Assembly: GCA_030651815.1 (NCBI GenBank)
Contig: JAUSBW010000096.1
Coordinates: 1-36,874 of the forward strand
From: Methanoregula sp.
GTDB lineage: Archaea; Halobacteriota; Methanomicrobia; Methanomicrobiales; Methanospirillaceae
DNA length: 36,874 bases
Reading direction: 5' to 3'
In this document: positions 1 through 36,874 of the stretch, in pieces
Layout: each line of letters begins with the position of its first letter
Position numbering within the stretch: the first letter of the stretch is position 1
Translations under genes and position numbers: made by a program
Notes under the pieces: model-generated
What the model was told of the DNA's origin: nothing
What the model saw: the letters and a program-made list of their open reading frames with translations, nothing else
Database searches by the model: none

Positions 1-2
1 TC

Positions 3-413
3 ACCAGATTGGAACTAAATAAGGGTCTGAAGAAGATCGGACGGATTCTATTTCTCACAACTGTAAACTTACCGGAACAGGATGTGTACGAACTCTACAA
101 ATCCCGGGATATGGTGGAAAAGTTTTTTGATACGTTCAAGAACGAACTGATGGCTGATAAAGTGCATCTCCATGATACGGAAGCTGTTTTCGGGCATATG
201 TTCGTTTCGTTCATCAGTTTGTACATCTATTGTAAGATGTTGAACCGCCTCAGATCTGCTGGACTTCTAACTCAATTCTCTCCGCACGACATTCTCATTA
301 AGTTCAGTAAGGTATATGCATTCCGGATACGTGATGAACGGATGATTACTGAGGTTCCCAAAAAGGTTCGCGACCTTGCAAAAAAACTGGATTACTCCAT
401 GTTCCCTAATTGA
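3..413 (+). CDS. IS4/IS1634-type DDE transposase, C-terminal part (cut by window start)
   Basis: The frame is open from the first base to a TGA at 411-413, giving about 136 residues, so the gene begins outside the window. Near the middle, the segment starting YKSRDMVEKFF and ending in K matches the Y-(2)-R-(3)-E-(6)-K signature of IS4-superfamily transposases. The E in it is the third catalytic acidic residue of the DDE triad. The two aspartates would lie upstream of the window. The rest of the C-terminal region is hydrophobic helix followed by a basic tail, as expected for the family. About 100 bp separate its stop from a duplicated tRNA end, so the IS abuts an integration-prone site. I cannot see its right terminal inverted repeat. 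The 5' portion of a similar transposase is found at the other end of the window and could be another copy of the same element. The family call is good; the exact subfamily is uncertain. Confidence 0.8.
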   Translation, partial: TRLELNKGLKKIGRILFLTTVNLPEQDVYELYKSRDMVEKFFDTFKNELMADKVHLHDTEAVFGHMFVSFISLYIYCKMLNRLRSAGLLTQFSPHDILIKFSKVYAFRIRDERMITEVPKKVRDLAKKLDYSMFPN

Positions 414-511
414 ACCCGAGTTCAGGATAGTATGGCTGCTCATGGGGCGGTTGGTGAAATACCCATAATTATTGATGATTTCGGGAGGGGGTCGTGAATG
501 GGAATTAGAAA

Positions 512-587
512 AACTAATCAATTCTCAATTAAAACAGAATGCGCGGCAAACGGAGGGCATTTAACCCTCCGTGATGCCGCCCCGGCC
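512..587. repeat. 76-bp direct repeat, outer copy, with tRNA-Arg 3' end remnant
   Basis: This segment matches 2796-2871 at all but a few positions. It contains an AT-rich stretch, a perfect 7-bp hairpin (CGGAGGG at 551 with CCCTCCG at 565), and at 578-587 the ten bases that in the other copy form the 3' end of the tRNA-Arg gene. Beyond 587 the similarity stops and there is no tRNA body. It therefore looks like the far attachment scar (att-like) of a segment inserted at, or duplicated from, the tRNA gene. Confidence 0.85.
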
Positions 588-666
588 TAGCATAAAAGCC
601 AGATAATACACAAAAATCAATGGCAGGTGCTTCAAACCCGATGAATTGGCACAGTTGCGTTATCTG

Positions 667-753
667 ATTATCACTGATACCTTTATTATCATATCACTAA
701 AATGCGATAATTCTGAAAATTTCAATTATCACTGATAACTTTATTATGGTATC
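667..753. promoter_or_regulatory. Tandem 29-bp direct repeats upstream of the AbiE-like module (probable operator)
   Basis: Two copies of a 29-bp sequence beginning ATTATCACTGATA lie at 667-695 and 725-753. They differ at three positions and start 58 bp apart. The second copy ends 25 bp before the ATG at 778 and includes an AT-rich TTTATTAT (740-747) at the right distance to be the TATA box. The first product of the operon has a winged-helix domain, and AbiEi antitoxins are known to repress their own promoters, so these repeats are the likely operator. The repeats are seen directly; the binding is inferred. Confidence 0.6.
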
Positions 754-777
754 GCATTATAGAGATATAGTAACAAC

Positions 778-1782
778 ATGATTAACGGCGAAGAGAATTC
801 GATACTGGATCACATAAAACGTGAACTGGATATCAGTGACAACGCATCAGTTTCCTGGGAAGTACCGATCTCGGAGGGACTTCCATTCAAGGCCGATCTG
901 GTTATCGAAGATTATTCAAAAAAATATATTATTGAAATTAAGTCACGGCTGACAATAGATTCAATCGGACGCCAGCTGGTCCTGAAAAAACTCCTTCAAA
1001 ATTCAGAATCCCGGAACAAATATGCTGAATTTGTTATCGCAAGCAAGCTCATATCCCCGGAGACCGAGAAGATCGCTCATTCCTGTGATATCCGGATCAT
1101 CGCATTACCATACCGGTCAAACATTACGGAAAATGAAAAGTCCGATGTGCGCCGTATTGAAAAGATCAGTTCCCCAAAATCATGGAAAATCGTGATTGCT
1201 CTCCTCACAGAGAAAGAGAGCTCCATCCGGCATATCGCCTTGAAGGCGGAGGTCTCGTACGGATGGGCCCATGCAACTGTGAAGAGTCTTATCGCAAAGG
1301 GGATTGTTGTCGAAGTCAACAATTATATCAAACTTCAGGATATCCCCAAACTGCTCAATGGTATCGCATGGGAACGCCCCTTCGAAAAATTGTACTATAA
1401 CGAGGTTGTCCTCCCGGATAATGATGCAATGTCCGCAGCCCGGACAATCACGCGGATGTGCGATAAGCAGGATATTGATTGCGGATTCACGAGTTTTACA
1501 GCTGGCGGGATCTATACAAAATACGGGTTCCGCCACGATACCGTGTATGTCTATGTCCGTAAGGACCGTCTCGATCCGTTCCTCAAGTCCTTTGATGCAT
1601 CGGACATTCAGGGGATAAAAATCCGGGTATACAAACCGGACCGGGACGTATTCTCCGATACGCGGATAACCGAAGAGATCCGGCTCGTATCGCCGGCGCA
1701 AGCCCTTCTCGATCTGGCAGGGCTGGGCTACAGTGGCCGGGACCTGACCCTGAAACTCGTGGAGAACTATGCCCGCTTATGA
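778..1782 (+). CDS. AbiEi-like protein with N-terminal PD-(D/E)xK nuclease-like domain
   Basis: A 334-residue protein with three visible parts. Residues about 1-110 look like a restriction-endonuclease fold: D40, then E53-I-K55 (D-x12-E-x-K), followed by a helix with Q66. Residues about 135-185 look like a winged helix, with the recognition region around SYGWAHATVKSLIAKG. The C-terminal third ends in a region (RLVSPAQALLDLAGLG, about 300-315) typical of AbiEi-type antitoxins and their relatives. AbiEi proteins are normally a wHTH plus a C-terminal antitoxin domain, so the N-terminal nuclease-like part is an addition. The gene overlaps the nucleotidyltransferase gene downstream by 14 bp, the usual antitoxin-toxin arrangement. 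The start ATG at 778 sits just after the operator-like repeats. Likely role: autoregulator and antitoxin of an abortive-infection or toxin-antitoxin pair. The nuclease fold could be catalytic or only DNA-binding. It was assigned by motif, not by alignment. Confidence 0.65.
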   Translation: MINGEENSILDHIKRELDISDNASVSWEVPISEGLPFKADLVIEDYSKKYIIEIKSRLTIDSIGRQLVLKKLLQNSESRNKYAEFVIASKLISPETEKIAHSCDIRIIALPYRSNITENEKSDVRRIEKISSPKSWKIVIALLTEKESSIRHIALKAEVSYGWAHATVKSLIAKGIVVEVNNYIKLQDIPKLLNGIAWERPFEKLYYNEVVLPDNDAMSAARTITRMCDKQDIDCGFTSFTAGGIYTKYGFRHDTVYVYVRKDRLDPFLKSFDASDIQGIKIRVYKPDRDVFSDTRITEEIRLVSPAQALLDLAGLGYSGRDLTLKLVENYARL

Positions 1783-2521
1783 GGTTTCCCGTTCTGTGAT
1801 CGAGGCCTCGTTAGCGGAGCTTGCAGAAATATTCCATTGGGTTCATGAACGGGAGAACACAGAAAATCCTGTCACGGTCCTGATTGGGGGATGGGCGGTT
1901 TACTGTTATAACCCGTGGTACGGATCAATCGATATCGATCTGGTGACCAATGCCGGGACGAGACAACATCTCATGCGTCATCTGCTGACGAGCCGGGGGT
2001 TCATCAGAAAACGCAACCCCCCGTTTAAGAACAGTGTTGTAAAGGTCATCACGGGTAACGGGGAGATCATCATCGATTTCATTCCCAGGAACGAAAAAAA
2101 TTGTTTCGAGGGGAGAAGTGAGACTTGCCCGATGAACCTCCTGAATGGCAGGACGATTGTGAAAGAAATTTCACCCGGATTTTCAGTTACTATACCTGAA
2201 CGTTCGCTTCTGTTGCTCCTGAAATTAAAAGCTGCATGGGATCGTGCATACCGGATACAGGAGCACACATCAGACAACGAGGACTGGGAGAAAGGTAAGC
2301 TCCGGAAAGACCGGGCGGATATTTTATCGTTAATTGATCCTGACAACGGAGGAACGGAACTCGATTTCATGTTTTTGGGAGATATGATGCGCCAGAACCC
2401 GTTCCTCACGGATATCCTCGCGATAATTCCCGATGACCGGGATGCCCTCCAGATGTACGGGCATATGGACCGGAATACTGCACAACGTGCGATCGAGAAT
2501 GTGCTCCGTCTGATTGGATAG
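1769..2521 (+). CDS. AbiEii-like minimal nucleotidyltransferase (probable toxin)
   Basis: A 250-residue protein with a DNA polymerase beta-type nucleotidyltransferase core. G40-G41-W42 is followed by the metal-binding pair in SIDIDLV (D55 and D57), and a third aspartate lies at D103 (EIIIDFIP). A later basic stretch (LLLKLKAAWDR, then RKDRADILSLI near residues 178-188) matches the K...KDxxDI pattern of AbiEii/MenA-like NTases. Such toxins act by transferring nucleotides, for example onto tRNA 3' ends; that activity is known for relatives and inferred here. The ATG at 1769 lies inside the end of the upstream gene, so the two are translationally coupled. No HEPN partner is visible. It could also be a nucleotidyltransferase of a broader DUF family with a different substrate. 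Confidence 0.7.
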   Translation: MPAYEVSRSVIEASLAELAEIFHWVHERENTENPVTVLIGGWAVYCYNPWYGSIDIDLVTNAGTRQHLMRHLLTSRGFIRKRNPPFKNSVVKVITGNGEIIIDFIPRNEKNCFEGRSETCPMNLLNGRTIVKEISPGFSVTIPERSLLLLLKLKAAWDRAYRIQEHTSDNEDWEKGKLRKDRADILSLIDPDNGGTELDFMFLGDMMRQNPFLTDILAIIPDDRDALQMYGHMDRNTAQRAIENVLRLIG

Positions 2522-2795
2522 ATTCCGCAAACATTCTCCAATAATAATCCTGATAGTAAAAGGGCCATATTTGGGCCAAAAGAGCCAGGTCGGTAACCAT
2601 AACGACGTGAAACCGACAGGTCAAACGACTCAATGTAACACGAGCGGCAGATCCGGCGGGCTTCCTGCTTGTCTTTGGGCCGGGACTGATACACTTCCTG
2701 TTAGTATGCTTGGAAGTGCATTTTATAACCAAGGTAAAAGGAATTCAAAAAACACGCACCTACGAAAACTATTAGTCACCCGCACACGCAGGAAG

Positions 2796-2871
2796 AACTA
2801 ATCAATTCTCAATTAAAACAGAATGCGCGGCAAACGGAGGGCATATCACCCTCCGTGATGACGCCCCGGCC
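2796..2871. repeat. 76-bp direct repeat, inner copy, overlapping the intact tRNA-Arg 3' end
   Basis: Partner of 512-587, with the same order of parts: AT-rich stretch, CGGAGGG/CCCTCCG hairpin (2835-2855) and CGCCCCGGCC (2862-2871). The last ten bases are the 3' end of the tRNA-Arg gene on the minus strand. The two copies bound about 2.2 kb containing the AbiE-like pair and nothing else convincing. No integrase gene is seen between them. Confidence 0.85.
2835..2855 (-). terminator. Hairpin downstream of tRNA-Arg
   Basis: A perfect 7-bp stem (CGGAGGG / CCCTCCG) with a 7-nt loop lies just past the 3' end of the minus-strand tRNA and is followed by a short T4 run further downstream. It probably serves in 3' processing or termination. 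The same hairpin is kept in the outer repeat copy at 551-571. Confidence 0.5.
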
Positions 2872-2933
2872 GGGACTTGAACCCGGGTCAAAAGATCCGC
2901 AATCTTTTAGGATGTCCACTACCCTACCGGGAC
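2862..2933 (-). tRNA. tRNA-Arg (anticodon GCG)
   Basis: On the minus strand the 72 nt fold as a tRNA. The acceptor strands are GTCCCGG and CCGGGGC, with one G-U pair, and the discriminator base is G. The D arm contains GGGTAGTGG. The anticodon stem is AAAGA/TCTTT around the 7-nt loop TTGCGGA, giving anticodon GCG for the Arg codon CGC; archaea use GCG here because they lack inosine-34. The T arm is CCCGG around GTTCAAGT. CCA is not encoded. There are two bases rather than one between the D stem and the anticodon stem as I paired them, so the D-arm pairing is approximate. Its 3' end is the site of the duplicated repeat. Confidence 0.87.
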
Positions 2934-3041
2934 AGGATTACTGTCTGCTTTATTCAAAACGCTGTCATCGCTTAAATAATTCACCGTTTTAAAAAAAAAT
3001 ATTCGATTGTGCTGGCAGGACCATGAAAAAAAGGTAAGTAA

Positions 3042-3713
3042 TTATACAATACTTTGATTTATATTCCCTTCTCGTTTTACTGACAGATTTACATTCGCTG
3101 TAACCCCATTGCCATCAAATTCGATAAGATAATCTCCCGCTCCGAATACTTTTAAGTGGCGGGGGTTTTCTGTTCCATATTGTTTACTCTGGCCAAAACC
3201 GTCCTGAAGTACGATTTTGCCGGTAGACTTTTCTCGAACGGTCACTTCAAAATAGGCATTGGGATTGTAATACTCCGTTTTAGAAGAAGTCCATACATTT
3301 GTAAGTACCCGACTGTCTCCTTCAATATTTCTTGTGACAGTGGCACCGGATACAGTAAAATCAATCAGCATCGGGGGATTTTTCAGATTGAATGATACTG
3401 CCGATTTACTGTAGAAGAATGGCTGATCTTTTATTGAATAAATAACTACATAATCTTCCTTGACAGGGGAAACGGTGGGAATTGTCCGATATGTAACAGC
3501 TGATGTCGGACTTGGTGTCACATAAGGCGTCTCAATGGTTACATAAACGGGGGTTGGCGTAGTTGTGACAACAATATCTGGAGGACCAATTGTGGTTTTG
3601 TCAGTTGTTGCGGTTAATGGTGCTTCCTTCGGGGGGACAATACATCCGGAAACGGCGAGAATAAAAATCAGGGCAACGGTAAATACCACCACAACTAATT
3701 TTTCATTCATCAA
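3042..3713 (-). CDS. Secreted lipoprotein with Thr/Pro-rich linker, function unknown
   Basis: A 223-residue protein with a classical lipoprotein signal: a short charged N-terminus (MMNEK), a hydrophobic run (VVVVFTVALIFILA), and a lipobox LAVSGC with Cys near residue 24. Residues about 25-85 are rich in Thr, Pro and Val (repeated TPTP, TPSPTS), a typical extracytoplasmic linker in archaeal cell-surface proteins. The C-terminal about 135 residues look like a beta-sandwich with few charges and no motif I recognise. There are two consecutive Met codons at the start and either could be used. It stands alone between the tRNA and the IS, in AT-richer DNA than the core genes. It is probably anchored to the outer face of the membrane. 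Function unknown. Confidence 0.75.
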   Translation of the reverse strand: MMNEKLVVVVFTVALIFILAVSGCIVPPKEAPLTATTDKTTIGPPDIVVTTTPTPVYVTIETPYVTPSPTSAVTYRTIPTVSPVKEDYVVIYSIKDQPFFYSKSAVSFNLKNPPMLIDFTVSGATVTRNIEGDSRVLTNVWTSSKTEYYNPNAYFEVTVREKSTGKIVLQDGFGQSKQYGTENPRHLKVFGAGDYLIEFDGNGVTANVNLSVKREGNINQSIV

Positions 3714-4009
3714 TCATGGTGAGTTATCAATAGTAATTAAGCATTTCAGCATTCTTTTTTAATTTTCAAATATTTTGATTGTGTCCAATAATCGGCTAAG
3801 ATCTCTATTTCAAAAGGTAACATTTTTTTAGTTGTGTAAGAACATTGATCACAGTAAGCCTGGAGCATGCTTGTGATATTGCGATAAGGTCTCATTTGTG
3901 GAAGGGCGCACTGCCAGCACTTCCACGAAGAGACACGATCAAAAGTTTAAAAAAACTGGTAAATTATACCTTTCCGGGAGCGTCCCGGGATTTTAACAAA
4001 ACCTAGGTC
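3714..4009. other. Intergenic region between lipoprotein and IS
   Basis: No gene is seen here. The only clear structure is a perfect 6-bp hairpin (CCGGGA at 3974-3979, TCCCGG at 3983-3988) followed by TTTT within six bases. It could terminate transcription rightward. Confidence 0.4.
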
Positions 4010-5297
4010 TTAGGAAGCGTAAAATAATTAGTCGATCTTTATTTATGCAATAACCCCAACTTCTATTATGGAAACGGATAATGCCTTCAAAACAATTTTT
4101 GCTAAATTATCTCCACATCTGAATGAAAGACAAAAACGACTTCTGGTAGCAATTGAGGCGGATTCTTATGGTCGAGGGGGTGTAACACTTGTTTCTCGGT
4201 TAACAGGAATATCTCGATCTACAATAAACATCGGAAGACGGGAATTAAATGAAGGGGTAGTCTTTTCAACAGACAGAATCCGACGAGAAGGAGCTGGTAG
4301 AAAACGGATCCAAGAATGTGATCCCGAATTAGAATCTGATTTGGATCGGCTCGTTGAACCTACCTCACGAGGAGATCCTGAATCTCCATTAAGATGGACA
4401 AGTCTTAGTACAAGAAATTTGGCTAAAGCATTACAAGATAAGGGTCACCGGGTGAGCCATTCTACCGTAGCAATGCTATTGGAAAAAGTAGGATATAGCC
4501 TTCAAGGAGCTAAAAAAACTGAAGAGGGTCAATCTCATGAAGACAGAAACGGACAATTTGAATTCATCAATGAATATGTAAAAATCTTTCAAGAATACGG
4601 TCAACCAATTATTTCTATTGATTGTAAGAAGAAAGAGAATATTGGGAATTTCAAAAATAATGGTCAGGATTGGAGACCTAAAGGGAATCCTCTCAAAGTG
4701 AAAGACCACGATTTCATTGATAAAGATCTTGGAAAAGCGATCCCTTTTGGAGTCTATGACCTCACCAGCAATTCTGGTTGGGTAAATATCGGGATAGATC
4801 ACGAGACTTCTGAATTTGCAGTTGAAAGTATACGAAGATGGTGGAAAACTATGGGTCAAGAGAGATATCCAAAAGCCGATTTTCTATTGATAACTGCAGA
4901 TTCCGGTGGAAGTAATGGATATCGAAGAAAGGCGTGGAAAGTAGAATTACAAAAGTTTTCTAATGAGACTGGATTGATAATATCTGTTTGTCATTTCCCC
5001 CCAGGAACAAGTAAATGGAATAAAATTGAGCACAGATTATTTTCCGCCATTACAAAAAATTGGAGGAGTAGACCGTTAATAAATATGGAAACTATTGTCA
5101 ATTTGATAGGAAATACTAAAACTGCTTCAGGGTTAAATGTGCAATGCGAAGTAGACACAAACTTGTACGCTATTGGGATTAAAATTTCCGATGAGCAGAT
5201 GGCTCAATTATGTGTTCACCAGAATAATTTTCACGGAGAGTGGAACTATACGATCTCACCACTTAAAATGGATGACTAAATAAATTACGGTCGCTAA
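4010..5297 (+). mobile_element. ISAzo13-family insertion sequence, apparently complete
   Basis: The full-length transposase gene is flanked by imperfect inverted repeats: 4010-4033 (starting TTAGGAAGCGTAA) and 5274-5297 (its complement starts TTAGCGACCGTAA). They match at about 18 of 24 positions. The right repeat overlaps the transposase stop codon. I could not find a target-site duplication, so the exact ends may be off by several bases. Total length is about 1.29 kb, normal for a single-gene IS. Confidence 0.65.
4068..5279 (+). CDS. ISAzo13-family transposase
   Basis: A 403-residue, apparently intact protein. Residues about 20-60 form a helix-turn-helix (SRLTGISRSTINIGRREL). The family hallmarks follow in order: RREGAGRKR (72-80), VEPTSRGDPESPLRWTS (96-112), DWRPKGNP (201-208) and WWKTMG (258-263). 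The likely DDE catalytic residues are D185 in ISIDCKKKE, D278 in LLITADSGGSNG and E321 in PPGTSKWNKIEHRLFS. This reaction cuts and joins IS ends. The ATG at 4068 comes 50 bp inside the left repeat. No frameshift or stop is seen, so the element may be active. Codon use is more AT-rich than in the neighbouring core genes, in keeping with recent arrival. Confidence 0.92.
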   Translation: METDNAFKTIFAKLSPHLNERQKRLLVAIEADSYGRGGVTLVSRLTGISRSTINIGRRELNEGVVFSTDRIRREGAGRKRIQECDPELESDLDRLVEPTSRGDPESPLRWTSLSTRNLAKALQDKGHRVSHSTVAMLLEKVGYSLQGAKKTEEGQSHEDRNGQFEFINEYVKIFQEYGQPIISIDCKKKENIGNFKNNGQDWRPKGNPLKVKDHDFIDKDLGKAIPFGVYDLTSNSGWVNIGIDHETSEFAVESIRRWWKTMGQERYPKADFLLITADSGGSNGYRRKAWKVELQKFSNETGLIISVCHFPPGTSKWNKIEHRLFSAITKNWRSRPLINMETIVNLIGNTKTASGLNVQCEVDTNLYAIGIKISDEQMAQLCVHQNNFHGEWNYTISPLKMDD

Positions 5298-5405
5298 ATG
5301 AAAATCCGGAAAATACTCTCGGATATTTCAGATCCAAACAAAATGTTCTTGAAAACGATGTAAAACTGTTATCAAAACCATCTCATTCCTGATCAGGAGT
5401 GAAAA

Positions 5406-6128
5406 TTGTCCCTCAACTCCGGCATCGAATGGACAGAAACCACATGGAATCCGGTAACCGGCTGTACCAAGATAAGCCCGGGCTGTAAGAACTGCTACGC
5501 AGAACGGATGGCGTACCGGCTTCAGGCAATGGGGCAGCCGAACTACCGGGATGGGTTCAAGGTGACCCTGCAGGAGCGGATGCTCCCCCTGCCGCTTGAG
5601 TGGAGAAAGCCCCGGATGATCTTTGTCAACTCGATGAGCGATCTCTTCCATAAAGATGTCCCGACACCATTTATCAAAAAAACCTTCGATGTCATGAGAA
5701 AGGCATCGTGGCATACCTTCCAGATACTTACCAAACGATCCGATCGGTTCAGGGAAATTGAGGAGACCATCAGGATCCCGAAGAATGTCTGGCTGGGTGT
5801 CAGCGTGGAGTCCGAGGATTATCTCTACAGGATAGATGATCTCCGGGCAACACACGCACCCGTCAAATTTCTCTCGCTGGAGCCGTTAATCGGCCCGCTG
5901 CCGGGTCTGAACCTTGACGGTATTGATTGGGTGATCGTTGGCGGGGAGTCGGGACCCGGTGCCCGGCCTATGCAGGAAGAATGGGTGACGGATATCAGGG
6001 ACATATGCCTTGCTTCGAACGTACCGTTCTTCTTCAAGCAATGGGGTGGCGTTATCAAGAAACGGGCCGGCAGGGTGCTTGAAGGCAGGACATGGGATCA
6101 GATGCCGGGTCTGACCGTAACGGTTTAG
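5406..6128 (+). CDS. Phage Gp37/Gp68-like family protein (DUF5131)
   Basis: A 240-residue protein typical of this family: [15 protein letters not shown] at the N-terminus, then a three-cysteine cluster C20-x6-C27-x2-C30 ([15 protein letters not shown]), [48 protein letters not shown] and a C-terminal FFFKQWGG. The family resembles a TIM-barrel enzyme related to radical-SAM proteins, with the cysteines as possible Fe-S ligands; its reaction is not established. The start is a TTG at 5406 preceded by AGGAG with 6-nt spacing, and the usual family N-terminus begins right there. Relatives are often paired with a three-Cys-motif partner protein (TcmP); no such partner is visible here. The setting, between an IS and a Fic gene, is accessory. 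Confidence 0.85.
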
Positions 6129-6254
6129 CAACTTCTGCTCTATCCTCTCCTCTTTTCCACCTGTCAAAATCTATCAACCTATCACAACCTGATAGCTGCC
6201 ACCACCCGATCCGGAGATCAATCGCCAAAATACCAAAATCTCCCAATCCCACAA

Positions 6255-6346
6255 AAATTAGTATTTCCTCCGATAGCAGGTTTCCCAAAACCGGGTCAAA
6301 ATCCCAATTACTAATAAATACTAATTTGTGCTAAATTAGTAATTGG
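6255..6346. promoter_or_regulatory. AAATTAGTA repeats and dyad upstream of fic (probable operator)
   Basis: A perfect 9-bp inverted repeat with a 5-nt spacer (TACTAATTT at 6319-6327, AAATTAGTA at 6333-6341) ends 16 bp before the Fic ATG at 6358. A third AAATTAGTA lies at 6255-6263. A longer outer pairing joins CCAATTACTA (6304-6313) with TAGTAATTGG (6337-6346). The Fic protein ends in a winged helix and could bind here itself. The repeats are seen directly; the regulator is inferred. Confidence 0.55.
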
Positions 6347-6357
6347 TACACTGACTC

Positions 6358-7728
6358 ATGACACAACTGCCCGAAAAACCACCGTCAGACTGGACGCAGG
6401 ACATCACCGATGGGCAGAAAAACTATTTTACTGACGATCAGTTCAAAGAAGATGTGACCGAGTACAACCGGCGCTATCTCTTCTGGGACGAACTGAAGTA
6501 CCGGATACCAAATGCTGACCAGAGGAAGGGGGCCTGGGCAGTCATGAAACTATACCGGTCAATGCGGCAGGAGCATGTATCCTACCCCCCCCTCAGTCTT
6601 ACTTACACGATCATCGCGGAGATTGTGAAAAGCCTGCACATGATCGACAGCTACCTCACCGGCAATATCCGTATCCACAACAAGACCATCCGGCTCGAAA
6701 AGTCGTACATCATCAACTCGTTCATGGAGGAAGCCATCGCCTCAAGTATCCTCGAAGGTGCGGCAACGACCCGGAGCATTGCAAAGGAGATGCTCCGGAA
6801 AGGCAGGAAGCCCAGAAACAGTTCCGAGCAGATGGTGCTCAACAACTACGAGGCGATGAACTTCATTCTCGAGCACCGGGATGACCCGCTCACTCCCGCT
6901 CTCATCCTTGAGATCCACCGGCTGATAACGAAAGGGACCATCGACCGGAACGCGGTCGGACAGTTCAGGACAGACAATGATATCGTGGTCGCAAACCCGG
7001 CAACCGGTGTTGTCTACCACACACCTCCCGATTTTCAGGAGATCGGGATGTTCATAGAGGGACTCTGTACGTTCGCAAACCAGGGTGGGCGTGATGAAGA
7101 TCCCGGTGAGGATTACATTCACCCGGTCATCAAAGGGATCATCCTGCATTTCCTCATCGGGTATGTTCATCCATTCAATGACGGAAACGGGAGAACCGCA
7201 CGCAGCCTCTTTTACTGGTATGTCCTCTCGCGGGGATACTGGCTGTTCGAGTATATGCCCATCTCCCGGATCATCCTCCGGTCGAAGAAAAAATACTCGC
7301 TCGCGTACCTCCATACCGAATATGATGAGATGGATCTCACCTATTTCCTCCTCTATAACTTGTCATGCATCAATGATGCAAAAAAAGATCTCATGCAGTA
7401 CCTGGAAGAGAAACAGGCCGAACAAATCGCAACAAAATCCATCATCCGGAAAATACCGGATATCAGCCAGCGGGAAGGTGACATCCTCCGTACCATGATG
7501 GAGCAAAGCGACGATTACTTCACGATCCGCGAAATCATGCAGCAGTATAATACGGTGTATGAGACCGCACGGACGGATCTTCTTCATCTTGCGGATCTCG
7601 GGTACATCCTCCGGGAAAAACGGGGGCGTGAGTTTGTTTTCATCTTCAACGAGAAGAGCGGGCAGTGGAATCATAACCAAAAGCTAAAGAAAGCAACCGC
7701 ACCACATTCAGAGAAGGAAACCCCGTGA
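6358..7728 (+). CDS. Fic family protein with class II auto-inhibitory helix and C-terminal winged helix
   Basis: A 456-residue protein. The Fic active-site loop is complete at 271-282 (HPFNDGNGRTAR): H271 as the base, the N and GNGR for nucleotide phosphate binding. An inhibitory motif of the (S/T)-x3-E-(G/N) type lies upstream at 129-134 (SSILEG), which makes this a class II enzyme held off by its own N-terminal region. A beta-hairpin for target docking is likely at 210-224 (VVANPATGVVYHTPP). Residues about 375-435 form a winged helix (DDYFTIREIMQQY, then YILREKRGREFVF). Fic proteins AMPylate protein hydroxyl groups; stand-alone forms with a wHTH are common in genomes next to restriction systems. 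The stop overlaps the GTG start of the HsdR relic (GTGA), so they formed one operon. Function intact by motif; target unknown. Confidence 0.9.
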   Translation: MTQLPEKPPSDWTQDITDGQKNYFTDDQFKEDVTEYNRRYLFWDELKYRIPNADQRKGAWAVMKLYRSMRQEHVSYPPLSLTYTIIAEIVKSLHMIDSYLTGNIRIHNKTIRLEKSYIINSFMEEAIASSILEGAATTRSIAKEMLRKGRKPRNSSEQMVLNNYEAMNFILEHRDDPLTPALILEIHRLITKGTIDRNAVGQFRTDNDIVVANPATGVVYHTPPDFQEIGMFIEGLCTFANQGGRDEDPGEDYIHPVIKGIILHFLIGYVHPFNDGNGRTARSLFYWYVLSRGYWLFEYMPISRIILRSKKKYSLAYLHTEYDEMDLTYFLLYNLSCINDAKKDLMQYLEEKQAEQIATKSIIRKIPDISQREGDILRTMMEQSDDYFTIREIMQQYNTVYETARTDLLHLADLGYILREKRGREFVFIFNEKSGQWNHNQKLKKATAPHSEKETP

Positions 7729-9051
7729 CTCCTGCCCCCGCCCGCATAGCCGAATCCCACGTAGAAGAACACGCCCTCGCGTGGCTCCGGGAGCTCGGTT
7801 ACACAACTCTTTTCGGCCCGGACATCACTCCCGGTGAACCCAGAGCCGAGCGCGACAGCTGGCACGACGTGATCCTGAAGCACCGGCTGGCGGCAGCAAT
7901 CGCACGGCTCAACCCGGATATCCCGGCAGATGCTCAGGAAGTCGCATTAAAAAAAGATCCTGCATCCGGACTCCCCGTCACTGGTAGGCAACAACCGGGT
8001 ATTCCACCGGATGCTTGTCGATGAGCTCAGGAAAGCGATCGCCAACTATACGGAAAACGGGGGCACCGGCAAGACTGCGATTGACCAGGAAGAAGCAGTC
8101 GCCGTCATGCAGGAAAAATACGAGATCTGCTGCGGCATCTTCCATGGCTTTGACTGGTCGGACTGGGAAGACCCGCAGCGCCGGCTCGCGCTCCTGCCGG
8201 TTGCCCAGAGCGTCATCCTTGGCATAAAAGATGGGAAGAAACGGTTCATTGGTGCAGTTACGGAACTCTCCAAAGCCTTTGCCCTTGCGGTTCCTCATGA
8301 TGAAGCAATAAAGATCCGGGACGATGTAGCATTCTTCCAGGCCGTACGAACAGCGCTGGTAAAATTTGATGGTGTTGGTGAAAAGGCAGACCGGACCTGG
8401 GACATGGAACATGCCATCCGCCAGATTGTCAGCGGGGCGATTGTTTCCGATCAGATCATCGACATCTTTTCTGCTGCCGGGCTCAAGAAACCAGATATTT
8501 CGATCCTGTCAGAGGAATTCCTCGCAGAAGTCAGGGGGCTCCCGCAGAAGAACGTGGCAGTAGAACTCTTAAGAAAACTCTTAAATGATGAAATCCGGAC
8601 CCGGCAGAAGAAGCGGCTCGTCCAGTCCCGCTCTTTTGAACGGATGCTCGAAGAGACCATCCACCGGTACAAGAACCGGGCCATTGAATCCGTTGAGGTC
8701 ATCGAGGAGCTTATCAATCTTGCAAAGGAACTGCGGGAAGCGGACAAACGGGGCCAGGATCTCGGACTTACGGAAGCGGAACTGGCCTTCTATGAAGCCC
8801 TTGAGGTTAATGACAGTGCAGTAATGATCCTTGGTGATGAGGTTCTCAGGAAAGTTGCCCATGAACTGGTGGATCAGATACGGAATAATGCCACCATTGA
8901 CTGGGCCGTAAAGGAAGGAGTCAAGGCAAAGATGCGGGTGATGGTGAAACGCATCCTGACCAAATACAGATATCCGCCAGACAAGCAGCCAAAGGCAGTT
9001 GCAACCATCCTGGAACAGGCTGAGATCCTGTGTGCTGAGATCAGTGGATGA
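7725..9051 (+). pseudogene. hsdR: hsdR relic: type I restriction subunit with core deletion and A7 frameshift
   Basis: The first about 75 codons from the GTG at 7725 match the HsdR N-terminus (ESHVEEHALAWLRELGY, then DSWHDVILKHRL and AIARLNPDIP). The run of seven A at 7948-7954 breaks the frame. Dropping one A restores [25 protein letters not shown], which continues into the frame that stays open to 9051. Right after MLVD the sequence jumps to the HsdR C-terminal region ([14 protein letters not shown], then [43 protein letters not shown] and RNNATIDW). The nuclease D/ExK region and both helicase domains are therefore gone: full HsdR has roughly 1,000 residues, and about 440 remain. No hsdM or hsdS is visible. 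The second piece could be translated alone from the ATG at 8011 as a C-terminal fragment, but no function is expected. The frameshift could be a sequencing error; the deletion is not. Confidence 0.88.
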
Positions 9052-9065
9052 TGCATACATCCTGT

Positions 9066-9090
9066 TTTTCAATCAAACCTTGATTGAAAA
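9066..9090. terminator. Bidirectional hairpin between convergent genes
   Basis: A perfect 11-bp inverted repeat, TTTTCAATCAA (9066-9076) and TTGATTGAAAA (9080-9090), with a 3-nt loop. A third partial copy, TTTGATTGAAAAA, follows at 9104. It sits between the 3' ends of the HsdR relic (plus) and the ADP-ribosylglycohydrolase (minus). The outer A/T runs give T-rich tails in both directions. Confidence 0.6.
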
Positions 9091-9148
9091 TTCTTGAGCA
9101 GACTTTGATTGAAAAAAGTAAACCGTACTTTTAATTGGCAGATGCATT

Positions 9149-10060
9149 TCACTTGATCTCAGCAATCCCCCACACCCGCTCCGCCAGCTCCACCAGCTCC
9201 CCGTACCCCTCCAGCTCCCGGCTCCATCGCACCGGAACAGCATCCATCCCCCAGCAAGCCCCCGCCAGTGCACCACAACACGCACCAACCGTATCCGCAT
9301 CCCCGCCAAGATTGATCGCAGACAGGATCGCCCCCTCAAGTGTGCGGGCGTTCATGAAGCAGGACAGGGCTGCATGGGAGCAGAGCACGGCATCCAGTGA
9401 TGGGTTCGGGTCATGCCCCGGATAATTTCCCAGCACTGCATGCACTTCCGGGTCCGTGCAGAGCGAGAGGGCGTGGCGAAATGCACGCTTACGGGACACC
9501 CCCCTGACCATGTCACTGACCATTACGTTCAGGAACGCGGAGCAGTGGCCGGCAACCGGATCATAGTGCGTGAGCCGCGAGCAGGCCATGCTCATTTCAT
9601 AGACTTCCGGTGCGGGATAGAAGATCCCGAGCGGGAACCCCCGCATCACGCTGCCGTTCGTCCGGCTGCTGCCACGGCGCTGGTGCACAAGCCATGCAGC
9701 ATGGTGCGGCAGGGTCCCGGATTTGACCAGATCAAAGAATAATGAAGATGTGGGGCCATACCATTCCGGGCGGTTTTCGTACCCGGAAAATAACCGTGAT
9801 ATAAGGTCTTTTTGGTTGAATCCCCTGCATGCAGCGAGCGATTCGGCAACTGCCATGGCCTGCAGGGTGTCGTCTGTGATTGCACCTTTTTTCCGGAAAT
9901 GGCGACCACCGGGACGCATATCAGTCACCCACGCTTCAGATTGAAGAGATCCTTCCAATGGCGCACCCATCGCATCCCCAATTGCGAGCGCAATTAACGA
10001 TCCTACGTGCCGCAGGTTTCCAGATATAAATGTCACCAAAAAGCTATATGTGTTGTCCAC
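9149..10060 (-). CDS. ADP-ribosylglycohydrolase family protein (DraG-like)
   Basis: A protein of up to 303 residues with the family motifs in order: ALAIGDAMGAPLEG near the N-terminus, ITDDTLQAMAVAESL (the TDDT metal site), RTNGSVMRGFPLGIF, LTHYDP, and near the C-terminus INLGGDADTVGACCGALAGA (the GGDADT metal site). These bind two Mg ions and remove ADP-ribose from proteins or small molecules; the substrate is unknown here. The longest frame starts with GTG at 10060. A second GTG at 10036 is nearer the usual N-terminus, leaves the divergent promoter of the next gene free, and would suit a leaderless transcript. The gene is divergent from the UPF0058 gene and convergent with the HsdR relic. 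Confidence 0.88.
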   Translation of the reverse strand: MDNTYSFLVTFISGNLRHVGSLIALAIGDAMGAPLEGSLQSEAWVTDMRPGGRHFRKKGAITDDTLQAMAVAESLAACRGFNQKDLISRLFSGYENRPEWYGPTSSLFFDLVKSGTLPHHAAWLVHQRRGSSRTNGSVMRGFPLGIFYPAPEVYEMSMACSRLTHYDPVAGHCSAFLNVMVSDMVRGVSRKRAFRHALSLCTDPEVHAVLGNYPGHDPNPSLDAVLCSHAALSCFMNARTLEGAILSAINLGGDADTVGACCGALAGACWGMDAVPVRWSRELEGYGELVELAERVWGIAEIK

Positions 10061-10091
10061 AAAATACTAACTTTCTGGAGAAGGTGACAGT

Positions 10092-10358
10092 GTGCAAAAA
10101 GAAGAGTTGCTACATTTACATATGCTGATGATTCACATCAAGAAGTATTACGAAGGCATCACCAACGAGGAAATCCAGACCGAACGTTATGCCTCGCTGG
10201 AAATCTCTCCTGTTCATATACATAAAGATAAAAAAGCCCACAAAGACGCTCTCCTCACGCTTGGGGATGAGATTGTTTCCCATATCCACGGCAAACCGCT
10301 GCCTGTGGTGAACTATTCTTCAGAGACTGCATCGCAAACAGTTGCAGCAGAACATTAA
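10092..10358 (+). CDS. UPF0058 family protein
   Basis: An 88-residue, mostly helical protein rich in His, Glu and Lys, matching the archaeal UPF0058 family (QKEELLHLHMLMIHIKKYYE, then SPVHIHKDKKAHKDALLTLG). Family members are small and often sit beside Elp3 or information-processing genes; their role is not established, though the many histidines suggest metal binding. The start is GTG at 10092, preceded by a strong GGAGAAGGTGA ribosome-binding sequence (10078-10088). A TATA-like GCTATATG at 10043-10050 is well placed for a start site near 10073. The Elp3 gene follows 5 bp downstream, so the two are probably co-transcribed. Confidence 0.8.
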   Translation: MQKEELLHLHMLMIHIKKYYEGITNEEIQTERYASLEISPVHIHKDKKAHKDALLTLGDEIVSHIHGKPLPVVNYSSETASQTVAAEH

Positions 10359-10363
10359 TCGTT

Positions 10364-11941
10364 ATGGATGAGGCGCTGGCATTCCGGGAGATGATCTCCC
10401 GCATCCTCACCTTACCGCCCGGTGATGATGCGATTGTTGCGGTAAAGATCGACGTCTGCAAGAAGTACCGGCTCCACGCGGTGCCGAAAAACTCTGCGAT
10501 TCTTGCAGCAGCTTTACCGGAGGAGAAGAAGTGCCTGCGGAAGATTCTGCTCGTTAAACCCACCCGCACCCTTTCAGGGGTTGCTCCGGTTGCGGTGATG
10601 ACCTCGCCGGCACCCTGTCCGCATGGCAAGTGCCTGCCCTGCCCCGGAGGGCCTGAGCACCCGTACCAATCCCCCCAGAGCTATACCGGGGAAGAACCGG
10701 CTGCACTACGGGCACGTGAACATAACTATGATCCGTTTATGCAGGTGCATGCCCGGCTCGAACAGTTCGAGCTTCTCGGGCACCGTGTGGACAAGGTGGA
10801 GTTGATTGTGATGGGCGGTACCATGACTGCCCGTCCTCCCGAGTACCAGGAGCAGTTTGTCGCGCGCTGCATAGAGTCGATGAACACCTACCCGGGCGGC
10901 ACTCCTGCACCAGTGCCCCCCGATGTAGTCTCTGTTGAGAACGATAACGAGCGTGCTGCTGTCCGCTGTATTGCGATCACGTTTGAGACCCGGCCTGACT
11001 GGTGCCGGCGTGAGCATATTGACCGGATGCTCGGTCTGGGCGTAACGAAAGTGGAACTCGGCGTCCAGCACGTGGACGATGCGATCCTCGCCTACAACCG
11101 GCGCGGGTGCACAGTGGAAGATACCGTAGCGGCCAACACCTTGCTCCGCGATGCCGGGCTTAAAGTCGGGTTCCACATGATGCCAAACCTCCCCACATCC
11201 ACCATAGACTCCGACAAAAAGATGTTTGAGACGATCTTTACCGATGCACGGTTCAAGCCGGACTTTCTCAAGATCTACCCCACGCTTGTCACGCCAGGCT
11301 CAGAGATCGAGAAGCACTGGGAGCAGGGGATCTATGCCCCGTATCCGGAAGATGAGCTGATCGAGCTTATCGCGTATGCAAAATCCCAGATCCCCGAGTT
11401 CATGCGGCTCCAGCGGATACAGCGGGATATCCCGGCCAAGCTGATCGTTGCCGGTTCCCGACATTCCAACTTCCGGCAGCTGGCCCAGAACCGGATGAAA
11501 GCCACAGGCAGAAGATGCCGCTGCATCCGGTGCCGGGAGATCGGCAGGCTGCCCTCAGTTGCAAAATCCGAGATGCATATGAAACAGTACGAGTGCTGTG
11601 GTGGGACAGAGCACTTCATTTCTGCTGTTTCGGATGATTCCCTGATTGGATTTACCCGTCTCCGCTTCCCCTCAATGGTCTATCGGTCCGAGCTGGAGAA
11701 TGCGGCCCTGATGCGGGAACTGCATGTCTACGGGAGTATCGTACCGGTCGGCAGGGACGCGGATTCGGAAGAGTGGCAGCACCGGAATTATGGGCGGGCA
11801 CTGCTCGCACTGGCAGAAGAGACTGCGATTTCGGCCGGCTACTCCCGCCTCGCTATCATGAGCGGCATGGGTGTGCGCCCGTATTACCGGAGGCAGGGCT
11901 ATGAACGTGCGGGACCATATATGGTTAAGGAGATGCCATGA
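10364..11941 (+). CDS. elp3: Archaeal Elp3: tRNA U34 5-carboxymethyl-forming radical SAM/acetyltransferase
   Basis: A 525-residue protein of normal Elp3 length. An N-terminal lysine-rich tRNA-binding segment is followed by the radical SAM cluster motif C85-x4-C90-x2-C93 (CPHGKCLPCPGG), the spacing typical of Elp3. The core motifs VELIVMGGTMTARPPEYQ, FETRPDWC, KVELGVQHVDDAIL and GFHMMPNLP follow. A zinc-binding segment (RCRCIRCREIG) lies near residues 385-395, and residues about 400-525 form the GNAT acetyltransferase domain ending GVRPYYRRQGYERAGPYMVKEM. The enzyme uses acetyl-CoA and SAM to build the cm5U base at the tRNA wobble position; archaea carry Elp3 without the other Elongator subunits. 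The stop overlaps the PriS start as ATGA. Confidence 0.96.
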   Translation: MDEALAFREMISRILTLPPGDDAIVAVKIDVCKKYRLHAVPKNSAILAAALPEEKKCLRKILLVKPTRTLSGVAPVAVMTSPAPCPHGKCLPCPGGPEHPYQSPQSYTGEEPAALRAREHNYDPFMQVHARLEQFELLGHRVDKVELIVMGGTMTARPPEYQEQFVARCIESMNTYPGGTPAPVPPDVVSVENDNERAAVRCIAITFETRPDWCRREHIDRMLGLGVTKVELGVQHVDDAILAYNRRGCTVEDTVAANTLLRDAGLKVGFHMMPNLPTSTIDSDKKMFETIFTDARFKPDFLKIYPTLVTPGSEIEKHWEQGIYAPYPEDELIELIAYAKSQIPEFMRLQRIQRDIPAKLIVAGSRHSNFRQLAQNRMKATGRRCRCIRCREIGRLPSVAKSEMHMKQYECCGGTEHFISAVSDDSLIGFTRLRFPSMVYRSELENAALMRELHVYGSIVPVGRDADSEEWQHRNYGRALLALAEETAISAGYSRLAIMSGMGVRPYYRRQGYERAGPYMVKEMP

Positions 11942-13068
11942 ACCCGGCGACAACTGCATTTATCCGGCAGCGGTTTACGGAATATTACAAAAAGACCGTG
12001 CTCATTGCACCCCCGGCGCTGGAGCAGCGCGAATGGGGTTTTGTGCTCTTCAATCCCGGTGCATCCGAGATGCGCATGCGGCGGCATGTGGGATTCTCGG
12101 GCAGAGACGAACTGTTTGAGTACCTCAAAAACGTAGTGCCGCAGCACACCTATTACTCGACTGCGTATTACGAGAAACCGGATGCCGGCACCATGGCGGA
12201 CAAAGGCTGGTGCGGGGCGGATCTGATCTTCGATCTCGATGCGGATCATATCGTGCGGGGGCCTTATGACCAGATGCTTGCCCGCGTAAAAGAGGAGACC
12301 GAAAAGCTCATCGCCATGCTGCTCGATGAGTTCGGGATGGATCCCAAAACCATAGAGCTGGTCTTTTCCGGAGGACGGGGCTACCATGTCCATGTCCGGG
12401 ATCTTGCGTTCCGTGGCTGGGGGAGCGCCGAGCGACGGGAGCTGATCGATTATATCTGCGGGATTGGGATCGATCCTGCGGCAATGCTGACAGGAAAGAA
12501 TTCACAGAATCCCGGCTGGCAAAACCGTTACCGGGCTGCGCTTTCCGGGTACCTCCACTGGATAGGCACACTGCCCGAACAAGAAGCCATGGCCCATCTC
12601 ACCGGCATGGAAGGCATAGGAAAAGATTCGGCAATCACATTTTTGAAAAATCGGGAGGAGATCATTGCCGAAATTGAACATCGTCCCTCGGGTATGATCT
12701 TAAAAAACCGTGTTCTTTCCATAGTGATTGCCCAGCAGGAAGGTGAGTTCAGGAAACGCCTGCTCTCCAGTGCAGCGCTTGCTGACGAACCCGTTACTAC
12801 GGATACAAAACGGTTAATCCGCCTGCCCACCTCGCTGCATGGCGGGAGCGGTATGCGGGTACAGCCGCTGGAACTCCGCGAGCTGCATACTTTCGACCCG
12901 CTCACGGATGCCGTGGTCTTTGGCACGCGGGATGTTCGGGTGGACTGCCGCCTGACGCTCAAGATGCCCATGCTCGGAAGTACTTATGAGCTCCAAAAAG
13001 GCATCACTACTGTACCGGAAGCAGTAGCAGTATTCCTCTGCTGTCGGGGTATGGCAGAGATTGCCTGA
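11938..13068 (+). CDS. priS: DNA primase small (catalytic) subunit
   Basis: A 376-residue protein of the archaeal/eukaryotic primase family. The catalytic carboxylates lie in LIFDLDADHI (D99, D101, D103), followed by the SGGRGYHVHV nucleotide-binding motif near residues 145-154 and a later basic RLIRLPTSLHGGSGM segment (about 288-302) that matches the conserved third part of the active site. It makes primers for DNA replication with PriL, which is not in this window. The ATG overlaps the Elp3 stop by 4 bp, and the Gins51 gene follows after 8 bp. This linkage of PriS and GINS is a conserved archaeal replication cluster. Confidence 0.95.
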   Translation: MNPATTAFIRQRFTEYYKKTVLIAPPALEQREWGFVLFNPGASEMRMRRHVGFSGRDELFEYLKNVVPQHTYYSTAYYEKPDAGTMADKGWCGADLIFDLDADHIVRGPYDQMLARVKEETEKLIAMLLDEFGMDPKTIELVFSGGRGYHVHVRDLAFRGWGSAERRELIDYICGIGIDPAAMLTGKNSQNPGWQNRYRAALSGYLHWIGTLPEQEAMAHLTGMEGIGKDSAITFLKNREEIIAEIEHRPSGMILKNRVLSIVIAQQEGEFRKRLLSSAALADEPVTTDTKRLIRLPTSLHGGSGMRVQPLELRELHTFDPLTDAVVFGTRDVRVDCRLTLKMPMLGSTYELQKGITTVPEAVAVFLCCRGMAEIA

Positions 13069-13076
13069 GGTAAACG

Positions 13077-13739
13077 ATGAAGCTTGACGATCTGCGTGGT
13101 ATCCTGCTATCAGAGCGGGAGACGGGAAGGCTGACAGCAACAGCCCCGGATATTTTTGAGCGCGGGCATGAAGAGCTGGCATCGCTCATGGCAAAGGTAT
13201 ACGAGCTTGACGATCCCCTGTCCGATGAAGCCCGGTCCCTTATCGAAGAGACGCTGGCGATAAAAGAGACACTTCATGAGCTCTTCGCCATCCGTTCCCG
13301 CAAGATCCTCGCCCTCACCATCATGCATGCAGAGGGCAATTATTATGATCGGGAGGAAGTAAAGCGGACCATCCCTGCCGAGCGGGAGATGTTTGACCAG
13401 ATCACTGCCGCGATCGAACAGTGCCAGGGCATTCTCCTGTACAATGTCCCGCACATTCCTGTAACTGTGGAGATGGATGGGGACGAAAGCGGTGAGCCGG
13501 AACCCGTATCCGAAGATGCGGGTACTCCTGCTGTCACTGTTCCGGCGCAACACAAGGCACACCTGCCCCACACGCATCCCTGCGTCCTCGTTCGCGCACT
13601 TGAAGACATGGACTCGTTCATGGGAGTGGATGGGAGGATTTATACTCTTTCAAAAGGAGATATAGTGACGCTTCCTGAGCGGAATGCTGCGGTCTTAAGT
13701 GAACGCAACATAGTCTTAAATATCAATCTTTGTAAATAA
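13077..13739 (+). CDS. GINS complex subunit Gins51 (Gins15)
   Basis: A 220-residue protein. The N-terminal about 115 residues are alpha-helical and match the archaeal Gins51 A domain ([18 protein letters not shown], then [13 protein letters not shown] and [16 protein letters not shown]). A low-complexity acidic/proline linker spans about 130-170. The C-terminal about 50 residues form the small B domain ([22 protein letters not shown], then [14 protein letters not shown]). GINS joins MCM and the Cdc45/RecJ-like protein in the replicative helicase. The position directly after PriS is the conserved archaeal arrangement. No other GINS subunit is visible nearby. Confidence 0.9.
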
Positions 13740-13777
13740 TATTGGTATTCGATATCCAAATTATCGGTGAAAATTTT

Positions 13778-14056
13778 ATGAAAATGCCAGCGAAATTCAA
13801 CACCTATTGCCCTTTCTGCCGGAATCACCAGATTCATGAGGTAGAGAAGGTAAAGAAAGGCAAAACAACCGGCCTCCACTGGATTGACCGCCAGAAGGCA
13901 CGCAGGGGTAAAGTAGGCAACATGGGTAAATTCTCCAAGGTGCCCGGCGGCGACAAGCCGACGAAGAAGATCAACGTCCGGTACCGCTGTGTCACCTGCG
14001 GAAAGGCGCACCTGCGCAAGGGTTACCGTGTCGCAAAGTTTGAATTAACGGAGTGA
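13778..14056 (+). CDS. rpl44e: Ribosomal protein L44e (eL42)
   Basis: A 92-residue protein with the expected length and sequence: [18 protein letters not shown], then [21 protein letters not shown] and KYRCxxCGKAH-like [17 protein letters not shown]. The four cysteines (two CxxC pairs) bind zinc. It is a 50S protein near the E site. I chose the ATG at 13778 because GGTGA lies 7 nt upstream and family members start with MKMP or MKIP; an upstream in-frame extension to 13742 has no support. It follows Gins51 closely and is 6 bp from S27e. Confidence 0.95.
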
Positions 14057-14062
14057 GCGATA

Positions 14063-14251
14063 ATGGTACGCGTGATTCGGGAGAACCGGAGTAAATTTTA
14101 CAAGGTAAAGTGTCCAGACTGTGAGAACGAGCAGACCGTCTTTGAGAAGGCAAGCACGGTAGTCAAGTGTGTAGTCTGCGGGCACGATCTTGCAACCCCC
14201 GCAGGGGGCAAAGCAAGCATCAAGGCTGAGATCGTCTCAGAGCTCAAGTGA
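14063..14251 (+). CDS. rps27e: Ribosomal protein S27e (eS27)
   Basis: A 62-residue zinc-ribbon protein of normal length. The motif CPDC at about 19-22 and CVVC at about 36-39 give the four zinc ligands, within the family pattern FYKVKCPDCENEQTVFEKAS. It is a 30S subunit protein. The stop overlaps the region just ahead of the aIF2-alpha start, where AGTGAT can act as the ribosome-binding sequence of the next gene, so translation is likely coupled. Confidence 0.95.
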   Translation: MVRVIRENRSKFYKVKCPDCENEQTVFEKASTVVKCVVCGHDLATPAGGKASIKAEIVSELK

Positions 14252-14259
14252 TACTACCC

Positions 14260-15048
14260 ATGCAGGACAGAGAGTGGCCACAGGAATCAGAACTTGTCGT
14301 TAGCACAGTAGTAAACGTCAAGGACTTTGTAGCGTTTGTATCGCTGGATGAGTATGGTGGCCGCCCGGGGCTCATCCCCATTTCTGAAATCGCAACCGGC
14401 TGGATCAAACATATCCGCGACCATATCCGTGAGGGCCAGAAGATCGTCTGCAAGGTGCTCAATGTTGACCGGAGCCGTGGTCACATCGACCTTTCCTTAA
14501 AAGATGTCAACGAACACCAGCGGCGTGAGAAGATCCGCGAGTGGAAGAACGAGTCGAAAGCACAGAAATGGCTCGGGTTTGCCGCGGAACAGTCCGGTGA
14601 AGAACCCAAAAAGATTGAAGACGAGATCTTCAGTAAATACGGATCATTCTACCCGGTCTTTGAAGATCTTGTTGTTGACCCTGATGCTACGGTTAAGAAA
14701 CTGGGTTTTTCGAAGAAAGTCTCCGATGCACTCCTGCATGTGGCACAGGAGAATGTCAAAGTCCCCAGTGTCGAAGTAACCGGTCATCTGAATCTCACCT
14801 GTTCGGCACCGGATGGGATTTCGATCATCAAGAAGGCGCTAAAAAGTGCCGAGCCGAAGATTGCCGGTGTTACCATCGAGCTTTTGTATCTCGGTGCACC
14901 GCTGTACCGGATAAAGGTGACTGCTCCGGACTACAAGAAGGCGGAAAAAGCGATCGAGAAAGCATCCAATGCTGCGATTGCCGTTGTTGAGAAAGCCGGT
15001 GGCGAAGGCAAACTCATCAAGAAACCGAAATCCGGGAAGAGTCAATGA
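14260..15048 (+). CDS. Translation initiation factor aIF2, alpha subunit
   Basis: A 262-residue protein. An N-terminal S1/OB domain (ESELVVSTVVNVKDFVAFVS, then GHIDLSLKDVNEHQRREK) is followed by a helical middle domain and an alpha/beta C-terminal domain (VEVTGHLNLTCSAPDGISII) that contacts the gamma subunit. It is part of the trimeric factor that carries initiator tRNA. An in-frame GTG at 14248 would overlap S27e, but homologues begin at the MQDREWPQ equivalent and AGTGAT lies 7 nt before the ATG at 14260, so I prefer 14260. Nop10 overlaps its stop by 4 bp (ATGA). Confidence 0.95.
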   Translation: MQDREWPQESELVVSTVVNVKDFVAFVSLDEYGGRPGLIPISEIATGWIKHIRDHIREGQKIVCKVLNVDRSRGHIDLSLKDVNEHQRREKIREWKNESKAQKWLGFAAEQSGEEPKKIEDEIFSKYGSFYPVFEDLVVDPDATVKKLGFSKKVSDALLHVAQENVKVPSVEVTGHLNLTCSAPDGISIIKKALKSAEPKIAGVTIELLYLGAPLYRIKVTAPDYKKAEKAIEKASNAAIAVVEKAGGEGKLIKKPKSGKSQ

Positions 15049-15200
15049 GTGGCCGAATCAGGCGTTGTCCGGCAGACCAGATATATACCCTTTCTTTAAC
15101 CTGTCCTGCCTGTGGCAAGCCAACGGTTGTGGCCCACCCGGCCCGTTATTCACCTGAAGACAAATACGGTAAGTACCGGAGACTGGTAAAACATGATTGA
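15045..15200 (+). CDS. nop10: H/ACA ribonucleoprotein protein Nop10
   Basis: A 51-residue protein that begins inside the aIF2-alpha stop (ATGA) and ends inside the next gene. The sequence reads MSGRIRRCPADQIYTLSLTC, then PACGKPTVVAHPARYSPEDK and YGKYRRLVKHD, the full-length pattern of archaeal Nop10: a short zinc-binding N-terminus, the AHP-x-(K/R)-(F/Y)SPED linker and the YGKYRR tail that binds Cbf5. It works in RNA-guided pseudouridylation. The usual first CxxC pair is reduced: C8 is followed by PAD instead of PxC, while C20 and C23 remain. The aIF2-alpha/Nop10/PAC2 order is conserved in archaea. Confidence 0.95.
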   Translation: MSGRIRRCPADQIYTLSLTCPACGKPTVVAHPARYSPEDKYGKYRRLVKHD

Positions 15201-15948
15201 GGATATCACTGTCAGCTACCTTGAGAGTTTCAAGGACAAGCACTTGGTAGATCCGATCCTGATCGAAGGTCTGCCCGGCATCGGGCAGGTAGGGAAATTA
15301 GTGGCCGAGTATATGATCCACATGCTCAAAGCCGAAAAGATCGGAGAGATTCACTCGATCTATTTTCCCCCTCAGGTAATTCTCGACGAGAACGGCCTTG
15401 CCCGGCTCGCAAGAAACGAGCTTTTCCTGTACCAGTCAGATGGACGCGACATTGTCTTTCTTGTAGGTGACCACCAGAGCACCTCGAATGAGGGACATTA
15501 TATCCTTGCCGACCAGTACTGCGAGATTGCAGAAGAGCTCAAGGTAAAACGCATCTACACGCTCGGCGGTTTTGGTGTCGGACATCTCGTGAATGAGCCC
15601 CGGGTGCTGGGTGCCGTGAACCGTGCGGATCTGCGCCCTGAACTTGAAGAAGCTGGAGTCACGTTCAACCGCGATGAACCCGGTGGCGGGATCATCGGGG
15701 CTGCCGGTCTTATGCTCGGGCTCTCCGCCCAGCGTGGTATCGATGCGGTCTGCCTGATGGGCGAGACCAGTGGGTACCTCATTGACCCGATGAGTGCGGC
15801 CAATGTGCTTGGTGTGCTCTCAAAATTGATCGATGTGCCGGTTGATCCTACGAAACTCAATGACCGGGCTTCTGAGATGGAGAAGGTCATCGAGGGATTG
15901 GTTGAGGGCGAAAAGATGAAAGACGAAGAGCTGAGTTATATCGGGTGA
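15193..15948 (+). CDS. PAC2-family protein (proteasome assembly chaperone-like)
   Basis: A 251-residue protein that overlaps the Nop10 end by 8 bp. The N-terminus (DPILIEGLPGIGQVGKLVAEYMI) and the later YTLGGFGVGHLVNEPRVLGA and GGGIIGAAGLMLGLSAQRGI motifs match the archaeal PAC2 family, ATP-grasp-independent relatives of eukaryotic proteasome assembly chaperone 2. A role in proteasome assembly or activity is inferred from homology only. It closes the operon: a hairpin and T6 run follow the stop at once. Confidence 0.9.
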   Translation: MIEDITVSYLESFKDKHLVDPILIEGLPGIGQVGKLVAEYMIHMLKAEKIGEIHSIYFPPQVILDENGLARLARNELFLYQSDGRDIVFLVGDHQSTSNEGHYILADQYCEIAEELKVKRIYTLGGFGVGHLVNEPRVLGAVNRADLRPELEEAGVTFNRDEPGGGIIGAAGLMLGLSAQRGIDAVCLMGETSGYLIDPMSAANVLGVLSKLIDVPVDPTKLNDRASEMEKVIEGLVEGEKMKDEELSYIG

Positions 15949-15949
15949 G

Positions 15950-15976
15950 CCGGGACAGGCCCGGTGAGCTTTTTTC
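15950..15976 (+). terminator. Terminator after the PriS-to-PAC2 operon
   Basis: CCGGG (15950-15954) pairs with CCCGG (15960-15964) around a 5-nt loop, followed by TGAGC and a T6 run at 15970-15975. It begins one base after the PAC2 stop codon. Confidence 0.6.
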
Positions 15977-16120
15977 GATAGAGTATATTATCTTCCTTTA
16001 CGACGTTCTGTACCCGTTTACGTTTCCGGCTTTTTATTGATGGATGAGAACCCGTGCACTGCTTGATGAAGATCGCGGATTTTATCGTGTACCAGATCAT
16101 TCAGACAAGTGAGGTGAGGT

Positions 16121-16288
16121 ATGGTCGAACAGATCATCAACGGTTTGAGATATGATACGGAGAAATCCACGCTGATTGCGTCTTCAAAAGATGGGGCAAA
16201 ACATCTCTACCAGACAAAGAATAAACGATTTTTCGTAACTGTTCACCTCCCCCGGCACTTCAACCTCAATGGGTTCATTAAAGTATAA
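16121..16288 (+). CDS. Small protein, 55 residues, of the 'NGxRYDTEK' type
   Basis: An ATG at 16121 follows a very strong ribosome-binding sequence (GAGGTGAGGT). The product starts MVEQIINGLRYDTEKSTLIA and contains LYQTKNKRFFV. This pattern (INGxxYDTEKxTxIA followed by LYxTKNGxFF) occurs in a widespread family of small phage- and island-associated proteins of unknown function, normally about 90-120 residues. Here the frame ends soon after the second motif and the tail does not resemble the family, so it may be truncated. It lies between the operon terminator and a toxin-antitoxin pair. Confidence 0.55.
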   Translation: MVEQIINGLRYDTEKSTLIASSKDGAKHLYQTKNKRFFVTVHLPRHFNLNGFIKV

Positions 16289-16319
16289 CCATCTTTTAAA
16301 ATTTTACCGGGCTCCTCCA

Positions 16320-16393
16320 TCAACCGGTACAAACAACAGCGTTTTGTGGTTTGTACCAGCCAGCACCCGGTTGAGTGAGTTCATCGGGATCAT
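16320..16393. repeat. About 75-bp dispersed repeat, copy 1
   Basis: This segment and 17061-17135 share about 80% of positions, with small indels. The ends are inverted: TCAACCGGTACAAA at the left, then TTTGTACC and CCCGGTTGA on the right, so the RNA or single strand could fold. On the minus strand both copies also contain an ATG-P-M-x-x-LNRVL reading, which suggests alternatively that they are degraded ends of one small gene. The two copies bracket the RelE/ParE-like toxin-antitoxin pair. Confidence 0.7.
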
Positions 16394-16521
16394 CAAAGCG
16401 GGGAAAATTCAGATCCTTACATCAATAAATCCGATTACTCTCCTGTTCCAGCGCAGGATTTCATCTCCCCTGAAGTCCTGATACTAAACAGGTAAATAAT
16501 CGCAGCACGAAAATTATTGTA

Positions 16522-16725
16522 ATGACTGCCCAGGAGAGTGCATCAAAACGGATCTCCGTACGTCCTAGCACATGGGATGAGATCCACCGGCTGCGTAAAC
16601 CCGGCCAGACCTGCGATGATGTAATCCAGGGCCTGATTCGCAAAGGAAACCGGACCCGGTTGTATGATGATACGGACCGGATAATGACCCGGGGTAAATT
16701 CGCGGCGCTCTCCCGTGACATTTAG
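16522..16725 (+). CDS. Antitoxin-like protein (DUF7557/VapB type)
   Basis: A 67-residue protein that reads KRISVRPSTWDEIHRLRKPG followed by QTCDDVIQGLIR. This beta-strand plus two helices is the pattern of archaeal ribbon-helix-helix antitoxins of the DUF7557 kind. The C-terminal stretch is likely the toxin-binding tail. Its end overlaps the toxin gene by 11 bp, the normal antitoxin-first order. It probably binds its own promoter; no clear operator was found. Confidence 0.75.
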   Translation: MTAQESASKRISVRPSTWDEIHRLRKPGQTCDDVIQGLIRKGNRTRLYDDTDRIMTRGKFAALSRDI

Positions 16726-17017
16726 GCTCCTCATTGATGAGGTCGGGGCCTTGCCGTTTGTGAGCAGCCTGCCGGAAAAAAGCCGGCGGATCGTTCTTGA
16801 AAAACTGTTCTCTCTTGAAGATGATCCCTTTCCTGGGAAAGGCAGGGATAAAGAACTGATCAAGGCTCCGAAAGGGCGTTCCGATGAGAAAGTGTACCGC
16901 CTGCATATCGGCCATAGCTACACAGCATTCTACCGGGTCCAGATACCGGATAAAGCGGTGTATATCACCGAAGTCATGACCATCGAGCAGGCACATAAAA
17001 AATACGACCGGCTCTGA
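16715..17017 (+). CDS. RelE/ParE-family toxin
   Basis: A 100-residue protein starting with GTG at 16715 inside the antitoxin gene. The C-terminal half carries the RelE/ParE strand pattern DEKVYRLHIGHSYTAFYRVQ followed by KAVYITEVMTIEQAHKKY, with the basic and aromatic residues (K, R, H, Y) expected in the mRNA-cleaving fold. It probably acts on ribosome-bound mRNA, though ParE-type gyrase inhibition cannot be excluded. Both genes look intact. Confidence 0.8.
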   Translation: MTFRLLIDEVGALPFVSSLPEKSRRIVLEKLFSLEDDPFPGKGRDKELIKAPKGRSDEKVYRLHIGHSYTAFYRVQIPDKAVYITEVMTIEQAHKKYDRL

Positions 17018-17060
17018 TGATTCATCAAAGACGAGTGAAAAAGAAGTGGTGAGTTAAGAC

Positions 17061-17135
17061 TCAACCGGCACAAATAACGGGGCCTTTGCGATTTGTACCA
17101 GCCCAGCACCCGGTTGAGCGGCTTCATCGGGACCA
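17061..17135. repeat. About 75-bp dispersed repeat, copy 2
   Basis: Diverged partner of 16320-16393. Relative to copy 1 it has one extra base in GCCCAGC and one more near GGCCCC, so a reading frame shared by both copies is not kept. The dyad ends TCAACCGG and CCGGTTGA are both conserved. The rest of 17018-17386 shows no convincing gene. Confidence 0.7.
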
Positions 17136-17386
17136 TATACAATTGTTCCCCCGATCATGATGTTAAGCGCCATGCCCGACGTTGAGAGTCGGGCGCTGAC
17201 GGCCGGAAAAGCGCCACATGATGCTGAACCCGTATCTCTTCGTACTGTGCGGCAAACACCCGGGTTTTGTATCACTACGTTAAGATCGGACCGGTGTATC
17301 ATTGGGGTGTCATGGTCCGGTCGGATCGTTTCATCGGGTAATTATTTTCATAGACCGTGACGATAAATCATCCCCTCACTCCCGGC

Positions 17387-17590
17387 TTATTTCCCCAAAA
17401 ACCCCACAACCTCCCCAATATCCGTTACGGAGTGCACCGGGTAGATCTTCAAAAAAACAACCCGCAGCTCCTCATCCTCGCTCCAGCCCGTTCGGAAAAG
17501 CCGTTCTCGTCCCGGAAGATCCCGTACTTCTACAAAAAGGCATCGTGCAGCCGGAAACCGGAGATGCTTCACCATCGTCTCTTCTGGCAC
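17387..17590 (-). CDS. Small hypothetical protein (67 residues)
   Basis: On the minus strand a GTG at 17590 opens a 67-codon frame whose codon use resembles the neighbouring genes (many CGG, GGG and GAG). The product is mixed alpha/beta with no motif I recognise; it contains LRVVFLKIYPVHSV and ends DIGEVVGFLGK. About 20 bp upstream is an AT-rich AATTATAAG that could be its TATA box, giving a leaderless transcript. It is divergent from the VapB-like gene, with 40 bp between them that would hold both promoters. It could equally be a spurious frame. Confidence 0.4.
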   Translation of the reverse strand: MPEETMVKHLRFPAARCLFVEVRDLPGRERLFRTGWSEDEELRVVFLKIYPVHSVTDIGEVVGFLGK

Positions 17591-17630
17591 GATACTTATA
17601 ATTGATGTAACGTACAGCTTTCAGTATATT

Positions 17631-17798
17631 ATGGCACCATCATCAGTCCATCGACCGGTTACAGTTGTTTCCGGAGCGATAACAGGAAAGAAAACAGAAA
17701 AAAAAGCCAAATCCCCAGGTCAGAAAAAAGGGCTGTTCGGGCTGCTGAAAGGCTGGACTATTGACAGCCAGGCGATCAGCGACGAGCTCAAAGACTAG
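17631..17798 (+). CDS. VapB-like antitoxin (55 residues)
   Basis: An ATG at 17631 begins a 55-residue protein directly upstream (3 bp) of the PIN toxin. The C-terminus LFGLLKGWTIDSQAISDEL is the toxin-binding type seen in VapB antitoxins, where LFG..KG wraps the PIN active site. The N-terminal 35 residues are lysine-rich (KKTEKKAKSPGQKKG) and do not look like the usual ribbon-helix-helix or AbrB DNA-binding domain. The assignment rests on position and on the C-terminal motif. Confidence 0.75.
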   Translation: MAPSSVHRPVTVVSGAITGKKTEKKAKSPGQKKGLFGLLKGWTIDSQAISDELKD

Positions 17799-17801
17799 AC
17801 T

Positions 17802-18176
17802 ATGCCAACGTTTTTTGCCGACACTTATGCGATTATTGAACTCCTGAAAGGCTCGCCGCCCTACCGGTCCTATAATGATGCCGTGCTGGTCACCACAGAG
17901 TTCAACCTTGCGGAATTCGCCTATGCGGTAACCCGTGATTACCCCGATGCTGCACAGGAGATCTGTTCGAAGGTCAGGCATGGTATGAGACTATACCACC
18001 CGGGGGACAGGGATTACCTGCGTGCATCACACCTACGCCGCGAATCTGCACTGCTGGGAAAGAAATTCTCCCTGATCGATTGTGTCGGGTATTCCGTTGC
18101 GGAATCCCTTGCATTACCTTTTCTTACCGGTGACCGGGAATTTGAAGGGATGTCCGGAGTGGAATACGTCAAATAA
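17802..18176 (+). CDS. vapC: VapC-like PIN-domain toxin
   Basis: A 124-residue PIN-domain protein. The acidic residues expected for metal binding are all present: D7 (FFADTYAI), E38 (FNLAEFAY), D93 (FSLIDCVGY) and D111 (LTGDREFEG). VapC toxins are Mg-dependent RNases that cut tRNA or rRNA; the target here is unknown. Length is normal. It follows its antitoxin by 3 bp and is the second toxin-antitoxin pair within 1.7 kb. After its stop, 18177-18442 holds nothing that I recognise. Confidence 0.9.
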   Translation: MPTFFADTYAIIELLKGSPPYRSYNDAVLVTTEFNLAEFAYAVTRDYPDAAQEICSKVRHGMRLYHPGDRDYLRASHLRRESALLGKKFSLIDCVGYSVAESLALPFLTGDREFEGMSGVEYVK

Positions 18177-18442
18177 GCACTGTCTCTCACGTGGAATGGT
18201 GAACCGGTACAATGGTGGGATTCACGCGGCCGTTTCTGTGATATGCAAAAACCTTACAAATTACCTGGCCATGCCCCCTCCGACCTCCGCAACCCCCCGT
18301 CACTGTTTGTAATGGGTCATCTGAAAAGCGCATACAGCCACATGCAAACCCGGGGGCCGGGAAGAGCGGGGTCGCGGAAGGTGGCACCAGTCAGTGCCCT
18401 GCGCCATGTGACCCCGGCAACTCTCTATGTGTTTCCCCCCTG

Positions 18443-18715
18443 TCACTTCACCCCAAAGCCCGCAAACTCCCCGCTTGCCTCTCCCATTGTCACAGCAAGT
18501 GCATCCACGCGGATAACCACATCCCCTTCCGCTTTTACCATCCGCACAAACGCATCCAGCGCCGCCCGTTCACCTTCTGCTACCATCAGCACCGAGCCGT
18601 CCGGCATATTCTTCACATACCCGTTCACGCCGGCTGCCCTTGCACAGCCCGTGACAAAATACCGGTATCCTACACCCTGTACCTCACCGCGTGCAATTGC
18701 TGTGATCCGTATCAT
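18443..18715 (-). CDS. acyP: Acylphosphatase
   Basis: A 90-residue protein of normal length. The N-terminal GEVQGVGYRYFVTGCA contains the catalytic arginine (R18) in the phosphate-binding loop, and GYVKNMPDGSVLMVAEG supplies the catalytic asparagine (N36). It hydrolyses acyl phosphates such as 1,3-bisphosphoglycerate or carbamoyl phosphate. The ATG is at 18715. It stands alone; 18716-18936 holds no gene that I can support. Confidence 0.95.
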   Translation of the reverse strand: MIRITAIARGEVQGVGYRYFVTGCARAAGVNGYVKNMPDGSVLMVAEGERAALDAFVRMVKAEGDVVIRVDALAVTMGEASGEFAGFGVK

Positions 18716-18936
18716 TGTCCGAAAGATAGCGGTTCACTAACGTAAATCTTACCCTTTGAGAACTGGATTTAACCACGTATCATCTCTCCCCCTCCGCAAG
18801 GTGGGTGGGCTTGGATTACCCCGGTTTTGTCGCAATCAGACGATTTTCCGGCAGATTTCCTGAAAAAACCCGCAACAAAAAAATTCCGGAGTCAATCTCA
18901 CTTTACGCAGAGGTAATGGAATCGCCGGAAAAATTG

Positions 18937-19578
18937 TCATCGCTTATCCATCAGCACCGAGATCGCACAATGCGCCCCGGTTTTTCCCTCAATTTTGATG
19001 GTTTTTAATTCCCGTATTGAAAAAAAGGGAGAGAAAAGATCCTCCAGTTCAGATTCAGAAGAGAAATACAGGGTGGTACCTACCCGGGTCTTCCGGAACT
19101 TTCCGACGCCGCCAAACTGGGGGTCTTTCTCGCTGAAACAGACGGAAAAATAGATTGCTTCCGGGGTGAGGAGTTTATGGACCTTCCGGACATATTGTTC
19201 CCGGTCTTCCGGGAAGATATGGTGCAGAAATTCCCAGTCATAGGCAAAGTTAAACATACCAGGCACTTCCTCTACGTTCCCGAGCAGGTCAGCGACAATA
19301 AACCTGCAGCTGGCGTGTTTGTTCTTTGCATGCTCCCGTGCAATCGCGATTGCCGTCGGTGCACTATCGACACCGGTAACATCAAACCCGAGACCAGAGA
19401 GATATATCGCATAGTTTCCCGCACCGCAACCCAGATCAATGGTCCGGCAGGGACGAATCGTATCACTCTGCACGAGCTCAATAAGGGCATCGGGCGGAAT
19501 CTCGCTATTCCACGGAATGCTGTCGAGCGGTACCTCTTGATAAATCCTGTCCATATCGGGGTAATTCATTCCTGTCAT
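18937..19578 (-). CDS. Class I SAM-dependent methyltransferase
   Basis: A 213-residue protein with a Rossmann methyltransferase fold. Motif I is CRTIDLGCGAGNYAIYLSGL (about 44-63), followed by the acidic end of strand beta-2 (GVDSAPTAIAIA), CRFIVADLLG, and motif IV-like DWEFLHHIFPEDREQYV. The order PWNSEIPPDALIELV ahead of motif I recalls thiopurine-methyltransferase-like or small-molecule methyltransferases. Substrate unknown. Two starts are possible (19578, or the ATG three codons later at 19569); AGGATGACAGGA precedes the second. It is divergent from the hexuloisomerase gene, with about 250 bp between them. Confidence 0.85.
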   Translation of the reverse strand: MTGMNYPDMDRIYQEVPLDSIPWNSEIPPDALIELVQSDTIRPCRTIDLGCGAGNYAIYLSGLGFDVTGVDSAPTAIAIAREHAKNKHASCRFIVADLLGNVEEVPGMFNFAYDWEFLHHIFPEDREQYVRKVHKLLTPEAIYFSVCFSEKDPQFGGVGKFRKTRVGTTLYFSSESELEDLFSPFFSIRELKTIKIEGKTGAHCAISVLMDKR

Positions 19579-19826
19579 CCTAATAAAAATGTCAGTGGGT
19601 CGGGTGATTTAATGATTGCTGAGCATGGTTTAAAAAAACGTTCTGCAGCCATTCCGTGCAGAAGCACCCCGGCCAATGCAGCATGAGATGAGATGCCGGA
19701 GAAAACGTTTTGATATTTTTCACTCCGGTAATGGATTGCCCCTCGGTTGGCGTATTGCGCAGGCACCCCTCTCCTTTCAATACCGATACCCTCATATCGA
19801 CTGGTACAAAATATGCCTGTAGGACA

Positions 19827-20444
19827 ATGACTGACGAATTTTCTGATATACCGGGATTCATGGAGCAGATGGCAGAGTCGATAAAAAAGACTGCCATTCT
19901 GCTGGACAATGTTGAGACATCAGCATTCTTTGACCTGATGCTCAAGGCAAAGCGGATATATGTGGCCGGGGCCGGGCGCTCCGGACTGATCGCCCGGGCG
20001 TTTGCCATGCGGCTGCTTCACCTTGGCTATGAGGTTTATGTGGTCGGAGAGACTGTGACTCCGGCACTGGAGCCCGGCGATACGATGGTGGTCTTTTCAG
20101 GATCCGGCGAAACGGTATCGATGGCTACGTTTTGTGCTACTGTCAAAGGACTCGGGGGCACGACCTGTCTCATCACTGCCTCTCCGAACTCGAAGATAAG
20201 CAGGATCGCAGACTGTATTGTAAATCTGGGGGACCTCACCGGATATTACCGCGGGGACCACACCTCGTTTGAGGTCCGGCAGATGACCGGGCAGTACCGG
20301 TCGGTTTCGTCTGCATTCGCTCCTTTAGGGACGCTTTTTGAGACGCTCGCGCTGGTCTTTTCTGATGCGATCATCTCTGCGCTGATGGAAGCCAAAAAAG
20401 AGGATGCAGGGGAACTGAAAGGGCGGCTTACCAATATGGAATGA
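19827..20444 (+). CDS. hxlB: 6-phospho-3-hexuloisomerase
   Basis: A 205-residue SIS-domain protein. The phosphosugar-binding loop AGAGRSGLIARAFAMRLLHL (about 46-65), VVFSGSGETVSM and the C-terminal FAPLGTLFETLALVFSDAII match hexuloisomerases. It interconverts hexulose 6-phosphate and fructose 6-phosphate. Many methanogens use it with hexulose-phosphate synthase in the reverse direction to make ribulose 5-phosphate, because the oxidative pentose pathway is missing; HPS is not in this window. I chose the ATG at 19827, preceded by AGGA; the longer in-frame extension to 19710 lacks family similarity. A T8 run at about 20496 may end its transcript. Confidence 0.92.
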   Translation: MTDEFSDIPGFMEQMAESIKKTAILLDNVETSAFFDLMLKAKRIYVAGAGRSGLIARAFAMRLLHLGYEVYVVGETVTPALEPGDTMVVFSGSGETVSMATFCATVKGLGGTTCLITASPNSKISRIADCIVNLGDLTGYYRGDHTSFEVRQMTGQYRSVSSAFAPLGTLFETLALVFSDAIISALMEAKKEDAGELKGRLTNME

Positions 20445-20628
20445 CTGGACTGTCCGGGCTCACACGCGCTGTCATGCCAGATATCCGATCTCATAATTTT
20501 TTTTGTCACCCCCCTCCGCAGTTCCAATCCCGTTTCAATTGCACAATTCTCACTTTCACCACGCCCTCTCCCCTGGATTATATCCCCATCTCCCAAACGA
20601 TCAGATTCCTATAAAGGAACTGATTCAG

Positions 20629-20991
20629 ATGACCCCGCAACGAATCGAGACCGGCACACACGCGAGTGATACACTGGGTTTTTCAGAACTACTCTTCTCC
20701 GGGTGGCTGGAAATGTATGAAGACAACCGGCTCTATCTCCATTATATCATTTCACGAGATCGGAACGAGGGCCATACCCAGGCCCTGCTTCACAGGTGGC
20801 TGTTGGAAGGGTACGATGTCCGGGTGGTGATGCCAAGGCCCATCATGCAGCATATCTTAAAAAAGTTCCAGTTCGTCCCGTCCCTTGAACGTCTCTCCGA
20901 TCATTACGAGGACGATGTCGAAGTCTGGTACCGGCCGGGAGTCGGGCACCCGTATCACTCGCCCGTCCTTCCAATAGTACTGGCCGGGTAG
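20629..20991 (+). CDS. Hypothetical protein (120 residues)
   Basis: The ATG at 20629 is preceded by AAAGGA; an earlier in-frame start at 20503 would add a proline/histidine-rich stretch unlike a folded protein. The product contains SELLFSGWLEMYEDNRLYLH, then HTQALLHRWLLEGYDVRVV and ILKKFQFVPSLERL, ending DVEVWYRPG. The helix followed by a strand and a KKFQFVP-like turn is reminiscent of the C-terminal half of GNAT proteins, but the acetyl-CoA loop is not evident. I do not recognise the family. It lies between hexuloisomerase and EndoQ on the same strand and might be co-transcribed with the latter. Confidence 0.65.
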   Translation: MTPQRIETGTHASDTLGFSELLFSGWLEMYEDNRLYLHYIISRDRNEGHTQALLHRWLLEGYDVRVVMPRPIMQHILKKFQFVPSLERLSDHYEDDVEVWYRPGVGHPYHSPVLPIVLAG

Positions 20992-21154
20992 GGTTGATTT
21001 TTAGAAACGAACGCGTCCCCTCTGCATCTCCGTACGACACACCGGGTTGGATCTCTCTTACGATCAAACCCCCTCAAGCTGCCCTGTGGGGAGAACTTTT
21101 GCCTTTTTCATCCCGCGAAAATATATCCTGCGAGGAGCAACCATACACGTACCA

Positions 21155-22276
21155 ATGCTTGTAAATGCCGACCTGCATATCCATTCCCCTTACTCTATGG
21201 CCGTCTCCCGCTTCATGCAGCCTGAGCAGCTGCTCGCGGGGTGCATGACAAAGGGCATCCATGTACTTGGCACGGGTGACGCACTCCACCCGATCTGGCG
21301 TAAGACATGGGAACCTTTCTTAGAGAATGATGCCAATGTTATCATAGTCCCCACAGGTGAAGTAGAAGACGAACGAAGGGTGCACCACCTGATCATGGCA
21401 GAGGACTTCTCGCAGTTTTCCGAGTTACAGGCACTCATGGAAGGCACGTGTAAAAGTTTTTCAACGAGCGGCCGCCCGCATGTCTACCTGTCCGGGGAGA
21501 AGATCGCGCAGTATGCACATGAAGTCGGGGCGATGATAGGCCCCGCCCATGCGTTCACCCCGTGGACTGCGATGTATGCCTATTGTACCAGTGTTGCTGA
21601 CTGCTATGGAAGTGAACCTATCGACTTTCTCGAGCTGGGCCTTTCAGCGGACAGCTCGTACGGTGCGGGAATTGCGGAGCTTGATACTATTCCCTTTCTC
21701 ACCAACTCCGATGCCCACAGTCCCCGGCCGGATAAACTCGGGCGGGAGTTCAACCGGCTCCGGCTTCTGGATCTCACGATCAAAGACGTCCTCACCTGTG
21801 TAAAGAACGGAGCCATTGAGATGAATGCCGGGTTCTTTCCCGAAGAAGGGAAATACAACCGCACTGCCTGTACGCGGTGTTATACCCAGTACTCACTGGA
21901 GGAGGCAATGCAGCATGCATGGCGGTGTCCTGCTGACGGCGGTATCATAAAAAAAGGCGTATCGGATCGCGCAAAGGAGCTCTCTTCTGCAGGCATACAC
22001 AGTCCCCGCCCCCCGTATTTCCATATCATCCCGTTAGGGCAGATCATCCAGACCATGGAAGGCACGTCCTCATCCCGCACGAAGAAATGCACATCACTCT
22101 ATAATCGGTTTATCGCAGAGTTCGAAAACGAGATCGAGGTACTCATCAATGCACCGATCGCCGATATACGCGCCATTCATCCAAGGGTAGCTGATGCCAT
22201 TTCCGCTCTACGTAGCGGGACCGTGATCCTGCACCCGGGGGGCGGCGGGAAGTACGGGACGTTCTCACTGGAATAA
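21155..22276 (+). CDS. Endonuclease Q family protein (PHP-like)
   Basis: A 373-residue protein matching the archaeal EndoQ/TIGR00375 family in length and motifs. PHP metal ligands are visible in NADLHIHSPYS (D6, H8, H10), GTGDALHP, GEVEDERRVHHLIM, GPAHAFTPW and FLTNSDAHS. A zinc-ribbon-like segment follows (CTRCYTQYSLEEAM, then AWRCPADGG) and the C-terminal part has repeated helical motifs (VLINAPIADIRAI). EndoQ cuts DNA 5' of deaminated bases such as uracil, hypoxanthine and xanthine; that activity is known for relatives. The ATG at 21155 fits the family N-terminus; GAGGAG lies about 17 nt upstream, which is rather far, and a TATA-like AAAATATATC near 21117 suggests a short leader. Confidence 0.85.
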   Translation: MLVNADLHIHSPYSMAVSRFMQPEQLLAGCMTKGIHVLGTGDALHPIWRKTWEPFLENDANVIIVPTGEVEDERRVHHLIMAEDFSQFSELQALMEGTCKSFSTSGRPHVYLSGEKIAQYAHEVGAMIGPAHAFTPWTAMYAYCTSVADCYGSEPIDFLELGLSADSSYGAGIAELDTIPFLTNSDAHSPRPDKLGREFNRLRLLDLTIKDVLTCVKNGAIEMNAGFFPEEGKYNRTACTRCYTQYSLEEAMQHAWRCPADGGIIKKGVSDRAKELSSAGIHSPRPPYFHIIPLGQIIQTMEGTSSSRTKKCTSLYNRFIAEFENEIEVLINAPIADIRAIHPRVADAISALRSGTVILHPGGGGKYGTFSLE

Positions 22277-22327
22277 TTAATCCAGAAATCCAGCCGCTTC
22301 CGGATGATTCTCGATAAATTACGAGCA

Positions 22328-22487
22328 ATGGGGATAAACCATCCTTCCAGGACCATCTGCAGTAAACGGCATTACTTCTGGTTTGGGAGGATATAGCGGT
22401 TATTTTGCCAACCCCTACGGGTTTCTCTGGGAAATCGCGTATAACCCGTTCTGGAAATTTGACCGGAATGGGAATGTGAAGATATAA
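22328..22487 (+). pseudogene. Fragment of a glyoxalase/VOC-family gene with frameshift
   Basis: The frame ending at 22487 reads FGGYSGYFANPYGFLWEIAY followed by NPFWKFDRNG, the C-terminal signature of VOC (glyoxalase/bleomycin-resistance) proteins, whose last metal-ligand Glu lies in the LWE motif. The preceding family segment (RTICSKRHYFW) is present in a different frame, so a 1-bp shift lies near 22378-22384. The first two thirds of the gene are missing. It lies in a run of non-coding sequence between EndoQ and catalase. Confidence 0.75.
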
Positions 22488-22667
22488 TCGCTTTTTTGGG
22501 GGATCCAAAATGACAGTCAGGGCTTTTTTGGCATCATTGACGGCCAGTACACTGATGAGCTGCTCATCAGTGATATGGACACGATCCGTGATGTTGCTGC
22601 GCATACGGATCTGCTCGATGCAGCGTACCGGAAGGGATATCTCACCGGCAAATCAGATACAGCGTAA
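22488..22667 (+). other. Open frame after the VOC fragment, probably a gene remnant
   Basis: The same frame as the VOC stop stays open to a TAA at 22665-22667 and gives about 59 protein-like residues (FFGIIDGQYTDELLISDMDT, then DAAYRKGYLTGKSD). There is no start codon until an ATG at 22575, which would leave 30 residues. It probably belongs to a decayed gene; I do not recognise it. Confidence 0.3.
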
Positions 22668-22767
22668 TCTCCTGTCGTAAAAAACCCTTCAGGAATTCTT
22701 TCGCACCATTTTTGATCTCGCAGGTTTTTACAAAAAAATGGAGCAGCCCTCTACCGCACAAAGCCGC

Positions 22768-24228
22768 TCACTTCACCCTGTCAAGCGGGATACCGAGTGC
22801 GTCCGCAACACCCTTGCCATACGCTTTGTCGGCCTTTAAGCAGTTCCCGATGTGGCGGATCTTGATGAACTCGGGCGCATCGCCCATGGCACGGGCGGTA
22901 TTCTCGCAGAGCACCTTCTGCTGCGCCTTGCTCATCAGCCGGAAGAGCATGCCTGGCTGGGTGTAATAATCTGAGTCGTCCTCTCGGAAGTTCCATGCTT
23001 TTGCTGCGCCGGAGAGCTCGAACGGGGGTTCTTTATATTCGGGTTGCTCCTGCCACTCGTCAAAACTGTTCGGCTCGTAGCCTACGGCTGACCCGTGATT
23101 CCCGTCCACCCGCATCTGGCCGTCGCGATGGGAGGCATGGGCGATGGCATTTTTCGGGCGGTTGACCGGGATCTGGTGGTGGTTGATGCCGAGCCGGTAC
23201 CGCTGTGCGTCCCCGTAGGAGAAGAGGCGGCCCTGCAGCATCTTGTCCGGCGAGAAGCTGATGCCCGGGACAACCGCCGCGGGGTTGAACGCGGCCTGTT
23301 CCACGTCCTGGAAGTAATTATCCGGGTTCCGGTTCAGCTCGAGCACGCCCACCTCAATGAGGGGGAAGGTCTTGTGGAACCAGACTTTGGTTAAGTCAAA
23401 GGGATTGTAGGGCATCTTCTTTGCCTGCTCCTCGGTCATCACCTGGATGAACATCGTCCAGCGGGGGAAGTCACCCTTGTCGATGCTCTCGAGCAGGTCG
23501 CGCTGGTTGCTCTCGCGGTCCTTTGCAACAACCGCTTCAGCTTCCTCGTCTGTGATATTCATTATTCCCTGCTGGGTTTTCAAGTGGAACTTGACCCAGA
23601 CCCGCTCGTTCTTTGCATTGATCATGCTGTAGGCGTGACTCCCAAAGCCGTGCATGTGGCGGAAGGAATAGGGAATGCCCCGGTCGCTCATAACGATGGT
23701 CACCTGGTGCAGTGCCTCGGGAAGGGATGTCCAGAAATCCCAGTTGTTCTTTGCTGAGCGCATGTTGGTGCGGGGATCGCGCTTCACGGCACGGTTGAGG
23801 TCCGGGAACTTGTGCGGGTCGCGGAGGAAGAAGACCGGGGTGTTATTCCCGACAAGGTCCCAGTTCCCCTCCTCGGTATAGAACTTCATGGCAAATCCCC
23901 GGATGTCGCGCTCCGCATCAGCTGCACCGCGCTCGCCGGCAACGGTCGAGAAGCGGACAAATGCTTCGATCTCCTTGCCTGCCTTTGCGAAGATCTTTGC
24001 CTTGGTATACCGGGTGATATCGTGGGTCACCGTGAACTTACCAAAAGCGCCAGAGCCCTTGGCATGCATGCGCCGTTCGGGAATCACTTCGCGGTCAAAG
24101 TGCGCAAGCTTTTCTAAGTACCAGACGTCCTGCAGCAGCATGGGGCCACGCGGGCCTGCCGTGATGGCATTCTGGTTGTCGGGAACCGGTGCCCCTGCAG
24201 CGGTCGTGAGTTTCATCTTCTTTTCCAT
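22768..24228 (-). CDS. katA: Monofunctional haem catalase
   Basis: A 486-residue protein, the usual size of small-subunit clade 3 catalases. The distal His is H55 ([13 protein letters not shown]), the distal Asn N128 ([11 protein letters not shown]), and the proximal haem ligand is Y338 in [14 protein letters not shown]. The catalase signature [15 protein letters not shown] is intact. The enzyme turns H2O2 into water and oxygen in the cytoplasm. The ATG at 24228 is preceded by GAGGTG at 9-nt spacing. It is divergent from the ahb haem-synthesis operon, which would supply its cofactor. Strict anaerobes such as methanogens often carry one catalase for brief oxygen exposure. The gene is complete and its GC content matches the neighbours. 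Confidence 0.96.
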
Positions 24229-24579
24229 GGAATTGACACCTCATTTTTCAGCTTTGGAGGAGAGACTGTTCAGGCAAAGCCCGTATGGTAGCCTTTTTCC
24301 CTCTTGTCACATTAACCTTCGCAAAACGGCACACCCTGACTTTGGCTTCTGCTCGTACGGGAAAGATTTTTCCGATTCTTCGGTCTCCATTGTCGAGAAG
24401 AAGTTGCAGATCGACAAAAAAAATCCTTTTTCTTGTCCCGGATCCAGCAGCAGTTTTTTTTCAGATATTCAACGGTAAACCCGCCCGGCAATGGCATGCC
24501 AACGGCCCCGGTATGCCCGCACCAAATATTTTTTACTCTCTTACCTCAAAGTGAATCAGGTAGCAAAGGGATTGAAGCT
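24229..24579. promoter_or_regulatory. Divergent promoter region between catalase and the ahb operon
   Basis: No gene is seen in this 351-bp gap. AAATATTTTTTA near 24526 is a plausible TATA box for the rightward ahb operon, with a start site near 24555-24560. An inverted GGAAAGATTTTTCC lies at about 24360-24373, in the middle of the gap, and could be an operator for one or both directions. The catalase-side TATA box is not clear. Confidence 0.4.
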
Positions 24580-25656
24580 TTGAACAGTGCAGCAGGTGCG
24601 CCGCGTATCATCTCGTGGAACATTACTCTCAGGTGCCCCCTGAAGTGTTCCCACTGTTACGTGGATGCAGGTGAACAGGAAGCAGCCGGAGTGCTCTCCA
24701 CGCAGGAGGCATTTTGCGTCATTGACCAGATCTGCGAGACCGGAACACCGGTCGTTGTGCTGAGCGGAGGCGAACCCCTCCTGCGGAAGGATATCTTTAC
24801 TATCGCACGATACGGCACTGAACGGGGACTCCGGATGGTCATGGGCACCAGCGGGTATTTCATTGACCAGAACACTGCGGCAAAACTGAATGAGGCTGGG
24901 ATCCGGGCTGTGGCCATAAGCCTGGATTCCGATGACCCTGCAGTCCACGATTCGTTCCGTGGCGTTGAAGGAGTATGGGAAAAAGCCGTGCAGGCCATAG
25001 GGCACTGCCGTGATGCGGGGATCGCCGTCCAGATTAACATATCGGTGATGCGTTCTGCCATCAGTGACATAGAAGACGTGATTGGACTCGGGACAACGCT
25101 CGGCATCCGCGATTACCAGCTCTTCTTCCCCATTCCTACCGGAAGGGCACGGCAGATCGAGCCCCGCAGCCCGGAGGAATACGAGGATCTGATCCGGCAG
25201 ATCCTTATCCGTTACCGGAATGCCGATCTGAATATCCGTCCGACATGTGCTCCGCAATTCCGCAGGATAGCAGATGAGCTTGGCATTGCGAACCCTGCAT
25301 GGGGACGCGGGTGTCTTGCCGGTATCACCTATTGCCGGATTTTTGCAAACGGTGATGTCACCCCTTGCCCATACCTGCCGGTGAGCGTCGGAAACGTCCG
25401 CACAACACCATTCAATGAGATCTGGAATAATTCCCCGCTCTTCATCGCACTCCGCGATCCAAATCGCCTCACGGGAAAGTGCGGGCGATGCAGCTTCAAA
25501 ACAACCTGCGGTGGGTGCAGGGCCCGGGCATACCGGAGGGAGGTTGCAGCCTCTCCCCTCTGGTGTGATGGCCTTGCAATGCCGGATATACTGAACGGGG
25601 AGATTTGTGGTGAGGATCCGTGGTGTCCCTATCAACCGGAGGACATGACATCATGA
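24580..25656 (+). CDS. ahbD: AhbD-like radical SAM haem synthase (Fe-coproporphyrin decarboxylase)
   Basis: A 358-residue radical SAM protein. The cluster motif C19-x3-C23-x2-C26 (LRCPLKCSHCYVDAG) is followed by VVVLSGGEPLLRKDIF and MVMGTSGYFID. The SPASM-like C-terminus has more cysteines (GRGCLAGITYCRIFANGDVT, then CGRCSFKTTCGGCRA) for a second Fe-S cluster. AhbD performs the last step, oxidative decarboxylation of Fe-coproporphyrin III to haem. I chose AhbD over AhbC because of the RCPLKCSHCYVDAG/MGTSG features and its place directly before the two decarboxylase genes, as in Methanosarcina. The best start is a TTG at 24580 after AGGGAT; upstream in-frame sequence to 24433 does not look like protein. 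It ends in an ATGA overlap with the next gene. Confidence 0.82.
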   Translation: MNSAAGAPRIISWNITLRCPLKCSHCYVDAGEQEAAGVLSTQEAFCVIDQICETGTPVVVLSGGEPLLRKDIFTIARYGTERGLRMVMGTSGYFIDQNTAAKLNEAGIRAVAISLDSDDPAVHDSFRGVEGVWEKAVQAIGHCRDAGIAVQINISVMRSAISDIEDVIGLGTTLGIRDYQLFFPIPTGRARQIEPRSPEEYEDLIRQILIRYRNADLNIRPTCAPQFRRIADELGIANPAWGRGCLAGITYCRIFANGDVTPCPYLPVSVGNVRTTPFNEIWNNSPLFIALRDPNRLTGKCGRCSFKTTCGGCRARAYRREVAASPLWCDGLAMPDILNGEICGEDPWCPYQPEDMTS

Positions 25657-26165
25657 GTGAATCCGTCCTACCGGACCCGACTGACCTGGCCATACTCAAT
25701 GCCCTGCAAGATGATCTCCCGCTCGTATCCCGTCCATGGAAAGCGATCGCTGACCGGCTGGGAATTACCGAAACCGGGATGCTCAGCCATATGAAAAAAC
25801 TGGAGGAAGCAGGCATTATCCGGGACATATCCCCGGTGCTTGAATCCCACGCTCTGGGCCTGCATGCCGCGACACTGGTCGCCCTCCATGTACCGGAGGA
25901 GAGACGGGAGGAGATTGCAACTGTTATCAGCAGCTATGCAGAAGTGTCGCACAATTTCCAGCGGGATCATTACTACTCCCTCTGGTTCACGATAGCTGCA
26001 CAGAATAAAGAGGGCATCCAGAGAGTGCTTGATGAGATCCTGCAACAGACCGGGATTCCGGCATCGGATGCCCTGGACCTGCCGACAACAAAAAAGATAA
26101 AAATCAATGTGCGGTTCTCCTTTTTACCTGCACAGCACCAGGAGTGTAATTTTGGATCCTACTGA
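25653..26165 (+). CDS. Siroheme decarboxylase subunit (AhbA/AhbB type)
   Basis: A 170-residue Lrp/AsnC-like protein of the NirDLGH/AhbAB family. The N-terminal helix-turn-helix (PWKAIADRLGITETGMLSHM) precedes an AsnC-like ferredoxin fold containing AEVSHNFQRDHYYSLWFTI. In this family the HTH is kept but the protein acts as an enzyme subunit: AhbA and AhbB together decarboxylate siroheme to 12,18-didecarboxysiroheme. The VSHNFxRDHxYxLWF segment is the alpha-type signature, so I lean to AhbA. The ATG at 25653 overlaps the AhbD stop; GGAGGA lies 10 nt upstream. The A/B assignment is less sure than the family. Confidence 0.85.
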   Translation: MSESVLPDPTDLAILNALQDDLPLVSRPWKAIADRLGITETGMLSHMKKLEEAGIIRDISPVLESHALGLHAATLVALHVPEERREEIATVISSYAEVSHNFQRDHYYSLWFTIAAQNKEGIQRVLDEILQQTGIPASDALDLPTTKKIKINVRFSFLPAQHQECNFGSY

Positions 26166-26640
26166 TGTTTGCCTGCTCCGGGAACTTGAACACGGGCTCC
26201 CGCTTGTCCCGGCCCCATTTGAAGAGATAGGAAAACGACTGGACCTCAATAGTGACGAAGTGGTGGAACGGATCAGGCTTTTGAAGGAAGCAGGAATCAT
26301 AAGAAAATTCCGGGCCCGCATTGACCAGCGGAAGTTGGGAATCTCCGCAAATGCCCTTGTGGCGTGGAAACCGTCAAGGGGCGACGATGGTGATATGGGA
26401 AAACTGCTGGCAGCGTTTCCCTCAGTGACTCATTGCTATGAACGCAGACCAATACCAGGCCGGTGGGAGTACACCCATTATACCGTGCACCACGGGTACA
26501 GCCGGGATAGGGTACAAAACGAGGTCAGAGCTATTGCAGAACAGATAGGCTGTCCGGATTACCTTGTCCTCTTCAGCACCCGCGAGTTTAAGCGCGTGCC
26601 GAATGTGAGGATGCGGGAGAACGGGGGTAGTCACCCATGA
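26152..26640 (+). CDS. Siroheme decarboxylase subunit, second (AhbB type)
   Basis: A 162-residue partner of the preceding subunit, with the same architecture: helix-turn-helix (PFEEIGKRLDLNSDEVVERI) and AsnC-like domain with VTHCYERRPIPGRWEYTHYT and VHHG. The CYxR..P and H-rich segment is the beta-type signature of the family, which carries substrate-binding His residues. The first in-frame start with a ribosome-binding sequence is a TTG at 26152 (GGAGTG 5 nt upstream), giving a 14-bp overlap with the first subunit. The gene ends in an ATGA overlap with ahbC. The tight overlaps suggest equal amounts of both subunits. Confidence 0.85.
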   Translation: MDPTDVCLLRELEHGLPLVPAPFEEIGKRLDLNSDEVVERIRLLKEAGIIRKFRARIDQRKLGISANALVAWKPSRGDDGDMGKLLAAFPSVTHCYERRPIPGRWEYTHYTVHHGYSRDRVQNEVRAIAEQIGCPDYLVLFSTREFKRVPNVRMRENGGSHP

Positions 26641-27821
26641 ATCGTATTACCCAGTGCATGCATGGCCGGGGAACGGTCAGCAATGTGATGCGGCACCGCC
26701 ACAAACCGCAGATCGATGTGCCCGGCAACTATCTTGCATTCTTATGGATGTACCGGCCGGTGGTCTTCTGGAACCTCACGGATCGCTGCAACATGAGATG
26801 CACCCATTGCTACAACCAATCCGGCCCGGAACGCACAACGGAAGGAGAACTCACTACCGCTGAAGCGCTGGGGGTCATCGATGACCTTGCGGATATGGGT
26901 ATCCCGCTCATCCTGTTCACCGGCGGAGAACCCCTGATGCGTGCGGATATCTGGGACCTGGCACGTCATGCCAGGAACCGTGGCCTTAAAATGGCCCTCA
27001 GTACCAACGGAACGATGATCACTCCCGACATTGCCCGCAGGATCAAGGAAAGCGGGATCGAATATGCCGGAATTTCGCTGGATGGTGCAAGGGCAGAGAC
27101 TCATGACCGGTTCCGGAATTCGCCCGGTGCGTTTGCGCAGACGATCGCAGCGTTCGCTGTCTGTAAGGAGACCGGGCTCCGGTGCGGGGTACGGGTTACG
27201 ATTACGAAGGAGAACTGCCATGAACTTGAAGCGCTTGTCGATCTCGCGCTCTCGCTTGGTGCTTCTCGTTTCTGCCTGTACTGGCTCGTTCCTACGGGAC
27301 GGGGAATCGATTCCTATACCCGGTTGCAGCTGGACCGGGACGAGGTGACCGAAGCCTTATCGCTTCTTTACCGGAAAGCAAAACATACCGATCCCGCAGC
27401 AATGGAGTTCCTCACGGTTGATGCGCCGCAGGACTGTATCCACCTGCTCGCTTCGATGGAGGAGGACTGTTCAGATGATCTCGCTGATGCCCGCAAGCTG
27501 CTGGAATCTTTAAAAGGGGGGTGCAATGCCGGTACCCGCGTGGCAAACATCGATGCACATGGTAATGTGTACCCCTGCCAGTTTGCCCGCTCACCGGAAT
27601 TTCTCGTGGGGAATGTGCGCAATTGCCCATTCAGCAGGATCTGGGCGGACACTTCCAATCCCGTTCTCGCCCGGTTCAGGGAAAAACAGGCCCTGTTTGG
27701 TGGCCGGTGCAGTGTATGTAACTATCGCGACCTCTGTGGCGGCGGGTGCCGGGTCCGGGCGCATGCCGCGGGCGGTGATTTCCTTGCCGAAGATCCCTTC
27801 TGTTTTGTTGAGCCTTCCTGA
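26637..27821 (+). CDS. ahbC: AhbC-like radical SAM (12,18-didecarboxysiroheme deacetylase, NirJ family)
   Basis: A 394-residue radical SAM protein. The cluster motif C51-x3-C55-x2-C58 (WNLTDRCNMRCTHCYNQSGP) and LILFTGGEPLMRADIWDLA are typical of NirJ/AhbC, as is KMALSTNGTMITPDIAR. A SPASM-like C-terminus carries CNAGTRVANIDAHGNVYPCQ and CSVCNYRDLCGGGCRVRAHA. AhbC removes acetyl side chains from didecarboxysiroheme to give Fe-coproporphyrin III, the AhbD substrate. With ahbD and both decarboxylase subunits this completes the siroheme-to-haem route in one operon; siroheme synthesis genes are not in the window. The ATG overlaps the preceding stop. Confidence 0.87.
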   Translation: MNRITQCMHGRGTVSNVMRHRHKPQIDVPGNYLAFLWMYRPVVFWNLTDRCNMRCTHCYNQSGPERTTEGELTTAEALGVIDDLADMGIPLILFTGGEPLMRADIWDLARHARNRGLKMALSTNGTMITPDIARRIKESGIEYAGISLDGARAETHDRFRNSPGAFAQTIAAFAVCKETGLRCGVRVTITKENCHELEALVDLALSLGASRFCLYWLVPTGRGIDSYTRLQLDRDEVTEALSLLYRKAKHTDPAAMEFLTVDAPQDCIHLLASMEEDCSDDLADARKLLESLKGGCNAGTRVANIDAHGNVYPCQFARSPEFLVGNVRNCPFSRIWADTSNPVLARFREKQALFGGRCSVCNYRDLCGGGCRVRAHAAGGDFLAEDPFCFVEPS

Positions 27822-27945
27822 TGCATAGCCGGTGAGGGAACCGTTCCTTCAGGATTTTTTCATCCCTTCTCCGGTAGCGTGGTCGGTCAACGCTTTTTTT
27901 CCAATCGTAACTATTAATGAAGGAAAAAGCCAACATAATCTCGCA

Positions 27946-28122
27946 ATGCTCAAAGTACATCGGGATATTTGTGGATACTGCGGATGCTGTGTATCCGTCT
28001 GCCCGGAAGGCGCCCTTGAACTGATCGACGCGTACCTCTCTGTAGAGCCAAACTGCACGAGTTGTGGAATCTGTGCTAAAGTCTGCCCCCTGGGTGCCCT
28101 GGAGGTAGTCAATGAAAAGTAA
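27946..28122 (+). CDS. 2[4Fe-4S] ferredoxin
   Basis: A 58-residue protein with two complete CxxCxxCxxxCP-type cluster motifs: [18 protein letters not shown] near the N-terminus and [18 protein letters not shown] near the C-terminus. The ATG at 27946 starts right before the first motif; the in-frame extension to 27832 is hydrophobic and lacks similarity. A TATA-like ACTATTAATG at 27910 would put transcription start a few bases before the ATG. Its end overlaps the geranylgeranyl reductase gene by 11 bp, so it is probably the dedicated electron donor for that enzyme. Confidence 0.93.
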
Positions 28123-29308
28123 GTATGATGTGCTCATCATCGGCGGCGGACCGGGGGGCGCTCTTGCGGGGAAGACTGCTGCTGAAAAGGGCTTGTCTGC
28201 CTGTATCGTAGAGAAGCGCCAGGCAATTGGCACTCCGGTACGCTGTGCCGAGGGTATCGGTCGGGAAGCTCTCCATGAGTTCATCGAACCTGACCCGCGC
28301 TGGATCTCTGCCGAGATGCATAGTGCCGGCATTGTCGCACCTGACGGGTTTTTCATGAAACTTGAGTCTGACATGGCGGGCAGCAAGGTCGGCTATGTCC
28401 TTGATCGCAAGTTCTTCGACCGTGAGCTGGTCTGGAAGGCGGCAGAGGCAGGCGCGGATGTAGCAGTAAAGTCCCGTGCAGCCGCCCCGATTATGGAAAA
28501 CGGGGTTCTAAAAGGGGCGAAGATCGAGTACTGCGGGAAAGTTAACGATGTGAGAGCCGATGTAGTGATCGCTGCTGATGGGGTTGAATCCAAGTTCTCG
28601 AAATGGTGCGGTATCGACACCACGGTTCCTGTAGGGGAGATCATGAGTTCGGTCCAGTATGTGATGGCCGATATAGAAATTGACGAGCACTCCACGATCT
28701 TTTACCTCGGTAACGATGTGGCACCGGAAGGCTATCTCTGGATCTTCCCGAAAGGTCACCGCACAGCAAATGTCGGGATCGGGATCTCCGGCAAGAAGAG
28801 CGGGGAAGGGCACCGGGCAAAGGATTACCTTGACAGGTTCGTAAAAAAGACCTTCCCGAACGGAAAGACCATCGAATATATTCCCGGTGGCGTATCCGTC
28901 TGCCGCCCGCTTGACTGCACGGTTGCCGACAATTTCCTGATCATCGGTGATGCAGCCCGGGTCGTAGATCCCCTGACCGGCGGCGGCATCTACAATGCCA
29001 TGTATACCGGTAAGCTTGCCGCAGAAGTTGCCGCAGACTGCATCAGCAAAGGCGACACTTCGAAAAAGGCGCTCATGGCCTATGACAAGACATGGCGTGC
29101 ATCGAAGATGGGAAAAGCGATCGAGCGCAATTATCACATCAAGGAATATCTGATCAGGCAACCCGATGCAAAACTCAACGAGATCATCCACTCGGTCTCG
29201 AAAATGAACTTAAAAGAGTTCTCCACCATCAGCCTGATAAAAGAAATTATCAGGGTAAACCCGAAACTGATGCTCGAGCTGGGTGCGCTCGCAGCCTCAC
29301 TCCGTTGA
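28112..29308 (+). CDS. Geranylgeranyl reductase (digeranylgeranylglycerophospholipid reductase)
   Basis: A 398-residue flavoprotein. The FAD-binding loop is [20 protein letters not shown], followed by the family motifs [51 protein letters not shown] and [20 protein letters not shown]. The enzyme saturates the isoprenoid chains of archaeal membrane lipids, using FADH2. The cysteine in the PVRCAEG motif matches the position linked to catalysis in archaeal relatives. It overlaps the ferredoxin gene ahead and, at its 3' end, the convergent TrkA gene by 12 bp, so the two mRNAs share complementary ends. Confidence 0.92.
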
Positions 29309-29965
29309 TTTTTTCAGTTGTTTGTTCAGCAGGCGCAGGCAGTCGTCCTCTGCCTCTTTTTTTGTAAAGACCGTAAAGATGTCCCCGGGCTGGACCTTCA
29401 CGTTGCCGCTGGGGATGATAAGCACGCCACCGGCCCTGCGGATCGCAATAAAGACAAAGTCCTTGACCTTGAGCTCGCGGATCTCGTGATCCACGATAGG
29501 TGCTCCCTGCTCGGCCACGATCTCAAAGATTGTGCCCCCGGGAATGGAGGCGAGCTGCTGGAGCTGGGGGTTCTGTGTCCAGTAGTAGAGACGGGATGCC
29601 ACCAGCTCGTCCGGATTCTCGCTGATCCGGACGCCGACTTCTTTAAAAAAGTCCGAGTGCGAGGGCTGGTTGACGATCGCAACCACATTGGCGACCCGGA
29701 ACTTTTTGGCAAGCCAGCAGGTCATCAGGTTGACCGAGTCATCGTTGGTTGTCGCGATCAGGGCATCTGCCCGGTCTATGCCAGCCTCTTCTAAAATGGT
29801 TTTATCGGTGGCATTTCCCGTTACTGCGAGTACATCGTAGTGCTCTAATACTTCCTCGCAACGGCCCTCATCCTGATCGATCACAACGACATTATGGGCG
29901 TGCTCGATCGCCAGTTTTGTGAGGTTTCTCCCGATTCCGCCGAGCCCTACGATGATGATATACAT
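29297..29965 (-). CDS. trkA: TrkA-type potassium uptake regulatory protein
   Basis: A 222-residue protein with an N-terminal NAD-binding RCK_N domain ([19 protein letters not shown], then [25 protein letters not shown] and [13 protein letters not shown]) and a C-terminal RCK_C domain ([18 protein letters not shown], then [20 protein letters not shown]). Such proteins gate a membrane K+ channel in response to NAD(H) or ligands; no Trk/Kch membrane subunit is in the window. In-frame ATG codons exist upstream at 29989 and 29983; I prefer the ATG at 29965 because the family begins with MYIIIVGLG. It is divergent from RNase HII. Confidence 0.9.
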
Positions 29966-30019
29966 GATTACCGTTTCCATCATCGGCATTGAAATATTTT
30001 GCGCATCAACTCTTTTCTT

Positions 30020-30658
30020 ATGTTCTGCGGGGTGGATGAAGCGGGGAAAGGTTCGGTGCTCGGCCCGATGGTGGTTGCGGCGGTAGGAGTATCCTCTGAA
30101 GATATCCTCGCTGACCTCGGGGTAAAAGACTCAAAACTGCTTTTGCCAAAAGAGCGCGAGCGCCTGTATACAATAATCCGGAAAAGATGCCGGGTTGCAA
30201 CCGTCAGGCTGGACGCGCATGAAATTGATATGGTGCGGCAGGACATGACCCTCAATGCGGCCGTTGCCCGGGCACATGCACAGGTGATAGCAAAACTCTC
30301 CCCTGCCCGCGCTTATGTGGATGCCTGCGATGTGAACACGTTCCGGTATGCAGAGATGGTGAAAAACCATCTTGAACTGTCCTGCGAGATTGTATCCGAG
30401 CACCATGCGGATGAGAAATTTCCGGTTGTCTCTGCTGCAAGCATCATCGCAAAGGTGACCCGTGACCGGGCGATAGCCACGCTCTCAAAAAAATATGGTG
30501 ATATCGGCAGCGGATATCCTTCGGATCCGGTCACCATCCGGTTCCTTAATTCCTATATTGATGAGCACCGCGTCCCGCCTCCCATTGCCCGGAAGAGCTG
30601 GAAGACCGTGAGTGCGATCCTTGCAAAAATGAGCCAGAGCAGCCTGGGAGATTTTTAA
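30020..30658 (+). CDS. rnhB: Ribonuclease HII
   Basis: A 212-residue protein with D6 and E7 in MFCGVDEAGKGSVLGP, the third catalytic Asp in AYVDACDVN, and VSAASIIAKVTRDR followed by YGDIGSGYPSDPVT. It removes ribonucleotides and primer RNA from DNA. I chose the ATG at 30020 over the TTG at 29999 because the family begins here. A TATA-like GAAATATTTT lies at 29990-29999, about 25 bp before this ATG, which would give a leaderless transcript. That sequence overlaps the alternative start of the divergent trkA gene. Confidence 0.94.
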   Translation: MFCGVDEAGKGSVLGPMVVAAVGVSSEDILADLGVKDSKLLLPKERERLYTIIRKRCRVATVRLDAHEIDMVRQDMTLNAAVARAHAQVIAKLSPARAYVDACDVNTFRYAEMVKNHLELSCEIVSEHHADEKFPVVSAASIIAKVTRDRAIATLSKKYGDIGSGYPSDPVTIRFLNSYIDEHRVPPPIARKSWKTVSAILAKMSQSSLGDF

Positions 30659-30732
30659 CGGATTTTTTTTAATCAGCACCGGATTTGCCACGGGTGAATA
30701 CTTTATCAGTCCTGCAATGCCATTGTACTGGA

Positions 30733-32025
30733 ATGGATGGGCTCCTCATTCTCATTCTTCTGGTTGCCGCATATGCAGCGATAGCCTTCGTCATCCACAG
30801 GAATAAACTCTGGGAGGAGCACATCGTCTTTTATGGCCCGATCATGGCGATCAGGACAAACCGTGTCGGGTTCTTTGACAAATTCACCGCATTCCGCACC
30901 TTTTTCCGGATCTACGGAACGGCTGGTGTCATCGCTGTCATTATCGTATCCGTTTTCATTACGGTGATGCTCTTCATCTCGGTGCGCTACACTCTGCTCA
31001 TACAGCCGGAGCCCACCGGTATCTACAAACCGCAGAACATCCTGCTCTTACCCGGCATCAACGAGTATGTTCCATCGACGTTTGCGGTCTGGCTTGCGTT
31101 CATCATCACCATCGCAGTCCACGAGTTCGGGCATGCGATCCTCTGCCGGGTTGAGAACATCAAAGTGCGGACTATGGGTGCCCTGATCGCTGTCATCCCG
31201 ATCGGGTTCTTTGTAGAGCCGGATGATGATGAACTGGAAAAGACGACAGGCATGCCCAAGGTGCGGATGTTTGGGGCAGGAATTACCAATAACCTTGTTG
31301 TCGGTTTTGCCTGTTTTGTGCTGCTCATCCTCTGCATGGGCCTTGTCACACCTCTGTCGACACCGGTTATCCATGGGATTTACAAGGACTATCCTGCAGA
31401 AAATGCAGGCATACCCACCGACTCTCTGGTGACAGCGATCAATGGTGTACCCATTTCAAGCCGTGGCGATATCTCCAATCTCTTAAACACAACAAAACCC
31501 GGTGAAACACTTACACTCACGATTGAGAAAGACAAAATCGTTAAGGATTATCCCCTCACGCTTGCTGCATGGCCAGCGGAATTTGCCGGCTCTTCAAGCG
31601 GATTTATGGGTGTGCAGTACTATGACGGTGACACGATCAAATCAGTAGTCGGAGGGATGCTCTCACCTCTCGGGTTCTTCCAGTTCCTCATTATCCCTTT
31701 TGCAAATGACACCAGTATCCGGTTCCTCCGCATCTTAGCGTTTGATACCCCTGAAACTTCCTTTTACCAAGTGCCTTTTTACGGATTCTGGGACATGATT
31801 CACCTGCTCTTCTGGTGCGCCTGGATCAATCTCAACGTGGGAATATTCAACGCAATACCGATGATACCACTCGACGGTGGTTATATCTTTAAAGAAGGCG
31901 TTGACCGGCTCCTCGATCGTCGCGGGCTCTTAAAATATTCCGGGTATGTCACCGGGGCAGTCTCCTATGTCATGCTGGTGGTATTGGTATCGCTGATTGC
32001 GCTGCCCTATATTCTTCATATGTGA
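30733..32025 (+). CDS. Site-2 protease family membrane metalloprotease (M50)
   Basis: A 430-residue membrane protein. Hydrophobic helices lie at about 3-20 and 65-85. The zinc motif HEFGH at 130-134 sits in a transmembrane helix, with the third ligand Asp in NAIPMIPLDGGYIF near the C-terminus. Between them, about 210-295, is a single PDZ domain (ENAGIPTDSLVTAINGVPIS, then LLNTTKPGETLTLTI). Relatives cut membrane-anchored regulators within the bilayer. The ATG at 30733 gives a good N-terminal helix; an earlier in-frame start at 30685 adds Cys/His residues with no family support. It follows rnhB by about 75 bp and may share its transcript. Confidence 0.93.
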   Translation: MDGLLILILLVAAYAAIAFVIHRNKLWEEHIVFYGPIMAIRTNRVGFFDKFTAFRTFFRIYGTAGVIAVIIVSVFITVMLFISVRYTLLIQPEPTGIYKPQNILLLPGINEYVPSTFAVWLAFIITIAVHEFGHAILCRVENIKVRTMGALIAVIPIGFFVEPDDDELEKTTGMPKVRMFGAGITNNLVVGFACFVLLILCMGLVTPLSTPVIHGIYKDYPAENAGIPTDSLVTAINGVPISSRGDISNLLNTTKPGETLTLTIEKDKIVKDYPLTLAAWPAEFAGSSSGFMGVQYYDGDTIKSVVGGMLSPLGFFQFLIIPFANDTSIRFLRILAFDTPETSFYQVPFYGFWDMIHLLFWCAWINLNVGIFNAIPMIPLDGGYIFKEGVDRLLDRRGLLKYSGYVTGAVSYVMLVVLVSLIALPYILHM

Positions 32026-32040
32026 GAGAACGAGAGATGA

Positions 32041-32085
32041 ATTTCCAGATGACTGGAATTTATCTTCTGTTTTTCGATTTTTTTA
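32041..32085 (+). terminator. Terminator after the site-2 protease gene
   Basis: A TTCCAG/CTGGAA hairpin with a 4-nt loop (32043-32058) is followed by a T-rich tract with runs of five and seven T. The rest of the gap to 32305 shows no gene. Confidence 0.5.
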
Positions 32086-32305
32086 AGAATTATTTTCCGT
32101 GGACGTTGAACATTGGGCTAGCCCTTTTCAGATGAGTAGCCTCATTCTCTGTTCACTCGCTTTCGTAACCGGGGAGTGTATGGAAAAAGACTCGCTGCTG
32201 TTCTCATTGGGTAACCTATGTATTTGAGGTCCTGAAACGGGGGACTATCGTAACTGTGCAATTTTCATAATGGCTGTTAGAAAAGAAACAAAAAAGATGA
32301 TGGGA

Positions 32306-33406
32306 TTATGCTTTCGGCGGTACCGCAGATTCGTCACGGTCTGCCTCGATAGCAAGTTTGCGTTTGCTGGTATCTTTAAGTTCATCTACCGAGACTTTCG
32401 GGACCGCATCCTTGATCTCTTTTAAGATTGCATTCACTTCTTCGCGCTGGGGCATATCGCCCAGGATGGTTTCGTCCATCACCGGCCGTCCGGCAACAAG
32501 GTCCGCAGTCTCATCAACAGCCCCGAGGAATTTTGCCCCCTGCCGGATCAGCTGCGAGAGCTCGAACGGGAAGATGATCTTGGTTGCCTGTCCGTTTGCC
32601 ATATTCTTGAGCGCGTTTAACGTGAGCACCGTCATTGCCCGGTTGTCGAGCGGTGCGGCACCCACTGAAAGGATCCGAAGTCCCTGTGCTTCTCCCTGTG
32701 CCTGGAGGATCCGTGAGAGCCGCTCTCCTTCTGCCCGCAGCACCTTGCTCTGCCGTTCACCTTCAGCTTCAAGGATCATGGACTGCCGGAGACCTTCTGC
32801 CTTGAGGATCGCAGAGCGTTTCTCACCGTCAGCCCTCAGGATGGCTGCCCTACGTGCACGTTCTGCTGCCGTCTGCTCGGTCATTGCGTTTTTGACTGCA
32901 GCAACTGGATCAACTTCTTTTATCTCCACCCGCTCGACCTTGACACCCCACTGGTCGGTCTCACGATCGAGTATATCGCGGAGTTTCGTGTTGATCACAT
33001 CGCGGTTGTAGAGCACTTCATCGAGTTCCATATCTCCGATGATGCCTCTTAAGCTGGTCTGGGCGAGCATTACGGTTGCCAGACGATAATTCGTAACTTC
33101 GAAAAACGCTTTCTCCGGATCGATCACCCGCACGTACACAATCGCATCCACATTGGTTGGAGAGTTATCCTTGGTGATCACTTCCTGGCTGGGGACATCC
33201 ATGACCTGAGTACGGAGATCGAGTTTGATAACCTCGCTGATGAACGGGACTATCCAGCGGAAACCGGGATTCATCCGCCCGACAAACTGCCCGAGCCGGA
33301 TCTGGAGTCCCTGTTCATATGGCTGTACAATTATAACGCCTTTTGAAAAAATGATGACGATAACGAAGATTAAGAATATGATAATGAGTGTTTCCATAAA
33401 TGCCAT
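32306..33406 (-). CDS. SPFH/Band 7 (stomatin/prohibitin-like) membrane protein
   Basis: A 366-residue protein. An N-terminal transmembrane helix (about 5-24) is followed by the SPFH domain (VQPYEQGLQIRLGQFVGRMN, VPFISEVIKLDLRTQV, DVPSQEVITKDN, AVVYVRV-like AIVYVRVIDPEK). Residues about 185-245 form a long coiled-coil with repeated AEGxRQS units (LKAEGLRQSMILEAEGERQS), then a C-terminal helix. Stomatin-like proteins assemble on membranes and interact with NfeD proteins, as here. The ATG at 33406 follows GAGGTG at 7-nt spacing and lies 1 bp after the NfeD stop, so the two are coupled. Confidence 0.93.
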   Translation of the reverse strand: MAFMETLIIIFLIFVIVIIFSKGVIIVQPYEQGLQIRLGQFVGRMNPGFRWIVPFISEVIKLDLRTQVMDVPSQEVITKDNSPTNVDAIVYVRVIDPEKAFFEVTNYRLATVMLAQTSLRGIIGDMELDEVLYNRDVINTKLRDILDRETDQWGVKVERVEIKEVDPVAAVKNAMTEQTAAERARRAAILRADGEKRSAILKAEGLRQSMILEAEGERQSKVLRAEGERLSRILQAQGEAQGLRILSVGAAPLDNRAMTVLTLNALKNMANGQATKIIFPFELSQLIRQGAKFLGAVDETADLVAGRPVMDETILGDMPQREEVNAILKEIKDAVPKVSVDELKDTSKRKLAIEADRDESAVPPKA

Positions 33407-33407
33407 G

Positions 33408-33869
33408 TTATACCACCTCTTCTACTACGATATGTACACCTTGTGAATCTACTACTTTTACTTTCTTCCCGGCCGGGATTGTGGCACCAGTTGAGCGCGC
33501 ACTCCATTCCGTACTGCCGATCACAACTTTTCCGGATATGGTGGTTGCATCAATGGATTTCTGAACCTGACCTTCCATGCCGATCAACGTATCGCGGCTG
33601 ATGGTTGTCGGACTCTTGTCCGGTGTGATCTTCCCATACATCCAGACGGTAAAACCGGCAGCGCAAAGAGCGGTCACAATGCCGATGATTCCCCCCATCC
33701 ACGGGTTGGATATATCTACACCCATGAGTTGCAATATCCCCAAAATGATCAGTACTGTAGCAGGTACGGTAGCAAAAAAACCCGGGCTGTATACTTCGAT
33801 AAGAAGTATCAGAGCCCCGGCGATAATGAGCAGCCATCCAAAGGATAATCCCGGATCAGGAAGTACCAT
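33408..33869 (-). CDS. NfeD-like membrane protein
   Basis: A 153-residue NfeD-family protein of the short type, without the protease domain. Three to four hydrophobic helices occupy about 10-85 (LLIIAGALILLIEVYSPG, TVLIILGILQLMGV, GIIGIVTALCAAGFTVWMYG), and residues about 95-153 form the small beta-barrel OB domain (LIGMEGQVQKSIDATTISGK, then VKVVDSQGVHIVVEEV). It probably anchors and organises the stomatin-like partner encoded 1 bp downstream. The ATG at 33869 is used. This gene pair is widespread in archaea and bacteria. The gap 33870-34080 upstream of it shows nothing that I recognise. Confidence 0.92.
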   Translation of the reverse strand: MVLPDPGLSFGWLLIIAGALILLIEVYSPGFFATVPATVLIILGILQLMGVDISNPWMGGIIGIVTALCAAGFTVWMYGKITPDKSPTTISRDTLIGMEGQVQKSIDATTISGKVVIGSTEWSARSTGATIPAGKKVKVVDSQGVHIVVEEVV

Positions 33870-34080
33870 GATCAGTAATTGGAGTGTGCAGATAAAATGG
33901 TATGGGGAATGTCTGGCGGAGAATGGATTAAAAACAGGGTATGCTTAGGAAATTTACCGGTAGGCGCTGGGGGAATACTTGTGATCCGGGACAGTTTCAT
34001 CTCTTCCAGTGTATTGGAATGTTCAATGAATTTCGGGCTCATACAGACCGGAAGTACATCCCATCAGCATTCACGAATCC

Positions 34081-35403
34081 TTAAATTGCTTTTTCCAGGT
34101 ACCGTTTCAGGTTAAAAAACACATAGAGCGGGATGTTCAATAAACCCTCATCCAGCCGGACATTGGAGAGCGAAGTCCGGATCGCACACGGAACAGCATA
34201 TTTTTCCCTGAACACCTTCAGGCTTCGTGCCTGCAAATTCTCGCCCGCCTTCACTTCAAGAGGAAAGATATGCAGACCATCTGAAAAAACAAAATCAACT
34301 TCGGCAGTTGCACCTGACGTCCAATAATAGATATTATGTAAACTCATTGCCGACAACTCCTGCAACACGTACTGCTCGGTAAGTGCCCCGGAAAACTCAG
34401 AAAAAATGCGTGTGCTCCCGGTAATCGCCTTTGGGGATAGTCCGCTCATCACCCGCAACAGCCCGATATCGAGATGATACAGCTTAAACGCCCGCAAATC
34501 CTCGTAGGCTTGTAAAGGCAGGGCAGCGTTTGTCACTCTCGTAACTTTTTGCAACAGACCACTATCTAAAAGCCACAGGAGGGCATCTTCATATTCCCGT
34601 GCCCGTGCACCTTCCTTTACCAGCCCATAGACAAATTTTTTGCTCTCTTTTGCCAGCTGCGAGGGCATGCTGTTCCACAGGTACCGGAGTTTTGGCACCG
34701 TAGCAGCTGGCGCATGCTTTGAAAAATCCTGTTGGAATGCATCCAGTATCGCACGCTGTTTTTCTTCAACTTCGGTAAAATCCCGGTGCAGAAGCCATGC
34801 ATTCACAGCTGCGGGCATACCCCCGATGACAAAATACAATTTTAAATAATCCGTCAGTTTAAGGACAAATGGTTGCGGAAGTGCAACAAGATCGGTCTTT
34901 TCGATGAACCGGACCAACTCCTCTTCATGGTTTGCGACAAGAAATTCTTCGAACGTTAACGGTTGTAAGGTCAAAAAGTCAACTTTTCCTACGGGAAATG
35001 ATGTGCCCGCATGGAGCGCTACACCCAATAGCGAGCCCGCACAGCAGATGGGATATTCGGGGGCGTTTTCGGCGAAGTATTTGAGTGCAGTTAATGCACG
35101 GGGGGCTTCCTGCACTTCGTCAAAAATAATGAGGGTTTTTTCCGGTATGATCTTTTTCCCGTGGAGTGCCCCGAGCATGTCGATGATTCTTGTCGGATCA
35201 AGGTTTCCTAAAAAGAGTTCGTTTAAGGATGGCGTGTTCTCAAAATTGAGGTACACCACATCTTCAAATGCAGTTTTGCCAAATTCAGTTAACAGCCAGG
35301 TTTTGCCCACCTGACGGGCTCCCCGTACGATTAGTGGCAGTCTCCCCGGTCGGGTCTTCCATTCGATTAATTTTTCCATAAGATTGCGATATATAAAAAT
35401 CAC
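34081..35403 (-). CDS. AAA-type ATPase with C-terminal DUF4143 domain
   Basis: A 440-residue protein. The N-terminus MIFIYRNLMEKLIEWKTRPG runs into Walker A (VRGARQVGKTWLL), Walker B (TLIIFDEVQEAP) and sensor-like YPICCAGSLLG. The C-terminal about 200 residues match DUF4143, including a PD-(D/E)xK-like core (ATAEVDFVFSDGLHIFPLEVKAG with D, E and K). This family is common, often in multiple copies, and its function is unknown; the nuclease-like end may be degenerate. The start is a GTG at 35403; the ATG eight codons later is possible, but family N-termini usually begin with the xYRNL segment. It stands alone. Confidence 0.88.
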   Translation of the reverse strand: MIFIYRNLMEKLIEWKTRPGRLPLIVRGARQVGKTWLLTEFGKTAFEDVVYLNFENTPSLNELFLGNLDPTRIIDMLGALHGKKIIPEKTLIIFDEVQEAPRALTALKYFAENAPEYPICCAGSLLGVALHAGTSFPVGKVDFLTLQPLTFEEFLVANHEEELVRFIEKTDLVALPQPFVLKLTDYLKLYFVIGGMPAAVNAWLLHRDFTEVEEKQRAILDAFQQDFSKHAPAATVPKLRYLWNSMPSQLAKESKKFVYGLVKEGARAREYEDALLWLLDSGLLQKVTRVTNAALPLQAYEDLRAFKLYHLDIGLLRVMSGLSPKAITGSTRIFSEFSGALTEQYVLQELSAMSLHNIYYWTSGATAEVDFVFSDGLHIFPLEVKAGENLQARSLKVFREKYAVPCAIRTSLSNVRLDEGLLNIPLYVFFNLKRYLEKAI

Positions 35404-36459
35404 CCGCTCACATTATCCTAATCAGATTTCACTAATTTCATCACGTTTTTAGCACATTTAATGGTTACTCATTACACAATAATCGAAGATGAATGCGAAG
35501 CCAGAGAGGGAGTTGAGCATGTGGGACGGTGTGGGGGTTCTTTTTCCCCCCTTTGTTCTTGTCGCCACTACCCCGGCTCTCCCATTACGGACTTGCATTA
35601 AACATCGTCATCGAAGACCGGTGCGAATGTTGAGACGAGCTCGAACTACAGTCACGGTGCTCATGATCTCGGATTGTGATATGATAAGGGATCTGGATGC
35701 GGCAGGAAAGTGTATGAGAGGGGATATCGACTGTTCAAAGCCGGTTACCGGGAGCATTCCAAGAGGATCTCAGCCATCCCACCCCATCCCCATACCCTTC
35801 CCAATGGATATCTCGGTCAACCTCCCATTAATCCCCATTTATCTCATCGTATAATGCCCCAATCCCCAAAATAACCCCAAATTGAGGCGTATATAATGCG
35901 TTCTGATGCACCTTATTGCGCTTTGGTGGCACTTTTTTTCCGACCCGCTACCTATCTGGGAGATTTAAAGCGAAAATTCACCCATCTCCTGAAAAGGTTA
36001 AAATGAACTCCTTTTGCGGTTTTCTCCCACATAACAGTCCCGACGGAATCCAAGCGTTTTACGGGGTTTTTCGGAAATGCCCCGTTTGACAAACCGGGCG
36101 TTTTATGGGGTTTTAGGGGTTTCAGCCCTCCCTTTTTCATGACCCTACGGATCACCAGGCGGAGGGAGGGATGTTGGGGATTATCCCTGGGTGGAACGGC
36201 AGGAATTGGTACGAGTGAAGCAGTGATTAAAAGGATGGCATGACGGGCCGGAACGGTATGAGGGCACCCGGGATCCGTTTGTGTATGGAGTGTTACAAAA
36301 AATATTGATTGTGTGACACGACAAAAAAATAAGCTTAGTCACTTATAAACCTGAATAGCAAAAAAGTACGTGCTACAAATAATTAATTCCGATTTTTCAG
36401 ATTTAATTTCAAAATAGAGCCCAAATATTAATATATTTGTAGTACTCAATGTATATTAC
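35404..36459. other. Long gap with no convincing gene
   Basis: I see no recognisable protein or RNA in this 1-kb stretch. A rightward frame at 35489-35854 reads as low-complexity, proline-rich sequence. A leftward 67-codon frame at 35952-36155 gives a basic protein (KKGGLKPLKPHKTPGLSNG) with no known motif. An ACGGGG/CCCCGT hairpin lies near 36060-36085. The last 160 bp are AT-rich and belong to the transposase promoter region. Confidence 0.5.
36371..36445. repeat. Inverted repeat upstream of the right-hand transposase
   Basis: GTGCTACAAATA at 36371-36382 is matched, inverted, by TATTTGTAGTAC at 36434-36445, with one mismatch and about 50 bp between. It lies 14 bp before the transposase ATG. 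It could be an operator, an internal transposase-binding site or part of the IS end; the outer boundary of the element cannot be set from this window. Confidence 0.4.
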
Positions 36460-36874
36460 ATGACAATCCGGCGGGTCAAGAGGGGGAATCACTACTACCT
36501 CTATAGGTACAGGAGTTTCCGTGAAGGTGGGAAAGTAAAATCAGAGTTTGTCGAATACCTTGGAGTCGAAGGTGACGAGTTTAAAGTTCCAAAACCAAAA
36601 ATTCCACGAGTCAAAATTCTGTTTCCGGAAAGGTCAAAGCGATATGGAGATGTTGCTCTCTTATGGCAGATTGCAGAAAGGGCAAATTTTGTTTCCATTA
36701 TTGACCGTATCACGATTGGTCGAACTATCCCAAACGGCATTTCACCTGGACGATTACTGACAGCATGGGCAATAAATCGCATAGTAAATCCAGATAGTGC
36801 CTCTCAATTAGAGAATTGGATTCTCACAACAGATCTCCCCCGATTAATGGGTGTAAAAGAAGATACGTTTTCAA
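36460..36874 (+). CDS. IS1634/IS4-type transposase, N-terminal part (cut by window end)
   Basis: An ATG at 36460 opens a frame that runs to the window end (138 residues) without a stop. The N-terminus MTIRRVKRGNHYYLYRYRSF then REGGKVKSEFVEYLG matches the start of IS1634-type transposases, which carry a basic strand-rich segment ending in YLG. It is followed by DVALLWQIAERANFVSIIDR, ISPGRLLTAWAINRIVNPDS and a WILTTDLPRLMGV helix, as in the family's DNA-binding domain. The catalytic residues lie beyond the window. It may be another copy of the element whose C-terminal part opens the window. Confidence 0.82.
   Translation, partial: MTIRRVKRGNHYYLYRYRSFREGGKVKSEFVEYLGVEGDEFKVPKPKIPRVKILFPERSKRYGDVALLWQIAERANFVSIIDRITIGRTIPNGISPGRLLTAWAINRIVNPDSASQLENWILTTDLPRLMGVKEDTFS

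Follow-up and report, generated by a model that had tools for sequence, protein, structure and literature searches.

Why should two diverged copies of a short sequence bracket a toxin-antitoxin pair at this place in the genome of a Methanoregula archaeon? The window, by which we mean the whole 36,874-nt stretch of DNA that was analysed, carries two direct copies on the plus strand, at 16320-16393 and 17061-17136, which a search of the window's own genome aligned at 83% identity (E 4.5e-14) and which a repeat search of the window recovered in the same register, at a spacing of 742-743 nt. The other 13 matches to the repeat in this genome are weak and only 14-23 nt long, leaving the pair as the only long one, and no third full copy exists in the 3.28 Mb of sequence. 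A sequence-only reading of this DNA had reported a diverged repeat at 16320 and 17061, and its observations are borne out: inverted ends are present (TCAACCGG at 16320-16327 and CCGGTTGA at 16367-16374), both copies have a minus-strand LNRVL reading that in copy 2 is out of frame with what follows, and between the copies lies a RelE/ParE-like toxin-antitoxin pair, with an antitoxin open reading frame (ORF) at 16522-16725 and a toxin ORF at 16715-17017 whose superfamily is given by its relatives. Its interpretation, which wavered between the scars of a duplicated small gene, a structured RNA and the ends of a non-autonomous element, holds in part only.

The cross-genome DNA search with the repeat, which covered 108 genomes of the same family, returned short, weak matches only, and it was one of these, in locus L024, that revealed the minus-strand reading as a protein motif. 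In copy 1 this reading, IFPALMIPMNSLNRVLAGTNHKTLLFVPVDGGAR followed by a stop codon, matches the C-terminal motif of longer proteins. We use F as a working name for the gene family whose 3' end makes up both minus-strand copies, and P0003 (171 aa), the longest clean F member used, as its reference sequence. With a frameshift-aware F profile, copy 2 scores 69.1 and copy 1 scores 34.0; the highest score among 400 other window stretches is 21.1, and the opposite strands of the copies score 16.7 and 12.7. Copy 2 (17060..17335, minus strand), which contains the repeat copy 17061-17136, matches residues about 120-163 of P0003 clearly (17194-17060) and residues 78-119, up to 17335, with weak similarity, and has three frame changes between 17087 and 17152. 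Copy 1 (16319..16393, minus strand) spans F residues from about 140 to 163 and is soon followed by a stop codon; an upstream in-frame stop lies at 16409-16411, and no clear F homology was found further upstream of it. By sequence comparison, then, each repeat is a decayed F 3' end, copy 2 being a longer pseudogene and copy 1 a 3'-terminal tail fragment. Because copy 2 is frameshifted and copy 1 truncated, both are relics, and an intact F reading frame is absent from the window. The idea of scars of a duplicated small gene was therefore right, as both copies are 3'-end remains of one gene family. The earlier reading had set against itself the case that both copies are 3' ends of ordinary paralogous genes; this is literally what they are, but the word ordinary does not fit a gene that sits in an integrated element and forms the edge of a cargo hotspot.

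Relatives of P0003 occur in 32 of the 108 family genomes at E 0.01, and the F profile matches 50 of the 392 genomes of a sample of the phylum. Searches of Pfam, NCBIfam, PADLOC and PHROGs returned nothing for F, and no PDB sequence match was convincing. Its predicted fold consists of two beta-beta-beta-alpha-beta repeats (pLDDT 89.7), for which no match was found at E 0.001 in the PDB or BFVD. F is an unnamed archaeal family, a gene of integrated elements in Methanoregulaceae. A distant relative of F is found elsewhere in the window's own genome (L107, G000:C228, 1063-1371), beside an ORF that by eye resembles an ArdC-type antirestriction protein. A contig labelled Deltaproteobacteria (L214) carries an archaeal-like F gene, possibly owing to a binning error.

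How F copies are arranged in relatives was mapped in 50 fetched loci together with the window. Besides the window, 14 of the 50 loci have at least two F copies on one strand inside a span of about 4.7 kb (L153, L154, L156, L157, L161, L163, L164, L165, L166, L168, L169, L177, L180 and L186), a count that favours F repeats since the loci were fetched for holding F. All but L163 and L180 were also recovered as DNA repeats, L163, which is identical to L157 over 2016 nt, having been left out of that run; among these loci fetched for F, it yielded 52 direct repeats in 33 loci, 20 of them joining two F copies. Insertion events are fewer than loci, because of the identity of L157 and L163 and because L161 and L177 share one insertion. 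In most loci the inner F copy is longer or complete, and the outer copy, downstream on the same strand, comprises the 3' end only. The freshest case is L154 (G095), in which a repeat of 222 nt, 99.5% identical and with 3.78 kb between its copies, begins within F and stops with the final base of its TGA stop codon. Elsewhere the repeats measure 260 nt at 84.6% identity (L157), 294 nt at 86.7% and 34 nt at 91% (both L161), 265 nt at 72.8% (L166), 235 nt at 71% (L156), 77 nt at 87% (L177), 75 nt at 85% (L186), 72 nt at 85% (L168), 78 nt at 83% (L165), 50 nt at 90% (L164) and 67 nt at 75% (L169). Their inner start therefore varies, with lengths from 34 to 294 nt, and their end lies within about 9 nt of the F stop codon in nine of ten aligned pairs, window included, three of these ends (L157, L166, window) having been assessed by eye relative to the probable ancestral stop; the alignment in L177 runs about 14 nt past the stop. 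Excluded from the clear cases were L180, which is weak, L182, L160 and L155, in which the copies are far apart, and L201, whose F repeat lacks the 3' end; in L160 the tail copy is upstream of F, not downstream.

What lies between the copies differs from locus to locus, but in the majority it includes toxin-antitoxin or defence genes. In L161, Pfam matches show a VAPB_antitox/DUF7557 and ParE_toxin pair, a short tail, a nucleotidyltransferase (MNT) and HEPN pair and a longer tail, that is, two cargo modules in series with one tail after each. The ParE insertion of L161 recurs in L177 at 94% identity over 746 nt. MqsA_antitoxin was found in L157 and L156, a nucleotidyltransferase (MNT) with HepT in L164, and HicB_lk in L169, above the cut-off, with HicA just below it. 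L168 has a weak sub-threshold HicB-like match only, and L154 a sub-threshold ParE_toxin match among other genes. The cargo of L153 comprises DUF4062 and HATPase_c_4 genes, that of L186 and L166 a protein that matches no family and a P-type ATPase, with no known toxin-antitoxin or defence gene, and in the interval of L180 none such was seen by eye. L153 (G095:C11) also contains, at 5645-8813, tandem units of ~1480 bp, each combining an F tail with a gene whose 325-aa product looks secreted. Direct repeats of the F 3' end thus stand at both cargo borders in relatives and window alike. As in these relatives, the toxin-antitoxin cargo of the window is flanked by two F copies of the same orientation, one longer and one limited to the 3' end; the pair is read in the opposite direction, as are most of the cargo genes nearest F in the relatives.

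Intact F is usually preceded by a conserved ORF of 900-1200 aa, found upstream in about 20 loci, and is followed in several loci by a 167-aa ORF that we call MADF (for example L162:5013-5513). MADF occurs in 95 of the 108 family genomes, in up to 17 copies per genome and nine in the window's genome, and has no Pfam or PHROGs match. A viral origin is unsupported, as neither F nor MADF has relatives in the viral contigs searched. The spacing between F and MADF is short when empty (78 nt in L187, 97 nt in L160 and 152 nt in L196) and 1-15 kb when filled elsewhere. In L155, 10 kb separate F from a tail copy that precedes MADF by about 150 nt, a position that fits an outer tail being the old F end still in place. 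Defence genes were found downstream of F in L159, L191, L193, L194, L198, L199, L201 and L202. In relatives, the stretch after F is a defence hotspot of the form F, cargo, MADF, and the 3' end of F is its left edge. Genes observed after F include HEC-01, type I-B CRISPR (L159 and L198), type IIG, RhuM, Fic, NucS-like and PLD-type genes. As an illustration only, because both sets of ten ORFs were chosen by eye and the downstream ones for their defence-like look, PADLOC matched nine of ten ORFs downstream of F, compared with two, both generic, among ten upstream of the large ORF. An Hjc-like ORF lies upstream of the element and, in one locus (L217), a tyrosine recombinase ORF does. Both the large ORF and MADF are missing from the window, which therefore holds at most a fragment of such an element.

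The place where this fragment lies is itself variable. To its left is a PAC2-family gene (15193..15948, plus strand) and to its right a conserved small ORF (17387..17590, minus strand) with no Pfam match, and these form the borders of the site. The PAC2 region was found in 35 of the 39 genomes of the genus, and among 29 relative loci taken, 14 show the PAC2 gene together with a small gene matching 17387-17590. The gap between the two genes is only 56-89 nt in five of these 14 relatives and is filled in the other nine by 428-1217 nt of other genes, which differ between groups. Given these empty and differently filled relatives, the site is variable, and the 1.4 kb of the window is one of several fillings. 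The insert of the window is absent from all relatives compared at this site. By eye, some of the gap fillings at the site (15949-17386; L112-L140) resemble acetyltransferases or M48-like peptidases.

Taken as a whole, the reading that best explains the locus, with a probability of roughly 0.6, is that the two repeats are decayed 3' ends of F, a relic of the cargo hotspot of an integrated element, lying in the variable site after PAC2 and produced by recombination. The window would then contain what is left of an F cargo unit, in which copy 2 marks the gene side and copy 1 is the tail that was displaced; after loss of the remaining element, this relic would have stayed at, or been moved to, the site after PAC2. 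What speaks against this reading is that relatives lack the insert, that the large ORF and MADF are missing from the window, that the pair occurs elsewhere without F, that several intervals have no known toxin-antitoxin or defence gene or, in L154 and L168, sub-threshold matches, and that L201 and L160 depart from the pattern. We propose that incoming cargo brings with it an attached copy of F or of the F tail, that homologous recombination pairs this copy with the resident F, and that an imprecise join within the resident F closes the far side, an outcome that would push the old tail outward as a scar. The parts of this mechanism that were observed are the tails flanking cargo, the sharp end at the stop codon, the variable inner start, the serial modules and the empty and filled states of the F-MADF interval; no two loci were found that show one element before and after a single insertion. 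The main rival on the pattern is simple duplication with chance insertion, and the main rival on the mechanism is site-specific integration at the end of F.

According to the first of these, F was duplicated in plain tandem, both copies decayed and a toxin-antitoxin pair landed between them by chance, as such pairs may do anywhere. We regard this as improbable. It gains from L157/L163, where residues 60-166, a large part of the gene, are present in the second copy, from the real tandem units of L153 and from the toxin relatives, which are common and scattered, with ten in the window's own genome. However, the repeats stop at the stop codon and usually comprise the 3' part only, and cargo lies between copies in several genera, with differing types of toxin-antitoxin system. 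In addition, PF05016 has 49 matches in 11 genomes (~27.5 Mb), so that ~0.04 would be expected in the 22.4 kb of intervals, where two were found (one shared insertion in two genomes); for PF01934, with 66 matches in the same 11 genomes, ~0.05 would be expected and one was found, both families having been picked after the cargo had been seen.

Alternatively, the 3' end of F might be an attachment site into which a trans-acting recombinase inserts small non-autonomous cassettes bearing that end, with the gene restored and the old tail left behind. A repeat that ends at the stop codon and an intact inner gene are the expected outcome of such a process, the serial modules of L161 with a tail after each fit it, and L217 has a tyrosine recombinase ORF upstream of the element. 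Yet the intervals inspected contain no recognisable recombinase gene, the sequence after the stop codons shows no shared motif by eye, the repeats vary in length from 34 to 294 nt, and L161 and L177 have different outer junctions around the same cargo; we consider this explanation unlikely. A broader idea, that the 3' end of F is a recombination platform at which tail-bearing toxin-antitoxin and defence cassettes without a recombinase of their own stack up and are shed by tail-tail recombination, strikes us as decidedly doubtful; if true, it would amount to a cassette-collecting system unlike integrons.

The weakest alternative, a structured RNA or a miniature transposon with inverted ends, is extremely improbable, for although copy 1 forms a better fold than its shuffled versions (z about -3.2) and the inverted ends are there to see, copy 2 folds no better than shuffles (z -1.1 to -1.3), an Rfam search of the region gave nothing beyond one match at chance level, the dyad is not conserved in 18 relatives (3.39 of 8 pairs formed, compared with 3.61 in shuffles), and the copies are direct repeats of coding sequence. 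The dyad arises from the codons for L-N-R and P-V-E/D. We therefore reject the structured RNA on the combined grounds of Rfam, folding and pair counts, and the transposon ends (or MITE) because the copies are direct, not inverted, and only two exist in the genome. The suggestion of ends of a non-autonomous element fails as far as terminal inverted repeats are concerned, but survives in spirit, since in relatives the gene tail forms direct repeats around toxin-antitoxin cargo.

Several known systems resemble parts of this arrangement. Genomic islands integrate at gene 3' ends, such as those of the SGI1 type at trmE/dusA and those of Dehalococcoides at ssrA, and leave behind cis-mobilizable elements. 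As far as abstracts describe these islands, their cargo likewise lies between direct copies of a gene 3' end and their modules can be serial, but the F target is itself part of a mobile element, F cargo can be shorter than 1 kb and free of any recombinase, and the repeat length is variable. Phages, their satellites and conjugative elements have hotspots of defence and toxin-antitoxin cargo, with two conserved flanking genes (here F and MADF) and exchangeable defence genes between; unlike these, the present element is archaeal, F and MADF have no matched family, and F-tail scars are present. Integron gene cassettes are, like the array of L161, small serial modules separated by short related sequences. 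Integrons, however, are characterised by attC structure, an integrase and the orientation of their cassettes, whereas F arrays have no known attC-like structure, no integrase in the array and cargo mostly in the opposite orientation. No description of cargo bracketed by F tails was found among the titles and beginnings of abstracts that the literature searches listed, and within that scope the arrangement in relatives is best seen as an apparently undescribed defence cargo hotspot bordered by gene-end duplications. The repeat pair may thus serve as a marker for an archaeal mobile-element hotspot with toxin-antitoxin, type I-B CRISPR, HEC-01, restriction and other defence genes. Since each tail is a scar that can be dated, sequence could reveal when and in which order cargo was acquired, and the manner of acquisition at a gene end becomes testable.

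The toxin-antitoxin pair appears ordinary in itself. The window toxin (100 aa, plus strand) alone has no Pfam match and no PDB sequence match, but ParE_toxin is matched by seven of the 11 aligned proteins formed by it and its ten relatives (best E 4.3e-5). Toxin relatives are present in 58 of the 108 family genomes, and an antitoxin relative lies upstream of the toxin in all 11 other toxin loci (E about 1e-6 or better). The antitoxin ORF (67 aa, plus strand) has weak matches to VAPB_antitox and DUF7557, below their cut-offs. In gene order, in the overlap of the two ORFs and in toxin superfamily as judged by relatives, the pair resembles type II RelE/ParE modules, with nothing unusual about it, and we predict that it is one; such a putative pair would act as an ordinary addiction module that stabilises the element. 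No convincing F tail lies near the 11 other loci, one weak match apart, and the pair is therefore independent of F. Upstream of copy 1, a short accessory ORF (16121..16288, plus strand, 55 aa) is a shortened relative of an unnamed protein found in 16 of the 108 family genomes, mostly as 87-aa open frames. Beyond the right border of the site, a small ORF at 17631-17798 and a PIN-domain ORF at 17802-18176 form a second likely toxin-antitoxin pair.
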